64,000 nt of DNA from Sphingomonas vulcanisoli (GTDB lineage Bacteria; Pseudomonadota; Alphaproteobacteria; Sphingomonadales; Sphingomonadaceae). This document shows positions 1 to 64,000 of the stretch, in pieces. The notes beneath the pieces are model-generated. The model did no database searches and was not told where the DNA came from. It saw nothing but the letters and a program-made list of their open reading frames with translations. The stretch lies in the NCBI RefSeq assembly GCF_011761305.1, contig NZ_JAAOZC010000004.1, positions 62,001 to 126,000 of the forward strand. The letters are read 5' to 3'. A program made the translations under genes and the position numbers. Position 1 is the stretch's first letter. The number at the start of each line of letters is the position of its first letter.

Positions 1-1
1 G

Positions 2-862
2 GCGGTGGACAAAGCGGGCGGGCTCGGGCCGATCTTCGCCGCGCCTTCCGCCTTCGCGCCCGGCGGCGCCAAGCAGGGGCAGTTCTGGCACGCGATCTGG
101 CCGGTGCTGACCGCGATGGTCGGTTTCTGGGGCACGCTGGCGCTCAACATTCCCGATTTCACCCGCTTCGCCAAAAGGCAGCGCGATCAGATCATCGGCC
201 AAGCGATCGGCATGCCGCCGACCATGGGGCTGATCGCGCTCGCCAGCGTCATCACGACCTCGGCGACGGTGGTGATCTACGGCAAGGCGATCTGGGATCC
301 CGTGGCGCTTTCGGGCACGCTCGCCGGGCCGTTCGTGCTGCTCGGGCTGGTGGTGATCAGCATCGACACCGTATCGTGCAACATCGCCGCCAATCTGGTC
401 TGCGCGGCGTATGATTTCTCTTCGCTATGGCCGGCCAAGATCAGCTACCGCATGGGCGGGCTGATCACCGCGCTGATCGCCCTGGCCATGATGCCCTGGC
501 GGCTGCTGGCGACCACCGGCGGCTACATCTTCATCTGGCTGACCGGGTATGGCGCGCTGCTCGGCCCAATCGCGGGCATCCTGATCTCCGATTATTGGCT
601 GGTGCGGAAGGGGCGGCTCGATACCGAAGCACTCTACCGCACGGATGGCATTTACGCTTATGCCAACGGCTGGAATTGGCGCGCTCTGCTGGCCTTCGCG
701 ATCGGCGTGCTGCCCAATCTGCCGGGCTTTCTCCACGCCGCCGCGCCCGCCGCTTTCGGCGGCATCGGTGCGCCCTGGACGACGCTGTACGATTACGCCT
801 GGTTCGTCGGGCTCTTCCTCGCGCTGGCCAGTTACCGGATACTGACCCCCACGAGCCGCTGA
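2..862 (+). CDS. NCS1-family nucleobase/allantoin-type permease, 3' part
   Basis: This is the C-terminal part of a cytosine/purine/allantoin/hydantoin permease of the NCS1 (nucleobase:cation symporter-1) family, an inner-membrane protein. The frame is open to the left window edge, so the N-terminus is missing; the GTG at 5 is an ordinary valine codon. Visible are several hydrophobic helices and the family motif LNIPDFTRFAK near the start of the visible part, where NCS1 proteins contact substrate. A cytoplasmic loop ISDYWLVRKGRLD is also typical of the hydantoin/allantoin branch. The substrate cannot be fixed from sequence alone. The gene ends inside the 3' end of the convergent PEP-CTERM gene (31 bp overlap). 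Confidence 0.85.
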   Translation, partial: AVDKAGGLGPIFAAPSAFAPGGAKQGQFWHAIWPVLTAMVGFWGTLALNIPDFTRFAKRQRDQIIGQAIGMPPTMGLIALASVITTSATVVIYGKAIWDPVALSGTLAGPFVLLGLVVISIDTVSCNIAANLVCAAYDFSSLWPAKISYRMGGLITALIALAMMPWRLLATTGGYIFIWLTGYGALLGPIAGILISDYWLVRKGRLDTEALYRTDGIYAYANGWNWRALLAFAIGVLPNLPGFLHAAAPAAFGGIGAPWTTLYDYAWFVGLFLALASYRILTPTSR

Positions 863-1530
863 TGACGCATCGCAGCGCCCACAAGCCCGAAACCCCAGAT
901 CAGCATCGCCCAATTCGCAGGCTCCGGCACAGCGCTGCCGCCATCCGCTGACATCGCCGTTTCCCGCAGCAACAACGACGTATTCCCCATGCGGAAATCC
1001 GAATTGGTGTTGGTGTTGCCGCCATCCAGCATGGCGGCATCGAGGATGAGCGCGAACGGCACGGTCAGATCCTCGGTCCCGTAAAAGATCGTATCGGGCG
1101 ATCCGACATTGCTGACGATATAGCCGCCCTCGAAGGCAACTTCATCCTGCGTTAGCGCCTGGACGCCATAACGATCGGGATTGAATGTTTCCCGATCCGT
1201 ATAGCCAGAACCCGAGAAGCTGCGCGCGATCCCATCGAGCGTGAACACCGCACTGGCGCCCGATTGGGTGAGGTTCCACTGATCGTAGGCATAATAATCC
1301 GCAACGGCGCGTGAGTATTCGATCGCGCCGGGCGCCTCCGTATCGAAGCTATAGGTGATGGAATATGCAAGGCCGCTGAAATCCCGGCCGTTCATACCGA
1401 ACACGCCATCGACATCTACGCCGCTGGCGACAGTACCCGAATGGACAACGTACAATATCACGGCTTCGGCCGCCCCGGCAGGCGCCAAGACAAGCGCCAT
1501 CCCTGTGACGAATTTCGATATGCTATTCAT
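832..1530 (-). CDS. PEPxxWA-CTERM sorting-domain exported protein
   Basis: A secreted or surface protein of about 232 residues. The N-terminus (MNSISKFVTGMALVLAPAGAAEA) is a signal peptide. The C-terminus has the sorting signal VPEPANWAMLIWGFGLVGAA followed by a basic tail (MRHQR), the PEPxxWA variant handled by the exosortase/archaeosortase-like system of sphingomonads. The middle has no recognised domain. The ATG at 1530 was preferred to an upstream in-frame start because it begins the signal peptide and is preceded by a G-rich ribosome-binding site. The 3' end overlaps the convergent permease gene. Confidence 0.85.
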   Translation of the reverse strand: MNSISKFVTGMALVLAPAGAAEAVILYVVHSGTVASGVDVDGVFGMNGRDFSGLAYSITYSFDTEAPGAIEYSRAVADYYAYDQWNLTQSGASAVFTLDGIARSFSGSGYTDRETFNPDRYGVQALTQDEVAFEGGYIVSNVGSPDTIFYGTEDLTVPFALILDAAMLDGGNTNTNSDFRMGNTSLLLRETAMSADGGSAVPEPANWAMLIWGFGLVGAAMRHQRLVGVSIR

Positions 1531-1630
1531 GATGCCCCCCGGCGATTGACGCACATCGCTAGCGCCTCCCTGAGCACGGAGCAAATCGCGCCCGATAGCC
1601 TTCGCGCCTTTGCTGGACTATGCGGACGGG

Positions 1631-2887
1631 ATGGCGGGCAAGCGCATCCTCCTGATCGTCGGTGGCGGCATCGCCGCCTATAAGGCGTGCGAACTGGTGC
1701 GTGGGCTGCGAAAGGCCGGGCATACGGTGCGCTGCGTGCTAACAAATGGCGGGGCGCATTTCGTCACGCCGATGGCGCTGGCGGCGCTCAGCGAGCAGCC
1801 GGTCCATACCTCGCTCTGGGATCTCAAGGACGAGGCCGAGATGGGCCATATCCAGCTTAGCCGCGAAGCCGATCTGGTCGTAGTCTGCCCGGCGACGGCG
1901 GATTTGCTCGCCAAGATGGCGGCCGGTATCGCCGACGATCTGGCCACGACGCTGCTGCTCGCGACCGACAAGCCCGTACTGGCGGTGCCCGCGATGAACG
2001 TGCGCATGTGGCAGCATGCCGCTACCGTGCGGAATGTCGCGCAGCTTCGCAGCGATGGCGTGGCCGTGTTGGAGCCGGACGAGGGCCCGATGGCCTGCGG
2101 CGAATACGGGCCGGGGCGGTTGCCTGAGGTCGAGGCGATCCAGGCGGCGATTGGGGAGGCCCTCTCTTCTCCGTTCGTGTCGAGCGAAGTCGAGACATGT
2201 TCGACCTCTCCGCCTGCGGCACGTCCCTCGACTTCGCTCGGGACGAACGGGCCTTTGTTTGGCAGGACGGCGCTCGTCACCGCCGGCCCCACGCATGAAC
2301 CGATCGATCCGGTCCGCTATCTCGCCAACCGATCCTCCGGCAAACAGGGCTTCGCGATCGCCGAAGCACTGGCAAAGCTAGGCGCGGAGGTGACAATGAT
2401 CGCCGGGCCCGTCGCTTTAGCGACCCCGGCGGACGTGAAACGTATCGATGTCCAAACCGCGCTGGAAATGGCGCGCGCCGTCGACGCCGCGCTTCCCGCC
2501 GATATCGCTATTCTCTCCGCCGCCGTCGCCGACTGGCGGGTCGATGCCGCCGATCAGAAGATCAAGAAGAATGGCGGCACCGCGCCCGGCCTGAAACTCG
2601 TCGAAAACCCGGACATTCTCGCCACCCTCGCCAAAAGCGATCATCGCCCCACCCTGCTCATCGGCTTCGCCGCGGAAACCGAAAAAATCATCGAACACGC
2701 CCAGGCCAAGCTCGCCCGCAAAGGCTGCGACTGGATCGTCGCCAACGATGTCTCCGGCGACGTGATGGGCGGCGACCGCAACACCATCCACCTCGTCACC
2801 ACTCAGGGGGTCGAGGCCTGGCCCACCGCCACCAAGGCCGAGGTCGCCGCGCGCCTTGCCAACAGGATCGCCGATGCCCTCCACTGA
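1631..2887 (+). CDS. coaBC: Bifunctional phosphopantothenoylcysteine decarboxylase / phosphopantothenate-cysteine ligase
   Basis: Catalyses two consecutive steps of coenzyme A synthesis: CTP-dependent joining of cysteine to 4'-phosphopantothenate (CoaB), then FMN-dependent decarboxylation (CoaC). The CoaC half (about residues 1-175) shows the flavoprotein start [17 protein letters not shown], the PAMNVRMW motif and the [10 protein letters not shown] loop. The CoaB half starts at [26 protein letters not shown] and contains KIKKNGG. Between them, about residues 180-207 ([16 protein letters not shown] and following) are encoded by a palindromic repeat and do not look like normal linker. The ATG at 1631 was chosen over an upstream TTG. 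The gene overlaps dut by 14 bp. Confidence 0.95.
2170..2252. repeat. Palindromic repeat inserted in frame inside coaBC
   Basis: Two imperfect inverted arms, about 2171-2200 and 2221-2252. Both carry the core CGAGCGAAGTCGAG next to CCGTTCGT, read on opposite strands. The element resembles repetitive palindromes common between genes in sphingomonads. A related family, with core TGAGCCTGTCGAAG, lies at 7165-7245. Here it is translated as part of CoaBC without breaking the frame. Confidence 0.8.
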
Positions 2888-3323
2888 GATTGCCATTCGC
2901 CTCGTTCGCCTGCCCCACGGCGAGGGCCTGCCCCTCCCCGTCTACGCCACCGAACATGCCGCCGGCATGGATGTCGTCTCGGCCGAGGATCTCACGCTGG
3001 CGCCCGGCGCGCGCCACGCCGTCGCCACCGGGCTCAGCATCGCCATTCCCGAAGGCTATGAGGTGCAGGTCCGCCCGCGCTCAGGCCTTGCGCTCAAATA
3101 TGGTATCACCTGCCTCAACACGCCGGGCACGATCGACGCCGATTATCGCGGCGAAGTGAAGGTGATCCTCGCCAATCTCGGCAGCGAGCCCTTCGCGATC
3201 AAACGCGGCGAACGCATCGCCCAACTCGTCCCCGCCGCCGTCCAGCGCGCCCGCTGGGACGAGGTGGAGGTGCTGGACGAGACGGCGCGCGGATCAGGCG
3301 GCTTCGGTTCGACGGGGCGGTGA
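2874..3323 (+). CDS. dut: dUTP diphosphatase
   Basis: Homotrimeric dUTPase that hydrolyses dUTP to dUMP and pyrophosphate, keeping uracil out of DNA and feeding dTMP synthesis. The usual motifs are in order: AAGMDVVSA (motif 1), [12 protein letters not shown] (motif 2), [10 protein letters not shown] (motif 3), RIAQLV (motif 4) and the C-terminal [10 protein letters not shown] (motif 5). The length of about 149 residues is standard. The ATG at 2874 lies inside the end of coaBC. The stop overlaps the GTG start of the next gene (GTGA), so coaBC, dut and the E1-like gene are probably co-translated. The coaBC-dut pairing is conserved in proteobacteria. Confidence 0.97.
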
Positions 3324-4069
3324 ACCTCACCGAATCCCAGCTCGATCGTTACGCACGCCATATCATTCTCAAGGAGATTGGCGGGGCTGGCCAGCAGCGC
3401 CTGCTTTCGGCGCATGTCGCGCTGATCGGCGCGGGCGGGATCGGGTCGCCGGCGATCCAATATCTCGCGGCGGCGGGCGTCGGGCGGCTGACGGTGATTG
3501 ATGATGACGCGGTTTCGCTCTCGAACCTCCAGCGTCAGACCCTGTTCGGCACCCGCGATATCGGCACCCACAAGGTCGTGGCGGCAGCCAATGCGGTGCA
3601 GCGGCTCAATCCCGATGTGCGGCTGACTCCCAAGGATACGCGGATCACGCCGATAAATGCGGCGGCGCTGTTACGCGACGTCGATGTATTGATCGACGGT
3701 TCGGACAATTTCGCGACCCGGCTGGCCGTCGCCGATGCGGCGCTGGCGATGCGTATCCCCTTGATCTCAGCGGCGGTCGGGCAGTTCGAGGGGCAGCTTG
3801 CGGTCTACCGCGGCTGGGAAGCGGACAGGCCCTGCTATCGCTGCCTGGTCGGCAGCGATCCCGATCGGCCGGACGTGAGCTGCGCGGACCAGGGCGTGCT
3901 CGGCGCGCTCACTGGGGTGCTGGGCAGCCTCGCCGCGATCGAGGCGGTGCGCGCGATCGTGCCCTTCGGCGAGGATCCCACGGGCAAGCTCCTGCTGGTC
4001 GATGCGCTGGCCTTTCGGTTCCGCACGATCACCTTGCCGAAGGATCCGGGATGCCGATGCGCGCATTGA
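3320..4069 (+). CDS. HesA/MoeB/ThiF-family E1-like adenylyltransferase
   Basis: An ATP-dependent enzyme that adenylates the C-terminus of a ubiquitin-like sulfur carrier (MoaD or ThiS type), for molybdopterin or thiazole synthesis. It has the nucleotide-binding [19 protein letters not shown], the conserved DDD/LSNLQRQ segment with catalytic arginine, DGSDNFATR, and the SCADQGVLG segment around the usual catalytic cysteine. Zinc-ligand cysteines appear as CYRC and a C-terminal CRCAH. It has no rhodanese domain. The GTG start at 3320 overlaps the dut stop by 4 bp. No carrier protein is encoded nearby, so the partner is unknown; MoeB is the most likely role. Confidence 0.85.
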
Positions 4070-4419
4070 CCATCATCGTCGCCACCGCTGAGGAAACGCG
4101 GCTGCGTTCGGCGCTCGGCCTTGCGCTATCGTATCAGGCGATCGGTGGCGAGGTCACGCTGTTTCTCGACACGGCCGCCGTCGCGATCCTGCGCCCGCCG
4201 ATTATCGGTGCCGACGATGCGCATTGGCTTGCCAATGGCCTGCCGATCCTGGCCGCGCTGATCGATGAAGCGCTGGATGCCGGCGTCAAAGCGATCGTCT
4301 GCCAGGCAGGACTCGCATCCGCCCAGCTGACGATGGGCGATCTCGATCCCCGGATCGAAGCGGGCGGCATGGTCGGGCTGCTCGTAGCATTGAATGAAGG
4401 GCGGCTCGTGGTGATTTGA
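4051..4419 (+). CDS. DsrE/DsrF-like family protein
   Basis: A small protein of 122 residues with the DsrE-type alternating beta/alpha pattern. It has an N-terminal hydrophobic strand ([11 protein letters not shown]), then EVTLFLDTAAV, a cysteine in AIVCQAGLAS and a C-terminal hydrophobic strand. DsrE-like proteins often handle protein-bound persulfide sulfur; the single central cysteine would fit that, but this is inference. It overlaps the E1-like gene by 19 bp, which suggests a shared transcript and possibly a sulfur-transfer theme. Confidence 0.65.
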   Translation: MPMRALTIIVATAEETRLRSALGLALSYQAIGGEVTLFLDTAAVAILRPPIIGADDAHWLANGLPILAALIDEALDAGVKAIVCQAGLASAQLTMGDLDPRIEAGGMVGLLVALNEGRLVVI

Positions 4420-4458
4420 GGTGATGACGGGGCTGACCATCGCCCGTATGGACGCGCC

Positions 4459-4857
4459 ATGGCCATCTTCCGCCACGCGCTGACGACCCGTAGGGTCTGG
4501 CTGGCCCTGGCCTGTGCGCTGGCGCTCGCGGTCCGCCTGGCGGTGCCCGCCGGCTACATGCCCGCGCAAGTCGGCAATTCGGTCGCGATCACGATCTGCG
4601 ATGGCACTGGCGATCAGATGGTAGCGATGGCCGGGATGCCGGGAATGGCCGGCAAGCACGGCGATCCCGATAAGCCGTCGGCCGCAAGCTGCCCCTTCGG
4701 GGTCGCGGCGATGGCCTGGCTGGGCCACGTCGATGCCATCGTCCTGACCGCGCCGCTCGCCCTGCCCTTCGTCATCGGCCATATTCTCGGCCAACCGAGC
4801 CCGCGCGTGCGCACCGCGCGGCTCCGGCCACCTGCCCAGGGTCCACCGACCGTCTGA
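4459..4857 (+). CDS. DUF2946-like small membrane/periplasmic protein
   Basis: 132 residues, with one N-terminal hydrophobic segment (VWLALACALALAVRLAVPAGYM) followed by a region rich in Met, His and Cys (ICDG, MVAMAGMPGMAGKHGD, CPFG) and a second hydrophobic stretch. This matches the DUF2946 pattern, a family usually found next to TonB-dependent copper receptors. The Met/His run could bind copper; that role is inferred. It ends 59 bp before the receptor gene on the same strand. Confidence 0.65.
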   Translation: MAIFRHALTTRRVWLALACALALAVRLAVPAGYMPAQVGNSVAITICDGTGDQMVAMAGMPGMAGKHGDPDKPSAASCPFGVAAMAWLGHVDAIVLTAPLALPFVIGHILGQPSPRVRTARLRPPAQGPPTV

Positions 4858-4916
4858 ACGCCGCCGAACGATGATGCGCGCCGACGAGCGCGCTCGCTTG
4901 ATTCAGGGATTCAGAC

Positions 4917-7151
4917 ATGTCCAATACTCTCCGCGCCAGCGCTCTGCTGCTGGCGTTCACGGCCGCGCCGGTGCGCGCCGCCGAAGATATCGTGGTGACC
5001 GCGCCCAAGGCCGACACCGCGCCGACCACCACGCGCGCCACCATCGATGCCACGACCATCGCCGAACGCATCAACCTCGTGAATACCGAGGATGCGTTCA
5101 AATATCTCCCCAGCCTGCTCGTCCGCAAACGCCATATCGGGGACACCCAGGCGCCGCTCGCGACGCGCACTTCGGGCGTGGGATCGAGCGCGCGTAGCCT
5201 CATCTATGCGGACGGAGCCCTGCTCTCGGCGCTGATCGGCAACAACAACAGCACGGCAAGCCCGCGCTGGAGCCTCGTCGCGCCGGAAGAAATCGCCAGG
5301 ATCGATGTGCTCTACGGCCCCTTCTCGGCGGCCTATCCGGGCAATTCGATCGGTGCGGTGGTCTCGATCACCACCCGCCTGCCCGATCGCCTGGAGGCGA
5401 CGATCAACGCCTCCAGCAGCTTCAGCCAATTCAGCTATTACGGCCATTCGCGCAGCGTGCCCGCGAAACAGATCGGCGGCACGATCGGAGATCGCTTCGG
5501 CAGGCTCGCCCTGTTCGCGGCGGTGGATCATGTCGACAGCACGGGCCAGCCGCTGAGCTATATCACCGCGACACAACCAGCGGGGTCGAGTCCGATCGGC
5601 ACGCCCATCACCGGCAGCGTCCCTGCGCTCAACCGCACCGGCGCGGCGATCCGCGTGCTGGGCGAAGGCGGGATCGAGCATCAGGTGCAGGATCGCTTCA
5701 AGCTCAAGGCCGCCTACGATCTGACCCCCGGCATCCGCCTGACTTATGCCGGCGCGCTGTTCCTCAGCGATACCCATGCGGGCGTGCAAAGCTATCTCGG
5801 CAACCCCGCGAGCGGAGACAGCGCCTATGCGGGAAGCTTCAATATCGACGGCCGCGCCTACACGGTCGCGGCCAGCGCATTCGATGCCGGCCTTTACAAC
5901 CATTTCGAGCGGGACAGCAGCCATGCCGTCACGCTGGATGGCACCGGCGGCGCGCTCAATTGGCGGATCGTCGCCACCCGCTTCCGCTTCGATCATGACA
6001 GCCAGCGGACGCCGACCGGCGCCTTGCCGTCCGCCTTCACAGGCGGGGCCGGCACCATCACCCGGCTCGACGGGACCGGCTGGGAGACGTTCGACGCCAG
6101 CCTCTCCTATCATGCCGGCCCCCAGCTGCTGAGCGCCGGCGGTCACATCGATCGCTTCACGCTGGCGAGCAACCGCTACGCCACCGCCGATTGGCTTAAC
6201 GGTAGCGAGGGCGCGCTTAACTTACGATCGACGGGACGGACGCGGACGGCGGCGCTCTGGGCGCAGGACGCCTGGACGATCGCGCCCACGCTGACCCTCA
6301 CCGTCGGCGGCCGCATGGAATGGTGGCGCGCCTATGACGGGGTCAATTTCTCGACCGCGCCCGCTGTCTCGGTGCAGCAGCCCGCGCGCGATGCCGCCAA
6401 ACTCTCGCCCAAGGCGGCGTTGGCCTGGAACTTCGTCGCGCCCTGGACGGTGCGGTTGTCCTACGGCGAAGCCTACCGCTTCCCGACCGTCTCCGAACTC
6501 TATCAGGTCGTCACCAGTCCGGTCGCGGCGATTCCCGATCCAAGCCTCAAGCCCGAACATGCCCGATCGGCGGAGTTGGCGATCGAGCGCGGATCGGTCC
6601 ACGGCAATATCCGCCTGTCCTTCTTCGGCGAGTGGATCACCAACGCGCTCATCTCGCAAAGCGGCCTGATCGGCGGCAACATCTCGACCTTCGTGCAAAA
6701 TGTCGATCGGACGCGGGCGCGCGGCGTCGAGCTGGCGGCGGCGCAGGACGATCTGATCCGCAACGTCGATGTCTCGGGCAGCGTCACCTATGCCGATGCG
6801 ATCACTGCGCGCGACGCCGCGCTGCCCGCAGCGGAAGGCAAGCTCCTGCCGCAGGTGCCGCGCTGGCGGGCGACGATCGTCACGACGTGGCGACCCCTCT
6901 ACGGCCTCTCCCTGACCGCCACCGCGCGCTACGCCAGCCGCAATTGGGCGACGATCGATCATAGCGATACGGTGCAGGAGACCTATCAGGGCTTCGGCCA
7001 CTATCTCGTTGCCGATCTGCGCGCGCGGATAGAGGTGGATCGCCATCTGGCGCTGGGCCTCGGCGTCGATAACGTCACCAACGATCGCTACTTCCTCTTC
7101 CACCCTTTCCCGCAACGGACCTTCCACGCGGATGTGAGCTGGAAGCTTTAG
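4917..7151 (+). CDS. TonB-dependent outer-membrane receptor (probable metal uptake)
   Basis: A 744-residue outer-membrane gated channel. After a signal peptide ending in RAAEDIVVTAPK (the last part is the TonB-box region), the plug domain shows ...EEIARIDVLYGPFSAAYPGNSIGAVV. A long beta-barrel ends in VSWKL, with the terminal hydrophobic/aromatic pattern of outer-membrane proteins. The receptor segment YGEAYRFPTVSELYQ followed by PDPSLKPEHARSAELAIE is typical of this class. The adjacent DUF2946 gene argues for copper or another metal-ligand complex, but the ligand is not proven by sequence. Confidence 0.9.
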   Translation: MSNTLRASALLLAFTAAPVRAAEDIVVTAPKADTAPTTTRATIDATTIAERINLVNTEDAFKYLPSLLVRKRHIGDTQAPLATRTSGVGSSARSLIYADGALLSALIGNNNSTASPRWSLVAPEEIARIDVLYGPFSAAYPGNSIGAVVSITTRLPDRLEATINASSSFSQFSYYGHSRSVPAKQIGGTIGDRFGRLALFAAVDHVDSTGQPLSYITATQPAGSSPIGTPITGSVPALNRTGAAIRVLGEGGIEHQVQDRFKLKAAYDLTPGIRLTYAGALFLSDTHAGVQSYLGNPASGDSAYAGSFNIDGRAYTVAASAFDAGLYNHFERDSSHAVTLDGTGGALNWRIVATRFRFDHDSQRTPTGALPSAFTGGAGTITRLDGTGWETFDASLSYHAGPQLLSAGGHIDRFTLASNRYATADWLNGSEGALNLRSTGRTRTAALWAQDAWTIAPTLTLTVGGRMEWWRAYDGVNFSTAPAVSVQQPARDAAKLSPKAALAWNFVAPWTVRLSYGEAYRFPTVSELYQVVTSPVAAIPDPSLKPEHARSAELAIERGSVHGNIRLSFFGEWITNALISQSGLIGGNISTFVQNVDRTRARGVELAAAQDDLIRNVDVSGSVTYADAITARDAALPAAEGKLLPQVPRWRATIVTTWRPLYGLSLTATARYASRNWATIDHSDTVQETYQGFGHYLVADLRARIEVDRHLALGLGVDNVTNDRYFLFHPFPQRTFHADVSWKL

Positions 7152-7164
7152 CCTCATCTAAAAA

Positions 7165-7245
7165 TCCGTTCGTGCTGAGCCTGTCGAAGCACCGTTCTTC
7201 TTTCCAGTGAAGAAGGACGGCCCTTCGACAAGCTCAGGGCAAATG
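7165..7245. repeat. Palindromic intergenic repeat between the receptor gene and topA
   Basis: A long imperfect hairpin. The left arm contains TGAGCCTGTCGAAG and CCGTTCTTCTT; the right arm contains their inverse (AAGAAGGACGG, CTTCGACAAGCTCA). It fills almost the whole gap between two convergent genes and may also act as a bidirectional terminator. It resembles, but is not identical to, the element inside coaBC. Confidence 0.8.
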
Positions 7246-7246
7246 G

Positions 7247-9781
7247 TTATTTGGCTTTGGTCGCCTTCTTGGCTGGCGTTTTCTTCGCGGCAGGCTTCTT
7301 CGCCGCCGTCTTGCGCCCCTTCTTCACCGGTGCCTTGGCGGCCCGCTCAGCGAGCAACACCAGCGCCACCTCCGCGGTCAGCGCCGCCGGGTCAGTGCCT
7401 TTGGGCAAAGTCGCATTAGTCTCGCCATCGGTGACATAAGCGCCAAAGCGGCCCTCCATCAGCTTGACCGGCTTGCCCGTCACCGGACTATCGCCGAATA
7501 TGGCGAGCGGTTCGCGCGCGGGGCCCCGCCCTTTGCCGCCGCCCGCCGCCGCTTCGGCCAGCTTTACCACCGCGGCGTTCATGCCCGTCTCGAACACATC
7601 TGCCGTCGAGGTCAGACGCGCATATTTGCCATCGTGGAGCAGATAGGGCCCATAGCGCCCGATCGAGGCGCTGATCGGCTTGCCCGTTTCCGGATGCGAT
7701 CCGATCTCGCGCGGCAGAGACAGCAATTTGAGCGCCAGTTCGAGATCGAGTTCGCCGGCGTCCTTGGGGATCGACGACCGCTTTGCATCCTTGCCTTCGC
7801 CGAGCTGGACATAGGCGCCGAAACGTCCGCTGCGCTTCGTAACCTCCTCGCCCGTCGCAGGATCCTGACCGAGCACCAGAGGCCCCGTATCGTCGTTCGC
7901 GCCTTCCTGGCCGCCTTGGCCGAAGCGACGAGTGAACTTGCAGTCCGGATAGTTGGAGCAGGCTACAAACGCGCCGAACTTGCCGCCGCGCAGCGCCAGC
8001 TTGCCATCTGCGCAAGCCGGGCAGGCACGCGGATCGGTGCCGTCACCTTTATCGGGAAACAGGAAAGGCGCGAGGAAGAGATCGAGCGCGGCGGTAACCT
8101 CGCTCGGCTTCTGTTCGGCGACCTCGACCGTCTTGGGCTTGAAGTCCTTCCAGAAGGCTTCGAGCACCTTCTGCCAATCCGCACGCCCACCCGAAACATC
8201 GTCGAGCTGGTCCTCCAGCCCGGCGGTGAAATCATAACTGACATAGCGTTCGAAGAAACGTTCGAGGAAGGCGGTCAGCAGCCGGCCGGTCTCCTGCGCG
8301 ATGAAGCGGTTCTTCTCCAGCACGACATATTCGCGATCCTTGAGTGTCTGCAGGATCGAGGCATACGTGGATGGCCGCCCGATGCCGAGCTCCTCCATCT
8401 TCTTGACGAGACTCGCTTCCGAATAGCGCGGCGGCGGCTGGGTGAAATGCTGCTCGGCCGAAACCGATTGCCGCGCCGGCGCATCGCCCTCGCCGATCCG
8501 CGGCAGGCGCTTCGAATCCTCATCCTCGGCATCGTCGCGGCCCTCTTCATAAAGCGCGAGATAGCCGGGGAAGAGCACGACCTGGCCCGTGGCGCGAAGC
8601 GCATGGCGGCCGGTGCCCTCGGTCAGCTCGACCGTGGTGCGCTCCAGCCGCGCACTCGCCATCTGGCTTGCCAGCGCGCGCCGCCAGATCAGTTCGTAAA
8701 GCCGCGCATGATCACCACCGCCGGTCTTGTCCTTGCTGAAATCGGTCGGACGGATCGCTTCGTGGGCTTCCTGCGCATTCTTGGCCTTGGCGGTGTAGAG
8801 GCGCGGCTTTTCGGGAATGTAACCGCCATCGTAGCGATCGACGATCGCAACCCGCGCGGCGGAGATGGCGCTGTGGTCCATCTGCACGCCATCGGTGCGC
8901 ATGTAGGTGATCGCGCCCTGTTCGTAGAGATCCTGCGCCACACGCATCGTATGGCTGGCGGAGAAGCCGAGCTTGCGCGCCGCCTCCTGCTGGAGGGTCG
9001 AGGTGGTGAACGGCGGCGGCGGGTTGCGGGTGAGCGGTTTGGTCTCGACCGAAGCAACCGTGAAACGCCCATTCTCGACGTCGCGCTTGGCCGCCGCGGC
9101 TTCGCCGCCATTGCCGATCGACAGGCGATCGAGCTTTTTGTCGTTCCAGCGTACCAGCCTCGCGAGGAAGGGCACGCCATCCTGCTCAAAGGTGGCGGCG
9201 ACAGACCAATATTCCTGCGCGCGAAACACCTCGATCTCACGCTCGCGATCCACGATCAGCCGTAGCGCCACCGATTGCACGCGCCCCGCCGATTTGGCGC
9301 CGGGCAGCTTGCGCCACAGCACCGGCGAGAGCGTGAAGCCGACGAGATAATCGAGCGCGCGGCGGGCTCGATAGGCATCGATCAGATCCTCATCGAGTTC
9401 ACGCGGATGGGCCATCGCCTCCAGCACCGCGGCCTTGGTAATCGCGTTGAAGGTAACGCGCTGCACATCCTTGGGGAGCGCCTTGCGCTTCCTGAGCACC
9501 TCCTGCACGTGCCAGCTGATCGCTTCCCCCTCGCGGTCAGGGTCGGTGGCGAGGATCAATGTATCCGCGCCCTTGGCTTCGTCGCTGATCGCCTTCAGGC
9601 GGCTCGCTTTGTCGGCATAGGTTTCCCATTCCATCGCGAAGCCATCGTCCGGGCTCACCGATCCGTCCTTGGCGGGGAGGTCACGGACATGGCCGTAGGA
9701 GGCGAGCACCTTATGGCCCGGCCCGAGATAGGTTTCGATGGTTTTGGCCTTGGCAGGCGATTCGACGACGACTAATTTCAT
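7247..9781 (-). CDS. topA: DNA topoisomerase I
   Basis: Type IA topoisomerase that relaxes negative supercoils. It begins with the TOPRIM domain (MKLVVVESPAKAKTIETYL ... ATDPDREGEAISWH). The active-site tyrosine is in AITYMRTDGVQ, and the SAGRVQSVALRLIVDRE segment is conserved. The C-terminal half has a C4 zinc finger (CPACADG ... CSNYPDC) followed by several degenerate zinc-finger-like repeats with FGAYV/YGPYL. The protein ends in a lysine/alanine-rich DNA-binding tail. The ATG at 9781 was preferred to a TTG three codons upstream because it gives the standard MKLVVVESPAK start. Length about 844 residues. Confidence 0.98.
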   Translation of the reverse strand: MKLVVVESPAKAKTIETYLGPGHKVLASYGHVRDLPAKDGSVSPDDGFAMEWETYADKASRLKAISDEAKGADTLILATDPDREGEAISWHVQEVLRKRKALPKDVQRVTFNAITKAAVLEAMAHPRELDEDLIDAYRARRALDYLVGFTLSPVLWRKLPGAKSAGRVQSVALRLIVDREREIEVFRAQEYWSVAATFEQDGVPFLARLVRWNDKKLDRLSIGNGGEAAAAKRDVENGRFTVASVETKPLTRNPPPPFTTSTLQQEAARKLGFSASHTMRVAQDLYEQGAITYMRTDGVQMDHSAISAARVAIVDRYDGGYIPEKPRLYTAKAKNAQEAHEAIRPTDFSKDKTGGGDHARLYELIWRRALASQMASARLERTTVELTEGTGRHALRATGQVVLFPGYLALYEEGRDDAEDEDSKRLPRIGEGDAPARQSVSAEQHFTQPPPRYSEASLVKKMEELGIGRPSTYASILQTLKDREYVVLEKNRFIAQETGRLLTAFLERFFERYVSYDFTAGLEDQLDDVSGGRADWQKVLEAFWKDFKPKTVEVAEQKPSEVTAALDLFLAPFLFPDKGDGTDPRACPACADGKLALRGGKFGAFVACSNYPDCKFTRRFGQGGQEGANDDTGPLVLGQDPATGEEVTKRSGRFGAYVQLGEGKDAKRSSIPKDAGELDLELALKLLSLPREIGSHPETGKPISASIGRYGPYLLHDGKYARLTSTADVFETGMNAAVVKLAEAAAGGGKGRGPAREPLAIFGDSPVTGKPVKLMEGRFGAYVTDGETNATLPKGTDPAALTAEVALVLLAERAAKAPVKKGRKTAAKKPAAKKTPAKKATKAK

Positions 9782-9999
9782 GAGCGGCAAATATTCCTCG
9801 CGTATGCGTGCGAGGGTGATCGGTTCGGCGGCGGCGCGTCAAGCGGCATGAAAATTGCCCGAAATCAGCGGCAGGCGGGGGTCGGCAGAATCTTTGCAGC
9901 CCGCGGCTTATCTGTTCCACGAATCATTATATTTTGTTATGGCCCCCTCAACCGAATGCCGCGTGAAGATTGGCTGTCGGTTTGGTAAAGGGTTCCTCA

Positions 10000-10701
10000 A
10001 TGCGTGCGGTGCCGTTTCTCGCGCTTGTCCTTGCAGCCACGGCGCTGCCCGCCAATGCCGCAACCAACCCCAGCTTCACGGGCGATATCAACCAGCTCAA
10101 TGCCGACGTGCTCGCCGCGTTCAACGTCGCGCGCGCGCAGCCGACGAATTATGTCGAAACGCTGATGAACTATCGCGGCTTCTTCAAGGCCAATCTGGTG
10201 GTGATCCCCGGCCACAACATCGATGTCGAAACGCAGGAGGGCACCGTCCCCGTCGATGAGGCGATCGAGTTTCTGCAGACCCATGCGGCGCTCAAGATGC
10301 TCCAGCCCTCCGAAATCCTGCAGAAGGCGGCGGCCGATCATGTCGCCGATCAGAGCCGCTCGGGCCGCACCGGCCACTTCGATGCCGATGGCGCCAGCCC
10401 CGCCGATCGCGTGATACGACACGGCGGCGGCAAGGCCGTCGCCGAGGTGATCGCTTATGGCGCGGTGGATGCCGAGGATGTGATCCGCCAGCTCATCATC
10501 GATGACGGCGTCGCCGATCGCGGCCACCGGGTCGTGATGTTCGCCGATCACCTGCGTTACGCGGGCGTCGCCTGCGGCCCGCATCCCGAATTCGGCACGA
10601 TGTGCGTGATCGACATGGCCGATACGCCCGATGCAGTGATGGGCGGCCCGGTCCGCCATGTCGCGGTCGCGGCGATGGACGATACCCGCCCCCGCCGCTG
10701 A
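10000..10701 (+). CDS. CAP/SCP-domain exported protein
   Basis: A secreted protein of 233 residues with a signal peptide (MRAVPFLALVLAATALPANA). It has a cysteine-rich secretory/PR-1 (CAP) fold signature: helix with NVARAQPTNYVE, the HVADQSRSGRTGHFDADG segment matching the usual 'H...GH' site, then AEVIAYG and VADRGHRVVMFADHLRYAGVACG. Bacterial CAP proteins are of uncertain function, with lipid- or calcium-binding roles proposed. The ATG at 10000 was taken because the signal peptide starts there. It is transcribed divergently from topA. Confidence 0.85.
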   Translation: MRAVPFLALVLAATALPANAATNPSFTGDINQLNADVLAAFNVARAQPTNYVETLMNYRGFFKANLVVIPGHNIDVETQEGTVPVDEAIEFLQTHAALKMLQPSEILQKAAADHVADQSRSGRTGHFDADGASPADRVIRHGGGKAVAEVIAYGAVDAEDVIRQLIIDDGVADRGHRVVMFADHLRYAGVACGPHPEFGTMCVIDMADTPDAVMGGPVRHVAVAAMDDTRPRR

Positions 10702-10715
10702 GCCCGTCTGCCGCC

Positions 10716-11504
10716 TCAGTCGAAGGCGGCGCTGAGATCGAGCAACAAGGTCGCCTTGCGGGGCGTAGGCTGCGGCGGGAAGCGCGGCGGATCGGCCTTG
10801 ACGAATTCGCACAGGTCCAACGTCTTGCCGCCGCTGGCCAGCTTGGTCTCGCTGGTGCAGCTGGTCATCTTGCCGTCCGTGCCGACCTCGATCGCCGCCT
10901 TGGCGAGCGTAAGATAGACGTTAGGCTGCTTGGCGAGCTGCGGCGGCGATGCTCCCTCGAACGTCACACTCAGGCGAACGTCCGCACTGCGCGTCTTGGC
11001 ATATTGGTCCTTGATCAGGAAAGTGAGGAAGCCGCGTTCGCCGAACGGCCCGCAGCTGCCCTTGGCAAGGCCCAGCCGCACCGCGCCCGGCCCGGTCAAC
11101 CGGCAATCGATGACATTGCCATTGGGCGCGATGGTGGAGATCGCCTCGAAACTGCGGTCGACCACCAACTCCGGTTTGGCCGCCGGCGGCAAGCGCCAGC
11201 GGATCGCCTGGCGATAGGTGGCGGCGATCGGCCGACCGCGCTTGTCGACCGGCGGGCGGAAGCGGGCGCGGATCAGCATGATCGCACAGGTCTGATCGTC
11301 GAGGATTTTGGAGCCCGAACTCTTGGTGACCTGGCAATCGGTGGGCAGGCCGTTGGCATCGATCGGCAGCGCGAAACTGGTGACGCCTTCCTGCGCGGCG
11401 ATCACGGCTTCGACCGGATAATCCTTCACCGTCACCCAGCCATGCCAGTCGCCCAGCGGCTGCAGCACGGCGGCGACGGCGTGGGCGATATGACGGGCAG
11501 GCAT
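10716..11504 (-). CDS. TonB C-terminal-like domain protein
   Basis: About 262 residues. Residues around 35-115 resemble the TonB C-terminal domain: PIDANGLPTDCQVTKSSGSKILDDQTCAIML, then ARFRPPVDKRGRPI and AIRWRLP. A second related half contains IAPNGNVIDCRLTGPG. There is no clear N-terminal membrane anchor or proline-rich spacer, so it is not a classical energy transducer; it may be a periplasmic or soluble relative. The start is uncertain: ATG at 11504 is used, but an upstream TTG at 11558 is possible. It sits between the CAP gene (convergent) and dprA. Confidence 0.6.
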   Translation of the reverse strand: MPARHIAHAVAAVLQPLGDWHGWVTVKDYPVEAVIAAQEGVTSFALPIDANGLPTDCQVTKSSGSKILDDQTCAIMLIRARFRPPVDKRGRPIAATYRQAIRWRLPPAAKPELVVDRSFEAISTIAPNGNVIDCRLTGPGAVRLGLAKGSCGPFGERGFLTFLIKDQYAKTRSADVRLSVTFEGASPPQLAKQPNVYLTLAKAAIEVGTDGKMTSCTSETKLASGGKTLDLCEFVKADPPRFPPQPTPRKATLLLDLSAAFD

Positions 11505-11592
11505 GGCGGCAGGACTAGGCGGGTTTGCGCGGCATCGCAAACCTGCCCGCGTAAACAATCCTCACAAATCACGCTCTTTCAGCGAGAGGTGA

Positions 11593-12675
11593 TCACAGGA
11601 TCAGGCTGACCCGCCCGCCCGCATGGCGCTCCAGCCGCCCGGCCAGTTCAAGCTCGAGCAGCACGGTCTGCACCACGGCGGCGGGCATTTCGCCTTGGCG
11701 GATGATCTCGTCGATCATCGTCGGGCTTGGGCTGAGCAAACCGGACACACGCGCCCGATCGGCGTCGCTGGCGTCCTCGGCGATCGCTTCGTAGCGCGGC
11801 ACGGGCTCGGCGAGGCGGAAGCCCGCGATCGGCGTCAGACTCTCGATCACGTCGGCGGCATTCTGGATCAAGGTCGCGCCTTCGCGGATCAACAGATTGC
11901 AGCCCTGCGCACGCGGATCGAGCGGTGAACCCGGCACCGCCATCACCTCCCGCCCCATTTCGGTCGCCAACCGCGCCGTGATCAGCGAGCCCGATTTCGG
12001 CGCCGCCTCCATCACCACCGTGCCCTCGGCCAGGCCGGCGATGATCCGGTTGCGATAGGGGAAGTGGCGGGCGCGGGGTTCGGTGCCGGGCGGCATCTCG
12101 GCAATAAGCAGGCCGCGCCCGGCGATCGCGCGTTGCAGCTTCTCGTTTTCGGGCGGGTAAAAGACATCGATGCCGCCCGCGATCACGCCGATCGTACCCG
12201 TCTCCAACGAACCGACATGCGCGGCGGTATCGATGCCGCGGGCAAGGCCCGAGACGATCACCCTCCCCTCCGCGCCGAGATCCGCCGCCAACTGGCGCGT
12301 AAAGCGGACCGCGGCAGCCGAGGCATTGCGCGCGCCGACCATCGCCACCATCGCTTTTCCCAGCAGCGCCACGTCGCCGGCCACGATCAACGCGGGCGGG
12401 GCATTCTCAATCTCGGCAAGGGCCGGCGGAAAGCCGGGCGTATCGAGAAACAGATAGCGCGCGCCAAGCGCGAACACGCGCTCCGCCTCGCATTCGATGC
12501 TGGCCGGCGTTGCGATCACCGGAGCCGCACCCCCACCCCTGCGCGCCAGGGCGGGCAAGGCGTCGAGCGCGGCCTGCGCCGAACCGAAACGCAGCAGCAA
12601 TTGCCGATAGCTGATCGGGCCGATCGATCGCGTGCGGATCAGCCGCAGCTTGGCAATGTCCCCCGCATCGATCAT
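11593..12675 (-). CDS. dprA: DNA-processing protein DprA
   Basis: A 360-residue DprA/Smf protein, which loads RecA on incoming single-stranded DNA during transformation and recombination. After a helix-hairpin-helix-like N-terminus it has the Rossmann core: VAMVGARNASA, VSGLARGIDTAAHVG, TIGVIAGGIDVFYPPEN, RNRIIAGLAEGTVVMEA and MAVPGSPLDPRAQGCNLLIREGA. A C-terminal winged-helix region (MIDEIIRQGEMPAAVVQTVLLELELAGRL) follows. The ATG at 12675 lies 5 bp downstream of the plsY stop, so plsY-dprA is an operon, as is common in sphingomonads. Confidence 0.95.
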   Translation of the reverse strand: MIDAGDIAKLRLIRTRSIGPISYRQLLLRFGSAQAALDALPALARRGGGAAPVIATPASIECEAERVFALGARYLFLDTPGFPPALAEIENAPPALIVAGDVALLGKAMVAMVGARNASAAAVRFTRQLAADLGAEGRVIVSGLARGIDTAAHVGSLETGTIGVIAGGIDVFYPPENEKLQRAIAGRGLLIAEMPPGTEPRARHFPYRNRIIAGLAEGTVVMEAAPKSGSLITARLATEMGREVMAVPGSPLDPRAQGCNLLIREGATLIQNAADVIESLTPIAGFRLAEPVPRYEAIAEDASDADRARVSGLLSPSPTMIDEIIRQGEMPAAVVQTVLLELELAGRLERHAGGRVSLIL

Positions 12676-12680
12676 CCGTT

Positions 12681-13295
12681 TCAGGTTGGCGGGGCGCTCG
12701 CCTTTTGTCCAATCCTCGGCTCGGTGCCTTCGAATAACCGGCCGAGATTGGCGCGATGCGTCCACAGCACGGTGAGCGCGAAGGCCAGGAAAACCAGCGT
12801 CAGCGCAGCCTGGAAGAAGAAGGCGGATACGATGGGTGTTGTGATCGCCGCTCCTACGCCGCCGACCGAGGAATATCGCGTCAGCAGCGAAAGCGCGAGC
12901 CACGTGACCGCAAACGCTAGCGCGCTCGGCCAGTGCAGCGCCGCCGCCACGCCCAGGAAGGTCGCGATGCCCTTGCCGCCATGAAAGCGCAGCCAGACGG
13001 GAAAGATATGGCCGTAAAAGGCGCCGACACCGCCCAGCGCGCCCAAGCCCGGCTGCAGCCATTCGCCGAAGAGAACGGCGACCGCGCCCTTGAGCACATC
13101 GAGAATCAGCGTCGCGGCCGCAAGCCCCTTACGGCCGGTGCGCAAGACGTTGGTGGCGCCGATATTGCCCGATCCGATGGTGCGTAGATCGCCTGCCCCT
13201 GTCGCCCGCGCCAGTAGCAGGCCGAAGGGGATCGATCCCAGAAAATACCCGGCCAGCAGGGCCAACGTGGGCAATAACCAAGCTTGCACGAACAT
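12681..13295 (-). CDS. plsY: Acyl-phosphate:glycerol-3-phosphate acyltransferase PlsY
   Basis: Inner-membrane enzyme that starts phospholipid synthesis by moving the acyl group from acyl-phosphate to glycerol-3-phosphate. All three family motifs are present: LGSIPFGLLLAR followed by GSGNIGATNVLRTG, then GHIFPVWLRFHGGKGIAT, and a C-terminal HRANLGRLFEGTEPRIG. There are about five hydrophobic helices. Length 204 residues, normal. First gene of the plsY-dprA unit. Confidence 0.97.
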   Translation of the reverse strand: MFVQAWLLPTLALLAGYFLGSIPFGLLLARATGAGDLRTIGSGNIGATNVLRTGRKGLAAATLILDVLKGAVAVLFGEWLQPGLGALGGVGAFYGHIFPVWLRFHGGKGIATFLGVAAALHWPSALAFAVTWLALSLLTRYSSVGGVGAAITTPIVSAFFFQAALTLVFLAFALTVLWTHRANLGRLFEGTEPRIGQKASAPPT

Positions 13296-13424
13296 ACTCC
13301 CCGTGCATGCTTATGAGCCGGTTCCCTCATCGAAACAATTGATACAGGTGAAGCGCATGTCCGGCAGACGCAGCGAAGGGCGCGCCGGCAAGCCGACGCG
13401 CCCCAAATTTAGCGTGGAAGCAGC

Positions 13425-13607
13425 TTAGATCTTGTCGCCGAGCGCGCCCTTCACGGTGCCCTTGGCTTTCTGAAAATCGCCGACGGCTTCCTGTGCATCG
13501 CCTTCGGCCTGGATGTCGGGGCGATCCAGCGCATCGCCGATCACGCGCTTGGCCTTGCCGACGGCCTCGTTCGCATGGCCCTTCAGCTTATCGGTGAACT
13601 CACCCAT
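13425..13607 (-). CDS. CsbD-family stress protein
   Basis: A 60-residue soluble protein of the CsbD family. These are small, general-stress-induced proteins of unknown biochemical role. The pattern MGEFTDKLKGHANEAVGKAKRV followed by DIQAEGDAQEAVGDFQKAKG is diagnostic. The ATG at 13607 has a good ribosome-binding site (GAGGAG) about 6 bases upstream; longer in-frame extensions lack support. It has its own transcription unit and is divergent from the lipoprotein gene. Confidence 0.9.
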   Translation of the reverse strand: MGEFTDKLKGHANEAVGKAKRVIGDALDRPDIQAEGDAQEAVGDFQKAKGTVKGALGDKI

Positions 13608-13716
13608 GACGCACTCCTCATACCAAACCGCAAAAGGTGCGGAATTTCCGCAATCATAACGGCTGTGGCGCGCGCCCGGTTCCGCCGGCGCAGCGATCAT
13701 GCGATGAGCGCCCGCG

Positions 13717-14199
13717 ATGCGCGCGCTCCGATTCTCCATTGTTATGCTCGGCCTGCTGGCGGTGAGCTGCGCCACGCCCCCCAAGCCCGCGCCGGCACCC
13801 CCGCCCCCATCCGCGCCGCCGACACCCCCGCCCCTTCCCACCGATTGGCGCGACTTACCCGAGACCAAGGGAAGTTGGCGCTACGGGACCGAGCCCGGCG
13901 GGACGAGCGCGCGTTTCGATGCACCGGAAGGCGTCACCCAATTCACTTTGCGCTGCGATAAGGCGACGCATACCGTCGGATTGATCCGCACCGGGGCAGC
14001 GCCGGCCGCCGCGCTCACCGTCCGCACCTCTTACGGCGCGCGCACGCTGCCGCCCGCTCCGCTGGCGGCCGCCGATCCGCTGCTCGATCAGATCGCCTTC
14101 AGCCGCGGCCGCTTCACGATCGACGCGCCCGGCCTGCCCGAACTGGTGTTGCCCGCCTGGGCAGAGCCCGGCCGCGTGATCGAGGATTGCCGCAGCTGA
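13717..14199 (+). CDS. Proline-rich predicted lipoprotein
   Basis: 160 residues with a lipoprotein signal (MRALRFSIVMLGLLAVSCA; the cysteine in LAVSC is the lipidation site). A Pro/Ala-rich spacer (about residues 20-42) follows, then a globular domain with two cysteines (TLRCDKA, IEDCRS) that could form a disulfide. No family is recognised with certainty. It is probably attached to the outer membrane. It is followed by the structured small-transcript region. Confidence 0.7.
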   Translation: MRALRFSIVMLGLLAVSCATPPKPAPAPPPPSAPPTPPPLPTDWRDLPETKGSWRYGTEPGGTSARFDAPEGVTQFTLRCDKATHTVGLIRTGAAPAAALTVRTSYGARTLPPAPLAAADPLLDQIAFSRGRFTIDAPGLPELVLPAWAEPGRVIEDCRS

Positions 14200-14308
14200 G
14201 ACCAGGCGCAGTATCTTGACGCGAAAAAAGTTAATCGCAAGTCTTGCATGCGCGCCGCCGGACGATAATCTCACCCCTGCTTATCAACTTAGCGAAAGGA
14301 GGTGACCG

Positions 14309-14365
14309 ATGTCTCATGGTTCAGCTTGGGGGTCGGTTCAGTCCGTTCGGGAGACGCTTGCGTAA
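14309..14365 (+). CDS. 18-codon leader-like small ORF with extended Shine-Dalgarno
   Basis: The frame encodes MSHGSAWGSVQSVRETLA and stops at TAA. It is preceded at 14294-14305 by GAAAGGAGGTGA, a 12-base match to the complement of the 16S rRNA 3' end, 3 bases before the ATG. The stop codon lies in the loop of a perfect hairpin. No gene follows on this strand, so it is either a stand-alone small protein or the reading frame of a dual-function RNA. No family is recognised. Confidence 0.5.
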   Translation: MSHGSAWGSVQSVRETLA

Positions 14366-14450
14366 GCAAGCCGGGGGTCTCCCGGGCCGCCTATCCGGCC
14401 GCTGACCCATGTTGGAAGGGCCGTCGCAGCGATGCGGCGGCCCTTCTTCC
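14349..14450 (+). ncRNA. Structured RNA segment: nested hairpin and terminator-like stem
   Basis: First structure: GGGAGAC (14349-14355) pairs with GTCTCCC (14377-14383), and inside it GCTTGC (14356-14361) pairs with GCAAGC (14366-14371) around a GTAA loop. Second structure: a 13-pair stem with arms 14415-14427 and 14434-14446 around a 6-base loop, followed by TTCC. GGGCCGCC (14384-14391) could alternatively pair with GGCGGCCC (14436-14443) in the second stem. This competing pairing resembles attenuators. Family unknown. Confidence 0.5.
14414..14450. terminator. Strong GC hairpin between the small ORF and the convergent DUF2721 gene
   Basis: The stem GAAGGGCCGTCGC / GCGGCGGCCCTTC (one G-T pair) has a 6-base loop. 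It lies 9 bp past the stop of the opposite-strand gene and could terminate transcription from both sides, although the T-rich tail is short. Confidence 0.6.
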
Positions 14451-14458
14451 GTTCCGGA

Positions 14459-14938
14459 TTATTTCCGCTCCAGCAACTCGTCCCTGACGCGGATCGCCGC
14501 GACCGCGACGCGCACCTCGATCAGGAACATCACCAGCCCCGCGATCAGCAACAGCAGCGATAGCGCGAAGCAGAGCGCCAGTGTCCGCGCGAAGCCGAAG
14601 CCGGCCAGCCGGGCGAGGAACATCGCCGCCACCACCGTGCACAGCATCACCGCGCTCGCCGTCACCAGGAAGATGGCGTTGTTGACGATGCTCATGCGGC
14701 GATCGAGGATACGCAGCTCACGCACCTGCAGCGCGTGATCGGGATGGTCGCGGGGCGTGAACCTTTCCTCGATATGCCGCGCGCGATCAACGATCCGCGA
14801 CAGCCGCCCGGCGAGCATATTGAGGATCGTGCCGATCGCGCTCAGCAGGAAGACCGGGCCCAACGAGAGCTGGATCAGCTTCGTCAGGCCCGCGAGGCTC
14901 GTGACGTGCAGGATATCGTCGACTTCGAGCGGAAACAT
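14459..14938 (-). CDS. DUF2721 membrane protein
   Basis: 159 residues with three predicted hydrophobic helices: LIQLSLGPVFLLSAIGTILNMLA, AIFLVTASAVMLCTVVAAMFLARL and TLALCFALSLLLLIAGLVMFLIEV. Between the first two is the conserved cytoplasmic segment RLSRIVDRARHIEERF. This is the DUF2721 layout; function unknown. It begins 2 bp after the alaC stop and is probably co-transcribed with it. Confidence 0.85.
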   Translation of the reverse strand: MFPLEVDDILHVTSLAGLTKLIQLSLGPVFLLSAIGTILNMLAGRLSRIVDRARHIEERFTPRDHPDHALQVRELRILDRRMSIVNNAIFLVTASAVMLCTVVAAMFLARLAGFGFARTLALCFALSLLLLIAGLVMFLIEVRVAVAAIRVRDELLERK

Positions 14939-14940
14939 CG

Positions 14941-16149
14941 TCAGCCCGCGGTGCGCGCCGGCGTGTTGACGCCCATCGAGCTCAGGTAACGCTTCACGTT
15001 GCGCGCCGCCTGGCGGATGCGATGCTCATTCTCGACCAGCGCGAGCCGCACATAGCCCTCGCCTTCTTCGCCGAAGCCAGCGCCCGGCGCGACGGCAACG
15101 CTGGCATGCTGGATGAGCTGCTTGGCAAACTCCATCGATCCCAGATGCCGCAGCGCGGGCGGGATCGGAGCCCAGCAGAACATCGATGCTTCGGGCGGCG
15201 GCAGATCCCAGCCGGCGCGGCCGAAGCTCTCCACCATCACATCGCGCCGCGCCTTATAGAGCTTGCGGTTCTGCTCGACGATATCCTGCGGGCCGTTGAG
15301 CGCGGCCACCGCCGCCGCCTGAATCGGGGTGAAGGCGCCATAATCGAGGTACGACTTCACCCGCGTCAGCGCCGCGATCAGCTGGCGGTTGCCCACCGCG
15401 AAGCCGATGCGCCAGCCCGCCATAGAATAGGTCTTCGACATCGAGGTGAACTCGATCGCCACATCCTTGGCGCCCGGCACCTGCAGGATCGACGGCGTCG
15501 GCGTATCGCCGAAGTAAATCTCCGCATAGGCGAGATCGCTCAGCACCCAGAGCTTATGCTCTTTCGCGAAGGCTACGACCTTGGTGTAGAAATCGAGGTC
15601 CGCGACATAGGCCGTTGGGTTGGACGGATAGCCGATCACCAGCACCGAAGGCTTCGGCACGGTATAATTGACCGCATGTTCCAGCCGCGTGAAGAAATCC
15701 GGCCCCGGCGCGGCCGGGATCGATCGGATCGCCGCGCCCGCGATGATGAAGCCGAAGGTGTGGATCGGATAGCTCGGGTTGGGCGCGAGCACGACATCGC
15801 CCGGCGCGGTGATCGCCTGGGCGAGATTTGCCAGCCCCTCCTTGGAGCCCAAGGTCACCACCACCTCTTTGGCGGGATCGAGCTCCACGCCGAAGCGACG
15901 CGCATAATAAGCGGCCTGCGCCTTCTTGAGGCCGGGGATGCCCGACGAGGCCGAATAGCCGTGCGCATCGGGCTTGCGCGCCACCTCGACCAGTTTCTCG
16001 ATGACGTGCGGCGCGGGCGCGCCGTCCGGATTGCCCATGCCGAGATCGATGATGTCCTCGCCCGCCGCGCGCGCCGCTGCCTTCATCGCGTTCACTTCGG
16101 CGAACACGTAGGGCGGCAGGCGGCGGATGCGGTAGAAATCGTCGTTCAT
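14941..16149 (-). CDS. alaC: Pyridoxal-phosphate aminotransferase, AlaC type
   Basis: Class I/II aminotransferase of about 402 residues, very close to AlaC (glutamate-pyruvate transaminase) in motifs. These include DLGMGNPDGAPAPHVIEKL, DAHGYSASSGIPGLKKA, GSKEGLANL, PNPSYPIHTFG, GYPSNPTA, the lysine motif SMSKTYSMAGWRIGFAVGN (K binds PLP) and the carboxylate-binding arginine region YVRLALVEN. Some databases call sphingomonad homologues LL-diaminopimelate aminotransferase, so the substrate is not certain. The second of two adjacent ATGs was chosen for spacing to GAGG. It is upstream of the DUF2721 gene. Confidence 0.9.
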   Translation of the reverse strand: MNDDFYRIRRLPPYVFAEVNAMKAAARAAGEDIIDLGMGNPDGAPAPHVIEKLVEVARKPDAHGYSASSGIPGLKKAQAAYYARRFGVELDPAKEVVVTLGSKEGLANLAQAITAPGDVVLAPNPSYPIHTFGFIIAGAAIRSIPAAPGPDFFTRLEHAVNYTVPKPSVLVIGYPSNPTAYVADLDFYTKVVAFAKEHKLWVLSDLAYAEIYFGDTPTPSILQVPGAKDVAIEFTSMSKTYSMAGWRIGFAVGNRQLIAALTRVKSYLDYGAFTPIQAAAVAALNGPQDIVEQNRKLYKARRDVMVESFGRAGWDLPPPEASMFCWAPIPPALRHLGSMEFAKQLIQHASVAVAPGAGFGEEGEGYVRLALVENEHRIRQAARNVKRYLSSMGVNTPARTAG

Positions 16150-16269
16150 CATATCCTCGGTTGAAACGCCTCACGAAAACGGGCTGGAATGCTCGCTTCG
16201 GCAGGGCGAAGCCGCCTATAGGGCGTTCGGCCGACAAATGGCAGCGCGAAGCGTGGTGGAAGGGCATTT

Positions 16270-17973
16270 ATGGCGGACGTGGACCAGATCGAGCTCAAAG
16301 GCCGCGCGCTGCTCGATGAGCTGGCGCACTGGACGGGCATCATCGGTCAGGCGCAGCAGCTGCTGATGGAATATGGCGCGACCGCCGCGCTGCAGGCCTT
16401 GGACGGCTTCAACGATACGCTGGGCAAGGCGCTGCCCAACTTCGCCGAGACCGCTGACGGCGGTCGCGCGGGCTGGGACGAAGCGATGGCTTTCCTCCAG
16501 AAGATGCTCCCCGGAAAGGCTAGCGCCTCCGAGTGGCAGCAGCCCCTGTTCGACCTGTTTAACCAGAGCTACGAGATTTTCGCCTCAACCCTTCTAGGCC
16601 GGATCGCCGAGGCCGAGATGCTCGATCCGCGCCAACGCGATCAACTGCGCTTCACCACCCAGACCGCACTCGATGCGATGAGCCCGCGCAATTTCGCGCT
16701 GACCAATCCCAAGGTGATCGATCGGATCATCGAGACCCGCGGCGCCAACCTCATCACCGGCATGGAGCGGATGCTCAAGGATGCCGCGGCAGGCCAGATC
16801 CGCCACGTCAGCCCCGATGCCTTCGAGATCGGCCGCAACATCGCCGCGACGCCGGGTAAGGTGGTCTACGAAAACCGCCTGTTCCAGCTGATCCACTACA
16901 CGCCGACCACGCCCAAGGTGGACGCGATCCCGATCGTCATCTTCCCGCCCTGGATCAACCGCTTCTACATCCTCGATCTCGGCCCCAAGAAGAGCTTCGT
17001 GAAGTGGGCGCTGGATCAGGGGCTCAGCGTGTTCATGGTCTCCTGGAAATCGGCCGACGCGAGCATCGCCGATGTGGCGATGGACGATTATGTCATCGCC
17101 GGCGAATATGAGGCGATCACGGTGGTGCGCCAGTTGCTGGGTGTGCCCTCCGTCCATGTCGTCGGCTATTGCGTGGCGGGCACGGCGCTGGCGATGCTGC
17201 TCGCCTGGGCGGCGGCGACCGGTCACGCCGAAGACATCGCCAGCGCCACCTTCTTTACCGCGCAGGTCGATTTCGCCGATGCGGGCGAGCTCAGCCTGAT
17301 GATCGACGATAGCCAGATGGCGATGATCGATGCGCTGGTGACCGATGGCGTGCTCGACGGCCGCTATATGGCGGCGAGCTTCAATCTGCTGCGCAGCCGC
17401 GATCTGATCTGGAACTATGTCGTCAACCATTACCTGCTGGCGGAGGATTATGCCGCCTTCGATCTGCTCCATTGGAACAGTGACGTCACCAACCTGCCGG
17501 CGGACTGGCACCGCAAATATCTGACCGATCTCTACCGCGACAATCTGCTCGTCCAGCCCGGCGGCACCAGCATCGGCGGCGTGCCGATCGATCTGACGAA
17601 AGTGAAAACCCCGGCCTTCATCCAGGCGGGGCGCGAGGATCATATCGCCCCGGCGCAGAGCGTCTGGAAGGTGACGCATCATTTCAAAGGACCGCTGACG
17701 TTCGTGCTGGCGGGATCGGGGCATATCGCCGGCGTAGTCAACCCGCCCGCGGCCAACCGCTACGGCTATTGGACCAATGATCAGAAGGCCGAGACGCTCG
17801 ACGATTTCATCGCAGGCGCGACCGAGCATCAGGGCAGCTGGTGGCCCGCATGGCGCGCCTGGCTTAAGGCGCGGAGCGACGGTGAGGTCAAGGCGACGGG
17901 CGCTCGGATTCCCGGCCAAGGCCCCCTGCCCGCGATCGAAGATGCGCCCGGCCGATACGTCCGGACGCGCTGA
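16270..17973 (+). CDS. phaC: Class I poly(3-hydroxyalkanoate) polymerase
   Basis: Polymerises hydroxyacyl-CoA into storage polyester at granule surfaces. The 567-residue length fits class I. The N-terminal half holds helical PhaC_N sequence. The alpha/beta-hydrolase core has PPWINRFYILDL, the lipase-like box GYCVAGTAL with catalytic cysteine (family consensus GxCxG), the aspartate region in AGREDHIAPAQSVW, and a histidine in GSGHIAGVVNPP. It has its own promoter region, is divergent from alaC and is followed by a convergent small gene. Confidence 0.96.
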   Translation: MADVDQIELKGRALLDELAHWTGIIGQAQQLLMEYGATAALQALDGFNDTLGKALPNFAETADGGRAGWDEAMAFLQKMLPGKASASEWQQPLFDLFNQSYEIFASTLLGRIAEAEMLDPRQRDQLRFTTQTALDAMSPRNFALTNPKVIDRIIETRGANLITGMERMLKDAAAGQIRHVSPDAFEIGRNIAATPGKVVYENRLFQLIHYTPTTPKVDAIPIVIFPPWINRFYILDLGPKKSFVKWALDQGLSVFMVSWKSADASIADVAMDDYVIAGEYEAITVVRQLLGVPSVHVVGYCVAGTALAMLLAWAAATGHAEDIASATFFTAQVDFADAGELSLMIDDSQMAMIDALVTDGVLDGRYMAASFNLLRSRDLIWNYVVNHYLLAEDYAAFDLLHWNSDVTNLPADWHRKYLTDLYRDNLLVQPGGTSIGGVPIDLTKVKTPAFIQAGREDHIAPAQSVWKVTHHFKGPLTFVLAGSGHIAGVVNPPAANRYGYWTNDQKAETLDDFIAGATEHQGSWWPAWRAWLKARSDGEVKATGARIPGQGPLPAIEDAPGRYVRTR

Positions 17974-17984
17974 TCAGGTCGCGC

Positions 17985-18281
17985 TCAGGCGACCGCGAGC
18001 AGCGTCGTCCCCTGATATTTCTGCTGCTGCGGATCGAACTCCGAGAAAGGCTGAAAGGTCTTCGCGGCGAGCTCGTCGATCTGGAGCCCGGCCAGCTTGA
18101 ACGTGCCGAGCTTGAGCTCGCCGGGCACCCGCCCCTCCCGCTCGACCGCGACCGCGTCCAGAAACAGATCGCCGTGGCGCGTGTAGAGGATATGCGGGGC
18201 AAGCTTCATTCGCGTCCGGTTGTAAATCACTTCCAGGCAGCGGCGGAGAGCAATGGCTTCAAGGATAGGTCTGCATTCCAT
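17985..18281 (-). CDS. WYL-like domain small protein
   Basis: About 98 residues. The sequence LEAIALRRCLEVIYN ... LAPHILYTRHGDLFLDAVAVEREG ... ELKLGTFKLAGL resembles the core of WYL domains (an SH3-like fold that senses ligands) but lacks the usual helix-turn-helix. Sphingomonads carry many such stand-alone homologues; function unknown. The ATG at 18281 was chosen because homology-like sequence starts there. It is convergent with phaC, 12 bp apart. Confidence 0.6.
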   Translation of the reverse strand: MECRPILEAIALRRCLEVIYNRTRMKLAPHILYTRHGDLFLDAVAVEREGRVPGELKLGTFKLAGLQIDELAAKTFQPFSEFDPQQQKYQGTTLLAVA

Positions 18282-18382
18282 CGCCGGAGAATGGACTGAC
18301 TTAAAATCATGTTCAACTGAAATTGTGCACCGCAGCATCGCTCTGCCGCAATTTTTGTTTCAGCAAGCCGGGCATTCGGTCT

Positions 18383-20149
18383 CTAACCGGCGTTCCGCAA
18401 CAACCCGATGAATGCCTGCGCGTCCGAACTCAGGCCGGACAGTGTCCCCTGGAGAGAGAGGCTGTCTCTGCGCAATTCGCTCAAGAGTTGCTCATTATTG
18501 TTGGCTGCGGCCCGGATGCTGCCACTCATATCGGACAGCGCCGACACCCTGGTGCGTATCGCTTCGATCCGCGCATCGATCATGCCGGTTGATCGCGCTT
18601 GATCGCTGGATGTCGCCGAAACGCGCTTGGCGATCGCATCCATCTGTTCAATGAGGGTGGAGAGTTCGGCCGTTTCCGCAACGACGCGGCAGACGCCTTC
18701 CTGAACTTCCCGCACCTGGCGACGCACATTCCCCGCCGAGCCGGTAGTGCGATGGGAAAGCGCTTTGATCTCGCCGGCAACCACGGCGAAACCGCGCCCT
18801 TCTTCGCCACAACGCGCCGCCTCGATCGTGGCATTGAGCGCCAACAGATTGGTCTGGCGGGCAATGCCCTCGATCACATCGACCACCCGCTCCACCTCCG
18901 CAGCGCGCTGCTCCGATGCGCTCACCTCGGTCTGCGCGCTCGTCGCGCGCGCCAGGATGGTGGTGGCGATGGTGCTAGTGCGTTCGGTCTCCTGATCGAT
19001 CTCGCGGATCGCAGTTGTCAGCGCGCGCGTTGCGGTATCAGCCTGATACATTTCGCTGACGAACGCCTGCGCGACGTTTTCAAGGTCGGACGCGAGCGTA
19101 TTGGCGACCATGATCGTCTGATCGAGATTGGCGGCGTGGTGCTCGAGCCGCTGCATCGTCCCCGAAGCCTCTCCGATCATGGCCCGGACGTTGATCTCAA
19201 ACTCATGCGTCAGCGCTTCCAGCATGGTGCGCCGTTCGGTAACGTTACGAGCTTCGGCGCGCGCCATCGCCTCGGCATTGCGCTGCTCCTCTTCGGTCGC
19301 GGCGCGTTCCAGCATGATGTTTTCGATCGCCTGGGCGCGGAACGTGCGTAACGCCGCGACGATCTGACCGAGTTCGTCGCCACGCGCGAAGAGGCCGAGA
19401 TCGATCTCGTAACGCCCGGCGGCGATCGAACCGGTAACCTCGGCGATCCGCTTGATCGAACGAATTGTCGCGCGCGCGATCGCGACGGCGGCGAAGAGAC
19501 CGACCGCCGCCAGCGTGAACACCGACAAGGCCACGATGGCCACCAGAATGCGCGTGCGGCGCGCCGCGATCGCGGCATGTTGGCGGGTGCTTTCGACGCC
19601 CGCGGCGACCATCGCGTTGACATCGGCGATAACCCGATCGGCATTGGTGCGAAACGGTGCGAGCATCGCCGTGCTGGCCGAGAAATCGATGTCCAGCATC
19701 GAAGAGACCACCGTCACAGCCTCGGCGTAGCGGTCAATCTGCGCCAGTACGGCGGTCGCGCCTTTCTGCTCGGACGCGGGCAATGCCGGGCGGATCCGGG
19801 ACAGGTCTTCCCGTACGCGGTGCAGGTTCGCCTGGATCGCAGCCTCGCGCTTGGCGGTGTCGGGATGACCACCGGAGGCCTTTTCGACGAGCAAGCGGTA
19901 AAGGTTGCCGTCCTCATGATCGAAGCGCGCCGCAATCGAGCCGAGCTCGGTTGCAATGTGCATATCCCGCTCGACGATCACGGTGGTGGCATGCTGGGCG
20001 TAGATCAGCGCGGACAGGCTGATCGCGGTCGCGATAACGAACAGCACAAGCATGAGGGCGGGCGCCGCGGCGAACTTCAGGAGCAGCGGACGATCCTGCA
20101 GCCTGAGCCGCCGCTCCAACATATCCGAAAGGCTGTTCAACAGCGTCAT
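18383..20149 (-). CDS. Methyl-accepting chemotaxis-type signalling protein
   Basis: About 588 residues. TM1 (FAAAPALMLVLFVIATAISLSALIY) is followed by a helical periplasmic domain of about 160 residues. TM2 (ILVAIVALSVFTLAAVGLFAAVAIA) leads into a HAMP domain (IAEVTGSIAAGRYEIDLGLFARGDELGQI) and a long coiled coil. The MCP hairpin tip [36 protein letters not shown] is complete. There is no C-terminal methylation pentapeptide and no che genes nearby. The start codon overlaps the stop of the TonB receptor (ATGA), so receptor and transducer are translationally coupled. It could control second-messenger or adhesion behaviour rather than swimming. Confidence 0.92.
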   Translation of the reverse strand: MTLLNSLSDMLERRLRLQDRPLLLKFAAAPALMLVLFVIATAISLSALIYAQHATTVIVERDMHIATELGSIAARFDHEDGNLYRLLVEKASGGHPDTAKREAAIQANLHRVREDLSRIRPALPASEQKGATAVLAQIDRYAEAVTVVSSMLDIDFSASTAMLAPFRTNADRVIADVNAMVAAGVESTRQHAAIAARRTRILVAIVALSVFTLAAVGLFAAVAIARATIRSIKRIAEVTGSIAAGRYEIDLGLFARGDELGQIVAALRTFRAQAIENIMLERAATEEEQRNAEAMARAEARNVTERRTMLEALTHEFEINVRAMIGEASGTMQRLEHHAANLDQTIMVANTLASDLENVAQAFVSEMYQADTATRALTTAIREIDQETERTSTIATTILARATSAQTEVSASEQRAAEVERVVDVIEGIARQTNLLALNATIEAARCGEEGRGFAVVAGEIKALSHRTTGSAGNVRRQVREVQEGVCRVVAETAELSTLIEQMDAIAKRVSATSSDQARSTGMIDARIEAIRTRVSALSDMSGSIRAAANNNEQLLSELRRDSLSLQGTLSGLSSDAQAFIGLLRNAG

Positions 20150-22200
20150 AGCACGAGCCGCACGCCGATCCTCAGCCGGCGGTCGGCGGCAATCGGCGAT
20201 CCGTCGGCGCCGCTGGCATCGGTAAGATTGTCCCCCGCCACATAGCCGGTCAGCTGGTGCGTAAAGCGATACCCGAGCTTCGCATCGATCGCGACCGCTT
20301 GCGGCACCGCCACCATCAGCAGGGTGCCGGGAGCCCTGAATGCGAATTGTGAGGTTGCCGACGTATAATGTGCGACTGCGCTGGCGGACCAACGCCCCGC
20401 GCTATAATCCGCGCCGAGATTGGCGACATGCTCCGGCGTGGTGAGGCGTGGCAGCAACGGATAAATATAGGGAATGCGATCCGCAGGCAGATCTTCGGTG
20501 ACATGCGTCCACGTGTAATTCGCGTGCCAGTTCAGCCGGGGCAACAGCTTGCCGTCGGCGGAAATCTCGACGCCCCGACTTTCGAACCAGCCGATATTCG
20601 CGAACCGGGTCACCGCAACCGGCGCGGGCGTAAAGACGAGCGCGATGTCGATCGGATTTCCCGGCGAGGAGATGGCATTATCGGTTCTGGTAAAGAACGC
20701 GCCGGCCTCAAGGCGGAGGCCGGACGCGAAATTATGCGTATAGCCTATCTCGCCGCTCCAAATCGTTGCCGGCCGGATATTTGGGTCGCCGGACAGATAG
20801 ATCGGCAAGGGCACCCCTGCCACGGCAATTAAGACGCGCGACCCGAAATTGACCAGCGAGGGCGACTGAATGCCGCGGCCGCCATTCACCCGCAACTGGC
20901 CGTTCTCGCCGACGCGCGCAAGAAGGGCAGCGTTGAAGCTGACCGCATTGAACGCGCGGCGATAGGCCGCGATCGGATCGATCTGGGGCAGCTGGGGGGC
21001 GCCTCCCTGGCCAAGCCAGAGATGATCGAGCCGCGCGGCCAGCGTTACCGCGATTCTGTCGGTCGGATGCAAATCGATCATGCCATCCACGGCAGCCACC
21101 TGATAGCCGATGCGGTGCGAAAAGAGCCTGTCTGAGAAGAGTTGATTGTTGCGATATTCACCGCCCAAACGCAGCGTATTCGCCTCACTGAGCCGGATGA
21201 GCATGGCGCTTGTGGCAACGACGATGCGATTGCGCACATTGATCGTCGCGGATTGGCCGATGGGGTCCGTCGCGGATGTCGTGACGCCGTAATGCGCGTC
21301 GAGCAAATTGGAATAAGCGTGCGCGGTGATGCTCCCCCATCCCGTATCGTGATCGGCCTGCAGACCCGCGGTTGCGCTGTGAAACCGCTGTTCGGTGATG
21401 ATCTGGCTCGGGAGAAACTCGAGCTGCTGGTTGTAAGACCAGCCCCCGTTCAGAGCGATACGGGTCGCGGGATCGAGCGTCGCCGTCAGCGTTGCCGCCG
21501 CCTGGTCCGCGATCGTGTCGCCGATGGATGCAGGCTGGTAGAAGCTCGACGGAATGGCCCGCTCGTTTTCCCTCTGGTGGCCGGCCGACAGCGATAGGCC
21601 GAGATTCGGCCGCAGCGGTAGCGCGAAGCTGCCACCAATCTTGCTATAGCCGTGCGTCCCACCCTCGGCCGAGACTGTCGCCTGATGAGCGGTGAGCGGA
21701 TCGACCGTGATGATGTTGACGACACCGGCAGCGGCGTTGAATCCGAACAAGGCGCTCGCGGGACCACGCACCAGCTCGATCTGCTGGATTTCGTCGATCT
21801 GGATGCCGAGCAGGTTCCAGTCGGTCATGCCGTAATGATCGAGATAGACCTGGCGGCCATTGACCAGCACCAGCAAACGCGCGTTGTAGGTCTGTACGCC
21901 GCCGCGCACGGCAACGTCGCTTTGGCCTGCAGTCCAATGCGTGACCTGGACACCGGCATAGGCCGCCAACAGATCCGGGACGCTCCGCGCCGGGGACAGC
22001 TGGATCTGATCCCGGGTGATGATCGTGATCGAAGCGGCAGCATCAGATACACGCTGTGGCTTGCCGTTGACGCTGGTCGTCACCGGCTCCCCAAACGTGT
22101 CCTGGAGCGCAGCGTAGTTGACCGCTTGGGCGCGGAGAGGCAGCCCCGGCAGCGCGAGCGCGGTCGTCATCGCAAGAACTATGCGGGCGAGCGGGCGCAT
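20146..22200 (-). CDS. TonB-dependent receptor coupled to a signalling protein
   Basis: A 684-residue outer-membrane receptor with signal peptide (MRPLARIVLAMTTALALPGLPLRAQA). Its plug domain shows VSDAAASITIITRDQIQLSPARSVPDLLAAYAGV, VRGGVQTYNARLLVLVNGRQVYLD and IQQIELVRGPASALFGFNAAAGVVNIIT. The barrel ends in LRIGVRLVL. The SARSVPDLL-type plug is typical of receptors encoded with YfiR-like proteins and sensor kinases or MCPs. It starts 3 bp after the YfiR-like gene and overlaps the downstream MCP by 4 bp. The ligand is unknown. Confidence 0.92.
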   Translation of the reverse strand: MRPLARIVLAMTTALALPGLPLRAQAVNYAALQDTFGEPVTTSVNGKPQRVSDAAASITIITRDQIQLSPARSVPDLLAAYAGVQVTHWTAGQSDVAVRGGVQTYNARLLVLVNGRQVYLDHYGMTDWNLLGIQIDEIQQIELVRGPASALFGFNAAAGVVNIITVDPLTAHQATVSAEGGTHGYSKIGGSFALPLRPNLGLSLSAGHQRENERAIPSSFYQPASIGDTIADQAAATLTATLDPATRIALNGGWSYNQQLEFLPSQIITEQRFHSATAGLQADHDTGWGSITAHAYSNLLDAHYGVTTSATDPIGQSATINVRNRIVVATSAMLIRLSEANTLRLGGEYRNNQLFSDRLFSHRIGYQVAAVDGMIDLHPTDRIAVTLAARLDHLWLGQGGAPQLPQIDPIAAYRRAFNAVSFNAALLARVGENGQLRVNGGRGIQSPSLVNFGSRVLIAVAGVPLPIYLSGDPNIRPATIWSGEIGYTHNFASGLRLEAGAFFTRTDNAISSPGNPIDIALVFTPAPVAVTRFANIGWFESRGVEISADGKLLPRLNWHANYTWTHVTEDLPADRIPYIYPLLPRLTTPEHVANLGADYSAGRWSASAVAHYTSATSQFAFRAPGTLLMVAVPQAVAIDAKLGYRFTHQLTGYVAGDNLTDASGADGSPIAADRRLRIGVRLVL

Positions 22201-22203
22201 AAC

Positions 22204-22740
22204 TTAAATTTCCTTGATGAGCATGAGGAAGGCCGATCCGAAATGGATCCCCGAAGCCGCAGCCGCGGCGCGGCTCACGATGATCTGGGTTCGTGGTGCC
22301 GCGCTGACCGCGACGACGCAGCGGCCCGCTTGAACGCAGGCGGTATCGCCGGTGATCGTCAATATGCCGTCGTGCGCGGCAGCCTCGGCCAGCGCTTGCT
22401 GCGCGTGAACGCCGCTGGTGACAAACGCGACCTTGACCCCGGCGAGGCCGCCCAAGGCATTAACCGATACGCGCCTTGCCTTGATCGTGGCGCGACCGAC
22501 GGTCAGCCCTGCGCCGATTTCCGTTTCGATCGCCGCGGCTTCGGCCTCGGACGCGGCATTGCCGGGTTCGTAGACGATCGCGGCGACCACTAGGCCGATC
22601 GGCGGTGATTGCACAAAGCCGATCACGCGAGACGCTACGGGCACGTTCAAGCTGGTCGCTATCGAGGGAGTCGCTAACGCTAGCAGGGCGATCGAAAACG
22701 CCGGATATTTCAAGAAGAATGCACCGCTGCTTTTTGACAT
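22204..22740 (-). CDS. YfiR/DUF4154-like periplasmic protein
   Basis: 178 residues with a signal peptide (YPAFSIALLALATPSIATS) and the features of YfiR-family proteins: VGRATIKARRVSVNALGG, VAFVTSGVHAQQALAEAA, GILTITGDTACVQAGRC (two cysteines that may form a disulfide) and the C-terminal IIVSRAAAAASGIHFGSAFLMLIKEI. YfiR proteins in the periplasm hold back a partner membrane signalling enzyme. First gene of a three-gene operon with the receptor and the MCP. Confidence 0.8.
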   Translation of the reverse strand: MSKSSGAFFLKYPAFSIALLALATPSIATSLNVPVASRVIGFVQSPPIGLVVAAIVYEPGNAASEAEAAAIETEIGAGLTVGRATIKARRVSVNALGGLAGVKVAFVTSGVHAQQALAEAAAHDGILTITGDTACVQAGRCVVAVSAAPRTQIIVSRAAAAASGIHFGSAFLMLIKEI

Positions 22741-22897
22741 CCGCTGCGGCTAGGGTAAAAAACCTAGATTTTGGTTAATGCGCCCCAGTGTAATCGAAGC
22801 TGTGACGTAATCATCTTATAGGTATTTATACTATATTAGCGCTGATATTGATGTGATTATGCCTCTAAGGGCTATTTTTATCCTAAAATAGCAGAGC
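22741..22897. other. Intergenic host DNA left of the island, with a perfect inverted repeat
   Basis: No gene is seen between the YfiR-like gene and the island. GCTATTTT (22871-22878) and AAAATAGC (22885-22892) form a perfect 8-bp inverted repeat with a 6-base loop, ending 5 bp before the left attachment site. It may be a terminator or a protein-binding site at the island edge. The 168 bp from the attachment site to the first island gene also hold no convincing gene. Confidence 0.55.
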
Positions 22898-22914
22898 TGG
22901 CGGAGAGGGTGGGA
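22898..22914. repeat. Left attachment site of the island
   Basis: An exact copy of the last 17 bases of the tRNA-Ser gene (written as TGGCGGAGAGGGTGGGA on the + strand), with no tRNA around it. It matches 35679-35695. Confidence 0.85.
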
Positions 22915-23082
22915 CACTATCCCTCGATGGCTTTTCATAGCATTTTCAACGTATTATGCCGAGCGCGATGTAGCAAGCGATCTTACTTGTGTAGCAATAA
23001 GGTAGAGCTATGAACAAGGTAGTTGGGCGAAAAAGTGCTCCTTCATCGGATGCCGAAGAGCACGCAATGAAGAGTTGTCGTT

Positions 23083-26000
23083 CTACCGTCGCCCCAACCG
23101 GCGATCGACCTGATCCTCACCATCCCATCGCTTAGCTTCGTACTCGTAATCCGCAGCAAGTTGATCCAGCGTGCGGGCGGAAAAAGGGAAGGCCAGTCGC
23201 ATAGCGTCCGCGCCGACGCGGAACTGAGCCGCGAGCGCCCGCTCTTGGCCGCCACCAGGAGCGCGCGTCACTACGCCACGAGCATTGCGCTTACCGACGA
23301 CGAAGCCCGTGGCGATGTGCTCGGCAGAAAAACGATCAAGTACTTGGCGCACCGCCTCGTGAGGCCAATGTCCATCGGTGCCGACTGGAGAGGCGGATAG
23401 CAATGTCCCGATCGTTTGATCCGTCATGGTTGAACGGGCGGCTGCCCGCCCAAGATTGCGAGCCGTATCAATCCAAGTCATAAGTGCATCAGCATCTATC
23501 GTACCGTCGTCGCAAGTTCCTGGTACACGCCGGCCATGATGGAGAATTTGCCAGGCTGTGTGAGAGGCCGCCTCCTGCCCCTCCTGTCGGTCTACCTCGC
23601 CGTCGTCGCGCTTGTAGATGAGCGAGACGAGGTGCACGAAATCGCCAGGGTTTTCCGCTATCACACGATCCAGATGCGGCGTGCCATGCTGATCGTGTTC
23701 CAACAGCGGAAAGAAGCCAAACTCTAGGCTGGCCATCTCGCTAAGCGACATGACTTCAGCCGTTTCTACGCAAGCGATTGCCTCACCAAGGTGCCAGCCA
23801 TCCGGCGTGGCTACCGCAACGTCATCTCCTTGCGAAGCACGCATAGCTCTTAAAACGCGAGCAAGGAGGTGCGGATCGACTGCCTTAACTTCAAAACCAA
23901 TCGCCTGGAAAGCGGCGAAAGGGCGACTTGCGCTGAGCAATTGATCGATCAGGAACGCGGTGTCGGACGCATCAAGCCCGTGAACGTACGCAACCATCCG
24001 AGCCCAGTAACCGCTGGCAATCTCCGGCGCAGCATCCCCAATAAGCTGCCAAGTCGCGCGTTCACTCGGCGCCGACACGACAATCCGTACATGGTCGCCT
24101 GCGCTTAGTGTCGCATCGGCAAGCACCTCGGTCAGAGCATCTCGTCTAGTCTCGGCATCACTATTGCTAAGAAGCCCGCGCAATGTATCGTCCACCTTAG
24201 CGCCGAGTTCGTCACGTCGTATTAGCTCACGCAGCCATGCAGCTACATTATCGCCTTCCAACTTGGCGAGGAGACTGCCTATCCAAGCGGCCGCGTTTCC
24301 ACCGGATATCAACGCCACCACGCCGTTAATGCCTTGGGCCGAAAGCACTTCTTGCAGTGCCTTGCGACGGTCTTCCTCGACACGCTGAGAGTGCTGTTCC
24401 CAATCTTCATTTTCTTCGCGATCATAACGTGGCCAGTGATCCGCAAAGAGCCAGCGATGCCGCTCAACGACATCGACCGGCAACAAGCGCTCAGCCAAAT
24501 CTTGAAATCGCGTATGATAGGTGGGTAGCTCGCTTTGCTCTGCCGATCGGAGGCGCCACAATCCTAAAGTTCGGCGAATGCTGTCGCGGAGGATCGCCCG
24601 ATCCGCATCGCTTGCCGCATCGGCCCACTGTTCAGCTCTGCTAAGTAGTCTAGAGGCAGCTTCGTCCGGAATGTCGTCAATCCTAGAAAGAACCTCGGCA
24701 AGTTGCGTGGTCGAGTACCCTGGCCAATCCAAAAGCAAATCGACAATCGCCAGCACGAAAGTACGGACCTCATTGTGCGTAGGTTGGCCAGCGCCAATCG
24801 TTACCTCGCGCCATCGCGGCCGCATATTAGGCGTTGCGTGCCCCCCTCGGCCGGGCAACTGTCCCAAAAGTAGTCGCCAAGCCACCGGTGAACGCGTCTC
24901 GGCAAAGCCACGTACTACGGCAATCCGTTCTTCCACGCTGGCAGCGGTTTGTGGGAGCCAATAGCGTACGAGCGAACCTAGTGACGCCTCCGGCTTATTT
25001 ACCCAGTTGTCATTGATAGGCACTTCGCTGAGCTTCGCTAAGATCGCGAATACACGTGAAAAACGTCGAGGCTCCCAAGCGAGCAATTCAAGCGCCCAGA
25101 GCAGCTCGGTACGATCACAGCCCCCCATCGATGACGTAACGGGTCGCAAAAGGTTGAATAGTGCTGGCTCATCTTGTCGCAGATCGGCTTCGACCGCATC
25201 AAGGAATGCGTTGGGCGACGCTTCCGCCAGCCAACGCAGATAATGTTGCGCAAGCCATTGCCGGGGAGATGCGCCCCGCAGCGCTGAGGTAACAAGTTGG
25301 TCGACGCGTGCGGCAATCGCCCCCAAGCGATCCCCCAGCAATCGATCGCCCTCGATCGCAAGCAGCACTAAGAACTCGCCGACGGCTTCTCTTAGCGCTC
25401 CGCTCACCTCGGCGCGGACACCGTAAATGCCAGCAGCCCAGCGTTTATCTTCAGGCAAATCTAGCCGAGGATCGTCGAGCGTGAGAACGAGCCCTGCGAC
25501 GGCAACGAAGCGCGAGATGTCCTGCTCAGTAAGGGCATGATGCAGTGCAAAGAGCGCGTCCTTGCGCGACACCACCCCGCGAAAGCCCCCGGCCAACCAA
25601 ACAGGCGCGTCTGGCAACGTGGCGAGTTCCGCCGCATCCCGCTCCACTTCTTCAATGGGCTTAGCCGCTAGTTCGGTGACGCATGCTTCATCCGCAGTGT
25701 CCCCTGCTCGCCACGCTCCAGCGAGGAGAATAGGAACAAGTTTGCGTTGGAGTGCGAGGTTCCGAGCCCAGTTCGGTGTCTTCAGCTCCGGCGCGATTGC
25801 AAGCCGTCGCCGTAGAATTGTGGGCGAGCGCCCAGCCTCTGTCGTTGTTCGGTCGCGGTCGCCCTCAGCCACTCCCATATCTGCAAGAGCGTCCTGAAAG
25901 ACAGTCCAACTAGCCGGCCGTAATTCCACGTCTGGCTCGATTGGAACGGTTGCATGCGTCCGCGCGAAGACGACTAGATGTTGCGCAGAGGCAATGGCAG

Positions 26001-26817
26001 CCTCTTCCTCGGCTGCTGGATCGGCGATGACGATTAGGCCTGCCAGCTTCGTGGACAGCACACCAGCCAGCGCAAGAGCATCTTCAACGACGATCGATCG
26101 TTCGCGCTCAACTTCTTCTAGGGCTGTTGCGACGAAAGCGACCGCTTCACCAACTGAGTCCGCTGTTACAACATACGGACGATGCGGCGCCGTCGTGCGC
26201 CAGGCGCTAAAGGCATTGGCGGCGGCTGTGGTCGCTTCATCAAACAGTTTTGCCGACAATGATGGTCGGCATGCATTTGCCCAACTACTCCATGCGCCAT
26301 CTAGAGTACGGAGACCAACGGCCGGCCGTCCAAGAAGCGCTGCAAACCACAGACATGTCGCTGGGCATTGCTCAAGCCACTGGGCCAAATCTTCAGCATC
26401 GTATGCTCTCACATCCGCCCAGGCGTTCCCTTGGCGTCGAGCATCCGCCCAGCGCCCTTTACCTGGCCAACGCCGAGCGGTGATAAAAACAAAGGTAATC
26501 GTCGCTCTATCGCCCGGCGACAATTTCACGCGACTGTCCCAATCACGGTTTGGCTTGCCCGGATTGTCGTCAGCAACGCTTAGCTCCCAGCCGACCGCGC
26601 CCGCAGGCAGCCACGCATTTGCATCGCTTGCTTCCGTCCAACCGTCCCAACCCGGTCGTTGCGCTTCGTCGTAACCGGGGAAATCACTGGCAGCCAGTGA
26701 CCTAGATGTTTCGTGAACCAGGCGCCGCACTAAGACCGGCAGCAGCGAGCGAGCACGCTCAGATGCCGCCCAACTGGCGATATCGAGAGCACTTACGATC
26801 AGCGGAGAATTTGTCAT
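23083..26817 (-). CDS. Giant 1244-residue island protein, possible nuclease-like N-terminus
   Basis: No named family could be assigned. Residues 24-165 look like a compact alpha/beta domain: LLPVLVRRLVHETS, FPGYDEAQRPGWDGW (45-60), GWELSVADD (76-84), TFVFITARRWPGKGRW (108-123) and DVRAYDAEDLAQWLEQ (135-150). The D58 / E78 spacing with a strand after them resembles PD-(D/E)xK nuclease cores, but the expected lysine is not clear. Residues about 200-330 have the layout of a STAND/AAA-like module with a degenerate P-loop (TADSVGEAV). The rest is alpha-helical, repeat-like, rich in Leu/Ala/Trp. Such size and layout are common in defence proteins that sense phage parts. Transcribed toward the left island edge; ATG at 26817. 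Confidence 0.75.
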   Translation of the reverse strand: MTNSPLIVSALDIASWAASERARSLLPVLVRRLVHETSRSLAASDFPGYDEAQRPGWDGWTEASDANAWLPAGAVGWELSVADDNPGKPNRDWDSRVKLSPGDRATITFVFITARRWPGKGRWADARRQGNAWADVRAYDAEDLAQWLEQCPATCLWFAALLGRPAVGLRTLDGAWSSWANACRPSLSAKLFDEATTAAANAFSAWRTTAPHRPYVVTADSVGEAVAFVATALEEVERERSIVVEDALALAGVLSTKLAGLIVIADPAAEEEAAIASAQHLVVFARTHATVPIEPDVELRPASWTVFQDALADMGVAEGDRDRTTTEAGRSPTILRRRLAIAPELKTPNWARNLALQRKLVPILLAGAWRAGDTADEACVTELAAKPIEEVERDAAELATLPDAPVWLAGGFRGVVSRKDALFALHHALTEQDISRFVAVAGLVLTLDDPRLDLPEDKRWAAGIYGVRAEVSGALREAVGEFLVLLAIEGDRLLGDRLGAIAARVDQLVTSALRGASPRQWLAQHYLRWLAEASPNAFLDAVEADLRQDEPALFNLLRPVTSSMGGCDRTELLWALELLAWEPRRFSRVFAILAKLSEVPINDNWVNKPEASLGSLVRYWLPQTAASVEERIAVVRGFAETRSPVAWRLLLGQLPGRGGHATPNMRPRWREVTIGAGQPTHNEVRTFVLAIVDLLLDWPGYSTTQLAEVLSRIDDIPDEAASRLLSRAEQWADAASDADRAILRDSIRRTLGLWRLRSAEQSELPTYHTRFQDLAERLLPVDVVERHRWLFADHWPRYDREENEDWEQHSQRVEEDRRKALQEVLSAQGINGVVALISGGNAAAWIGSLLAKLEGDNVAAWLRELIRRDELGAKVDDTLRGLLSNSDAETRRDALTEVLADATLSAGDHVRIVVSAPSERATWQLIGDAAPEIASGYWARMVAYVHGLDASDTAFLIDQLLSASRPFAAFQAIGFEVKAVDPHLLARVLRAMRASQGDDVAVATPDGWHLGEAIACVETAEVMSLSEMASLEFGFFPLLEHDQHGTPHLDRVIAENPGDFVHLVSLIYKRDDGEVDRQEGQEAASHTAWQILHHGRRVPGTCDDGTIDADALMTWIDTARNLGRAAARSTMTDQTIGTLLSASPVGTDGHWPHEAVRQVLDRFSAEHIATGFVVGKRNARGVVTRAPGGGQERALAAQFRVGADAMRLAFPFSARTLDQLAADYEYEAKRWDGEDQVDRRLGRR

Positions 26818-26964
26818 GTCCGTAAATGTAGCGGGTGTGACGATCTAGCCAATGCCAGCTCGGTCGCAGAACATGAAGCACGAGAAGTTAGGACAGGTGA
26901 TATGTCCCTTGCAGGTGACGCCTCGGCGCCACCTCCCAAATGGTTACTGAAGCAATATACTAAG

Positions 26965-27729
26965 CTACAGCTTCTTTTTTTTCGTACTTATCGGCCCCTT
27001 TTTGGCGTTCACCGCTGCTACTTTCGCAAGAAGCATCTGCTTAGTAGTGCCGTACCTATTCTCTAACACAAATTCGATCATGTCGAACGCATCCAATACG
27101 TCGTCCCGCTCCAGCCCGGCTACGTGGCTGCCGCTGTTCCCGAGCCATTTCGTGGCTAGAAGCACGTCTCCGTTTTCCGCGTCAGTTTTCTGAAAAAGCT
27201 CGATGCGCTTATGCAGCGTCAAGGCCTTTCCGTTCTTGGTGGTTGCCGCAACACCAATATCGTCCATCAGATGCTCAACGGCGACCCGAATTTGGTTAGC
27301 GGCCGCTTCTGCGCTCGTCCAAACTAAGGCCGAAGCATACTTGATACTATCAGCGACAAGTTCCGGCGTTTTTTCAGGAAGGCGGATCGGAACGGGCGCA
27401 GGGTGGATAGATTTTACCACATAAAGATTGAGGAGGGTCTGCGTTTGCGCCTCCCAATCCTCGATAAAGTCGCTCGGTGACGTTCCGCTCACTGCCGCTA
27501 CCTCGCCGCAGCCAGGCATGGTGCATTGCAGAAATCCAGCAAAGCGGCAGAGTATCCAATCAGGCTCCCATGCCTCATGACTATGGGCTGCGGATGACGG
27601 CCCCGTTTCAACAAACTGCATCTTATCTTTAATTGGAGCGAGATGGCCTTTCCCGCAGGTCGGGCATGTCCAATGTGGAAGTTCGCCAAATTTTGTAGCC
27701 CACTGCTCACGATCAACAGCCATCAACAT
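26965..27729 (-). CDS. DUF4145-domain protein with zinc-binding N-terminus
   Basis: About 254 residues. The N-terminus has a zinc-ribbon pattern (WTCPTCGKGH and, later, LQCTMPGCGE). The C-terminal half matches DUF4145: SAEAAANQIRVAVEHLMDDIGV, LTLHKRIELFQ, LLATKWLGNSGSH and DDVLDAFDMIEFVLENRYG, ending in a lysine-rich tail. DUF4145 occurs in restriction subunits and defence genes, with unknown biochemistry. It lies 147 bp upstream of the giant gene on the same strand, so the two may work together. ATG at 27729 is preceded by AGGA. Confidence 0.75.
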   Translation of the reverse strand: MLMAVDREQWATKFGELPHWTCPTCGKGHLAPIKDKMQFVETGPSSAAHSHEAWEPDWILCRFAGFLQCTMPGCGEVAAVSGTSPSDFIEDWEAQTQTLLNLYVVKSIHPAPVPIRLPEKTPELVADSIKYASALVWTSAEAAANQIRVAVEHLMDDIGVAATTKNGKALTLHKRIELFQKTDAENGDVLLATKWLGNSGSHVAGLERDDVLDAFDMIEFVLENRYGTTKQMLLAKVAAVNAKKGPISTKKKKL

Positions 27730-27781
27730 CAATTCCTGCGCTAGGGTAAATCCACAACATCAAGCGACCGCCATTACAGCT

Positions 27782-28486
27782 TCACTTGGCCGGGGCCGCT
27801 ATTTCAAGGTGCAAGTTGCTCGCAACGATACTCGCATAACCCATGCGCAAAGCTGCAATCATCGGCTCGGGCGTCAGCAAGATAACTTCTGCCTTTATGC
27901 CCCGCCATGCAATCGGCTGTTCGTAGCCGCCGTGTTGCCAGGGCCAGAGATACCCGGAGGCAACGAGTATCGGCCGATGATCGATTTCGGGCGCAAATAT
28001 GAAGGCGCCTTCCGGCGTGTCCGACAAACTAGCGATCCGTCTTCGCCGCTGCTCGCTGAGGCGCGATTGGTGACAAGCTCGGTCGATCTCTATCAGCGGA
28101 ACCCGTTCGTGCTGTTTGATCCTATGCCCTGCCTTCCATGCAGCTATGAACGAGATCAATGCTTCCGGCCGACACTCGCCGCACGGCCTGTGCCCCGCCG
28201 CCAGCGCAACGGCTTCGTCGTGGAAGAATAGCGGATAATAGTGGCCCGGCGCATCCATTGGCGCCTTCCAGCCGTTGCCATCGAGGATACAACTTAGCCA
28301 CCGGCGGCTACGCCATTGCCGACCCAAAGAGCCATCGGGGGCATGGAGATCGCCGCGATTACCCATGAGGGCGCCTTTATGGGATGTTGCCTCGATTGCT
28401 CCGAAAGGATTGACCCGATTTTGCCTTGGACGCTTCAAGGTTGAGAAGCACGGCGCATCAAACGGGAGACTTTCTGCCCGGTCCAT
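27782..28486 (-). CDS. Conserved hypothetical protein with HRPCxEC motif
   Basis: 234 residues. It carries conserved blocks NRVNPFG (23-29), KGALMGNRGDLH (37-48), RRWLSCILDG (61-70) and AAGHRPCGECRPEAL (97-110), then a region of charged helices. This family is found in many alphaproteobacteria without assigned function. The CxxC and nearby histidines could bind a metal, as in Ada-type zinc sites, but this is inference. The ATG at 28486 has GGGAGGG just upstream and lies inside the 3' end of the serine recombinase gene (52 bp overlap). Confidence 0.65.
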   Translation of the reverse strand: MDRAESLPFDAPCFSTLKRPRQNRVNPFGAIEATSHKGALMGNRGDLHAPDGSLGRQWRSRRWLSCILDGNGWKAPMDAPGHYYPLFFHDEAVALAAGHRPCGECRPEALISFIAAWKAGHRIKQHERVPLIEIDRACHQSRLSEQRRRRIASLSDTPEGAFIFAPEIDHRPILVASGYLWPWQHGGYEQPIAWRGIKAEVILLTPEPMIAALRMGYASIVASNLHLEIAAPAK

Positions 28487-29127
28487 AACCCTCCCCTAGC
28501 TGCTGAAATGCCGCGATCTCGAAGTTCGCCGGCTATAACTTCAAAACTACGCCCTTCATCACGAAGCGAACAAATCAACGGAGCGAGGTCGCGCGCACGC
28601 TCAGCCGCCTTCTGGGAACGCACCGCAGCGCTCGCCCGAGCGCCTCTAGCGGCGACAGTGGGTAGATTGCCCCTATCACCGCCTAGAACAACACCACGCG
28701 CCTTGGCAGCTTTCAGGGCTGCCTTGGTACGCTCTGAAATCATCCGCGCTTCATGCTCGGCGACAGCGGACAGAATATGAATAGTGAGCCGGTTCGCTTC
28801 AGGAAAATCGGCGGCAATGAAGTCAACGCCGCTCTCAAGAATATTGGAAACGAAGGCCACGCTGCGAGCGAGGCGATCGAGTTTGGCAATGATAAGCGTG
28901 GCACGATGAAGGCGGCAGAGGGCGAAAGCTTTCGCAAGTTCCGGCCGATCAGCGTTGCGTCCGCTTTCTACTTCGATCTTTTCAGCGATCAGCGTGTGGG
29001 ATCGCTCAGCTAGGAAATTGTGAACAGCTTCCCGTTGAGCATCTAGGCCGAGACCGCTGCGCCCCTGCCGATCAGTCGACACCCGATAATATCCGATGAA
29101 GCCTTTTCTATCCAAACACTCCGCCAT
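28435..29127 (-). CDS. Serine recombinase of the resolvase/invertase family
   Basis: About 230 residues. The N-terminal catalytic domain has IGYYRVSTDRQGRSGLGLDAQ (catalytic serine in YRVS), ATLIIAKLDRLARS, ANRLTIHILSAVAEHEARMISERTKAAL and VLGGDRGN. The C-terminal helix-turn-helix region has EVIAGELRDRGISAARGGLWTGQKVSRLMRR. It is the small resolvase type, likely acting in multimer resolution or inversion of the island. ATG at 29127 was chosen over an upstream TTG at 29175, because the upstream residues do not fit the family. It is followed by the HRPCGEC gene with overlap. Confidence 0.9.
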   Translation of the reverse strand: MAECLDRKGFIGYYRVSTDRQGRSGLGLDAQREAVHNFLAERSHTLIAEKIEVESGRNADRPELAKAFALCRLHRATLIIAKLDRLARSVAFVSNILESGVDFIAADFPEANRLTIHILSAVAEHEARMISERTKAALKAAKARGVVLGGDRGNLPTVAARGARASAAVRSQKAAERARDLAPLICSLRDEGRSFEVIAGELRDRGISAARGGLWTGQKVSRLMRRASQP

Positions 29128-29218
29128 CCACGACTGGCAATTAGCCACAACCAACGATGTTGTTGTATATGGCAAAGTGTTTGGGCAGAATTACGTTTTT
29201 ATTTCGAACTGAAAAGGG

Positions 29219-29692
29219 TCAACTTGGATTGATACAGCTCTTGCCACTGAGGATTTCCATGACCGGCGTGAGCATCGACAGGTTAAGATCGTAATCGAGG
29301 TAGCCGTTCACAAGTGTGCCAATCCGGATGCGAAGCCGTTTCGCTGATTTTACATCATCAAAATCCGTCCCGGCTAAAATCACTGCCCCGATATTCTTTA
29401 ATCGCTCGGAAGCAAAAACCTCGGTTGCCTGCCCGTCGTCGTAGCGGACGGCATATGTAACAAGGCCGCCGTTGTGCGAAACATCGAAAGCCAAATTATG
29501 ATTGGTTAGCTGAACCGTAGTGTCATCCTTGTAGAAGGCCGTACACTGAACCCGATCACTCATAGGATTGATTGATCGCCAAATCTCCCAGTCGCCGACC
29601 TTCGTAAGCTTGGTTGCTTCTTCAGCTGACACCGGCCTGGCAACAGCCAAGCTCAGAGTTGCAGCCAGCAGTGTGCTTTTTGATATCCTCAA
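29219..29692 (-). CDS. Exported protein of unknown function
   Basis: 157 residues. An N-terminal signal peptide (MRISKSTLLAATLSLAVARPVSA) is followed by a beta-rich domain (VGDWEIWRSINPMSDRVQCTAFYK, TVQLTNHNLAF, LVTYAVRYDDG) with two cysteines that could pair. The start is TTG, supported by GGAGGG 6 bases upstream. It is divergent from the C-like regulator; the palindromic operator lies between them, so both may be under the same control. Confidence 0.65.
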   Translation of the reverse strand: MRISKSTLLAATLSLAVARPVSAEEATKLTKVGDWEIWRSINPMSDRVQCTAFYKDDTTVQLTNHNLAFDVSHNGGLVTYAVRYDDGQATEVFASERLKNIGAVILAGTDFDDVKSAKRLRIRIGTLVNGYLDYDLNLSMLTPVMEILSGKSCINPS

Positions 29693-29757
29693 ATCCGCCC
29701 TCCAATCGCTCTAATAGTGTCCGCGCTGCACGACGCGCTCACACCACCCACATCATA

Positions 29758-29787
29758 GGGCCTATAGTCCCTGGTGACTATAGGCCC
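29758..29787. promoter_or_regulatory. C-box-like perfect inverted repeat upstream of the XRE/TIR pair
   Basis: GGGCCTATAGTC (29758-29769) and GACTATAGGCCC (29776-29787) form a perfect 12-bp inverted repeat with 6-base spacer CCTGGT. Each half contains AGTC/GACT beside TATA, like the C-boxes bound by restriction-modification controller proteins. It lies 20 bp before the regulator's ATG, as expected for self-regulation. Confidence 0.75.
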
Positions 29788-29807
29788 GATTGTTCATCCC
29801 GTGGTCG

Positions 29808-30041
29808 ATGGAGGATTGGCAAAAACGGTTCGGTGCTAGGGTGCGGGCATTGCGCAAAGAGCGGGGCCTTACCCAGGAGCGCCTCGCCGTGGATGCCGAG
29901 ATTGATCTAACCTATCTCGGCGGTATCGAGCGTGGTCGCCGAAACCCGACCCTCTCGGTTATTGTCCGGATAGCAGAGGCTCTACAGGTTTCACCATCAG
30001 CGATATTCGACTACGATCCAACGACAGACGCGGAAGTTTAA
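29808..30041 (+). CDS. XRE-family regulator resembling restriction-modification C proteins
   Basis: About 77 residues, almost all one helix-turn-helix domain: RFGARVRALRKERGLTQERLAVDAEIDLTYLGGIERGRRNPTLSVIVRIAEALQVSP. Length, the 'YLGGIERGRRNPT' recognition segment and the C-box-like operator upstream all match controller (C) proteins, which delay expression of a toxic enzyme until protection is ready. No methylase or restriction enzyme is present; the next gene, 29 bp downstream, is a TIR protein. ATG at 29808 used; a TTG at 29790 is also in frame. Confidence 0.85.
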   Translation: MEDWQKRFGARVRALRKERGLTQERLAVDAEIDLTYLGGIERGRRNPTLSVIVRIAEALQVSPSAIFDYDPTTDAEV

Positions 30042-30070
30042 TATGCGTTTCCAATCGACCGGGGGCTGCA

Positions 30071-30943
30071 TTGAAGCTGACTAAGTCTCAGCGGGTGAAG
30101 GTGATCCAAGACATCGCAGGCCATTTGGACGGCGAGGACTGGACGACAATCGATCTCACTCTGAAGCAATTCGGACTTCCGATAAGCGATCAATGGTCAG
30201 GCAGCCAAAAATCCTACATCGTTCAAATGATCGCAGACGCTAAGGATGGTGACCTAATAGAGCTTGGTCAGCATTTTGGCATGCAGCTGGTCGGACAAGA
30301 CGCCGCCGTCGTGCCTGTACACGAGACACCTTATTGGCGAGACGGGCAGATTAGGGTCTTTATTTCTCATTTGACTACCGAGCGGGAGCAAGCAGCCAAT
30401 ATCCAAACCGCATTTACTCATTATGGCATGAGCGGTTTCGTAGCTCACAACGACATTCATCCGACTGCCGAGTGGCAAATAGAAATTGAGACGGCCTTGG
30501 CGACTTGCGAGGTGCTGGTCGCGCTAATCTATCCTGATTTCGTTTCAAGCAAGTGGTGCGATCAAGAGATTGGTTACGCGCTCGGACGGAGCATTCCGGT
30601 ATTCGCCGTCAGATGTGGGGCCGATCCTCATGGCTTCGTGAGCCGCTTCCAGGCTTTCAACGGAAACGGCAAAACTCCAGGCCAAATTGCAAAAGAGCTT
30701 TTCGAAGCGGCTGTCGAGCACAAAAAACTGCAGGCAAGGATGGCTGACGTAGTCATCGACCTATTCGTCAACAGCGGAAGCTTCGCCACTGCAAAAGAGA
30801 GAGCAGGTTACGTTGATCGATTAAAAGTTTGGGATGCGGGATACTCAGCACGGCTGGTCAAAGCCGTCAAAAACAACACTCAGATCAGCGGCTCATGGGG
30901 TGTGCCGGATCAAGTCAAAGCGATCCTCAAAAAGTGGAAATGA
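30071..30943 (+). CDS. TIR-domain protein (probable abortive-infection effector)
   Basis: 290 residues in three parts. Residues 1-70 are a helical domain (QRVKVIQDIAGHL, TTIDLTLKQFGLP, YIVQMIADAKDGDLIELGQHFG) like AbiJ N-terminal-type modules. Residues 94-195 are a TIR domain: IRVFISHLTTEREQAANIQ, EVLVALIYPDFVSSKWCDQEIGYALG, IPVFAVRCG. The glutamate of WCDQE (E166) sits where NAD-cleaving TIR enzymes have their catalytic residue. A helical C-terminus follows. The start is TTG. TIR NADases typically deplete NAD+ on phage infection; that role is inferred. It probably forms an operon with the C-like regulator. Confidence 0.85.
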   Translation: MKLTKSQRVKVIQDIAGHLDGEDWTTIDLTLKQFGLPISDQWSGSQKSYIVQMIADAKDGDLIELGQHFGMQLVGQDAAVVPVHETPYWRDGQIRVFISHLTTEREQAANIQTAFTHYGMSGFVAHNDIHPTAEWQIEIETALATCEVLVALIYPDFVSSKWCDQEIGYALGRSIPVFAVRCGADPHGFVSRFQAFNGNGKTPGQIAKELFEAAVEHKKLQARMADVVIDLFVNSGSFATAKERAGYVDRLKVWDAGYSARLVKAVKNNTQISGSWGVPDQVKAILKKWK

Positions 30944-31005
30944 GGGGTGTGGACCGGCCTTGTAAGCCTATCGGTATTAGGCAGTGCTTTTGGCTGAGTA
31001 GGTCG

Positions 31006-32133
31006 TCAGCTGGCAATCCGAGGCGATAGATGGAGCGTTTCTCGGAAGAGTTCGCGGAATTGATCGTCTGCTGCCGGGAATGGTGCCAATAGAACCTTTG
31101 CAAGTCGCTCACGGTCGATATCACCGAGGCTAAGAATATCATCCGGAATACGACCTTCTAGACGCCCGAGGTTATGGTTATCCGGTTGTCGGATGACCTC
31201 GCCGCCGTTTTCCTCCTGTCCCAGATAGTAGCCGAGCGTCTGCAACCCTTCGCTTGCATGTTGAATTAACGAAGTGCCAAATCGGAGGGGTCCGCCAAGG
31301 CAGCCTGCTAACTCGCAGGTCAGCGCATCGCGTACATGGCCGCAAATCTCTGGCGTTGGGGCTACCACGATGATGTTGTCCGAATAAACGAACAGACGCG
31401 CATCGGGATGAACGCAGCGGGTCACCTTGAAAAGAATGTGCCGCAAGAGAGCGTTGGATGCCGGCGAGCCCTGCAAAAGGCCTCGCGGACCCTCACCTTC
31501 ACTGATTGAAGTACTAGAGACAAATCTAGACATCGCCCCGTTGGGTCTTCGGGCATTTTCCTTCCGCTGCAAAGGAAGGTGCCGATAATCCAACGCGCAT
31601 CGGATCACCTCCGTTGGTAAGAGGCAAAGCTGGTAAACTGCCCGAATGTCGATCGAGCAAAAGCAATCTCGGATGTCGGCCGCCCATATCCACTGTCGAC
31701 CGCCTTCAATAGCCTGCGCGATATCTATCACTGCCCGGCCAGGACCAGCACGGCGAACATCGTAGAAGGGATGATTGACGGGCAATTGCGCATCTAATGC
31801 GTGCCGGATTACCGCATGCCGAAAATGCTGTTCATAGCCGAATTCGCAGATCGGTCGCCGCCCGCCGCGTCGCTTGCGCTTCAAATACCACTCGATCGGT
31901 TCGACGCAGGCTTCAAAGAGGCTGGTCTCTTCGATCATCTCGTTGACGACCTCCACTGTCGCGAAGGGCCATAGCTGGTAGGCAATGTGCGCCAGCGCAT
32001 AGGGGTCGCGTAGGAAACCGGCAACGCGCCCTTGCTGTTTGCTGGTCGGCACGAATGCGCTCTCCGTTACCGCCTGAGCGATCCTCGATATTTGATGCCT
32101 GTAGGATCGCGCGGCCTGCCCCCTGCCGATCAT
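31006..32133 (-). CDS. Reverse transcriptase-like protein with YSDN active-site motif
   Basis: 375 residues. The palm motifs of reverse transcriptases are in order: motif A AADIRDCFCSID (151-162, D153), motif B GLLQGSPASN (218-227), motif C VYSDN (249-253) and motif E-like LGYYLG (300-305). Residues 90-135 (RRPICEFGYEQHFRHAVIRHAL ... RRAGPGRAV) fit motifs 1-2. Motif C normally reads YxDD; here the second aspartate is asparagine (codon AAC, read directly). There is no maturase, endonuclease or integrase domain, so it is not a standard group II intron enzyme. It overlaps the upstream gene by 4 bp (ATGA). Class unknown; defence RTs are the closest idea. Confidence 0.85.
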   Translation of the reverse strand: MIGRGQAARSYRHQISRIAQAVTESAFVPTSKQQGRVAGFLRDPYALAHIAYQLWPFATVEVVNEMIEETSLFEACVEPIEWYLKRKRRGGRRPICEFGYEQHFRHAVIRHALDAQLPVNHPFYDVRRAGPGRAVIDIAQAIEGGRQWIWAADIRDCFCSIDIRAVYQLCLLPTEVIRCALDYRHLPLQRKENARRPNGAMSRFVSSTSISEGEGPRGLLQGSPASNALLRHILFKVTRCVHPDARLFVYSDNIIVVAPTPEICGHVRDALTCELAGCLGGPLRFGTSLIQHASEGLQTLGYYLGQEENGGEVIRQPDNHNLGRLEGRIPDDILSLGDIDRERLAKVLLAPFPAADDQFRELFRETLHLSPRIAS

Positions 32134-32705
32134 CGCATCGCCTCACGCAGCGTTCCGAACGGCAATTCTCGCGTTCCCGTCGCCGCGTCATCGACGCCGA
32201 GTATTTCTCCCAAGAGCTGCAACGTCGGCTCGACACGCGATCGAGCACGATAGGCAGCCCGCTGCGGCGCGGTCAAAAGGTCCAACTGGAAAAGCTTTTG
32301 GATCGCACGCCCGCCGCGCAGGATGCTGGGCACGTCATCCTTGGCGACCGCGCGCGCGAGTGCATAAGCGAAAATCGCGTTGAGGTGACGCAGCTTGGTT
32401 TCGAGCATCAGCACGTCATCGTCCTCCTCAGGTTCGATCGGCTCCATCGCTGCGAGCAATTCCGGAGGGAGGCTCAACATGGGCACATCGTCACACCGAG
32501 TGGCAGCTGCTTGATCTGGATCGACCATCACCCCGCCGATCATGACGACGGCTCGACCAGGGCATCGCTGCTGATGTCGGTGCAGCGCGGACTTTGAGAC
32601 CTCAAATGTTCGCGCGGTACTGATCAGCGATCCACCGACGGTCAACGCACCGTCGATCGCTGAGCGGTTGGCGTGCTTGCAAATTGAGCATCGGATGTGT
32701 GCCAT
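32130..32705 (-). CDS. Zinc-finger/helix-turn-helix protein of the RT cassette
   Basis: 191 residues. The N-terminus (MAHIRCSICKHANRSAIDGALTVGGSLISTARTFEVSKSALHRHQQRC) has paired CxxC / H...C ligands and a helix-turn-helix, as in many phage small DNA-binding proteins and terminase small-subunit relatives. The middle is acidic (EPIEPEEDDD), followed by helical sequence. It may bind DNA or RNA and deliver the coupled reverse transcriptase; this is inferred from the ATGA overlap. Confidence 0.65.
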   Translation of the reverse strand: MAHIRCSICKHANRSAIDGALTVGGSLISTARTFEVSKSALHRHQQRCPGRAVVMIGGVMVDPDQAAATRCDDVPMLSLPPELLAAMEPIEPEEDDDVLMLETKLRHLNAIFAYALARAVAKDDVPSILRGGRAIQKLFQLDLLTAPQRAAYRARSRVEPTLQLLGEILGVDDAATGTRELPFGTLREAMR

Positions 32706-32774
32706 CCCACCTATGTCTCACTTTCCCACATCATTTCCCGCCGTGTGCGGACGAGCGTCGATCGGCCGGCTCAG

Positions 32775-33164
32775 TCATATGCCCGATGCATGCAGACGCG
32801 GCTCAAGCCCGCGAAGCGCGTTTGGCGGAATGATCACATCATCCGGCAGCCTCGCCCCACCGGCGAAAAAGCGCCTGCCAGCCTCAGATCGATACAATCC
32901 CGCCTGCTCGGCAAGGTTTGCAATTATATCGTCCGACACCAGCGGCTCGATTTCGCCAATTGCGGCATCGATCGTTAGAGCGGAAACATATATCTCCCAG
33001 CCGTCGAAAAGCACCTCGGGTTGAAGGCGAAGCCTTTCTCGCGGACATACTCCAAGTGACGAGAGATGGTCCTGCGCCATCTCGACCCGTCGTGAGGGTG
33101 ATAGATCAGCCAGCCGGAGACTGAGCCCAAGCATCAGCTCTTGGCAGTTTTTAGCCTCGGTCAT
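32775..33164 (-). CDS. Hypothetical protein of the RT cassette (129 aa)
   Basis: 129 residues, unknown family. A helical N-terminus (ELMLGLSLRLADLSPSRRVEMAQDHL) is followed by a mixed region (VLFDGWEIYVSALTIDAAIGEIEPLVSDDIIANLAEQAGLYRSEAG). There is no signal peptide or membrane helix. It starts in the stop codon of the preceding gene (ATGA) and is followed by a 69-bp gap before the zinc-finger gene. Confidence 0.6.
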   Translation of the reverse strand: MTEAKNCQELMLGLSLRLADLSPSRRVEMAQDHLSSLGVCPRERLRLQPEVLFDGWEIYVSALTIDAAIGEIEPLVSDDIIANLAEQAGLYRSEAGRRFFAGGARLPDDVIIPPNALRGLEPRLHASGI

Positions 33165-33649
33165 TGGCCGAGCCCCATGAGCCGATATCCGGCTGGCCCT
33201 CCAAGACTGTCTTCGACCGCACGAAGGAAGCGGCGGCGAACCAACTCGTCGCGAGCCGAGAGTACCCGATCAAAGCTCATAGCTAAGGCTGAAGAAATGC
33301 GGTCGGTTCGTATGTCGAACAGATTGGCCTCACTCCGCCGCGCCTGGCGAAGCAGATGATCCAGTAAAAGAGCACCGTTCTTGGAAAGCCCCAGCCTCGC
33401 AATCCGAATATCATGATTGGCTGGCTTTACGTCGCCTTTGGCCGCTTGCTGCGATGGATTGCACCCCACGCTTACGGCCAAGACATTTTCAACCGCTGGT
33501 CGTGACACCAGAGTGGCTTTTCCTCCCGAATTCAAAATCCGACGATGGAGATCGCCGACCGCTTTGGCGTGTGCGATCTGCTGATCATCGATTGGCTTGC
33601 CGGAATGGCCACGCGGTCGCACTGCATCCACAAGACGCTTGTTTGTCAT
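33161..33649 (-). CDS. Hypothetical protein of the RT cassette with winged-helix-like C-terminus (162 aa)
   Basis: 162 residues, unknown family. The second half (IARLGLSKNGALLLDHLLRQARRSEANLFDIRTDRISSALAMSFDRVLSARDELVRRRFLRAVED) has the helix pattern of a winged-helix DNA-binding domain. Such domains are frequent in replication initiators and regulators. Both ends overlap neighbours by ATGA, so it is translated as part of the cassette. Confidence 0.6.
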   Translation of the reverse strand: MTNKRLVDAVRPRGHSGKPIDDQQIAHAKAVGDLHRRILNSGGKATLVSRPAVENVLAVSVGCNPSQQAAKGDVKPANHDIRIARLGLSKNGALLLDHLLRQARRSEANLFDIRTDRISSALAMSFDRVLSARDELVRRRFLRAVEDSLGGPAGYRLMGLGQ

Positions 33650-33831
33650 GACGACACTCCATTGGTCGTTACCTCTGTAAGGAAAGCGACCAACGCCTCC
33701 CGCATGAGGCTCGATCTGGACATACGGAAAGCATTAAGCCGGCCATTGCGCCTTACAAGGGCAGCATCCAGCGCAGACTTTAACTCGCGCGTCATACCGA
33801 CAGTCACGTAACTGATAGGGTCAACCGACAT
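33646..33831 (-). CDS. Small ribbon-helix-helix-like protein, first gene of the RT cassette
   Basis: 61 residues: SYVTVGMTRELKSALDAALVRRNGRLNAFRMSRSSLMREALVAFL has the beta-strand plus two-helix plan of ribbon-helix-helix regulators, although a predicted strand near the N-terminus is short. It is probably the autoregulator of the cassette, whose promoter would lie in the 135 bp before it. It overlaps the next gene by ATGA. Confidence 0.6.
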   Translation of the reverse strand: MSVDPISYVTVGMTRELKSALDAALVRRNGRLNAFRMSRSSLMREALVAFLTEVTTNGVSS

Positions 33832-33966
33832 ATTCCCGCCTCCGGCAGATTATATGCCACCATGTTCTTGGTTAATCAACCACTGTATTTTGCAACTGGT
33901 TGCAAACTTCAATCGATAATCGACAAACACTTTGCCATAGGCACGTTCAGATTTGTTTGTCGCAAT

Positions 33967-35640
33967 CTATTCGACGTCTACTGGGTACGCTATTCGTTGA
34001 AGGCATTCCAGAAGCAGTCTTGCGGTGTGCCCCTCACCATAACCATTCATGGCGCTATTTTCGCTGACCACCCAGCCGCCCAAGCGAGCAGAAATTTCGA
34101 TTGAAGCACCGACCACGCGCAGCGCATCGCGGAAGTTGTGGCGGAGCGAATGAAAACTAACTTTGGGATCGGGCAGCACCCCGCGCACCAGACGTCCGAT
34201 CCTTTTTTGCGCCGCATTGGTGGTCCCCGGAGTGACAGGTGCGTCTGCCAGAAGAAGCGCCTCCGGTTCGCGGCTACGCTTCAACTCACGGATACCGGCA
34301 GCAAGTAACCACGGGTGAACCGGAATAGTGCGACGTGACGCGACGGTCTTAAGGTCACGATATTGGTTTGGAGCTATACGGAAACACCAAACCCCATCGA
34401 CAGCCACCAGATCATCGACACGCAAACCGGCGATTTCGGAAAGCCGCATCCCATTGAATAAGCCAATTCGAACCATCCAGTAGGTCCAGGTCCGCGCGAC
34501 GTCTCCGTCGGACGACCCCATCCCGCCACCGGTGATCTCAGCCAGCGTGACTAATTCTGTCTTGGTCAGCGGACGTCTAGGCTTTTCGCGCGGAGCGGGC
34601 GGCCCTTTGACCCCCTTGGCAGGATTGCGCGACACCATCTCCTCGCGCTCTAGCCATTTGAACAGACTGCTTAGCAGTTCGACATAGAGAGAGACGCTCT
34701 TCGCTGACAGTGTCGGCAAGCCCAACCGCTCGTTGGCTACCGTCGCCTCCGCAATAGACATGCCCTTAAAGTGCTTACGGGCGTTTGCCGGCATCGCGAT
34801 CAGCTTGTCACGGCAGGTGCGCACATCCTCGCGTCTCAGCGAGCCGATGAGTTTTTCGGGGCCTAGAATTTCCTCAATTGCCCGAAACCGGAATTCCCAA
34901 GCCGCCCGCGTTTTATAGGCGACGCCGGATCGTTCGGGGTCTGATTTATATGCTGTGATCGCGCCCGAAACAGTCAGCGGGGCGGACAACGGGTCTCCAG
35001 CACTCACACCTTCAAAGAGCGGATCAACTGTGGCAACCAACCGCCCAGATAAACGCTCGGATCGGCGTCCAAGATGCTCAATCTGCGCCTGCTGGAATGC
35101 CTCACAGACGCGGATGAAATCGGGCGACGCCGGCTTGTCTACCGAGGCAGGCTCGACGTTGCAGCCGGCCCACTTTGCAAATCGGAGTGCGATGGCCTGC
35201 AACGTCGGGTCTTCGAGAGATTGGGCGACGAGCCCGGTCATCTCATCCACGCTCTCCAACTCTGCAATGCGCGCACTCGGCGAAATCGGCAGCCTCTGGG
35301 CCTCGACCTCCATCTTATGAAGGAAGGCTCGGCTGAGTTCATACAGCTCTTCGTCGCTTAACGGTGCGGGCGGTAAAGATCGGAGCTTCGCTTCCGCCTC
35401 AGCAAACCGACGATCGACCGCCACACGCTCTAACCTGGCAAGCCTGCAAGCATCGGCGAAGCTCACGCCGCCGAAAGACTTCCACAGGAAATTCTTGCCA
35501 ATTTGCAGACGAATTCGATCGGGGACGCGAACTCGTAGCTCCCAGCTTCCGCCGCGCTGGATCAACCCAGCCGGCCTAGCCACTTCGCCACCCTGTGCAG
35601 CAGCTTTGTGTAGCAACTCGCGTGATTTTCCCTTGGCCAT
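33967..35640 (-). CDS. Tyrosine-family integrase
   Basis: 557-residue site-specific recombinase that would insert and excise the island at tRNA-Ser. A long N-terminal arm/core-binding region is followed by the catalytic domain: first arginine in LFNGMRLSEIAGLRVDDL, HSLRHNFRDAL (H497, R500), LGGW (second His replaced by W523) and the nucleophile Y534 in NGYGEGH. The ATG at 35640 is 38 bp from the tRNA 3' end, the usual arrangement. It is transcribed away from the tRNA toward the cargo. Confidence 0.92.
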   Translation of the reverse strand: MAKGKSRELLHKAAAQGGEVARPAGLIQRGGSWELRVRVPDRIRLQIGKNFLWKSFGGVSFADACRLARLERVAVDRRFAEAEAKLRSLPPAPLSDEELYELSRAFLHKMEVEAQRLPISPSARIAELESVDEMTGLVAQSLEDPTLQAIALRFAKWAGCNVEPASVDKPASPDFIRVCEAFQQAQIEHLGRRSERLSGRLVATVDPLFEGVSAGDPLSAPLTVSGAITAYKSDPERSGVAYKTRAAWEFRFRAIEEILGPEKLIGSLRREDVRTCRDKLIAMPANARKHFKGMSIAEATVANERLGLPTLSAKSVSLYVELLSSLFKWLEREEMVSRNPAKGVKGPPAPREKPRRPLTKTELVTLAEITGGGMGSSDGDVARTWTYWMVRIGLFNGMRLSEIAGLRVDDLVAVDGVWCFRIAPNQYRDLKTVASRRTIPVHPWLLAAGIRELKRSREPEALLLADAPVTPGTTNAAQKRIGRLVRGVLPDPKVSFHSLRHNFRDALRVVGASIEISARLGGWVVSENSAMNGYGEGHTARLLLECLQRIAYPVDVE

Positions 35641-35678
35641 AAGCCAATTTAGCGCTTTTCAGCCGCTTTTGGAACCAT

Positions 35679-35695
35679 TGGCGGAGAGGGTGGGA
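35679..35695. repeat. Right attachment site (inside tRNA-Ser 3' end)
   Basis: TGGCGGAGAGGGTGGGA on the + strand, i.e. the CCA end, discriminator, acceptor arm and part of the T-stem of the tRNA. It is identical to 22898-22914. The island keeps the tRNA intact. Confidence 0.85.
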
Positions 35696-35768
35696 TTCGA
35701 ACCCACGTTACGGTTGCCCGCAAACCGCATTTCGAGTGCGGCGCATTCGACCTCTCTGCCACCTCTCC
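35679..35768 (-). tRNA. tRNA-Ser (anticodon CGA)
   Basis: A 90-base tRNA with encoded CCA. The acceptor stem GGAGAGG/CCTCTCC pairs perfectly and the discriminator is G. The anticodon stem CCGCA/TGCGG encloses loop CTCGAAA, giving anticodon CGA. A long variable arm typical of serine tRNA and a T-arm with GTTCGAATC are present. It serves as integration target of the island. Confidence 0.97.
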
Positions 35769-35900
35769 GCAGAGGCTTGTCGCGCGGAGCAAAGCCCCGC
35801 CGGTCGCTGGAAGCGGCGCTCCTAGCGGAGCCGACCCCATCTGCCAAGGCCGGTTGCAACACCGCTTGCGGCTCGCCCGCGAGACCCTAAATATACTCCC

Positions 35901-36284
35901 ATGAACCTGTCCGTCCGCAGCTCGCTGATTCCCTCCGCCGCCCAGCCGCCGCTCCCGCCGATCCGCCACGCGCGGTTCTCTATTGGCGATGTCGTAAAGC
36001 ATCGGCTGTTCGGCTTCCGCGGCGTGATCTTCGATATCGATCCCGTCTTCGCCAACAGCGAGGAATGGTATCAGGCGATCCCCGAGGATGCGCGCCCGGC
36101 CAAGGATCAGCCTTTCTATCATCTCCTCGCCGAGAACGCCGAGGCAAGCTACGTCGCGTACGTCAGCCAGCAGAATCTCGAGAGCGACGAGAGCGACGAG
36201 CCGATCGATCACCCCGCGATCAGCGGCCTGTTCGAGCCTTTCTCAGGTGGCCGTTACGCTCTGCGGCGTGAACATCGCCACTGA
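35901..36284 (+). CDS. hspQ: Heat-shock protein HspQ
   Basis: 127 residues. The conserved domain ARFSIGDVVKHRLFGFRGVIFDIDP, DQPFYHLLAENAE, YVAYVSQQNL and PAISGLFEPF matches HspQ, also known as the hemimethylated-DNA-binding YccV family. HspQ is a heat-inducible factor that in enterobacteria modulates Lon protease. The N-terminal about 22 residues are extra compared with the usual family length. It has a separate transcription unit next to the tRNA. Confidence 0.9.
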   Translation: MNLSVRSSLIPSAAQPPLPPIRHARFSIGDVVKHRLFGFRGVIFDIDPVFANSEEWYQAIPEDARPAKDQPFYHLLAENAEASYVAYVSQQNLESDESDEPIDHPAISGLFEPFSGGRYALRREHRH

Positions 36285-36332
36285 TCCCGCGTTTGGCTTG
36301 CCTTGAGGCAGGCAAGAACGTAGGAAGAACGG

Positions 36333-37577
36333 ATGGCGCAGCTCGATACCCGTGAGAAGCTCGGCATTCTGGCCGACGCCGCGAAATATGATGCAAGCTG
36401 TGCCTCATCCGGCACCGCCAAGCGCAACTCCCGCGACGGCAAAGGGCTGGGATCGACCGAGGGCATGGGCATTTGCCATGCCTATGCGCCCGATGGCCGC
36501 TGCATCTCGCTGCTCAAGATATTGCTGACCAACAGCTGCATTTACGATTGCCACTATTGTATCAACCGCAAGAGTTCGAACGTTCGCCGCGCGCGGTTCA
36601 CGGCGGAGGAGGTCGTCAAGCTGACGATCGCTTTCTACAAGCGCAATTATATCGAGGGGCTTTTCCTGTCCTCGGGCATCATTCGATCATCCGATTATAC
36701 GATGGAGCAGATGGTCGAGGTCGCGCGCAGCCTGCGCGAGAACCATCATTTTCGCGGCTACATCCATCTCAAGACCATTCCCGACGCCGATCCCGAGCTG
36801 GTGCATCTCGCCGGGCTGTATGCGGATCGGCTGTCGATCAATGTCGAGCTGCCGACAGTGAGCGGGCTGGCGCAACTGGCGCCGGAGAAATCGGCCGAAC
36901 AAATCGCCGGTGCGATGGGCGATCTCAAGTCGGCGATCGACGATCAACAGGACGCCCGGCGGCGCTATCGGTCGGCACCCAACTTCGCGCCGGCCGGCCA
37001 ATCGACGCAGATGATCGTGGGGGCGGACGGGGCCAGCGACGGCGACATCATCGCCAGCGCGAGCGGCTTGTACGATCGCTATGCGCTGCGCCGGGTCTAT
37101 TATTCGGCGTTCAGCCCAATCCCGGACGCCAGCGCCGTGCTGCCACTGCAGCGCCCGCCGCTGATGCGCGAGCATCGCCTGTATCAGTCCGATTGGATGA
37201 TGCGCTTCTACGGTTATTCGCCGCGCGAAGTGGCGGCGGCCACCGACGATAGCGGTATGTTGCCGCTCGATATGGATCCCAAGCTTGCCTGGGCGCTCAA
37301 GCATCGCGAAAGCTTCCCCGTCGACGTCAATCGCGCCACCCGCGAGCAATTGCTGCGCGTGCCGGGGCTCGGCACCAAAGCGGTGGCATCGATCCTCACC
37401 AGCCGGCGTTGGCGGCGCTTGCGGCTGGATGACGTCGGCCGGCTGACCGTCTCGATCGCCAAGATCCGCCCCTTCCTGATCGCCGCCGATTGGACGCCGG
37501 CACGGATCGATAATGGCGCCGATTTGCGGCTGGCGATCACGCCGAAGCCGAAGCAGATGGAGCTTTTTGTGGCCTAG
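36333..37577 (+). CDS. Putative DNA modification/repair radical SAM protein
   Basis: 414 residues. The radical SAM cluster CIYDCHYC (CX3CX2C, C69-C73-C76) follows SLLKILLTNS; SAM-binding region FLSSGIIRSSDYTMEQM and RLSINVELPT are typical. At the C-terminus a helix-hairpin-helix (VDVNRATREQLLRVPGLGTKAVASIL, about 330-355) suggests DNA contact. It matches the family annotated as DNA modification/repair radical SAM protein, usually encoded beside UdgX. Here UdgX is 4.8 kb away. The substrate is unknown. Confidence 0.9.
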   Translation: MAQLDTREKLGILADAAKYDASCASSGTAKRNSRDGKGLGSTEGMGICHAYAPDGRCISLLKILLTNSCIYDCHYCINRKSSNVRRARFTAEEVVKLTIAFYKRNYIEGLFLSSGIIRSSDYTMEQMVEVARSLRENHHFRGYIHLKTIPDADPELVHLAGLYADRLSINVELPTVSGLAQLAPEKSAEQIAGAMGDLKSAIDDQQDARRRYRSAPNFAPAGQSTQMIVGADGASDGDIIASASGLYDRYALRRVYYSAFSPIPDASAVLPLQRPPLMREHRLYQSDWMMRFYGYSPREVAAATDDSGMLPLDMDPKLAWALKHRESFPVDVNRATREQLLRVPGLGTKAVASILTSRRWRRLRLDDVGRLTVSIAKIRPFLIAADWTPARIDNGADLRLAITPKPKQMELFVA

Positions 37578-37710
37578 GGCATGGAAGATTGGCTCAAAAA
37601 CGTCCTGTCACCTAAAGATTCCTCCAAATCAGACTATTCTTTCGGTCTCAAGCTTGAGCTTCGCGACCGTTTCATTTTAAGTGTCTTTGAACGGTAGCGG
37701 GGGCTTCCAT

Positions 37711-38985
37711 ATGCAGAAGAAATTCGGAGTGGCATGGCTTGTCGCGTGCTTTGGCTTGTCCGCTTGTCAGACGGTATCTCCGCCTAAGCTTTTGATCCGT
37801 CCGGATAAGGAGCCCGTCAAGGTACTCCGCAATGATCCAAACAAATCCGGCAATTTGACCGGCAGCTCGATTGCACGAACAACGGCGGCCTCTCCAAAAG
37901 ACGTGGCCCAAAGATTTCTCGATGATTATACGAAGTCTTGGGATTTACCGAATGATGGCAGTCTCGCCTTACAGATGATGATTTCCGGCATGCGCGTGAT
38001 GGATTTGCGTTGCGACATGTTTTTCGAATCGATCGGCACCGGATCTCAGCGTCTCGACTTTCTTCATCGTGAAGCGGAGACATTGACCGGAGCACTGATC
38101 GCCGCGCTGGGCGTAGCCAATGTGGGGAAGGACTGGGTTACCGGCGTCGGTATTGGGAGCAATCTCGCGCTGCGGTCACTCGATAATTTCAACGACGTCT
38201 TCTTCTTTTCTCCGGATGTTGCCGCCGTCCAGAAGCTCGTAAAAACCGCCGAAGATTCGGTCCGAACATTGGCACGGTCCGCCGGTCACTCGCCCGCTAC
38301 TTATGATGATGCGATCGGCTACCTACGCGATTATCAAAATCTCTGCACGGCCCATCAGATCAAGGCGCTCGTCAATGCTTCCGTGGAGACGGCTTCGAAA
38401 AATGTCGGTGCGTCTTTCACCAGCTCCGGTACGCCAAGCGATCCGATCCGGATCGCGATTGACGCTCGGCTTCAGGTGCTGGCGAACCAACTGCATCTGG
38501 CGGCGCTGTCATTGGATCAGATCGCCCTTCTGAAATGGGCCAAGGAGACTGGAACGGACGCCAAGGACGCCGGTGAGCGCATGGCCATCTGCTCCGCGCT
38601 TCACGCCGATGTACATGCGCTTTTCTGCAAGGATGGTGTTGTCACTATCGGCGCGGACGCGAACGGCGATCTGGTCAAACAGGCTTTGCTCGATATCAGC
38701 CACATCGATAACAACGGTATCGTCGGCGATCAGCTCGATCAGTTGAAGATCGCTCTTCAGCCGTTCGTCGATGCGAACGATAAGCTCGCCGGGCAAATCC
38801 AGGGGTTGAAGTCCGGCCTGCAATCGGCGGGCGCGAACAAGGCTGCGTTGCAGGCACAGCTCGAGCAATTGCAGGCCGATCTGTCCAAGCAAAGTTCCGC
38901 GACGCAGGCCGCGGTAAAAGCCAATCTCGTTCCCGATGGCAGCGGAGCGGCGGGCGTAGTGGTGACGATCAAAAATCCAGGCTAA
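37711..38985 (+). CDS. Predicted lipoprotein with C-terminal coiled coil
   Basis: About 424 residues. Lipoprotein signal [19 protein letters not shown], then a large helical domain of unknown family (several cysteines: LRCDMF, NLCTAH, AICSAL, LFCKDG). A coiled-coil-like stretch near the end ([29 protein letters not shown]) is followed by a short beta tail. The base composition is less GC-rich than its neighbours, and it separates the radical SAM gene from UdgX; it could be a late insertion. ATG at 37711 chosen because the signal peptide starts there. Confidence 0.7.
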
Positions 38986-39013
38986 TGCTCATAATCACGA
39001 AGTAGCTCTGGAC

Positions 39014-39054
39014 GGGGCGGACAAGCCGACACATGTCGGTACAATGTCCGCCCC
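39014..39054. promoter_or_regulatory. Nested palindrome overlapping the start codon of the ABC ATPase gene
   Basis: Outer arms GGGGCGGACA (39014-39023) and TGTCCGCCCC (39045-39054) are perfect inverses. Inner arms CCGACA (39026-39031) and TGTCGG (39034-39039) are also perfect. The ATG at 39044 overlaps the outer right arm. It could be a repressor operator or an RNA hairpin that hides the start codon. Confidence 0.6.
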
Positions 39055-39976
39055 TATCCTCGCCATCACCGGCCTTACCAAGACCTATGAAAGCGGCCAT
39101 CAGGCGCTCAAGGGGATCGATCTCGAAATCCGGCGCGGCGAGATTTTCGCGCTGCTCGGGCCGAATGGTGCGGGCAAGACGACGCTGATCGGCGCGGTGT
39201 GCGGGCTGGTGCGGCCGACCGGCGGCACGATCCGGGTCAATGGGCTGGATGCGGCGCGCGATTGGCGGAGCGCCCGCGCGCGCATCGGCCTCGTACCCCA
39301 GGAGCTTTCTACCGACATGTTCGAAACGGTGGCCAATACGGTCGCCTTTTCGCGCGGGCTGTTCGGCAAGCCGCGCGACGATGCCGCGGTCGAGCGGGTG
39401 CTCAGGGCGCTGTCCTTGTGGGAAAAGCGCGGGGCCAAGATCATGCAGCTGTCCGGCGGCATGAAGCGCCGCGTGCTGATCGCCAAGGCGCTGGCCCACG
39501 ATCCCGAACTGCTGTTCCTCGACGAGCCTTCGGCGGGCGTCGATGTCGAACTCAGACGCGAAATGTGGGCGATGATACTGAAGTTACGCGATCAAGGCGT
39601 CACCATCATCCTCACCACCCATTATATCGAAGAAGCCGAGGAGATGGCCGATCGCATCGGCGTGATCGACAAGGGCAAGCTGATCCTGGTCGAACCGAAG
39701 GCCGATCTGCTCGGCCGGCTCGGCAAGACCGAGGCTACGATCACGCTCGCCAAGCCGATCGAGGCCATTCCGGCGCAATTCGCCGACTGGCCGCTCGCGA
39801 TTTCGGACGACGGGCTGACACTCACATACACGATTACCGCCGCAGAGGCCGAACAGCGCGGGCTCGCGCCTTTGGTAAAGGCGCTCGATGCCGCCGGCAT
39901 GGATTTCAAGGCGCTCGATACGCATCGCTCCAGCCTCGAGGACATCTTCGTCGATCTCGTGGAGGGGCGGGCATGA
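39044..39976 (+). CDS. ABC transporter ATP-binding protein
   Basis: 310 residues. ATP-binding cassette with Walker [10 protein letters not shown], the Q-loop region VPQEL, signature LSGGMKRR, Walker [13 protein letters not shown] and H-loop [16 protein letters not shown]. The extra C-terminal about 90 residues (after [13 protein letters not shown]) are typical of ABC-2 exporters of the drug/polysaccharide/Nod type. It pairs with the next gene (ATGA overlap). No clear ribosome-binding site precedes the ATG; the palindrome overlaps it. Confidence 0.95.
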
Positions 39977-40734
39977 ACCTCCATGCGATCCGCGCCATCT
40001 ATGGTTTCGAAATGGCGCGCTTCCGGCGGACGATGTTCCAGAGCCTGTTCACGCCGGTGCTGACGACATCGCTCTATTTCGTCGTGTTCGGCGCGGCGAT
40101 GGGCGGGCGGCTGCATGAGGTGCAGGGCGTGCCCTATGGCGCATTCATCATTCCCGGGCTGATGCTGCTGACGGTGCTTTCCGAAAGCATCGCCAACGCC
40201 AGCTTCGGCATCTATCTGCCGCGCTTCACGGGCACGATCTACGAACTGCTGTCGGCGCCGATCGGCACGATCGAGGCGCTGGCCGGCTATGTCGGCGCGG
40301 CGGCGAGCAAATCGCTGATCCTGGCGCTGGTGATCCTCGCCACCGCGCGCTGCTTTGTGCCCTATCATATCGTGCATCCGCTATGGGCGATCGTCTTCCT
40401 GCTGCTGATCACGGTCAGTTTCAGCCTGTTCGGCTTCATCCTCGGCTGCTTCGCCGACGGGTTTGAGAAATTGCAGATCGTGCCGCTGATGATCGTGACG
40501 CCGCTAACCTTCCTTGGCGGCACCTTCTATTCGGTCGATATGCTGCCGAAGCCCTGGAGCACGATCACTTTGTTCAACCCGATCGTCTATCTGGTGAACG
40601 GGCTGCGCTGGGCCTTCTACGGCATCGCCGACGTGAATATCGCGATCGCCGCCGGCATCATCTGTCTGTTCTTGGTCGGCTGCGCCGGTATCGTGACGTA
40701 TATCTTCACCACCGGCTGGCGGCTGCGGACCTAA
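39973..40734 (+). CDS. ABC-2 type transporter permease
   Basis: 253 residues with six hydrophobic helices and the ABC-2 layout: an N-terminal cytoplasmic stretch ([33 protein letters not shown]), [39 protein letters not shown] (coupling-helix region), and the C-terminal [18 protein letters not shown] ... [17 protein letters not shown]. With the ATPase gene it forms an exporter of an unknown substrate (drug, lipid or glycan). It is convergent with the GT39-like gene, stops overlapping. Confidence 0.93.
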
Positions 40735-42239
40735 GCGATGCGCTGATAGACCAGCCGTATCCGCCGGTTGAGCGGCACCGCGGCGACAAGCGCGTAGCCG
40801 TGCTGGAGGCGCTGCTGCATCAGCGCCCAGGTTGCACGGTTGCTGCTCTTGGCGGGACGGTTGCTGGTGACGATCATCGCCGGATGCGTATCCATCACCC
40901 GCGCCACCTCCCGCACCGGGTCCGCCCCGATCGCAGCGGCTTCCTTGCGGTCGTTGAGGTGGCTCGGGAAGACATAGGGCGAGACGAAGCAGGCGTGCGT
41001 CATCTGATAGAGGATCGGCTCGCCATCGAAGACGAACAGGCAGCCATTGAGCCGGGGCCGGATAGCAGCGGCGATCGCGCGGACTTGGCTACCGTCACCG
41101 CGTTTATGCAGGCGGACGAGACTGAGATAGGCGCCCGCAGCGCACCCAATCAGCAGGATCGCCAGCGCCGGGCGCCATGTCCTGCCGCGCCACGCGATCA
41201 TCCAATCGAACGCCGGGGCGGCGGCGATCGCGAGCGGCACGATCACCGGCAGGGTGTAGTGTGTGTAGAGCGCGCCGATCGAGAGCATCCCCGCCACTGC
41301 CGCGCCGAGCCAGACGAGCATGAAGCGGCGCATCCGGGCGGCCTCGCCTTCGAAACGGCCGCGCATCGCGATACCGGCAGCGATCACGAGCGGCGACGCC
41401 TCCAAAAGGATGATCCCCAGCCGCTTCGCCAGCAGTGCCACCGATCCGGCATCGCGATGGCCGATCGAGAGGAAGTTGGCATAGACGAAGGGCGCTGCCT
41501 CGCCCCGATCGGCATAGATGGCGAGCGCTGCGACCGTAGGCAGCACCGCCAATCCCGCCCAAAGCAACGCCAGCCCTGCAAGCTTGGGCAATCGAAGCTC
41601 GGCCCGCCAACCGCTCCACAGCAATAGCAGACCGAACCCCACGCCTTCGAACAGCACGGTATATTTGATCTGGATCGCCAGCCCGATCAGCGCCATCGCG
41701 CCGCTTCCGGCTAAAGCGATGCGCCGGGCACTATCGGCGCGGTAAGCGGCAAAGGTCAGCATCGCCGCGGCGGCGACGATCGGATCGTAGAAGATCGGCG
41801 ATTGGCCGCCCTCGCCATCGAAGACGATGAACCAGATCAGCGCCGCAGCCCCGGCAAGCCGCGCGGCGGTTTCGCTGGCAAACAGCCGTGCCATACGCAC
41901 GACGAACAAGGCGGCGGCAGCGGCGAATGCGCAGGCAATCAACTGATATTCCAGCACACCGCTGCCGCCGAACAATCGGATCGCGGCATAGATCAGGAAC
42001 AGCCCGATCGGCTTGCGGTCCCAGATATCGACGAAGGGCACCGCGCCATGCAGCAGGCGATCGCCGACCAGCAGATAGAATTGCTCGTCCACCTGCACCA
42101 CCGGATCGCCGAACCACCAGCAGCGCAACGCGAACGCCGCCGCCAGCATCAGCAATCCATCGATTGTGGACGCACTCAGCCGCGAGCGGCGCGGTGCCCA
42201 AAGGCCCGTGGCTTCAAAGATCAACGCCCGACTGGCCAT
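40731..42239 (-). CDS. GT39-like membrane glycosyltransferase
   Basis: 502 residues with about ten hydrophobic helices. After the first helix comes [21 protein letters not shown], with acidic residues placed like the catalytic aspartate loop of GT-C enzymes (ArnT/PMT type), followed by [13 protein letters not shown]. The C-terminal part (after VRLHKRGD) is a soluble domain. It probably transfers a sugar from a lipid carrier in the periplasm to glycolipid or glycoprotein. The acceptor is unknown. Confidence 0.8.
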
Positions 42240-42374
42240 GCACTATCCGCTCGAAGTGACCGACGGAGAGTGACGAGGGGCTGTTGCCCCGGCATTGCAA
42301 TATGTGTCGGCGGGTGCGGCTTTCGTTACGCATTGGCGGCTGGTCTCATCCGCGCAACAGCCTATCTAAGCGTG

Positions 42375-43772
42375 ATGCTCGTAGCTTCGCTCGCCACCCA
42401 GGACGATTTCGATGGTTGGCGGACACAGGCACGCGCGCTCGCCGCCGCGGAGGTGCCCGGCGCCGAGATCGAATGGCGCGTCGAGGGCCATGAAGGCGAT
42501 ATCTTCGCCGTGGCGGCCAGCACCCCCGCGCCCACCGAAGGCGCCGCCTTCCCCGTCCCCCGCGCCTTCGTGGCGCTGGCCGAGGATGTCGTGCTGCACA
42601 GCGATGCCGAGCGCTTTGCCTTGCTCTACGCCTTCCTAATTAGGCTCAAGCGGCGCGAGGCGAGCATGGAGGATCAGGCCGATCCCGCGCTCCGCCGGCT
42701 GGAGCATCTCGCCAAGGAGGTCCGCCGCGACATCCACAAGATGCGCGCCTTCCTGCGCTTCCGTGAAGTGGCCGAAGGCGAGGATGTGCGCTTCGTCGCC
42801 TGGTACGAGCCGGGGCACCATATCGTCCGCCGCAACGCCAGCTTCTTCCTCAACCGCTTCGCCAGCATGAAATGGACGATCCTGACGCCCGAGCTCTCGA
42901 TCAACTGGGACGGCGCGACGCTTTCGGAAGCCCCCGGCGCGACCCGCGCCGACGCTCCTGAAGGCGATCCGCTCGAGGACACGTGGAAGACCTATTACGC
43001 CTCGATCTTCAATCCGGCCCGCGTCAAGATCGACGCGATGCTGAAGGAGATGCCCAAGAAATATTGGAAGAATATGCCCGAAACCGCGTTGGTGCCCGGA
43101 TTGATCGCAGGCGCGCGGGCACGGGAGCTGGAGATGGTCGAGAAAAGCCGGCGCGAGGTGGGCGGCAACCGCCAAGCCGCCTGGGAGGCGCTGCGCGAAA
43201 AAGCCGCGCACTGCACCCGCTGCCACCTCTACAAACATGCTACGCAGACCGTGTTCGGCGAGGGACATGTCGATGCGCCGCTGATGTTCGTCGGTGAACA
43301 GCCCGGCGACCAGGAGGATCTGGCAGGGCACCCCTTCGTCGGGCCGGCGGGTCAGATGTTCAATCAGGCGCTAGCGGAGGCCGGGATCGATCGTGCCACC
43401 GCCTATGTCACCAATGCCGTCAAGCATTTCAAATTTGAACAGCGCGGCAAGCGCCGCATCCACTCTAAGCCCGATGGCGCCGAGATCGAGGCGTGCAAAT
43501 GGTGGATCGGGCAGGAGCGCGACATCGTCCAGCCTAAGCTGACCGTGGCGCTGGGCGCAACAGCGGCGCGATCTTTGCTCGGCCGGGTGGTGACAATCAG
43601 CGGCGCGCGCGGCATCCAGCACAGGCTGGCGGACGGGGGCGAGGCGATGGTCACCGTTCACCCGAGCTTCTTGCTCCGCATCCCCGAACGCGACCGCGCG
43701 GATACGGAATATCGCCGCTTCGTAGGGGATCTGAAACGGGTGCGTGAGCGGCTGGCGGAGTTGGTGGGGTGA
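42375..43772 (+). CDS. udgX: UdgX-type uracil-DNA-binding protein with DUF4130 domain
   Basis: 465 residues. The N-terminal half matches DUF4130 (ALLYAFLIRLKRREASMEDQADPALRRLEHLAKEVRRDIHKMRAFLRF ... WYEPGHHIVRRNASFF). The C-terminal half is a family-4-like uracil-DNA glycosylase: CTRC (iron-sulfur ligands), FVGEQPGDQEDLAGHPFVGPAGQ, and the special loop KRRIHSKP. In UdgX the histidine of KRRIH forms a covalent bond to the abasic sugar at uracil sites. A C-terminal HPSFLLRIPE is also seen. Its usual partner is the radical SAM gene at 36333. ATG at 42375. Confidence 0.93.
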   Translation: MLVASLATQDDFDGWRTQARALAAAEVPGAEIEWRVEGHEGDIFAVAASTPAPTEGAAFPVPRAFVALAEDVVLHSDAERFALLYAFLIRLKRREASMEDQADPALRRLEHLAKEVRRDIHKMRAFLRFREVAEGEDVRFVAWYEPGHHIVRRNASFFLNRFASMKWTILTPELSINWDGATLSEAPGATRADAPEGDPLEDTWKTYYASIFNPARVKIDAMLKEMPKKYWKNMPETALVPGLIAGARARELEMVEKSRREVGGNRQAAWEALREKAAHCTRCHLYKHATQTVFGEGHVDAPLMFVGEQPGDQEDLAGHPFVGPAGQMFNQALAEAGIDRATAYVTNAVKHFKFEQRGKRRIHSKPDGAEIEACKWWIGQERDIVQPKLTVALGATAARSLLGRVVTISGARGIQHRLADGGEAMVTVHPSFLLRIPERDRADTEYRRFVGDLKRVRERLAELVG

Positions 43773-43790
43773 GGCCGGCAGACATGAAAG

Positions 43791-43920
43791 CCCTCTCCCG
43801 CTTTCGCGGGAGAGGGTTGGGTGAGGGTCTTCTTACGTCTTCGATCCGAACACAGAAGACCCTCACCTCCCACCGCTACGCGGCGGGCCCCTCCTCTCCC
43901 CCGAAAGCGGGAGAGGGTTG
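43791..43920. repeat. Composite palindromic repeat upstream of the deacetylase gene
   Basis: Hairpin CCTCTCCCGC ... GCGGGAGAGG at the left end, then a longer inverted pairing with GGTCTTCT / AGAAGACC and the right arm CGAAAGCGGGAGAGGG. The right arm ends 6 bp before the ATG of the next gene and offers its ribosome-binding site. Confidence 0.8.
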
Positions 43921-43923
43921 ACC

Positions 43924-44871
43924 ATGCTCCACGTCGTCCACCATCCCGATTACGTCTCGCCCGCCGCCACCGGTAGCCGCTTCCGTTTCGATAAATATGG
44001 GTTGGTGATGGAAGCGCTGGCGGAAAGCGGCCGGCCTTACGAGGTCCACACGCCCGAGCCGATGCCGCGCGCCTGGATGGAGGCAGTGCATGATCCCGCT
44101 TATGTCGAGGAGGTGCTGACCGCGACCGTGCCGCCCGAAAAGGCGCGGCGCATCGGCTTCCCGATCACGCCCCGCATCGCCCGGCGGTCTCTGCTATCGG
44201 TGGGAGGCACCTATCTCGCCGCGCGTTTGGCACTCGAGCACGGCGTCGCCGCCAATGCTGCCGGCGGCAGCCATCATGCGCTGGCGGATACCGGCGCGGG
44301 CTATTGCGTGTTCAACGATCTCGCCATCGCCGCCCACCGGCTGATCGCCGAGCGCCATGCACATCGTATCCTGATCCTCGATTGCGATGTTCACCAAGGC
44401 GACGGCACGGCCAGCCTCATGGCGGGCCGATCGGACATCTTCACACTCTCGCTTCACGCCGAGAAGAATTTCCCCGCGCGCAAGGCCCGCTCTTCGCGCG
44501 ACGTACCCCTGCCCGATGCCGTCGGTGACGCGGCCTATCTGGCGATCCTCGCGGAAGAGCTGCGCGCCGCGATCGATAGCTTCACGCCCGATTGTATTCT
44601 CTACCAGGCCGGCGTCGATCCTCATGGGGAGGATCGCCTCGGACGTCTCGCGCTGACCGACCAAGGCCTGATCGCGCGCGACACCTACGTCGGCCGCCTC
44701 GCTGCCCAGCTTGGCCTACCGATCGCAAGTACCTTGGGCGGGGGCTATGGCGAGGATCGCATGGAGGTCGCACGCCGCCACGCCCGTGCGATGCTGACGC
44801 TCGGCGACGCCTATCGCGTGATCGATTTTTCCGATGGAAATGGCGATCAACCGTTGAAAGTTCGTTGCTGA
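43924..44871 (+). CDS. Histone deacetylase-family (class II-like) amidohydrolase
   Basis: 315 residues. Zinc-dependent deacetylase fold: HHPDYVSPAATGSRFRFDKYGLV, AGGSHHALADTGAGYCVFNDLAIAA (the double His), LILDCDVHQGDGTASLM (zinc ligands Asp and His), LSLHAEKNFPA and YQAGVDPHGEDRLGRL (third ligand). Bacterial members remove acetyl groups from polyamines or other small amines and proteins; the substrate is open. ATG at 43924 has GGGAGAGGG from the repeat as Shine-Dalgarno. Confidence 0.92.
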   Translation: MLHVVHHPDYVSPAATGSRFRFDKYGLVMEALAESGRPYEVHTPEPMPRAWMEAVHDPAYVEEVLTATVPPEKARRIGFPITPRIARRSLLSVGGTYLAARLALEHGVAANAAGGSHHALADTGAGYCVFNDLAIAAHRLIAERHAHRILILDCDVHQGDGTASLMAGRSDIFTLSLHAEKNFPARKARSSRDVPLPDAVGDAAYLAILAEELRAAIDSFTPDCILYQAGVDPHGEDRLGRLALTDQGLIARDTYVGRLAAQLGLPIASTLGGGYGEDRMEVARRHARAMLTLGDAYRVIDFSDGNGDQPLKVRC

Positions 44872-44918
44872 ACCAAGTCGATCTCCCTAAACAATCGTGA
44901 TCAGGAGGAACGCTGGCC

Positions 44919-45206
44919 TTGGATCACCCTGCGAGACGAACCCGCCGCCAGAAGATTTTTCAGCCATTCATCCTTGTCGGCCCGCGTGGGGAACGCCGCG
45001 CTCACTTGCTCGACATTTCGGAGAATGGCGCGCTGATCCATTGTGATCCGAGTTGCGATAAGGGCGCGCTCGTTCAAATCAAACTCCCGGACCGATCGCT
45101 GGGCGCAAAGGTGGCATGGTCCGCATCGCCACACTTCGGCGTTATTTTCGCGCAACCGCTTTCGGCAAACGCGCTCAGCGCGCTTCTGCAAGCCAAGGCG
45201 CTATAA
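44919..45206 (+). CDS. PilZ-domain protein
   Basis: 95 residues with the short PilZ pattern: RTRRQKIFQPFILV (the usual RxxxR near the start), DISENGALIHCD (the DxSxxG motif) and LGAKVAWSASPHFGVIFAQPL. PilZ proteins bind cyclic di-GMP. The start is TTG, with AGGAGG 10 bases upstream. Its stop is adjacent to that of the convergent small gene. Confidence 0.85.
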   Translation: MDHPARRTRRQKIFQPFILVGPRGERRAHLLDISENGALIHCDPSCDKGALVQIKLPDRSLGAKVAWSASPHFGVIFAQPLSANALSALLQAKAL

Positions 45207-45383
45207 ACCGGGTTTGCCGGGCTCCGATTCCTTCTTCCGTACCCGCTTGATCAGCGCATAGGCCCCCGCCGCAACACCCACCCCTAGCGCGGCGCTTCCC
45301 GCTATCGCCAGCCCGCTCTCCGCCGCTGCCTCGGCCAGCAGCACCATGAATTCGCCTACCGCGCCGGCTACGCCCAGCATCAT
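45201..45383 (-). CDS. Small membrane protein downstream of smc (60 aa)
   Basis: 60 residues: MMLGVAGAVGEFMVLLAEAAAESGLAIAGSAALGVGVAAGAYALIKRVRKKESEPG. One or two glycine/alanine-rich hydrophobic helices and a basic cytoplasmic tail. The start overlaps the stop of the previous gene (ATGA). Unknown function; it might be a small inner-membrane protein. Confidence 0.6.
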   Translation of the reverse strand: MMLGVAGAVGEFMVLLAEAAAESGLAIAGSAALGVGVAAGAYALIKRVRKKESEPGKPGL

Positions 45384-45613
45384 TCCGGCCGTTCGAATTC
45401 GGAAACGATGCGGTCCCCACCGCGCAGCAGGGTGCCACCCGCGTGCGCGCTGCAGGCGGTTTCGGCCTCGGCCAGTGTCGGGAAGGTCGCGACCGTGCGC
45501 CAGTCCCACCAATAGCCCGCCTGCGCCAGATAGCAGTCGCGCGTGCCCCGGCCCGAGATCAGCGCCTCCCAGATCGATCGGCGCTGGTGGACGACGCGAT
45601 ACCGCTTGGCCAT
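45380..45613 (-). CDS. Small hypothetical protein after smc (77 aa)
   Basis: 77 residues: AKRYRVVHQRRSIWEALISGRGTRDCYLAQAGYWWDWRTVATFPTLAEAETACSAHAG. It has two cysteines and a compact mixed fold, no signal peptide. The ATG overlaps the smc stop (ATGA), so expression depends on smc translation. No family recognised. Confidence 0.6.
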   Translation of the reverse strand: MAKRYRVVHQRRSIWEALISGRGTRDCYLAQAGYWWDWRTVATFPTLAEAETACSAHAGGTLLRGGDRIVSEFERPE

Positions 45614-48600
45614 CACTCCGCCGCCAGCAATTGCTCGGCCCCGCCGAGATCGACCGAGACCAGGCGCGAGATGCCGCGCTCGATCATCGTCACGCCGAAC
45701 AGGCGGTGCATCCGGCTCATCGTTACCGCATTATGGGTGACGACCAGATAACGGGTTTCGGTTTCGCGCGTCATGGCGAGCAACAGATCGCAGAAACGCT
45801 CGATGTTTGCATCATCCAACGGCGCATCCACCTCATCGAGCACGCAGATCGGCGCGGGATTGGTGAGGAACAGCGCGAAAATCAGCGCGACAGCGGTCAG
45901 CGCCTGCTCGCCGCCCGACAGCAAGGTGAGGCTGCCGAGCCGCTTGCCGGGCGGCTGCGCCATGATCTCCAGCCCCGCCTCCAGCGGGTCTTCGGAGTCG
46001 ATCAGCGCGAGATGCGCTTCGCCACCGTTGAACAGCGTGGTAAACAGGCGACGGAAGTGACCGTCGACCGCCTCGAACGCCGCGATCAGCCGCTGGCGGC
46101 CCTCGCGGTTGAGGCTGCCGATCGATCCGCGCAACCGGTTGACCGCCTGGCCGAGCTCGTCGCGCTCGGCGGCATTGGTGGCGCGGCTCGCTTCAAGCTC
46201 GGCCAATTCGCTTTCGGCGACGAGATTGACCGGACCCAGCCGCTCGCGGTCCGCAACCGCGCGATCGTGCCGCGCGCTCTCGTCCTCGGCCGCGCGAAGA
46301 TCGGCGGCGTCGAAGCCGATCGTGTCGGGCAGCGTGGCGGCGGGGCATTGGAAGCGATCGCCGGCCAGGCGGCTCAGCTCGCTGCGCCGTTGCTCCTGAT
46401 GCTCGGCATTGGCGGCGAGCGTGGCGCGCGCTTCGCGGGCGAGGCTGAGCTGTTCCTGCGCGGCGGCGGTGAGCGTCTCGATCCGGCGAAGTTCGGCCTC
46501 GGCCGCCGCTTCCGCCTCTCGCGCGGCGCGGGCTGCCGTCTCGGCGGTGGCGAGCCGGGCGTCCGCAGCGACCATCGCCTCCGTCAACGCAGCGGGCTTC
46601 TGGGCGAGCGCGCCATGTTCCTTTTCGGCGGCATCGCGGCGCTTGCCCATCTCAGCGATCCGCCCGGCGGCATCGCCCGCCCGCGAGCGCCAGCCCTTGG
46701 CCTCCGCGCGCGCCGCCTGCTGGCGCTGCTGATCACGGCCCAACTGCGCATTGAACGTCGCCAGGCGCTCGCGCGCCGCGGCCTGCATCGCCCGGCCAGC
46801 CTCGGCCTGCGCCTGTAGCGCCGACAAGGCGGTCTCGCTCGCCGATCGATCCGGCAGCGCCGCCACCGCATCGGCGGCTTGCGCTTCGGCTGCCTTAGCT
46901 TCGTTCAATTCCTCGTCGGCGCGAACACGCTGTTGCGCGATCGCCGCCAGCTGCGCCGCATGCCGATCGAGCGCGCCCTGAGCGGCATCCTCGGCACGGG
47001 CAGCGGCGCGGGCAGCCTGCTCGGCCTCCACGCCGGCGCCGCGCGCGGCGTCGATCGCCTGCCGGGCGCTGCCTTCCTCGGTGCGCGCGCTTTCCAAGGC
47101 CTTGCTGCTTTCGTCCGCTGTAGAGCGCACGGCGGGAAGCTCGCGCTCCAACTCCGCAAGGCGATTGACCCGGACAAGCCGCTCTGCCGCCGCCGCGCCG
47201 ACATCCCGCGCGACGAACCCATCCCAGCGCCGCAGCGCGCCCGCCTTGGTGACCAGCCGCTGGCCCGCCGCCAGCCGTTGGCCGCCATCATCCTCGACCA
47301 CGGCAACCTGAGCGAGCCTGCGGGCAAGAGCGTCCGCGCCCGAAACATGGTCCGCCAGCCGCTCGACACCTTCCGGCAGCGCCGGATCAGCCGCGTCGAT
47401 CGCGGCCCCCACCCAGCCGCGCGGCCCCTGGCCCAGCGGCGCATCGAGATCGTCGCCGAGCGCCGCCGCCAGCGCGCGCTCATAGCCCGGCGTCACCTTG
47501 AGCGTGGTCACCACGCCCTTGCCCGCATCGCGCTGCAGCCCGGCGGTGAGCGCCTTGATCTCGCTCTCGATCCGTGCGCGGGCTGCAGCGGCGATCGCCG
47601 CATCATTCTCCGCCGCCGCGCGCTGCTGCGCGGCCTGCTCGCGCGCCGCCTCGGCCGAGGCCAACGCCTCCGCCGACGCCGCGAGGTTGGCCGCCGCTGT
47701 CTTTCCAGCCTCCCGCGCCTGATCCAGCGCAGCCGCCAAAGGCGCCGCTGCCCCGGCGGCCTCGGCTTCGCGCGCGATCCGCGCCGACTCGCCTTCGGCG
47801 CGCTGCAGCCGCTGCCGGGACGCCGCCAAGGCCGCCTGAGCCACCCGCGCATCCGCCTGTTCGGAGGCAACCCGCGCCAGCGCCTGCGCCACCGCCACCT
47901 CGGCATCCCGCACCGTGCGCTCGGCCTCCGCCACCGCCGCCTCAAGGCCGCCGCGCGCACTCTCAGCCTTGGCGAGCTCACGCCCGAGCGCCTTGTCCTC
48001 CTCCTCCAGCGCACGGAGCGCCGCGGTGGCATCGATCGCCAGCCGGTCCTCGCGCTCCCGATCAAGCGCCAACATGTCGAGCTGGCCCGCGAGTTCACGC
48101 AGCCGCCGTTCCACCGAAATCTTCTCGCCGCGCAGCCCTTCCAGAGCCTGCCGCGCATCGCCCAGGGCATCGCGCGCGACATCGGCGGCGGCCCGCGCCT
48201 CCGCCATCGCCGTCACCGCCTGGCCGGCATGCGCCGCTGCGGCGCGCTGCTGCTCGGCGGCATTCTGCACTGCCTGCTCGGCCAGCCCGGCGCGCGCGCG
48301 GGCCTGCTCTGCGGCAGCCGCAGCCTCCCGCCAGCGCGCGAACAGGCTGCGCGCCTCGGCGATGCGGATTTCCTCGGAAAGCGCGCGGTAGCGTTCGGCG
48401 GCGCGGGCCTGGCGACGCAGCACATTGGCGCGCGCCTCCATCTCGCCGAGCATCTCGTCGAGCCGCTCGAGGTTGGTTTCGGTCTGGCGCAGCTTGATCT
48501 CGGCCTCGCGGCGGCGGACGTGGAGGCCGGCGATCCCCGCCGCTTCCTCCAGCATCTGGCGCCGCTCCGTCGGCTTGGCGGCGATCACCGCCGCGATCCG

Positions 48601-49011
48601 CCCCTGGCTGACCAGAGCAGGCGAATGCGCACCCGTCGCGGCATCGGCGAACAGCAGCGCCACATCGCGCTGGCGCACATCCCTGCCATTGAGCCGATAG
48701 GCCGATCCAGCGCCGCGCTCGATCCGGCGGACAACCTCCTGCTCGCCATCTGCGGTCTCGGCGAGCAACGACACCTCCGCGAAGTCGCGCGCGGGCCGCG
48801 TCGAGGTGCCCGCGAAGATGACATCCTCCATGCCGCCGCCGCGCAGCGATTTCGGACTGCCCTCGCCCATCACCCAGCGGATTGCTTCCAGCAGATTGGA
48901 CTTGCCGCAGCCGTTGGGGCCGACGACCCCCGTCAGCCCCGGCTCGATCAGCAATTCAACGGGCTCTACAAAGCTCTTGAAGCCCGCGAGCCTGACCTTC
49001 TTGATCCGCAT
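45613..49011 (-). CDS. smc: Chromosome segregation ATPase SMC
   Basis: 1132 residues. N-terminal ATPase half: MRIKKVRLAGFKSFVEPVELLIEPGLTGVVGPNGCGKSNLLEAIRWVMGE (Walker A GPNGCGKS). Long coiled coils rich in Ala, Glu and Arg flank a hinge (about GVVTTLKVTPGYERALAAALGDDLDAPLG). The C-terminal half has the signature LLSGGEQALTAVALIFALFL and Walker B ICVLDEVDAPLDDANIERF. It organises the chromosome and drives segregation with ScpAB. Shorter than many SMCs because of a reduced coiled coil. Followed by two overlapping tiny genes. Confidence 0.98.
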   Translation of the reverse strand: MRIKKVRLAGFKSFVEPVELLIEPGLTGVVGPNGCGKSNLLEAIRWVMGEGSPKSLRGGGMEDVIFAGTSTRPARDFAEVSLLAETADGEQEVVRRIERGAGSAYRLNGRDVRQRDVALLFADAATGAHSPALVSQGRIAAVIAAKPTERRQMLEEAAGIAGLHVRRREAEIKLRQTETNLERLDEMLGEMEARANVLRRQARAAERYRALSEEIRIAEARSLFARWREAAAAAEQARARAGLAEQAVQNAAEQQRAAAAHAGQAVTAMAEARAAADVARDALGDARQALEGLRGEKISVERRLRELAGQLDMLALDREREDRLAIDATAALRALEEEDKALGRELAKAESARGGLEAAVAEAERTVRDAEVAVAQALARVASEQADARVAQAALAASRQRLQRAEGESARIAREAEAAGAAAPLAAALDQAREAGKTAAANLAASAEALASAEAAREQAAQQRAAAENDAAIAAAARARIESEIKALTAGLQRDAGKGVVTTLKVTPGYERALAAALGDDLDAPLGQGPRGWVGAAIDAADPALPEGVERLADHVSGADALARRLAQVAVVEDDGGQRLAAGQRLVTKAGALRRWDGFVARDVGAAAAERLVRVNRLAELERELPAVRSTADESSKALESARTEEGSARQAIDAARGAGVEAEQAARAAARAEDAAQGALDRHAAQLAAIAQQRVRADEELNEAKAAEAQAADAVAALPDRSASETALSALQAQAEAGRAMQAAARERLATFNAQLGRDQQRQQAARAEAKGWRSRAGDAAGRIAEMGKRRDAAEKEHGALAQKPAALTEAMVAADARLATAETAARAAREAEAAAEAELRRIETLTAAAQEQLSLAREARATLAANAEHQEQRRSELSRLAGDRFQCPAATLPDTIGFDAADLRAAEDESARHDRAVADRERLGPVNLVAESELAELEASRATNAAERDELGQAVNRLRGSIGSLNREGRQRLIAAFEAVDGHFRRLFTTLFNGGEAHLALIDSEDPLEAGLEIMAQPPGKRLGSLTLLSGGEQALTAVALIFALFLTNPAPICVLDEVDAPLDDANIERFCDLLLAMTRETETRYLVVTHNAVTMSRMHRLFGVTMIERGISRLVSVDLGGAEQLLAAE

Positions 49012-49035
49012 GAGCCCCCCGGCGCTTCTATCTGC

Positions 49036-49138
49036 GGTTCAGCGGAGCTGAACCGAGGCGGCACCAGCCCGCTCCCCCACCCGGCCTCCCAACGGCAGTA
49101 TCATCTGGGAGGCCGGGTGGGGGAGCGGGCCGGTGCCG
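49036..49138. repeat. Hairpin and long inverted repeat between smc and the DsbA-like lipoprotein gene
   Basis: GGTTCAGC / GCTGAACC (49036-49054, 3-base loop) is followed by a 33-bp near-perfect inverted repeat: arms 49059-49091 and 49106-49138 with core GCTCCCCCACCCGGCCTCCCA. It is likely a mobile palindromic element and also a transcription terminator. Confidence 0.8.
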
Positions 49139-49148
49139 CACCTAGACA

Positions 49149-49901
49149 TCAGCCGATCATCTGCGTCAGCTTGGCATCCAGCGCCGGCCACGTCGAGACG
49201 TCGCTCTGCAGCACGCCGTTGAGGAAGAAGCTCGGCGTCTGGTTGACGCCGTCCTTGGTCTGGGCACGATCCTGCGTCGCCGAAAGCTGATCCTGTGCCT
49301 TCTGATCGGCCAGGCACTTCTCCGCCTGCGCGCGCGGCAGCCCGCGCGCGGCGAACCAGGGGAACAGGCCCATCGTATCGAGCAATTTCTGGAACTGCTG
49401 CTGCGGCGGCAGCCCCTGCAGCGCCTGATTGTCCGCCGGCGTCATCGCGATCAGCGGCGCCATGAAGGCGTCCTGCCCCGCATAGATCTGCTTGGTCAAA
49501 GCGAAGAAGGGTTCGGCGCCGCGGCACATCATCAGCAAGGTGATCGGCGCATCCGGCCCATGGATCAGGAAGGAGCGGAATTCGTAGGAGACCTTGCCGG
49601 TCGAGACATATTTCTGCGGCAGCGCATCGCCGCCCTCATCCTCGAACTTCTTGCAATGCGGGCAGGTGAAGGAGGCATATTCGACGATCTTCACCGGCGC
49701 ATCGGGATTGCCCATGCGCACGCCGCCTTCCGGCGTCACGCTCACGACATCGGTCCAGCTCTTGCCTGCGGGCGGCGGCACCGCGGCGGCGGTCACGTGA
49801 TCGGTCGTCGCGCTCGGTGTATCCTGCTTCTTGCCGCAGGCCGCGAGCGCAAGGAAGGCGGTGGCGGCAAGCGCCAGCGAACGGGCTTTCATCTTCGTCA
49901 T
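49149..49901 (-). CDS. DsbA-family thiol oxidoreductase lipoprotein
   Basis: 250 residues. Lipoprotein signal ending LALAAC. The thioredoxin-like domain has the active site FTCPHCKKFEDE (CPHC), a DsbA-type helical insert and the cis-proline region NQTPSFFLNGV. It would form or isomerise disulfides in the periplasm. The start overlaps the stop of the upstream DsbA-like gene (ATGA). Two consecutive DsbA-like genes after dciA are a conserved sphingomonad arrangement. Confidence 0.92.
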   Translation of the reverse strand: MTKMKARSLALAATAFLALAACGKKQDTPSATTDHVTAAAVPPPAGKSWTDVVSVTPEGGVRMGNPDAPVKIVEYASFTCPHCKKFEDEGGDALPQKYVSTGKVSYEFRSFLIHGPDAPITLLMMCRGAEPFFALTKQIYAGQDAFMAPLIAMTPADNQALQGLPPQQQFQKLLDTMGLFPWFAARGLPRAQAEKCLADQKAQDQLSATQDRAQTKDGVNQTPSFFLNGVLQSDVSTWPALDAKLTQMIG

Positions 49902-50605
49902 CCTTTGGGGTGGCCGCTCTTTGCCAGAGCGGCGGCGAGGGCTTTGTCGAGATCGGACCAGGCGCCGATCGGAGGAGTCATCGCGCCGTTGATCGCAAAA
50001 GCGGGCGTGCCCGGGAAGCCGGGCATATTCCAGATTTCCTGGCCACGCTGGCCGATCAGTTTCTGCTCCGCCGTGTTGGACAGGCAGGCGTCGGCCCGCG
50101 CCGGGGCGAGGCCATGCCTGGCGAAAAAGACATCGAGACCCGCGCCCTTGGCCGCCGCCTTGCCCGCTTCAGCCTCGCTGAGCTTGCTCAGATCGGGCGA
50201 AGTCGCCACCCAATCATTGGCCTTCTGCTCCCAATCCCCCTGCGCCGCATAAAGCGCCGGCTTGACCGCGAAGAAGGCACGTGGCCCGGCGCAGCGCGCG
50301 AGCGTAGTGGCGAGCATATCGAACCCATCGCGGATCGCGACCCGCACCTCATAGCTGACCAGGCCGGGCTTGATATATTTGGGCACCAGCGGCCCCGCGG
50401 TGCTTTCGAAAACGGCGCAGTGCGGGCAGGTGAAGGACAGATATTCGATCAGCTTCACCGGCGCATTGGGATTGCCCTGGAGGAAGGAACCCGAAGGCGT
50501 GCGGACCGCGACCTGCGACCAATCCTTGACCGGGGGCGCTGCGTTCGCGGGCGCCAGCGAGACGAGCGCCGCAAGCGCGGCGATACAGCGGAGGACAAGC
50601 TTCAA
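49898..50605 (-). CDS. Periplasmic DsbA-family thiol oxidoreductase
   Basis: 235 residues. Signal peptide MKLVLRCIAALAALVSLAPANA; active site FTCPHCAVFES (CPHC); cis-proline region FPGTPAFAINGAM. It is closely related in layout to the next gene, probably a duplication. The TTG start at 50605 is supported by GCAGGAGC upstream and by the TTGA overlap with the dciA stop. A longer open frame upstream belongs to dciA read in another frame. Confidence 0.9.
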   Translation of the reverse strand: MKLVLRCIAALAALVSLAPANAAPPVKDWSQVAVRTPSGSFLQGNPNAPVKLIEYLSFTCPHCAVFESTAGPLVPKYIKPGLVSYEVRVAIRDGFDMLATTLARCAGPRAFFAVKPALYAAQGDWEQKANDWVATSPDLSKLSEAEAGKAAAKGAGLDVFFARHGLAPARADACLSNTAEQKLIGQRGQEIWNMPGFPGTPAFAINGAMTPPIGAWSDLDKALAAALAKSGHPKG

Positions 50606-51168
50606 TCGTTGCTCCTGCGGCGATCTCCGTCGCCAATTTTGGGGAGGCCTTCGCTCGCCCCGAGCGCGGCGGCGAGGTTGGAAAGGCAGGCGTGCAGTTC
50701 GGGGTCGGCGATTGTGCGCAGACTGTCGCCAAGCGCGGCGGGGATGGTCTTGAGCGACGGCGGCGCGCGCCGCGGTGCGGGCTTGGTCACCGCGGTCTGG
50801 CGGATCGCGATGCGCGCCACCGCGGGATAACCGAAGAACATGTTGACCCGCTCGACGATCGTGGGCGCGACATGCTGCATCATCGTCGCATGCGCGCCCT
50901 CGACCGTGAGATTGAGCACGCCGTCGCTGCGCTTGCCCCCGGGAAAGCGGATCGATTCGGGATGCGAGACGCCCGCGTAACGGGGCCCCACGATCTCGGC
51001 CCAGCGGCTCACCACCGCCGATTGCACGAAGCCGAACTTGCGGAAGGCGGTGCCCCCGATGGTCGGCAGCATCTCGGAGACCGAGCGCGTGCCCATGGCG
51101 CGCGGCGCATCGCCCGGCTTGGCCTTGGAGGGCGCTCGACTCTTCCGTTCCGTCACGGCTCCGCCCAT
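50602..51168 (-). CDS. dciA: DciA-like (DUF721) protein
   Basis: 188 residues. The DUF721 domain (VSEMLPTIGGTAFRKFGFVQSAVVSRWAEIVGPRYAGVSHPESIRFP ... LNLTVEGAHATMMQHVAPTIVERVNMFFGYPAVARIAIRQT) matches DciA, the helicase operator that loads DnaB in most bacteria lacking DnaC/DnaI. The C-terminus is low-complexity. Divergent from mutY (14 bp gap) and overlapping the DsbA-like gene. Confidence 0.88.
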   Translation of the reverse strand: MGGAVTERKSRAPSKAKPGDAPRAMGTRSVSEMLPTIGGTAFRKFGFVQSAVVSRWAEIVGPRYAGVSHPESIRFPGGKRSDGVLNLTVEGAHATMMQHVAPTIVERVNMFFGYPAVARIAIRQTAVTKPAPRRAPPSLKTIPAALGDSLRTIADPELHACLSNLAAALGASEGLPKIGDGDRRRSND

Positions 51169-51182
51169 GCCATAGGCGTGCC

Positions 51183-52229
51183 ATGCTCGTCGATAGGGCC
51201 AACGTCGCGCCCAAGCTGCTCCACTGGTACGATCGCCACCATCGCACCCTGCCCTGGCGCGCCGCGCCGGGCGAGGCGGCGCCCGATCCCTATCGCGTCT
51301 GGCTGTCCGAGGTGATGCTCCAGCAGACGACCGTCGCGGCGGTGAAGAGCTATTTCGCGGCGTTCACGACGCGCTGGCCGACCGTCGAGGCGCTGGCGGC
51401 GGCCCCGGACGCGGAGGTGATGAGCGCCTGGGCGGGCCTCGGCTATTATGCCCGGGCGCGAAACCTGATCGCCTGCGCGCGCGCCGTAGTGGACGAGCAT
51501 GGCGGCCGATTCCCGAGCGAGGAAGCAGAATTGCGTGCCCTCCCCGGCCTCGGCGCCTACACCGCCGCCGCGATCGCCGCGATCGCTTTCGGCCAACGCG
51601 CAGTGGTGGTCGATGCCAATGTCGAGCGCATCGTCGAGCGCCTGTTCGCCATCGCCGAGCCGCTGCCCAAAGGCCGCACCGCGATCTACGCCGCCACCGC
51701 CAGCATCACGCCCGACGATCACGCTGGCGATTTCGCGCAGGCGATGATGGATTTGGGCTCCTCGCTCTGCGCGCCCCGCAAACCCGCGTGCGCGCTCTGC
51801 CCTTTGTCGGAGGAGTGCGCCGCCTTCCGCGCGGGCGAGCCCGAGCGCTATCCCGTCAAGGCCGCCAAGACCGCCAAGCCCGTGCGGCGCGGATCGATCT
51901 TCTGGCTGGAGGCGGCCGACCGCGTACTGCTCTGCCGCCGCCCGCCCAAGGGGATGCTCGGCGGGATGCGCGCGCTGCCAACCGGGCCGTGGGGCACCGA
52001 GGATCCGGGCCTGACCGATGCCCCGATCGCAGCGGATTGGCGGTTCGTCGGCGCCGGGCGGCACGTTTTCACCCATTTCGCGCTCGATCATAAGGTCTAT
52101 GCGGCACGGATGGAGTCGCAGGATATTGACGGCGAATGGTGGCCGATCGCGGCGATCGAGCAGGCGGGGCTACCCAGCCTGTTCGCGCGGGCGGCGGCGA
52201 TCGGCCTGGCCGCGCGGGAAACGGCATGA
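51183..52229 (+). CDS. mutY: A/G-specific adenine glycosylase MutY
   Basis: 348 residues. Removes adenine mispaired with 8-oxoguanine. Catalytic glutamate in SEVMLQQTTV, helix-hairpin-helix LPGLGAYTAAAIAAIAFGQRAVVVDANVERIV (catalytic aspartate in VDANV), and the 4Fe-4S motif CAPRKPACALCPLSEEC (CX6CX2CX5C). The C-terminal NUDIX-like domain recognises 8-oxoG. It overlaps nudC (ATGA). Confidence 0.97.
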   Translation: MLVDRANVAPKLLHWYDRHHRTLPWRAAPGEAAPDPYRVWLSEVMLQQTTVAAVKSYFAAFTTRWPTVEALAAAPDAEVMSAWAGLGYYARARNLIACARAVVDEHGGRFPSEEAELRALPGLGAYTAAAIAAIAFGQRAVVVDANVERIVERLFAIAEPLPKGRTAIYAATASITPDDHAGDFAQAMMDLGSSLCAPRKPACALCPLSEECAAFRAGEPERYPVKAAKTAKPVRRGSIFWLEAADRVLLCRRPPKGMLGGMRALPTGPWGTEDPGLTDAPIAADWRFVGAGRHVFTHFALDHKVYAARMESQDIDGEWWPIAAIEQAGLPSLFARAAAIGLAARETA

Positions 52230-53101
52230 TCGCGCCCGGCTTCACCGGATCGCCGCTCGATCGCTCCGAACCGATCCGCATCGATCCCGCCGCGGAAATC
52301 GCACTGGCCGCCGCCCCCGGCGCGCTGTTGCTCGATCTCGAAGAGTATATGCCGCGCCTTGCCGATGGCGCGCTCGGCTGGTCGCCCCTGCCAGCGCTGG
52401 CGCCCGAAGAGCGGGTGCTGCTCGGCACCATCGACGGCATCGCGCGCTACGCCCGGATCGACCCCCACGCCAAAGGTGCGCGCCGCTCCCCGGAACTGTT
52501 CGCCCTGCTCACGCAATTGCCCGCAGGCGAAATGGCGACCTACGCCACTGCGCGCAGCCTGCTCGATTGGCACGCGCGCCATCGCTTCTGCGCCAATTGC
52601 GGCGCGGCGTCCCAGCCGATCCGCGCGGGCTGGGCACGCCGGTGCCCGTCCTGCGGCACCGAACATTTCCCGCGCACCGATCCCGTCGTCATCATGCTCG
52701 CAGAACATGGCACGGCGGCCGAGGCGCGCGTGCTCGTCGGCCGCCAGCCGATGTTCGATCCCGGCCGCTATTCGGCACTCGCGGGCTTCCTGGAGGTGGG
52801 CGAGTCGATCGAGGCGGCGGTTGCGCGCGAGCTGTTCGAGGAAGCCGGAGTGGTCGCGGGCGCGATCCGCTATGTCGCGAGCCAGCCCTGGCCCTTCCCC
52901 TCCCAGCTCATGATCGCCTGCATCGCCCAGGTCGCCGACGACACCGTCAAGATCGACCATCACGAGCTGGAGGATGCGATGTGGGTGACGCGCGGGGAGA
53001 TCGCCGCCGCCTTCAATCGTGCCGAAGGCGCGCGCTTCAACCCGCCCGCGCCCCACGCCATTGCTTCGACCTTGCTCAGGGCCTGGGTGGACGGCGCTTA
53101 G
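52226..53101 (+). CDS. nudC: NADH pyrophosphatase NudC
   Basis: 291 residues. It has a zinc ribbon (FCANCGAAS ... [14 protein letters not shown]) and Nudix box [23 protein letters not shown], followed by the NudC signature [14 protein letters not shown]. NudC hydrolyses NAD(H) and removes NAD caps from RNA. The ATG lies in the mutY stop codon, so translation is coupled. Convergent overlap with the MCP gene at the stop codons. Confidence 0.95.
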
Positions 53102-54855
53102 TCCTGCAGTTCGTGCAATTGCCCGAAGAAGTTCGAGAGCAATCCGTCGATCGATTTGGCGCTGCTCTCGACCGTCGCCGCATCGTCCCGCAGCGTGCCC
53201 GCGAGGAGATCGACGCTGCCCGCGATCGCCGCGACATCGGCGACACGGCCGCTGATGATATCCAGATCGGCCGCCGCACCGTTGACATTGCGGCTGATCA
53301 AGCTGCCCTGCACCGCCTGCTCCGCGATTCCGGCAGCAAGCTTCTCGGTGCCCTCCGCTATCGCGGTGATGACCGCGGCGATCTCAGTGAGGCCCTGGTC
53401 GGCGTTGGTCGCGGCAAGCTGCATCTTGCCGATCTGGTCGGCGATATCGCCGGTCGCCTGCGCGGTCTGGCGGGCGAGCGCTTTCACCTCGCTCGCCACC
53501 ACCGCGAACCCCTGCCCCGCCGGTCCGGCCCGCGCGGCCTCGATCGTGGCGTTGAGGGCGAGGAGATTGGTCCGCTTGGCGATGCCGCCGATCAGATCGA
53601 TCACGGTGCCGATGCGCTGGGCATCGTTCTGGACTCGGCGCATATGCCGGGAAAGCGCGCTCGCCTGCGCGGCGGCATCGGCGCTCAGATCGGCCGATCG
53701 CCGCGTGCCCGCGCTGGCATCCCCCAGCACGGTCATGAACTGGTCGGTCGCTGCGGCGATATCGGTCGCACCATCCACCGCGCGCGACACCGCCAACCTG
53801 ACGGCGACCAGATCGCGGTTGACCGCCGCCGAATGCCCGTTGAGGTCCGCCGCGGCGGATGACAGATTGCGCGCCGACAGGCGCAGCTCGGCCAGCGCCT
53901 CGGCGGCGCCGAGCTCCAGCCGATCCGCCGAAGCGCCGAGGCGCGTGCTGCGGCGGCGGCTCGTTTCGTCGGCGGCGCGCTTGCGCTGTTCCTCCTCGCG
54001 CTCCCGCAGTATTTCCGCTTTGAGCAGATCGGCGCGCTCGGCCTGCAGCGCCTCACGTTCCACCGCCGCCGCGCGAAAGACCTCGATCGCCCGCGCCATG
54101 CGGCCGATCTCGTCGCGGCGATCGGCATGCGGTGTGCGGCCCTCGGTGTCTCCGCCCGCCAGCCGCTCCATGGCGCGTTCGATATCCGCCAGCGGCCGGG
54201 CGATCGTCCGCCGCACGATGAACACTGTGGCCGAGGCGGCGAGCGCAAAGAGCGTCAGGCTCGCCAATCCCTCAATGATGAGTGTCTGCCGCTCAAGGTG
54301 CGCGGCATCGCTCAGCCGCGCGGCAACGATGCCCTCCTGATCGTCGATCAGCGCATCTGCGATGGCCGATGCCGCGCGCTCGGCCGGGCGCACTTGAAGG
54401 CGGAACATCGTCAGGGCAGCGGCCCGATCGCCGCGCTGCGCCAGAGCCGCCGCGGCCGCCAGCCGATCGAGCACGGCGCGCTGATCTGCGAAGAAAGGCG
54501 CGCGGCGGTCGCCGCCGTCGAACCGCGGATTACGGGCGAGAGCCATCAGCGTCGCGCGCATCTTGGCCGAACGCGACACGAATTTGGCGTGGATGATGCC
54601 GATTTCCTTGGCGTCCCGCTCCAGAGCCAGATTGAGCGTATCGCGCTGGAGCGAGCGGCTGAGCGAACGCGCCTCGATCAAATCGATGCGGATTTCCTGC
54701 GTCTGCTCGACGGCGCCGTGCGCGCGAAAGATGCGTTGGCGCGCGCCGAGGCCGACGAGCGCCAGCAGGCACACCATGCCCAGCATGACGACCACGGGGA
54801 GCAACATCCGCGCGACCATGCTGCGGGACCAGATCGAGAAAGGAGGCGTGACCAT
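53098..54855 (-). CDS. Methyl-accepting chemotaxis-type protein
   Basis: 585 residues. TM1 ([22 protein letters not shown]), a helical periplasmic domain with many arginines, TM2 ([23 protein letters not shown]), a HAMP domain ([41 protein letters not shown]) and an MCP tip [37 protein letters not shown]. No chemotaxis genes are nearby. Ligand unknown. ATG at 54855. Confidence 0.92.
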
Positions 54856-54915
54856 AAGCCGCCGCCTAGAGCGGCGATCTTAACGCTATGTGACAGATTC
54901 GCGCCAATTTTTCGC

Positions 54916-54944
54916 TTGACAAATGAGAACATATGTGGTACATC
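54916..54944 (+). promoter_or_regulatory. Possible SOS (LexA)-type promoter
   Basis: TTGACA (54916-54921) is followed after 17 bases by TACATC as a weak -10. The spacer holds GAAC-N7-GTAC (54927-54941), one mismatch from the alphaproteobacterial LexA box GAAC-N7-GAAC. It points into a + strand frame starting at 54933/54951 that encodes a hydrophobic segment but then runs antisense through pheA. Confidence 0.4.
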
Positions 54945-55043
54945 TTCCACATGCTCATCGCTTCGATTCTTTGCGTCGCGCTGCTTCTCGCATGGGTGAG
55001 CACGCTCCCCGCCGCAAGCCTCAACTTCCTCAACTTCGCGCGT

Positions 55044-55931
55044 TCAGCTGCGCGGCCGCTCCTGCGGGTAGGTGCCGAGCACGCGCACCCATTTGGTGTG
55101 GAATTCCAGCTCGGCAAACGCCTGCTTCAGGTCGTCATCGGCCAGCGATCCTTCGACATCGCAGTAAAAGCCGGTCGCCGCGAAGCTCGCGCCCTGCTGG
55201 TAGCTTTCGAGCTTGGTCATGTTGATGCCGTTGGTGGCGAAGCTGCCGAGCGCCTTGTAGAGCGCGGCGGGGACGTTCTTCACCTCGAAGGTGAAGCTCG
55301 TCATCGTCGGCCCGCCGCTTGCGATCGGCTGCGCCTCGCGCGCCAGGATCACGAAGCGCGTGGTATTGTCGTCCGAATCCTCGAGGCCTTCGCCCAATAT
55401 CTGCAGGCCGTAGAGCTCGGCCGCCAGCCGCGGCGCGATTGCGCCCACCGCCGGATTGCCGAGTTCGGCCACCGCCGCCGCCGCGCCCGCGGTATCGCTG
55501 TCCACCACCGGCTTGATGCCGTGCGCGCGCAGCCAGTGGCGGCATTGGCCGAGCGCCTGGGGATGGCTCATCGCCTCGGCGATCTCCGCACCGCCCAGCC
55601 CCATCAGGCAGTAGCGGATCGGCATGAAATGTTCGCCGACGATGGTCAGCCCGCTTTCGGGCAGCAGGAAGTGGATATCGGCGACGCGGCCGTGCAGCGA
55701 ATTTTCGATCGGGATCATCGCGCGGCCCGCGCGGCCGTCGTTCACCGCATCCAGTGCATCCTCGAAGCTGTAGCAGGGCAAGGGCGCAGCGCCGGGAAAC
55801 ACCGTGTTCGCGGCGATATGCGAATTGCACCCCGGCGCACCCTGAAAGGCGACCGCCTCGAATGGGCGTTCCGCGGCGGCGGCGGTGAGCGCAGCGACCA
55901 TTTCGCGCGCGGGGGCGGGATAACTTTCCAT
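55044..55931 (-). CDS. pheA: Prephenate dehydratase
   Basis: 295 residues. Converts prephenate to phenylpyruvate in phenylalanine synthesis. Prephenate-binding motifs: VAFQGAPGCNSHIAA, IPIENSLHGRV, SDTAGAAAAVAE, and the catalytic threonine/TRF motif in DNTTRFVIL. The C-terminal ACT domain (SFTFEVKNVPAALYKALGSFATNGINMTKLESY) gives phenylalanine feedback. There is no chorismate mutase domain. ATG at 55931 chosen since it starts the homologous region. It is divergent from the cytochrome gene. Confidence 0.95.
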   Translation of the reverse strand: MESYPAPAREMVAALTAAAAERPFEAVAFQGAPGCNSHIAANTVFPGAAPLPCYSFEDALDAVNDGRAGRAMIPIENSLHGRVADIHFLLPESGLTIVGEHFMPIRYCLMGLGGAEIAEAMSHPQALGQCRHWLRAHGIKPVVDSDTAGAAAAVAELGNPAVGAIAPRLAAELYGLQILGEGLEDSDDNTTRFVILAREAQPIASGGPTMTSFTFEVKNVPAALYKALGSFATNGINMTKLESYQQGASFAATGFYCDVEGSLADDDLKQAFAELEFHTKWVRVLGTYPQERPRS

Positions 55932-56041
55932 GGGTGCGCGCCGCTTAGAAGCCGAACGGCCCTCGGGCAACCTTGCAGGCGGCAAATCGGCTGACTAAAG
56001 CGGCCCCGAATCTCCGAGATATCTTCGATTAAAGGGCGGGC

Positions 56042-56767
56042 ATGAACGATCGGTCGAACACGATTGCGGGCTGGGTTTTGGCGGGCGGTATCGTCGCGCT
56101 GGCCACGACGATCATCACCGGCGAATATTTCAAGGCCGAGCGCCCCGAGAAGATGGGCTATGAGGTGACCGGCGTGGAAGCCGAGGCCGGCGCCACCGCC
56201 GTCGCCGAAAAGCCCTTTGCTTTCTACATGGCCTCTGGCGACGCCCAAAAGGGCGCGGACGTCTTCAAGAAGTGCACCGCCTGCCACAATGCCGATAAGG
56301 GCGGCGCCAATGCGCTCGGCCCGAATCTCTATGGCGTGGTCGGTGACGAAGTGGCCGCGGGCCGCGGCGGCTTCGCTTTCTCGGATGCGCTCAAGTCCAA
56401 GGGCGGCAAGTGGGACTTCGACAAGCTCAATGAGTGGCTGACCAATCCCAAGGGCTATGCGCCGGGCACCAAGATGACCTTCGCGGGCCTTTCCAAGCCC
56501 GAGGATCGCGCGAACGTCATCGCGTATCTGAATACTCAGGGCGATCATCCCCTGCCGCTGCCGACCAAGCCCGCCGAGGGCGCCGGCGCCGCCGCGCCGA
56601 CATCGGGCGCCGAGCCGGCTCCGACCGGCGCCAACCAGGAAGGCGCGGTCAAGGCGGGCAACGTCCCCGTGCAGACCGAGGCCAATGCCAAGAAACAGCC
56701 CGAAGGCAATATCGCGGGCGATGCGGCACCGGCGACATCGGGCTCGGCGGCCGCCAAGAAGGATTGA
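56042..56767 (+). CDS. Membrane-anchored cytochrome c, CycM-like
   Basis: 241 residues. An uncleaved N-terminal helix (IAGWVLAGGIVALATTIITG, about 9-28) holds a class I cytochrome c in the periplasm. The haem motif is CTACH (78-82), and the axial methionine is in PGTKMTFAGL (M145). Residues 165-241 are a Pro/Ala-rich disordered tail. It would shuttle electrons from the bc1 complex to terminal oxidases. Confidence 0.93.
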   Translation: MNDRSNTIAGWVLAGGIVALATTIITGEYFKAERPEKMGYEVTGVEAEAGATAVAEKPFAFYMASGDAQKGADVFKKCTACHNADKGGANALGPNLYGVVGDEVAAGRGGFAFSDALKSKGGKWDFDKLNEWLTNPKGYAPGTKMTFAGLSKPEDRANVIAYLNTQGDHPLPLPTKPAEGAGAAAPTSGAEPAPTGANQEGAVKAGNVPVQTEANAKKQPEGNIAGDAAPATSGSAAAKKD

Positions 56768-56770
56768 CCT

Positions 56771-56960
56771 GACTCCCCTCCCTGCAAGGAAGGGGTTGGG
56801 GGTGGGTTGCCACCCGCGCGACGATCGCGTCGGCGGGTTCGCCCTCTCCAAGGTTCATTTCAAAAGCGAAGCACTGGCCGCGTTAGGTTCGGTGCATAAA
56901 CAGCCACGGCATCGCGTGTTGCGACCCACCCCCAACCCCGCCCTTGCAGGGAGGGGAGTC
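56771..56960. repeat. Long inverted repeat with about 110-bp centre
   Basis: Arms of about 40 bp, 56771-56810 and 56921-56960, share GACTCCCCTCCCTGCAAGG and its inverse. The centre has no convincing gene. It fills the gap between the cytochrome gene and the convergent LOG-family gene. The size and arms fit a miniature mobile element. Confidence 0.75.
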
Positions 56961-56983
56961 GGAAGGAGGGGGGTCGTGTCAGC

Positions 56984-57883
56984 TTACTTCTTCTCGCCGC
57001 GGCCCTTGCGCCACTGCTTCTCACTGTAGCGCTGATAATAATCCTGGACGTGCTGCCAGCCTTCCTCGGCGGTCTCGACGAAGCGGAACAGGTCCATGTC
57101 CTGCGGCGCGACGACGCCTTCGTCGACCAGCGCCTCGAAATTGACGACCTTGTCCCAGAACTCCCTGCCGTAGAGCAGGATCGGCAGCATCGCCATCTTG
57201 CCGGTCTGGATCAGGGTCAGCAGCTCGAAAAATTCATCGAATGTGCCGAAGCCGCCCGGAAACACCGCGACCGCGCGGGCACGGAGCAGGAAGTGCATCT
57301 TCCGCAGCGCGAAATAGTGGAAGTTGAAGCTCAGGTGCGGCGTCACATAATCGTTCGGCGCCTGCTCGAACGGCAGCACGATATTGAGCCCGATCGTCTC
57401 CGCGCCGACATCGCGTGCGCCGCGATTGGCGGCTTCCATGATCGAAGGGCCGCCGCCCGAGCAGACCACGAACTGCCGCTTGCCATCCTCCGATACCGGC
57501 GCGCCGCTGGCCAACTGCGCCAGCTCGCGCGCCACCTGATAATAATGTGATTTGGCCTTGAGCCGCTCGGCAATCTTCTTCTGCGTCTCGGTCGCCGCCG
57601 CCGCGACCATCGCATCGGCATTCTCGGGCGGTGGAATGCGCGCCGAACCATACATCACGAAGGTCGATCCGATCCCCGCTTCTTCCAGCAACAGCTCGGG
57701 CTTCAAAAGCTCCAGCTGGAAGCGCACCGGGCGAAGATCGTCGCGCAGCAGGAAGTCCCGATCATCATAGGCCAGGCGATAGGCCGGGTCCGCGGTCTGC
57801 GGCAGCAGCTTCGCCTGGTTGGCGGCGGCGGCATCATCCTTGGCCTTGGGGAACACCCGCTCGGGGATTTCTTGCTTCTTCAT
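56984..57883 (-). CDS. LOG-family (lysine-decarboxylase-like) nucleotide hydrolase
   Basis: 299 residues. LOG signature PGGFGTFDEFFELLTLIQTGK plus GGGPSIMEAANRGA. These enzymes are related to cytokinin-activating LOG phosphoribohydrolases and AMP-nucleosidase-like proteins (TIGR00730 group). The N-terminal about 60 residues are an extension of the longer LOG subtype. No link to hormone synthesis can be seen here. Confidence 0.9.
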   Translation of the reverse strand: MKKQEIPERVFPKAKDDAAAANQAKLLPQTADPAYRLAYDDRDFLLRDDLRPVRFQLELLKPELLLEEAGIGSTFVMYGSARIPPPENADAMVAAAATETQKKIAERLKAKSHYYQVARELAQLASGAPVSEDGKRQFVVCSGGGPSIMEAANRGARDVGAETIGLNIVLPFEQAPNDYVTPHLSFNFHYFALRKMHFLLRARAVAVFPGGFGTFDEFFELLTLIQTGKMAMLPILLYGREFWDKVVNFEALVDEGVVAPQDMDLFRFVETAEEGWQHVQDYYQRYSEKQWRKGRGEKK

Positions 57884-57916
57884 CTCAACGTCTCGGTTCG
57901 GGCAAAGCGGGCGCGC

Positions 57917-58561
57917 TTAGCGGCATAAATGCCCCTTGCCCATGTCAAAATGGAGATGGTCATGGTGGTAGGCGTTGTAATCGGGGCTGAGCACGGTGAC
58001 GAAGCGGCGGCAGGCCGCATCGCGGACCTGGCGGAGGAAGGCGCGGCTGTCCGCATCCGGTCCGTTCCAATCCTTGGCGATGGTGATCCGGCGCCCATCG
58101 GCCAACACAAAACCGGCGATATCGACGGCATTGGCCTGGGCATGTTCGGACAATTTGTTGCCCGCTATGCCGTTGATCGGGCGGCAGGCGAAGCTGCCGA
58201 AACTCTCGATCTTCACGACATAGCCGCCCAGCCGATCGTGCGCGGCGGATTGGACCGCCTGCGTCACCCATTGGGTCAGCGCCAGCGCCGTGCCGCATTT
58301 CACCGCGCCGAGATTGGTGACCGGAATACCGATCGCCACCAGCTTGAGCGCATGGGTGGCCGAGCAGCCGTTATGATAATCCTTGTCGGGCAGAATTTGA
58401 TATTTGGCGCCGAGCGCGCTCATGTCGAACTGGCATTTGCGGAAGGCGGCGGGGGTGTCCTCGGGCGGCGCGATCCCCAGCGCGGGACGGCGATGTGGCG
58501 ATCCGCCGCAGGCGGCGAGCAGCAGCGCCAATGCCATCGCCACGATCCCGCGCACCTTCAT
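57917..58561 (-). CDS. Extensin-like domain lipoprotein
   Basis: About 214 residues. Lipoprotein signal MKVRGIVAMALALLLAAC. The domain has several cysteines and the motif run NKLSEHAQANAVDIAGFVLADGRRITIAKDWNG ... HHDHLHFDMG. This His/Asp pattern (SEHAxGxAxDI and HxDHLH) resembles metal-dependent D-Ala-D-Ala-type peptidases and is annotated as the extensin C-terminus-like domain. Probably a cell-wall enzyme. ATG at 58561 starts the signal peptide. Confidence 0.85.
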   Translation of the reverse strand: MKVRGIVAMALALLLAACGGSPHRRPALGIAPPEDTPAAFRKCQFDMSALGAKYQILPDKDYHNGCSATHALKLVAIGIPVTNLGAVKCGTALALTQWVTQAVQSAAHDRLGGYVVKIESFGSFACRPINGIAGNKLSEHAQANAVDIAGFVLADGRRITIAKDWNGPDADSRAFLRQVRDAACRRFVTVLSPDYNAYHHDHLHFDMGKGHLCR

Positions 58562-58687
58562 GCGGCAATGGTGGACGGCCACGCAGCCCGCCGCAAGCGG
58601 GTTGACCGCGTTTCGGCGCATCCCTAGGGCCGTCGACGGGCCACGCGGTCCCAACGCCGCGCGCGCTCTCTGTGAGGAGAGACTGAC

Positions 58688-59887
58688 ATGACTGACACTG
58701 CCCCCGCGGCGGCGAATCGCGCCGACGCGATTCGTGAGGCTCCGGCGAAACCCGCCACCAAGCCCGCCCGCCCCTTCTTCTCATCCGGCCCCTGCGCCAA
58801 GCCGCCCGGCTGGCATGCCGATGGCCTCGCCACCGGATCCTTGGGCCGTTCGCACCGCTCCAAGCTCGGCAAGAGCCGGATCGTCCATGCGATGGACGTC
58901 ACCCGCCGCATCCTCAAGCTCCCCGCCACGCACCGCCTCGGCATCGTCCCCGGATCGGACACCGGCGCGGTCGAGATGGCACTGTGGTCGATGCTGGGCG
59001 CGCGCCCGGCGACGATGATGGCTTGGGAGAGCTTCGGTGAGGGCTGGGTCACCGACGTCGTCAAGCAGCTCAAGATCGACGCCAAGGTCGTCAAATCCGG
59101 CTATGGCGAATTGCCCGATCTCGCCGCCACCGATTGGTCGACCGACTTGGTCTTTACCTGGAACGGCACCACTTCGGGCGTGCGCGTGCCGAATGGCGAC
59201 TGGATCCCCGATGATCGCCAGGGCCTGTCGATCTGCGACGCCACCTCGGGCGTGTTCGCGGCCGATCTGCCGTGGGACAAGCTCGATGTCGTCACCTTCT
59301 CGTGGCAGAAAGTGCTGGGCGGCGAAGGCGCGCATGGCGTGCTGATCCTCGGGCCGCGCGCAGTTGAGCGGCTGGAAAGCTATGTGCCGGCCTGGCCGCT
59401 GCCCAAGATCTTCCGCATGACCAAAGGCGGCAAGCTGATCGAAGGCATCTTCAAGGGCGAGACGATCAACACCCCCTCGATGCTCGCAGTCGAGGACGTG
59501 ATCTGGAGCCTGGAATGGGCGCTGGGTCAGGGCGGGCTCTATGGCCTGATCGATCGCGCCGACGCCAATGCCGCCGCGCTCGACGCCTGGGTGCAGGCGA
59601 CCGACTGGATCGAGCATCTCGCGGTCGATCCGGCGACTCGTTCGAACACCAGCGTCTGCCTCAAGTTCGCGCCGTATGTCGTGGAGGGCCTCGACGAGGA
59701 AGCCCAGCTCGCGCTGGTCAAAAAGATCGCCGCGCTGCTCGAGGCCGAAGACGCCGCTTATGACGTCGCCGGTTATCGCGATGCCCCGCCGGGCCTGCGC
59801 ATCTGGTGCGGCGCGACGGTCGACACCGCTGATATCGAGGCGCTCGGCCCCTGGCTCGACTGGGCCTTCCACACGGCCAGAGCTTAA
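58688..59887 (+). CDS. serC: Phosphoserine aminotransferase
   Basis: 399 residues. Converts 3-phosphohydroxypyruvate to phosphoserine. PSAT fold with [35 protein letters not shown], the PLP lysine in [14 protein letters not shown], and [12 protein letters not shown]. It is the alphaproteobacterial/archaeal type (longer than the enterobacterial one). It is followed by serA across a repeat, so the serine pathway is one locus. The ribosome-binding site GAGGAG is 10 bases upstream. Confidence 0.96.
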
Positions 59888-60000
59888 GCCCTCTCCCCCT
59901 TGGGGAGAGGGTTGGGAGAGGGGGCGAGCGCATGCGAGCCCCTGTCCTCCCGTTTCCGACTCCCCCTCTCCCCGACCCTCTCCCCAAAGGGGAGAGGGAG
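59888..60000. repeat. Palindromic repeat pair between serC and serA
   Basis: Hairpins CCTCTCCCCC ... GGGGAGAGG (59889-59910) and CCCTCTCCCCAAAGGGGAGAGGG (59976-59998) with a spacer that is itself partly inverted. Same family as those at 43.8 kb, 61.6 kb and 62.0 kb. Confidence 0.8.
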
Positions 60001-60013
60001 ATTAGGAACCGAT

Positions 60014-61588
60014 ATGCCCAAAGTCCTCATTTCCGATGCCATGGATCCCCGCGCCGCCCAGATCTTCCGCGAACGCGGGCTGGAGGTCGACGAGATTACC
60101 GGCAAGACCAAGGATGAGCTGATCGCCATCATCGGCGATTATGACGGCCTCGCCATCCGCTCCTCGACCAAGGTCACCAAGGAGGTGCTCGCCGCGGCGA
60201 CCAACCTCAAGGTGGTCGGCCGCGCCGGCATCGGTGTCGATAACGTCGATATCCCCGCCGCGAGCGCGCAGGGCGTGGTGGTGATGAACACCCCGTTCGG
60301 CAATTCGATCACCACCGCGGAACATGCCATCGCTTTGATGTTCGCGCTCGCCCGCGATCTGCCCGAGGCGGACAAATCCACCCAGGCCGGCAAGTGGGAG
60401 AAGAACCGCTTCATGGGCGTCGAGGTGACGGGCAAGACGCTCGGCCTGATCGGCGCGGGCAATATCGGCTCGATCGTCGCCGATCGTGCGCTGGGCCTCA
60501 AGATGAAGGTCGTCGCCTACGATCCCTTCCTAACGCCCGAGCGCGCTGTGGAGATGGGCGTCGAGAAAGCGACGCTCGACGAGCTGCTTGCCAAGGCCGA
60601 TTTCATCACGCTGCACACGCCGCTCACCGACAGCACGCGCAACATCCTTTCCGCCGAGAATCTCGCCAAGACCAAGAAGGGCGTGCGGATCATCAATTGC
60701 GCGCGCGGTGGGCTGATCGACGAGGCAGCGCTCAAGGCGGCACTCGACAGCGGCCATGTCGCGGGCGCGGCGCTCGATGTGTTCGTGACAGAACCGGCCA
60801 AGGAATCGCCCCTGTTCGGCACACCGGGCTTCATCTCGACCCCGCACCTCGGCGCATCGACCAACGAGGCGCAGGTCAATGTCGCGATCCAGGTCGCCGA
60901 GCAGATGGCCGATTATCTGATGACCGGCGGCGTCACCAACGGCCTCAACGTGCCTTCGCTCTCCGCCGAGGATGCGCCCAAGGTGAAGCCCTATCTGGCG
61001 CTTGCCGAAAAGCTCGGCAGCCTCGTCGGCCAGCTGGCGCACGACAATCTCACCAAGATCGCGGTCGAGCTCGAAGGCGCCGCCGCGGAGCTCAACAGCA
61101 AGCCGATCACCGGCGCGGTGCTGGCCGGGCTGATGCGCGTCTATTCGGACACGGTGAACATGGTCAACGCTCCGTTCCTAGCCAAGGAGCGCGGCCTCGA
61201 AGTGCGCGAGGTCCGCAACGACCGCGAGGGCGATTACCACACGCTGATCCGCGTCTCGGTGCAGACCGCGCAGGGTGAACGTTCGGTAGCGGGCACTTTG
61301 TTCGCCAACAAGGAGCCCCGACTGGTCGAAATCTTCGGCATCAAGGTGGAGGCCGATCTCGATGGCCAGATGCTGTATGTCGTCAACGAAGACGCGCCGG
61401 GCTTCATCGGCCGCCTCGGCACCACGCTGGGCGAGGCGGGCGTCAACATCGGCACCTTCCACCTCGGCCGCCGCGCGGCGGGCGGCGAGGCAGTGCTGCT
61501 GCTCTCGGTCGATCAATCGGTGAAACCGACGCTCGACAAGGTTCAGGCGCTGCCTGGCGTGAAGACGGTGAAGGCGCTGAGCTTCTAA
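60014..61588 (+). CDS. serA: D-3-phosphoglycerate dehydrogenase
   Basis: 524 residues. First step of serine synthesis from 3-phosphoglycerate. The NAD-binding core has GLIGAGNIGSIVADRALG, the catalytic arginine/glutamate/histidine set INCARGGLID ... DVFVTEPAKESPLF ... STPHLGASTNEAQ. It is followed by an intervening (ASB) domain and C-terminal ACT domain (MLYVVNEDAPGFIGRLGTTLGEAGVNI). ATG at 60014 with AGGA 6 bases upstream. Confidence 0.97.
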   Translation: MPKVLISDAMDPRAAQIFRERGLEVDEITGKTKDELIAIIGDYDGLAIRSSTKVTKEVLAAATNLKVVGRAGIGVDNVDIPAASAQGVVVMNTPFGNSITTAEHAIALMFALARDLPEADKSTQAGKWEKNRFMGVEVTGKTLGLIGAGNIGSIVADRALGLKMKVVAYDPFLTPERAVEMGVEKATLDELLAKADFITLHTPLTDSTRNILSAENLAKTKKGVRIINCARGGLIDEAALKAALDSGHVAGAALDVFVTEPAKESPLFGTPGFISTPHLGASTNEAQVNVAIQVAEQMADYLMTGGVTNGLNVPSLSAEDAPKVKPYLALAEKLGSLVGQLAHDNLTKIAVELEGAAAELNSKPITGAVLAGLMRVYSDTVNMVNAPFLAKERGLEVREVRNDREGDYHTLIRVSVQTAQGERSVAGTLFANKEPRLVEIFGIKVEADLDGQMLYVVNEDAPGFIGRLGTTLGEAGVNIGTFHLGRRAAGGEAVLLLSVDQSVKPTLDKVQALPGVKTVKALSF

Positions 61589-61602
61589 GCCGGCGTAACA
61601 GG

Positions 61603-61642
61603 CTCCCTCTCCCCTTTGGGGAGAGGGTTGGGGAGAGGGGCA
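61603..61642. repeat. Palindromic repeat giving the start of the DUF559 gene
   Basis: CCCTCTCCCCTTTGGGGAGAGGG with GTTGGGGAGAGGGG after it. The last purine run is directly before the GTG at 61643. Confidence 0.8.
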
Positions 61643-62041
61643 GTGCCAAAGATAGACGAAGCACTAAAGGCACGCTCCCGCACGCTCCGCACCAACCAAA
61701 CGCCCATAGAAGGGCACCTCTGGGCCGCCCTCCGCGCTCATCGCTTCAACGGCATGAAATTCGCCCGCCAAGTCGTTGTCGAGCCTTACATTCTCGACTT
61801 CGCCGCACGCTCCGCCAAGCTCGAGATCGAGATCGACGGGGATACACATGGCGCACGAACCGAGTATGACGCGCGCCGAACAAGCTTTCTCGAACAACAG
61901 GGCTATCGTGTGATCCGGTTCACCAATTCAGAGGTGATGGGGAATTTGGAGGGGGCGCTGACCGCTATCGGCGTGGCGCTCGCCGATCGGACTCCCCCTC
62001 TCCCCACCCCCTCTCCCCGATGGGGAGAGGGGCTTAGATGA
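61643..62041 (+). CDS. DUF559-family (Vsr-like) endonuclease-fold protein
   Basis: 132 residues. DUF559 core: ARSRTLRTNQTPIEGHLWAALRAHRFNGMKFARQVVVEPYILDFAARSAKLEIEIDGDTHG, then RRTSFLEQQGYRVIRFTNSEVM. The order RxxQ, DF, EIDGxxH fits a very-short-patch-repair-like nuclease; activity is unproven. GTG start at 61643. The last 16 residues (TPPLPTPSPRWGEGLR) are translation of a palindromic repeat. It overlaps hisZ by 4 bp. Confidence 0.88.
   Translation: MPKIDEALKARSRTLRTNQTPIEGHLWAALRAHRFNGMKFARQVVVEPYILDFAARSAKLEIEIDGDTHGARTEYDARRTSFLEQQGYRVIRFTNSEVMGNLEGALTAIGVALADRTPPLPTPSPRWGEGLR
61990..62033. repeat. Palindromic repeat at the DUF559/hisZ junction
   Basis: CCCCCTCTCCCC ... CCCCTCTCCCCGATGGGGAGAGGGG. 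It is translated as the C-terminus of the DUF559 protein, while its GGGGAGAGGGG arm (62022-62032) is the likely ribosome-binding site of hisZ. Confidence 0.8.
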
Positions 62042-63150
62042 CCATCACTCCCGGCCTCCTCCCCGAAGGGTTGCGCGATCGGCTGCCGCCGCAGGCGGAG
62101 GCCGCGTCCCGGCTGATGCACCGCGTGATCGTGGCGATCGGGCGGCATGGATATGCGCGCGTGTCGCCGCCGCTGGCCGAGTTCGAGGAGGAATTGCTCG
62201 GGCGGCTCAAATCGTCACGCGCGCAGGATCTGTTGCGGGTGGTTGATCCGGTCTCGCAGCGGACGCTGGCGCTGCGCCCCGATCTTACCGCGCAGGTCGG
62301 GCGGATCGCGGCGACGCGGATGGCACACGCCCCCCGTCCGCTCCGTCTTGCTTACGGCGGGCAGGTGGTGAAGCTGCGCGCGACCCAGCTCCGTCCCGAG
62401 CGCGAGCTGGCACAGGCAGGCGCGGAACTGATCGGCAGCGATACGGTGGCGGCGGTGACCGAGGTGCTGCGCGTCGCGTTGGACGCGCTCAAGGCCGCAG
62501 GCGTGACCGACATCACGATTGATCTCACCCTGCCCGATCTGATCGAGACGTTGAGCGCCGGACCCCTGCCGCTATCGCCCAGCAAGACGCGGGAAGTGCG
62601 GGCATTGCTGGATGCCAAGGACGCGGGCGGCCTCGCGGCGGCGGGTGCGAGTGATTATCTTCCCCTGCTCGAAGCCTGCGGGCCGATCGAGACTGCTTTG
62701 CCGAAACTCCGCGCGCTGCCCGCCATGGCAGCGCTGGAAAGCCGTATCGCGGGTGTCGAGGCGATCGCCAGGGCCATCGGCGGCACGGTGACGCTGACGC
62801 TCGATCCCACCGAGCGGCACGGCTTCGAATATCAGACCTGGATCGGTTTCTCGCTGTTCGGCCACGGGCTGGCGGGCGAGATCGGGCGCGGCGGCGCTTA
62901 CACTTTGATCCACAATGATGAGGCGGAGGAACCCGCGGTGGGTTTCTCGCTGTTCCTCGATCCGCTGGTGGATATCGGTTTGGGTGTCGAGGAAGCGCGG
63001 CGCGTTTTCCTACCGGTCGGGCATGATCCCGAAGCGGCAGCGGCGCTGCGGCGCGAGGGCTGGACGACGGTGGCGGCGCTGGAGGCCGATGAGGCCCCTA
63101 ATAGCTGCACCCACGTGCTTGAGGGCGGGGAGCCGCTGCCCCTGCCCTGA
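62038..63150 (+). CDS. hisZ: ATP phosphoribosyltransferase regulatory subunit HisZ
   Basis: 370 residues. Histidyl-tRNA-synthetase-like protein without aminoacylation, regulating the short HisG in histidine synthesis. Class II synthetase-like motifs: GLLPEGLRDRLPPQAEAASRLMHRVIVAIGRHGYARVSPPLAEFEEEL, VVDPVSQRTLALRPDLTAQVGRIAATR, and QAGAELIGSD. The start overlaps the DUF559 stop (ATGA). No hisG is in this window. Confidence 0.92.
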   Translation: MTITPGLLPEGLRDRLPPQAEAASRLMHRVIVAIGRHGYARVSPPLAEFEEELLGRLKSSRAQDLLRVVDPVSQRTLALRPDLTAQVGRIAATRMAHAPRPLRLAYGGQVVKLRATQLRPERELAQAGAELIGSDTVAAVTEVLRVALDALKAAGVTDITIDLTLPDLIETLSAGPLPLSPSKTREVRALLDAKDAGGLAAAGASDYLPLLEACGPIETALPKLRALPAMAALESRIAGVEAIARAIGGTVTLTLDPTERHGFEYQTWIGFSLFGHGLAGEIGRGGAYTLIHNDEAEEPAVGFSLFLDPLVDIGLGVEEARRVFLPVGHDPEAAAALRREGWTTVAALEADEAPNSCTHVLEGGEPLPLP

Positions 63151-63151
63151 C

Positions 63152-63239
63152 CGTCATGCCGGGCTTGTCCCGGCATCCACCCATCCTCAAGCTCCGGAGT
63201 TTGTGGTGGGGTGGACCCCGGAACACGTCCGGGGTGACG
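63152..63239. repeat. Palindromic repeat between hisZ and rnr
   Basis: CGTCATGCCGGGCTTGTCCCGGCATCCACCC on the left pairs imperfectly with GGGTGGACCCCGGAACACGTCCGGGGTGACG on the right. It lies between two convergent genes, and is a different family from the CTCTCCCC elements. Confidence 0.8.
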
Positions 63240-63245
63240 AAAACA

Positions 63246-64000
63246 TCAGCGATGCCGGATATTGGCCGGACGCCCGCGCCGTCCGGTCGGGCGCCGATCC
63301 TTGCGCGGGCCGCCGCGCGATGGCCGCATCGGCGCGCGTTCCGCGCCATCGGGCAACGCGAAGCGCAACGCGCCGCCGATCGGGTCGGCTTCGACCAGCC
63401 GCAACGGTAGACGCTGGCCCGGGAAGAAACGCTCACCGCTCTGCTCGCCGATCAGGGATTGCGAGGCTTCGTCGTAGCGGAAATATTCGTCGCCCAATGT
63501 CGAGGCGGGAACGAGGCCGTCGCCGCCCAGCCCTTCCACTGTCGCGAAGAAGCCGAACGCGCGGACGCCGGTGATCCGCGTCTCCAACACCTCGCCGACC
63601 TTTTCGGACAGGAACGCCGCAACATAGCGATCGATCGTCTCGCGCTCCGCCGCCATCGCGCGCCGCTCGGCGGCCGAGATCAACTCACCGACCATCGAGA
63701 GATCGGCGGCATCGGCGGGCGCGAGCCGCGTCTGCTGGACCGCGGGGGCAAGATCATAAGCACCAACCAGCGCGCGATGCACCAAAAGGTCCGAATAGCG
63801 GCGGATCGGCGAGGTGAAGTGGGCGTAGCTGCCGAGCGACAGGCCGAAGTGGCCGTGGTTGGCCGGCGCGTAATAGGCCTGAGTCTGGGTTCGCAGCACC
63901 TGCTCCATGATCTGCGGGCGCGAGTCATGGTCGTCTAGCTTCGCGAGGATGCGGTTGAAGGTCGCGGGCTTCACGACCTGGCCCAGCGCGAAGGCGATAT
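63246..64000 (-). CDS. rnr: Ribonuclease R, 3' part
   Basis: The C-terminal about 251 residues of a 3'-5' exoribonuclease; the gene continues beyond the right edge, so no start is visible. The end of the RNB catalytic domain shows YYAPANHGHFGLSLGSYAHFTSPIRRYSDLLVHRAL. An S1 RNA-binding domain follows (VGEVLETRITGVRAFGFFATVEGLGGDGLVPASTL) and then an arginine/glycine-rich tail. RNase R degrades structured RNA. A GTG near 63974 is an internal valine. Confidence 0.95.
   Translation of the reverse strand, partial: IAFALGQVVKPATFNRILAKLDDHDSRPQIMEQVLRTQTQAYYAPANHGHFGLSLGSYAHFTSPIRRYSDLLVHRALVGAYDLAPAVQQTRLAPADAADLSMVGELISAAERRAMAAERETIDRYVAAFLSEKVGEVLETRITGVRAFGFFATVEGLGGDGLVPASTLGDEYFRYDEASQSLIGEQSGERFFPGQRLPLRLVEADPIGGALRFALPDGAERAPMRPSRGGPRKDRRPTGRRGRPANIRHR

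Follow-up and report, generated by a model that had tools for sequence, protein, structure and literature searches.

The current view of NLR-type receptors is that of switches driven by nucleotides. In PD-Lambda-4, which is said to be the system of Vassallo et al. 2022, the A protein has an N-terminal nuclease-like domain, a STAND-like core and a helical solenoid; the member at locus L059 carries an intact P-loop (GLSGVGKT) and a GGID...FQAKK stretch (Q-x-K motif), and is encoded next to a B gene (PDLC03992). The Avs proteins (AVAST; Avs1–Avs4 and Avs5) also consist of an effector domain, a STAND-like core and a long repeat sensor, and immunity by Avs5 requires the Walker A of this protein and is lost when it is mutated (PMC12931631). 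Finally, inactive STANDs (iSTAND and iSTAND2, Kaur et al. 2020, 2021; BrxB, BrxF, PglW and PglZ, NAR 2026) are presented as conflict proteins which have the STAND fold and have lost the Walker motifs. They are assigned to MoxR-vWA or BREX-type systems, those of BREX being characterised as fast-evolving and devoid of a C-terminal helical bundle; a role as nucleic-acid sensors has also been proposed (PMC8195603).

Here we describe a 1244-aa protein encoded in a 64,000-nucleotide window of Sphingomonas vulcanisoli (the window being the whole stretch of DNA that was analysed; see Table 1). On balance, we consider it somewhat probable that this protein is a single-gene receptor of the NLR/Avs kind that uses a nuclease against phages and whose STAND switch is inactive.

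Table 1. Features of the island and of the 1244-aa protein, in positions of the window.
Feature	Position	Strand	Basis
1244-aa protein, predicted inactive-STAND nuclease	23083..26817	-	ORF, family, profile and structure evidence
PD-(D/E)XK-like nuclease domain, residues ~5-165	26323..26805	-	models; D58, E78 and K88 invariant in 30/30 rows
NB-ARC/STAND-like core without Walker A, residues ~166-345	25783..26322	-	models, alignment; D220-S221-x-x-E224 at P-loop position
Winged-helix-like domain after the NTPase-like core, residues ~346-425	25543..25782	-	predicted secondary structure; STAND matches reach residue 421
Helical solenoid (HEAT-like), presumed sensor, residues ~426-1244	23086..25542	-	models to residue 1195
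DUF4145 (HEPN-clan) protein, 255 aa, TTG start	26965..27732	-	PF13643, E 7.7e-14
Tyrosine integrase of the island	33967..35640	-	PF00589, E 1.3e-9; beside tRNA-Ser
Distal 17-bp copy of tRNA-Ser 3' end (attachment-site repeat)	22898..22914	+	exact repeat
Proximal 17-bp copy, inside tRNA-Ser (35679-35768, -)	35679..35695	+	same repeat

The gene, its mobile island and its family

The gene consists of a single uninterrupted frame of 1244 codons, in agreement with the sequence-only reading, and the three motifs on which that reading relied (PGWDG, which includes D58; GWELS, which includes E78; and TFVFITARRW) are all present in it. Nearly full-length relatives were found in Pseudomonadota, Bacillota, Acidobacteriota and Thermodesulfobacteriota (hosts by tree labels), as well as in Actinomycetota and Bacteroidota, and comparison with the nearest relative, L001, pointed to purifying selection (pN/pS 0.32, with synonymous sites saturated). 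Given this spread over six phyla and the selection acting on the gene, the frame is not a product of chance. Neither Pfam nor NCBIfam contained a family for the protein, and the PDB contained no sequence relative.

The gene is carried on a mobile island of 12.8 kb (22898–35695) with a GC content of 56.7%, versus 65.6% outside. The last 17 bases of the tRNA-Ser gene recur exactly at the opposite end of the island, and the 1244-aa gene is the final gene ahead of this distal repeat. In a relative from the same genus, a search for the empty site led to the locus carrying the neighbouring gene, whose 3.5 kb include a tRNA-Ala but no tRNA-Ser, so that no empty site was seen. Other cargo includes RT-like, HTH, TIR, serine recombinase, PDC-S40 and DUF4145 genes. 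Specifically, a 375-aa protein (31006–32133, minus strand) gave weak reverse-transcriptase matches (PDLC01136, E 2e-5; RVT_1, E 0.0055) and, judging by these, may possibly be a defence RT; its gene overlaps that of a 191-aa protein without matches (32130–32705). A small HTH gene followed by one for a 290-aa TIR-domain protein (PF13676, E 1.3e-14) occupies 29790–30943 (plus strand), and the gene at 27782–28486 (minus strand) strongly matches the PADLOC candidate PDC-S40 (216 bits).

Searching genome contigs with the 1244-aa protein as query yielded 25 loci. Twenty-three plasmid records matched the same query (in 18, at a single place and across 80% or more of its length), and phage records provided one match, which was partial; IMG/VR, queried with the family alignment, provided 14 contigs, several of which match the C-terminal part only. 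Within the same taxonomic family the spread was patchy, with a match in 5 of 397 genomes (own genome included). Identity to the 1244-aa protein in a 29-row alignment was 24–45%, and 63% for L001; invariant sites were determined in a 30-row alignment that leaves out the divergent members L025, L039, L040 and L043. We conclude that the family is real, well conserved and unnamed. The open PMC literature contained no account of it, only of inactive STANDs elsewhere, an absence that carries little weight as subscription papers lay mostly outside the search.

Domain order and the lost Walker A

Computation established the order of domains listed in Table 1, the loss of Walker A, and the invariance of two sets of residues (D58/E78/K88 and D220-S221-x-x-E224). 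The AlphaFold models used covered residues 1–1195 (pLDDT 85.6, pTM 0.60) and residues 5–425 (pLDDT 92.2, pTM 0.89). In the predicted structure, residues 10–161 are arranged as helix, helix, three strands, helix, strand, helix, strand, helix, and thus contain the alpha-beta-beta-beta-alpha-beta core of PD-(D/E)XK nucleases with an acidic pair: D58 is located just ahead of strand 2 and E78 within strand 3, with K88 opening the next helix. All three residues were identical in 30/30 aligned rows, including the two (D58 and E78) that had been singled out from sequence. Instead of a standard (D/E)xK, the motif reads E78-L-S, and the invariant lysine lies further on, at K88. Using VIA, we found that residues ~1–160 of the 5–425 model resemble MspJI (4f0p, Z 9.0) and FokI (2fok, Z 8.8), and that residues 6–160 of the 1–1195 model resemble Avs4 (8dgf, Z 7.6), all middling values for a tool whose caution threshold is 8, rising to about 13 for helical models. 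Foldseek with the 5–425 model returned Avs3 (8dgc, E 3.4e-5) as top hit and no other hit below 0.001. The proposal of a nuclease-like N-terminus is therefore upheld both by the invariant residues and by structural neighbours with restriction-nuclease and Avs folds.

Over residues ~165–425, VIA matched CED-4 (Z 9.9–10.6; 8jns: Z 10.6, 228 aligned, rmsd 4.7), plant NLRs (Z 9.3–9.6), EfAvs5 (9jap, Z 8.8) and a human apoptosome protein (5juy, Z 8.6), with 226–239 residues aligned in the matches of the core to STAND proteins. AAA+ proteins had almost equal Z; the STAND-like assignment is nevertheless persuasive despite moderate Z, because several STAND proteins concur across a stretch that takes in both the core and the winged helix. 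The predicted structures thus have the Avs/STAND layout of effector, STAND core and repeat sensor, and their structural neighbours include Avs3, Avs4 and the core of Avs5. No Avs model in Pfam, PADLOC or NCBIfam matched the protein, and a Pfam scan of residues 5–425 returned 0 families at E ≤ 10.

What had appeared from sequence as a degenerate NTPase-like block is predicted to have an NB-ARC/CED-4-like fold without Walker A, a motif found in 0 of the 30 aligned rows. At the former P-loop position, D220, S221 and E224 are identical in 30/30 rows; the divergent L025, L039, L040 and L043 also have no Walker A there, and the D-S pair is not kept in them. The NTP-binding P-loop expected of an Avs/STAND protein is thus missing from the family, whereas Avs5 depends on its Walker A. 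Alternatively, the D-S-x-x-E loop may itself bind a nucleotide or another small ligand, making the switch altered rather than dead. Its invariance at the P-loop position is not what pure decay would predict, but we consider this reading rather improbable: the Gly-Lys-Thr of Walker A faces Glu-Ala-Val/Leu (in hhalign, the P-loop GLSGVGKT of PD-Lambda-4 A lies opposite ADSVGEAV of the 1244-aa protein, with its Lys and Thr aligned to A225 and V226), only 3/30 rows have D at residue 266, close to the acid of Walker B, and published inactive STANDs are taken to have lost Walker-motif function. The protein resembles iSTANDs in its STAND fold and eroded Walker motifs (predicted structure, alignment). 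Unlike the published ones, it combines nuclease, winged helix and solenoid in a single chain, and its former P-loop has become an invariant D-S-x-x-E. Inactive STANDs being already published, the family is a further variant, likened to iSTANDs by their descriptions; by analogy with them, nucleic-acid sensing may be an alternative role for the core.

The helical repeats noted from sequence correspond to a solenoid in the predicted structure. Whole-chain Foldseek and VIA lists were dominated by eukaryotic HEAT proteins, so we read these matches merely as ‘solenoid’; a BFVD search returned nothing telling. Within the solenoid, residues 526–643 form a block in common with PD-Lambda-4 A, being the best stretch for the PADLOC PD-Lambda-4_A model (PDLC03991), which scored 36.1 bits on the 1244-aa protein and matched 20/29 family members at E ≤ 1. 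Aligning a profile of 11 PD-Lambda-4 A proteins with the family in hhalign gave a probability of 98.5 (E 2.3e-15) over 967 columns in the same order, and a weak likeness for the N-terminal parts alone (probability 77, E 2e-5); similarly, an HMM of PD-Lambda-4 A matched the 1244-aa frame at E 6e-14 (47.8 bits), and its N-terminal half alone at E 2e-4. Given the 967-column alignment, the 1244-aa protein comes from the same stock as PD-Lambda-4 A, the two being distant, co-linear relatives of common descent and of similar size.

Membership of the PD-Lambda-4 system itself was considered and rejected. A scan of 398 genomes with the PD-Lambda-4_A model found 9 with a match at 1e-5 (own genome included), and true A members were among the matches, e.g., L059 with 2559 bits, versus 36.1 bits and no full-length match to PDLC03991 here. 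The intact P-loop is missing (no Walker A in 30/30 rows), PADLOC found PDLC03992 in 0/10 other island proteins, and the Q-x-K motif (FQAKK) is absent.

An N-terminal, HigA/XRE-like HTH is present in most relatives (PF01381, HTH_3, matches 24/29 family members), and the family profile searched against the PDB found HigA and XRE antitoxins for this part and nothing significant elsewhere. The HTH is missing from the 1244-aa protein, L001 and L014, and the 147 bases ahead of the 1244-aa start contain no frame able to hold one. As the 1244-aa protein and L001 group with the HTH-bearing L027 in a quick tree (SH-aLRT 99), loss of the HTH is the simplest reading. We give hardly any credence to the idea, implied by PLSDB product names (‘HigA family addiction module antitoxin’, ‘helix-turn-helix transcriptional regulator’), that the protein works chiefly to regulate transcription or as an antitoxin: these names derive from the HTH part alone, which makes up ~100 of ~1350 residues in those members that have it.

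The same solenoid was also found with other N-termini, in L050, L051, L052, L053, L054 and L058 and in L041 and L056. In both the L050/L053 group and L041/L056, the C-terminal body is homologous to residues ~364–1228 of the 1244-aa protein and the N-terminus is replaced. A HetE-N domain is encoded in a separate ORF directly upstream in L041 (PF20701, E 1.5e-40). Neither Pfam nor PADLOC gave anything useful for L050, whose N-terminus presumably resembles DUF4297-type nucleases. A PD-Lambda-4_A-like protein in L061 (538–5259) has an extra N-terminus of ~300 residues that opens, as judged by eye, with an HTH-like stretch and is perhaps a second HTH fusion within the common stock.

Neighbouring genes

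The sequence-only reading had rightly noted a DUF4145 gene upstream on the same strand, and had cast its product as a helper of the large protein. The two genes share an island and are 147 bp apart, as would suit a two-gene system with a HEPN protein. We nonetheless regard such a system as very improbable, and the helper claim as failing, since an HMM search found DUF4145 at 0/61 homologue loci (several of which are short contigs with incomplete flanks, so that a rare pairing could be missed), and since among 397 family genomes DUF4145 occurs in 4, the 1244-aa gene in 5, and both in only one, the genome studied here. HEPN proteins are expected to have an arginine before the GN..H block; in the DUF4145 protein and L033 its place is taken by lysine (TKWLGNSGSH), and L034 and L035 have R. 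No neighbour of any kind was conserved, the largest BLAST cluster spanning 4 loci (DUF4145 loci fetched as such set aside). Two outcomes had been named beforehand as speaking against the sequence-only reading, and they came out differently: a conserved neighbourhood is indeed lacking, but the supposed lack of any nuclease or STAND-like fold is contradicted by the predicted structures.

The suggestion of a defence-like setting was borne out. Of the 14 annotated plasmid loci that contain a long member, eight (H4, H5, H6, H9, H10, H12, H14 and H17) have defence-labelled genes (AbiE, restriction enzymes, Shedu, SIR2, Abi and a PDDEXK candidate) near the family gene and the remaining six (H1, H7, H8, H11, H13 and H18) showed none, a raw tally without a control set that leaves out H15 (without annotation), H20 and H23 (both partial) and the remaining plasmid matches. 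A Dsr1-like gene adjoins the family gene in L003. A defence role of the family is likely, if putative.

Plants have sensor-helper NLR pairs, which offer a model for a mixed complex in which the 1244-aa protein would be the switch-dead half and a second STAND with an intact P-loop would drive assembly by NTP. On two Rhizobium plasmids (L037 and L082), the gene immediately after the family gene encodes a PD-Lambda-4_A-like protein whose P-loop, GASGLGKS, is intact. However, such a neighbour was found in only 2/61 homologue loci, several of them short contigs, and in the own genome the PD-Lambda-4_A model finds the 1244-aa gene alone and NACHT and NB-ARC find none; we thus consider a mixed complex unlikely.

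Proposed mode of action and significance

As a single-gene receptor, the 1244-aa protein would recognise a phage product through its helical arm (residues ~426–1244). From there the signal would travel through the NTPase-like core, whose usual way of binding NTP would be lost, to the N-terminal PD-(D/E)XK-like domain, which would cut DNA after either clustering or release. By analogy with Avs proteins and NLRs, we infer that the protein cuts as a nuclease, that its arm senses phage and that it acts against phages; most speculative is that activation would proceed without nucleotide exchange in the same polypeptide, or would be aided by another STAND. The fused HigA/XRE-like HTH of most relatives would perhaps serve self-repression or DNA docking. 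More broadly, we entertain as a tentative possibility that the family represents a widespread class of NLR-like nucleases in which a D-S-x-x-E switch replaces the P-loop, sensing by the solenoid sets off the nuclease free of NTP, and the fused HigA-like HTH anchors the protein at its own promoter or on DNA.

Public annotation masks the family as ‘HTH regulator’ or ‘HigA antitoxin’. One solenoid sensor is found joined to several different N-terminal effectors, and the family, present in at least six phyla with the receptor layout kept and the P-loop gone, would offer a natural test of NTP-free firing and of switch replacement. The 1244-aa protein may thus show how NLR-like receptors can fire without ATP.

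What the first reader, a model, noticed from the sequence alone, without database searches (positions are those of the whole stretch)
31006..33831. Five-gene reverse transcriptase cassette with a YSDN active site
Genes for a ribbon-helix-helix-like protein, a winged-helix-like protein, a 129-aa protein, a zinc-finger protein and a reverse transcriptase are on one strand; three of four junctions are ATGA overlaps. The RT has motifs A and B intact, but motif C is Tyr-Ser-Asp-Asn instead of YxDD (codon AAC). No retron-type structured RNA, maturase or endonuclease is evident. This does not match a system I know by gene order.
Basis: partly seen in the sequence, partly recalled or inferred. Interest (0 to 1): 0.78.

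Follow-up and report, generated by a model that had tools for sequence, protein, structure and literature searches.

The report
Integrase-linked island RTs with Asp-Asn motif
A reverse-transcriptase gene in a small DNA island inserted at a tRNA gene carries asparagine where nearly all such enzymes carry their second catalytic aspartate; relatives in many similar islands share this, so it is a real, maintained and unclassified kind of enzyme rather than a broken gene.

Summary
In detail: five co-directional genes at 31006-33831 (-), three of four junctions ATGA overlaps, and an RT with motif C YSDN (codon AAC). The Asn is not a one-off. Eighteen RTs collected here, in several lineages and two alphaproteobacterial families, carry [YFWH]xDN with motif A Asp, motif B G/S and the first motif C Asp invariant; dN/dS of DN pairs is 0.23-0.37. 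It is not a free five-gene cassette: it lies in a 12.8-kb island, tRNA-Ser(CGA)-integrase-...-Cys/HTH-RT-...-resolvase, bounded by a 17-bp repeat of the tRNA 3' end, with cargo resembling defence genes. RT relatives mostly sit within 2 kb of a tyrosine integrase (18 of 26; chance about 2%), often with an HTH gene directly upstream. In one pair of elements the integrase-HTH-RT-resolvase core is 98% identical while the cargo is exchanged. No retron, DGR, group II or CRISPR hallmark was found. Shown: an unclassified integrase-linked RT group, under purifying selection, with a recurrent DN active site. Its function is open: immunity (my lead, narrowly) or DNA synthesis serving the element.

The parts
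31006..32133 (-). Reverse transcriptase, 375 aa, motif C YSDN (N253 codon 31375-31377)
32130..32705 (-). 191-aa Cys/HTH protein, ATGA-coupled to the RT; homologue directly upstream of the YVDD RT in L068
32775..33164 (-). 129-aa protein, no family found
33161..33649 (-). 162-aa winged-helix-like protein; C-terminal part similar to an HTH_Crp_2 protein in L097
33646..33831 (-). 61-aa small protein, ribbon-helix-helix-like by eye only (no Pfam match)
33967..35640 (-). Tyrosine integrase with N-terminal DUF6538
   Evidence: PF00589 1.3e-9, PF20172 9.5e-9
35679..35768 (-). tRNA-Ser(CGA), insertion site of the island
35679..35695 (-). att copy: tRNA 3' end TCCCACCCTCTCCGCCA
22898..22914 (-). second att copy, 17/17 identical; distal end of the 12.8-kb island (G+C about 0.52-0.60 inside)
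30071..30943 (+). TIR-domain protein (cargo)
   Evidence: (TIR_2 1.3e-14)
29790..30041 (+). Xre-type HTH protein (cargo)
28435..29175 (-). Serine recombinase (resolvase family)
   Evidence: (PF00239 4.9e-28)
27782..28486 (-). PDC-S40 candidate defence protein; also downstream of the resolvase in L015
26965..27732 (-). DUF4145 protein (cargo)
23083..26817 (-). 1244-aa protein, weak partial match to PD-Lambda-4_A (cargo)

Best explanation
The gene is the RT of a tRNA-inserted genomic island and belongs to an unclassified, fast-evolving group of alphaproteobacterial RTs that live beside tyrosine integrases and serine resolvases. Shown by sequence: island borders, linkage to integrases, a coupled HTH or other partner gene, and a DN motif C that is kept together with all other catalytic residues. 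Inferred: the enzyme is an active polymerase whose Asn retunes metal use, as in mononegavirus and birnavirus polymerases (PMC4634563). Inferred, my lead for function: it is an immunity gene of the island that makes DNA on infection without a dedicated long template RNA (protein-primed, untemplated or de novo primed), controlled or aimed by its DNA-binding partner. It travels with the mobile core while the other defence cargo is exchanged.
For: Island: 17-bp att repeat, G+C drop, integrase at the tRNA. Linkage: 18 of 26 non-intron RT loci have a tyrosine integrase within 2 kb against one integrase per about 345 kb in 18 of these genomes. DN: 18 proteins; the columns invariant in the DN set are D153, L172, G222, S226, D252, N253 and G281, with R93 in 17 of 18; dN/dS 0.23-0.37 for the resolvable pairs. 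For immunity: cargo in these elements includes IetAS, type II R-M and TIR genes; the RT diverges faster than integrase or resolvase of the same core (L057/L060: int 71%, HTH 60%, resolvase 91%, RT 36%; L013/L024: int 77%, RT 49%), as expected of an arms race; an RT plus its 205-aa neighbour (73% and 69% identical) occur with integrases alike only at 28% over part of their length; members weakly match DRT-labelled UG4 and UG17 profiles.
Against: No experiment shows activity or defence. The window's RT itself has no convincing match to a DRT/UG profile. In the L057/L058 pair the RT stays with the mobile core while defence cargo is swapped, which an element-serving role explains at least as well. 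No effector is fused to the RT. Fast divergence could also reflect gene replacement or weak constraint (L062 carries a truncated copy).
Confidence: 0.42

Rival explanations
1. Element-serving polymerase: after excision the HTH partner binds the element and the RT primes or copies its DNA (replication, repair of the excised circle or transfer). The RT is part of the mobility core.
For: The RT sits between integrase and resolvase; L057 and L058 share a 4.2-kb tRNA-int-RHH-HTH17-RT-resolvase block at 98.2% while host flanks are 72-78% and cargo differs; L060 and L062 at the same kind of tRNA-Leu site have a similar core (L062 RT truncated, HTH not resolved) with other cargo. No other polymerase, primase, Rep or relaxase gene was recognised in the listed genes of these elements (not an exhaustive annotation). 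HTH_17/AlpA genes, the excisionase-like type, lie directly upstream of the RT in 8 loci. Integrase and RT distances correlate (Mantel r 0.50, 16 loci). RTs can prime DNA synthesis de novo in vitro, for several of them only with Mn2+ or Mn2+/Co2+ (PMC10415136).
Against: The RT evolves faster than the rest of the core; one RT lineage occurs with unlike integrases; a truncated RT occurs in L062, so it may be dispensable; no replication origin or transfer shown.
Confidence: 0.33
2. Non-catalytic regulator: the RT fold binds nucleic acid and no longer polymerises.
For: Double Asp-to-Asn mutants of RT motif C are inactive (PMC5498913, PMC10415136).
Against: Those are double mutants; here the first motif C Asp and the motif A Asp are invariant, and changes of the second Asp alone are reported to reduce or retune rather than abolish activity in other viral polymerases (PMC4634563). 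DN and DD relatives share the same kind of gene context.
Confidence: 0.1
3. Degenerating retroelement fragment or random mutation.
For: L062 RT and the partner gene of L025 look damaged.
Against: Purifying selection, DN conserved over dS of about 0.8 and more, intact overlapping ORFs.
Confidence: 0.04

Closest known systems
Defence-associated RTs / UG groups (UG4, UG17, DRT types)
   Same: Bacterial RT without maturase, carried in defence-rich islands; some relatives match UG4 (best 1.4e-12) and UG17 (best 1.8e-15) PADLOC profiles
   Different: Window RT has no convincing UG/DRT match; the SLATT_5 and fimbrial neighbours reported for UG17 and UG4 (PMC8934634) are not seen; motif C is DN; tyrosine integrase linkage
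Group II intron, G2L and CRISPR RTs
   Same: Closest solved relatives by sequence profile (6me0, 7kft, 7uim)
   Different: No intron RNA, no maturase or endonuclease domain recognised, no Cas gene; short 375-aa protein
Retrons
   Same: Small RT with an HTH neighbour; a retron Eco7 structure is the top fold match of the low-confidence model
   Different: No NAxxH/VTG hallmark pair, no Rfam retron hit, no intergenic gap over 134 bp in the operon
Mononegavirales (GDN) and Birnaviridae RNA polymerases
   Same: Asn in place of the second motif C Asp in an active palm polymerase (PMC4634563, PMC5648267)
   Different: RNA-dependent RNA polymerases of viruses; no close sequence relation; an analogy only
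tRNA-targeting integrative islands with integrase and excisionase-like gene
   Same: Integrase at a tRNA, att repeat, HTH_17/AlpA gene in relatives, resolvase, exchanged defence cargo
   Different: An RT occupies a recurrent place beside the integrase

Membership tests
Retron | RT with region X NAxxH and region Y VTG plus msr-msd RNA | tested here: not met
   Searches (window RT has neither; no Rfam match), gaps of at most 134 bp
Diversity-generating retroelement | GxxxSQ in motif 4, Avd gene, TR/VR near-repeats | tested here: not met
   motif is GSPASN; no TR/VR-like repeat; no Avd among the neighbours scanned
Group II intron / G2L | intron RNA domains and maturase domain | tested here: not met
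   no Rfam intron match; TIGR04416 14.8 bits against cut-off 300
CRISPR-associated RT | Cas1/Cas2/Cas6 partner | tested here: not met
   no cas gene among the island proteins scanned
DRT / UG-Abi RT | membership of a named UG clade | tested here: inconclusive
   window RT: generic RT profile only; some relatives match UG4/UG17; no UG reference tree could be built
DRT / UG-Abi RT | anti-phage activity | not testable with these tools
   needs phage challenge
tRNA-integrating genomic island | integrase next to a tRNA and direct repeat of the tRNA 3' end at the far border | tested here: met
tRNA-integrating genomic island | empty site in a relative | tested here: inconclusive
   the tRNA side matched in all six other genomes of the genus held, the left flank in none, so no contiguous empty site

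The most novel reading that the evidence does not exclude
A class of integrative islands uses its own Asp-Asn reverse transcriptase, coupled to a DNA-binding partner, as the polymerase or primase of the element itself: an RT serving a DNA element as a core enzyme, with an active site that switched between DD and DN several times and may be tuned to Mn2+ or to priming.
Probability: 0.25. Interest if true: 0.87.

Novelty: new variant of a known kind. Interest (0 to 1): 0.68.

Why it matters
The YxDD box is the textbook signature of reverse transcriptases. A natural RT group in which the second Asp is Asn in several lineages (at least four DN/DD switches forced by well-supported branches) makes the role of that residue directly testable with nature's own DD/DN pairs (L055 FVDN and L056 YLDD are sisters), and ties an unclassified RT group to island mobility and defence. 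Searches that demand DD would miss it, and Pfam RVT_1 scores the window RT below its cut-off.

Tried and rejected
Close relatives in viral contigs, phage records and plasmids (one 28.6% Streptomyces match): essentially none. A phylum-wide search gave almost only group II intron-like YADD RTs plus L069, an HCDN RT beside a tRNA-Ala and integrase in another alphaproteobacterial family. Empty-site test inconclusive. att repeats were also sought for other elements: present for the tRNA-Leu group, not found within the fetched stretch for L014, L017, L051, L053, L054, L056 and L068. Literature search for YxDN RTs: nothing in the open library; the main UG/Abi survey paper is not held, so earlier description there cannot be excluded.

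Full report
Observation. The five ORFs, strand, overlaps and the YSDN motif are as described. The N codon is AAC at 31375-31377. Motif A (ADIRDCF, D153) and motif B (GLLQGSPASN) are intact.

What it sits in. A tRNA-Ser(CGA) at 35679-35768 is followed by a tyrosine integrase of the DUF6538 type (33967-35640), then the five genes. The last 17 bp of the tRNA, TCCCACCCTCTCCGCCA, recur exactly at 22898-22914 in the same orientation; the longest match in 200 shuffles was 15. G+C is mostly 0.62-0.67 on the left of this stretch and 0.52-0.60 within it. So the thing is a 12.8-kb island; besides the RT operon it holds a TIR protein, an Xre regulator, a serine recombinase, a PDC-S40 candidate defence gene, a DUF4145 protein and a 1244-aa protein with a weak PD-Lambda-4_A match. 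An intact empty site was not found in the genus, so insertion is inferred from the repeat, the tRNA and the composition.

Relatives. Four searches of whole genomes (about 1,590 genomes drawn, some repeatedly) and one collection scan gave 26 RT loci, the window included, that are not evidently group II introns (L064-L066 set aside). All come from Alphaproteobacteria, mostly the window's own family; named ones are Erythrobacter and Novosphingobium pokkalii. Motif C is YCDN, YGDN, YSDN, YADN, FSDN, FVDN, WSDN or HCDN in 18 and YADD, FADD, HGDD, YLDD, YGDD or YVDD in 8. With the motif position masked, the tree needs five DN/DD changes and well-supported branches force four; the window RT lies in a supported set of nine DN and one DD sequence. 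The direction of change cannot be told without a root, and several branches, including the window's, are long.

Is the gene alive? In the 18 DN proteins the columns invariant in all are D153, L172, G222, S226, D252, N253 and G281, with R93 in 17; apart from L172 and G281 these are recognisable RT motif positions. dN/dS is 0.27, 0.29, 0.23, 0.37 and 0.25 for the five DN pairs whose dS could be estimated (dS is near saturation in the more distant ones). In viral RNA polymerases Asn at this position occurs naturally in Mononegavirales and Birnaviridae, and it alters metal use (PMC4634563, PMC5648267). That this holds for these RTs is inference.

Linkage. Eighteen of the 26 RTs have a tyrosine integrase within 2 kb, one more at 3.1 kb; in 18 of these genomes there are 182 integrase matches in about 63 Mb, so chance would be about 2%. 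Integrases lie beside tRNA-Ser, -Ala, -Tyr, -Glu or -Leu genes in many. Directly upstream of the RT is an HTH_17/AlpA-type gene in L011, L013, L015, L052, L054, L057, L058 and L060 and the Cys/HTH gene in the window and L068. L059, L061, L063 and L016 show another arrangement with a serine recombinase and a gene of about 190 aa, and no tyrosine integrase nearby. The profile was seeded from integrase-linked members, so the sample may favour them.

A natural swap. L057 and L058 (different genera) share tRNA-Leu, integrase, RHH-like gene, HTH, RT and resolvase at 98.2% over 4,227 bp; their host flanks are 72-78% identical and the cargo beyond the resolvase is unrelated: R-M-like genes versus IetAS. 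So the RT is inherited with the mobile core. On the other side, the RT diverges faster than its core neighbours, and in L014/L051 an RT with its 205-aa neighbour (73% and 69% identical) sits with integrases that share only 28% over part of their length. The first fact favours a role for the element; the second and third favour a conflict or immunity role. I lead with immunity because of these and because most bacterial RTs of known function outside introns and DGRs are defensive (general knowledge), but the margin is small.

The Cys/HTH gene is homologous to the gene before the YVDD RT of L068 over the Cys/HTH region (35% over 43 aa). In L097 a winged-helix gene, a 189-aa gene and a Cys/HTH gene in the same order precede an apparent IS66 insertion and a Terminase_6N large subunit, with a resolvase further on; the middle genes are not alike. 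In L098 a Cys/HTH gene stands near a tRNA-Gln without an RT. The RHH-like and 129-aa genes were not seen beside other RTs. Hence the recurrent unit is island + RT + neighbouring gene, often DNA-binding, not the five genes.

Known families. Retron, DGR, group II and CRISPR membership fail on tested features (see table). UG/DRT membership is open: some relatives match UG4 or UG17 profiles, the window RT does not convincingly. No intergenic gap in the operon exceeds 134 bp (between the 61-aa gene and the integrase), so a long template RNA would have to overlap genes.

Noticed in passing
L097 7414-15948: Winged-helix, 189-aa and Cys/HTH genes in the order seen in the window, followed by IS66-like genes, a split Terminase_6N large subunit and a serine resolvase: the place of the RT is taken by a terminase.
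   Followed up: partly
L057 and L058: Same integrase-HTH-RT-resolvase core (98.2%) in two genera with wholly different cargo, R-M-like genes versus IetAS; the identity ends just upstream of the resolvase gene.
   Followed up: yes
window 23083-26817: 1244-aa protein with only a weak partial match to PD-Lambda-4_A; a possible unrecognised defence gene.
   Followed up: no
L011, L012, L013, L015, L024: A family of 185-220 aa proteins without clear Pfam match between integrase and RT (or HTH) in four elements and upstream of the RT in L012; in L025 the gene looks frameshifted.
   Followed up: partly
L059, L061, L063, L016: Second neighbourhood type: serine recombinase, small protein, about 190-aa protein, RT (YADN or YADD) and Xre regulator.
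   Followed up: no
window 27782-29175 and L015 11477-12867: Serine recombinase and PDC-S40 gene overlap and are conserved as a pair (37% and 48% identity) in two RT islands.
   Followed up: partly
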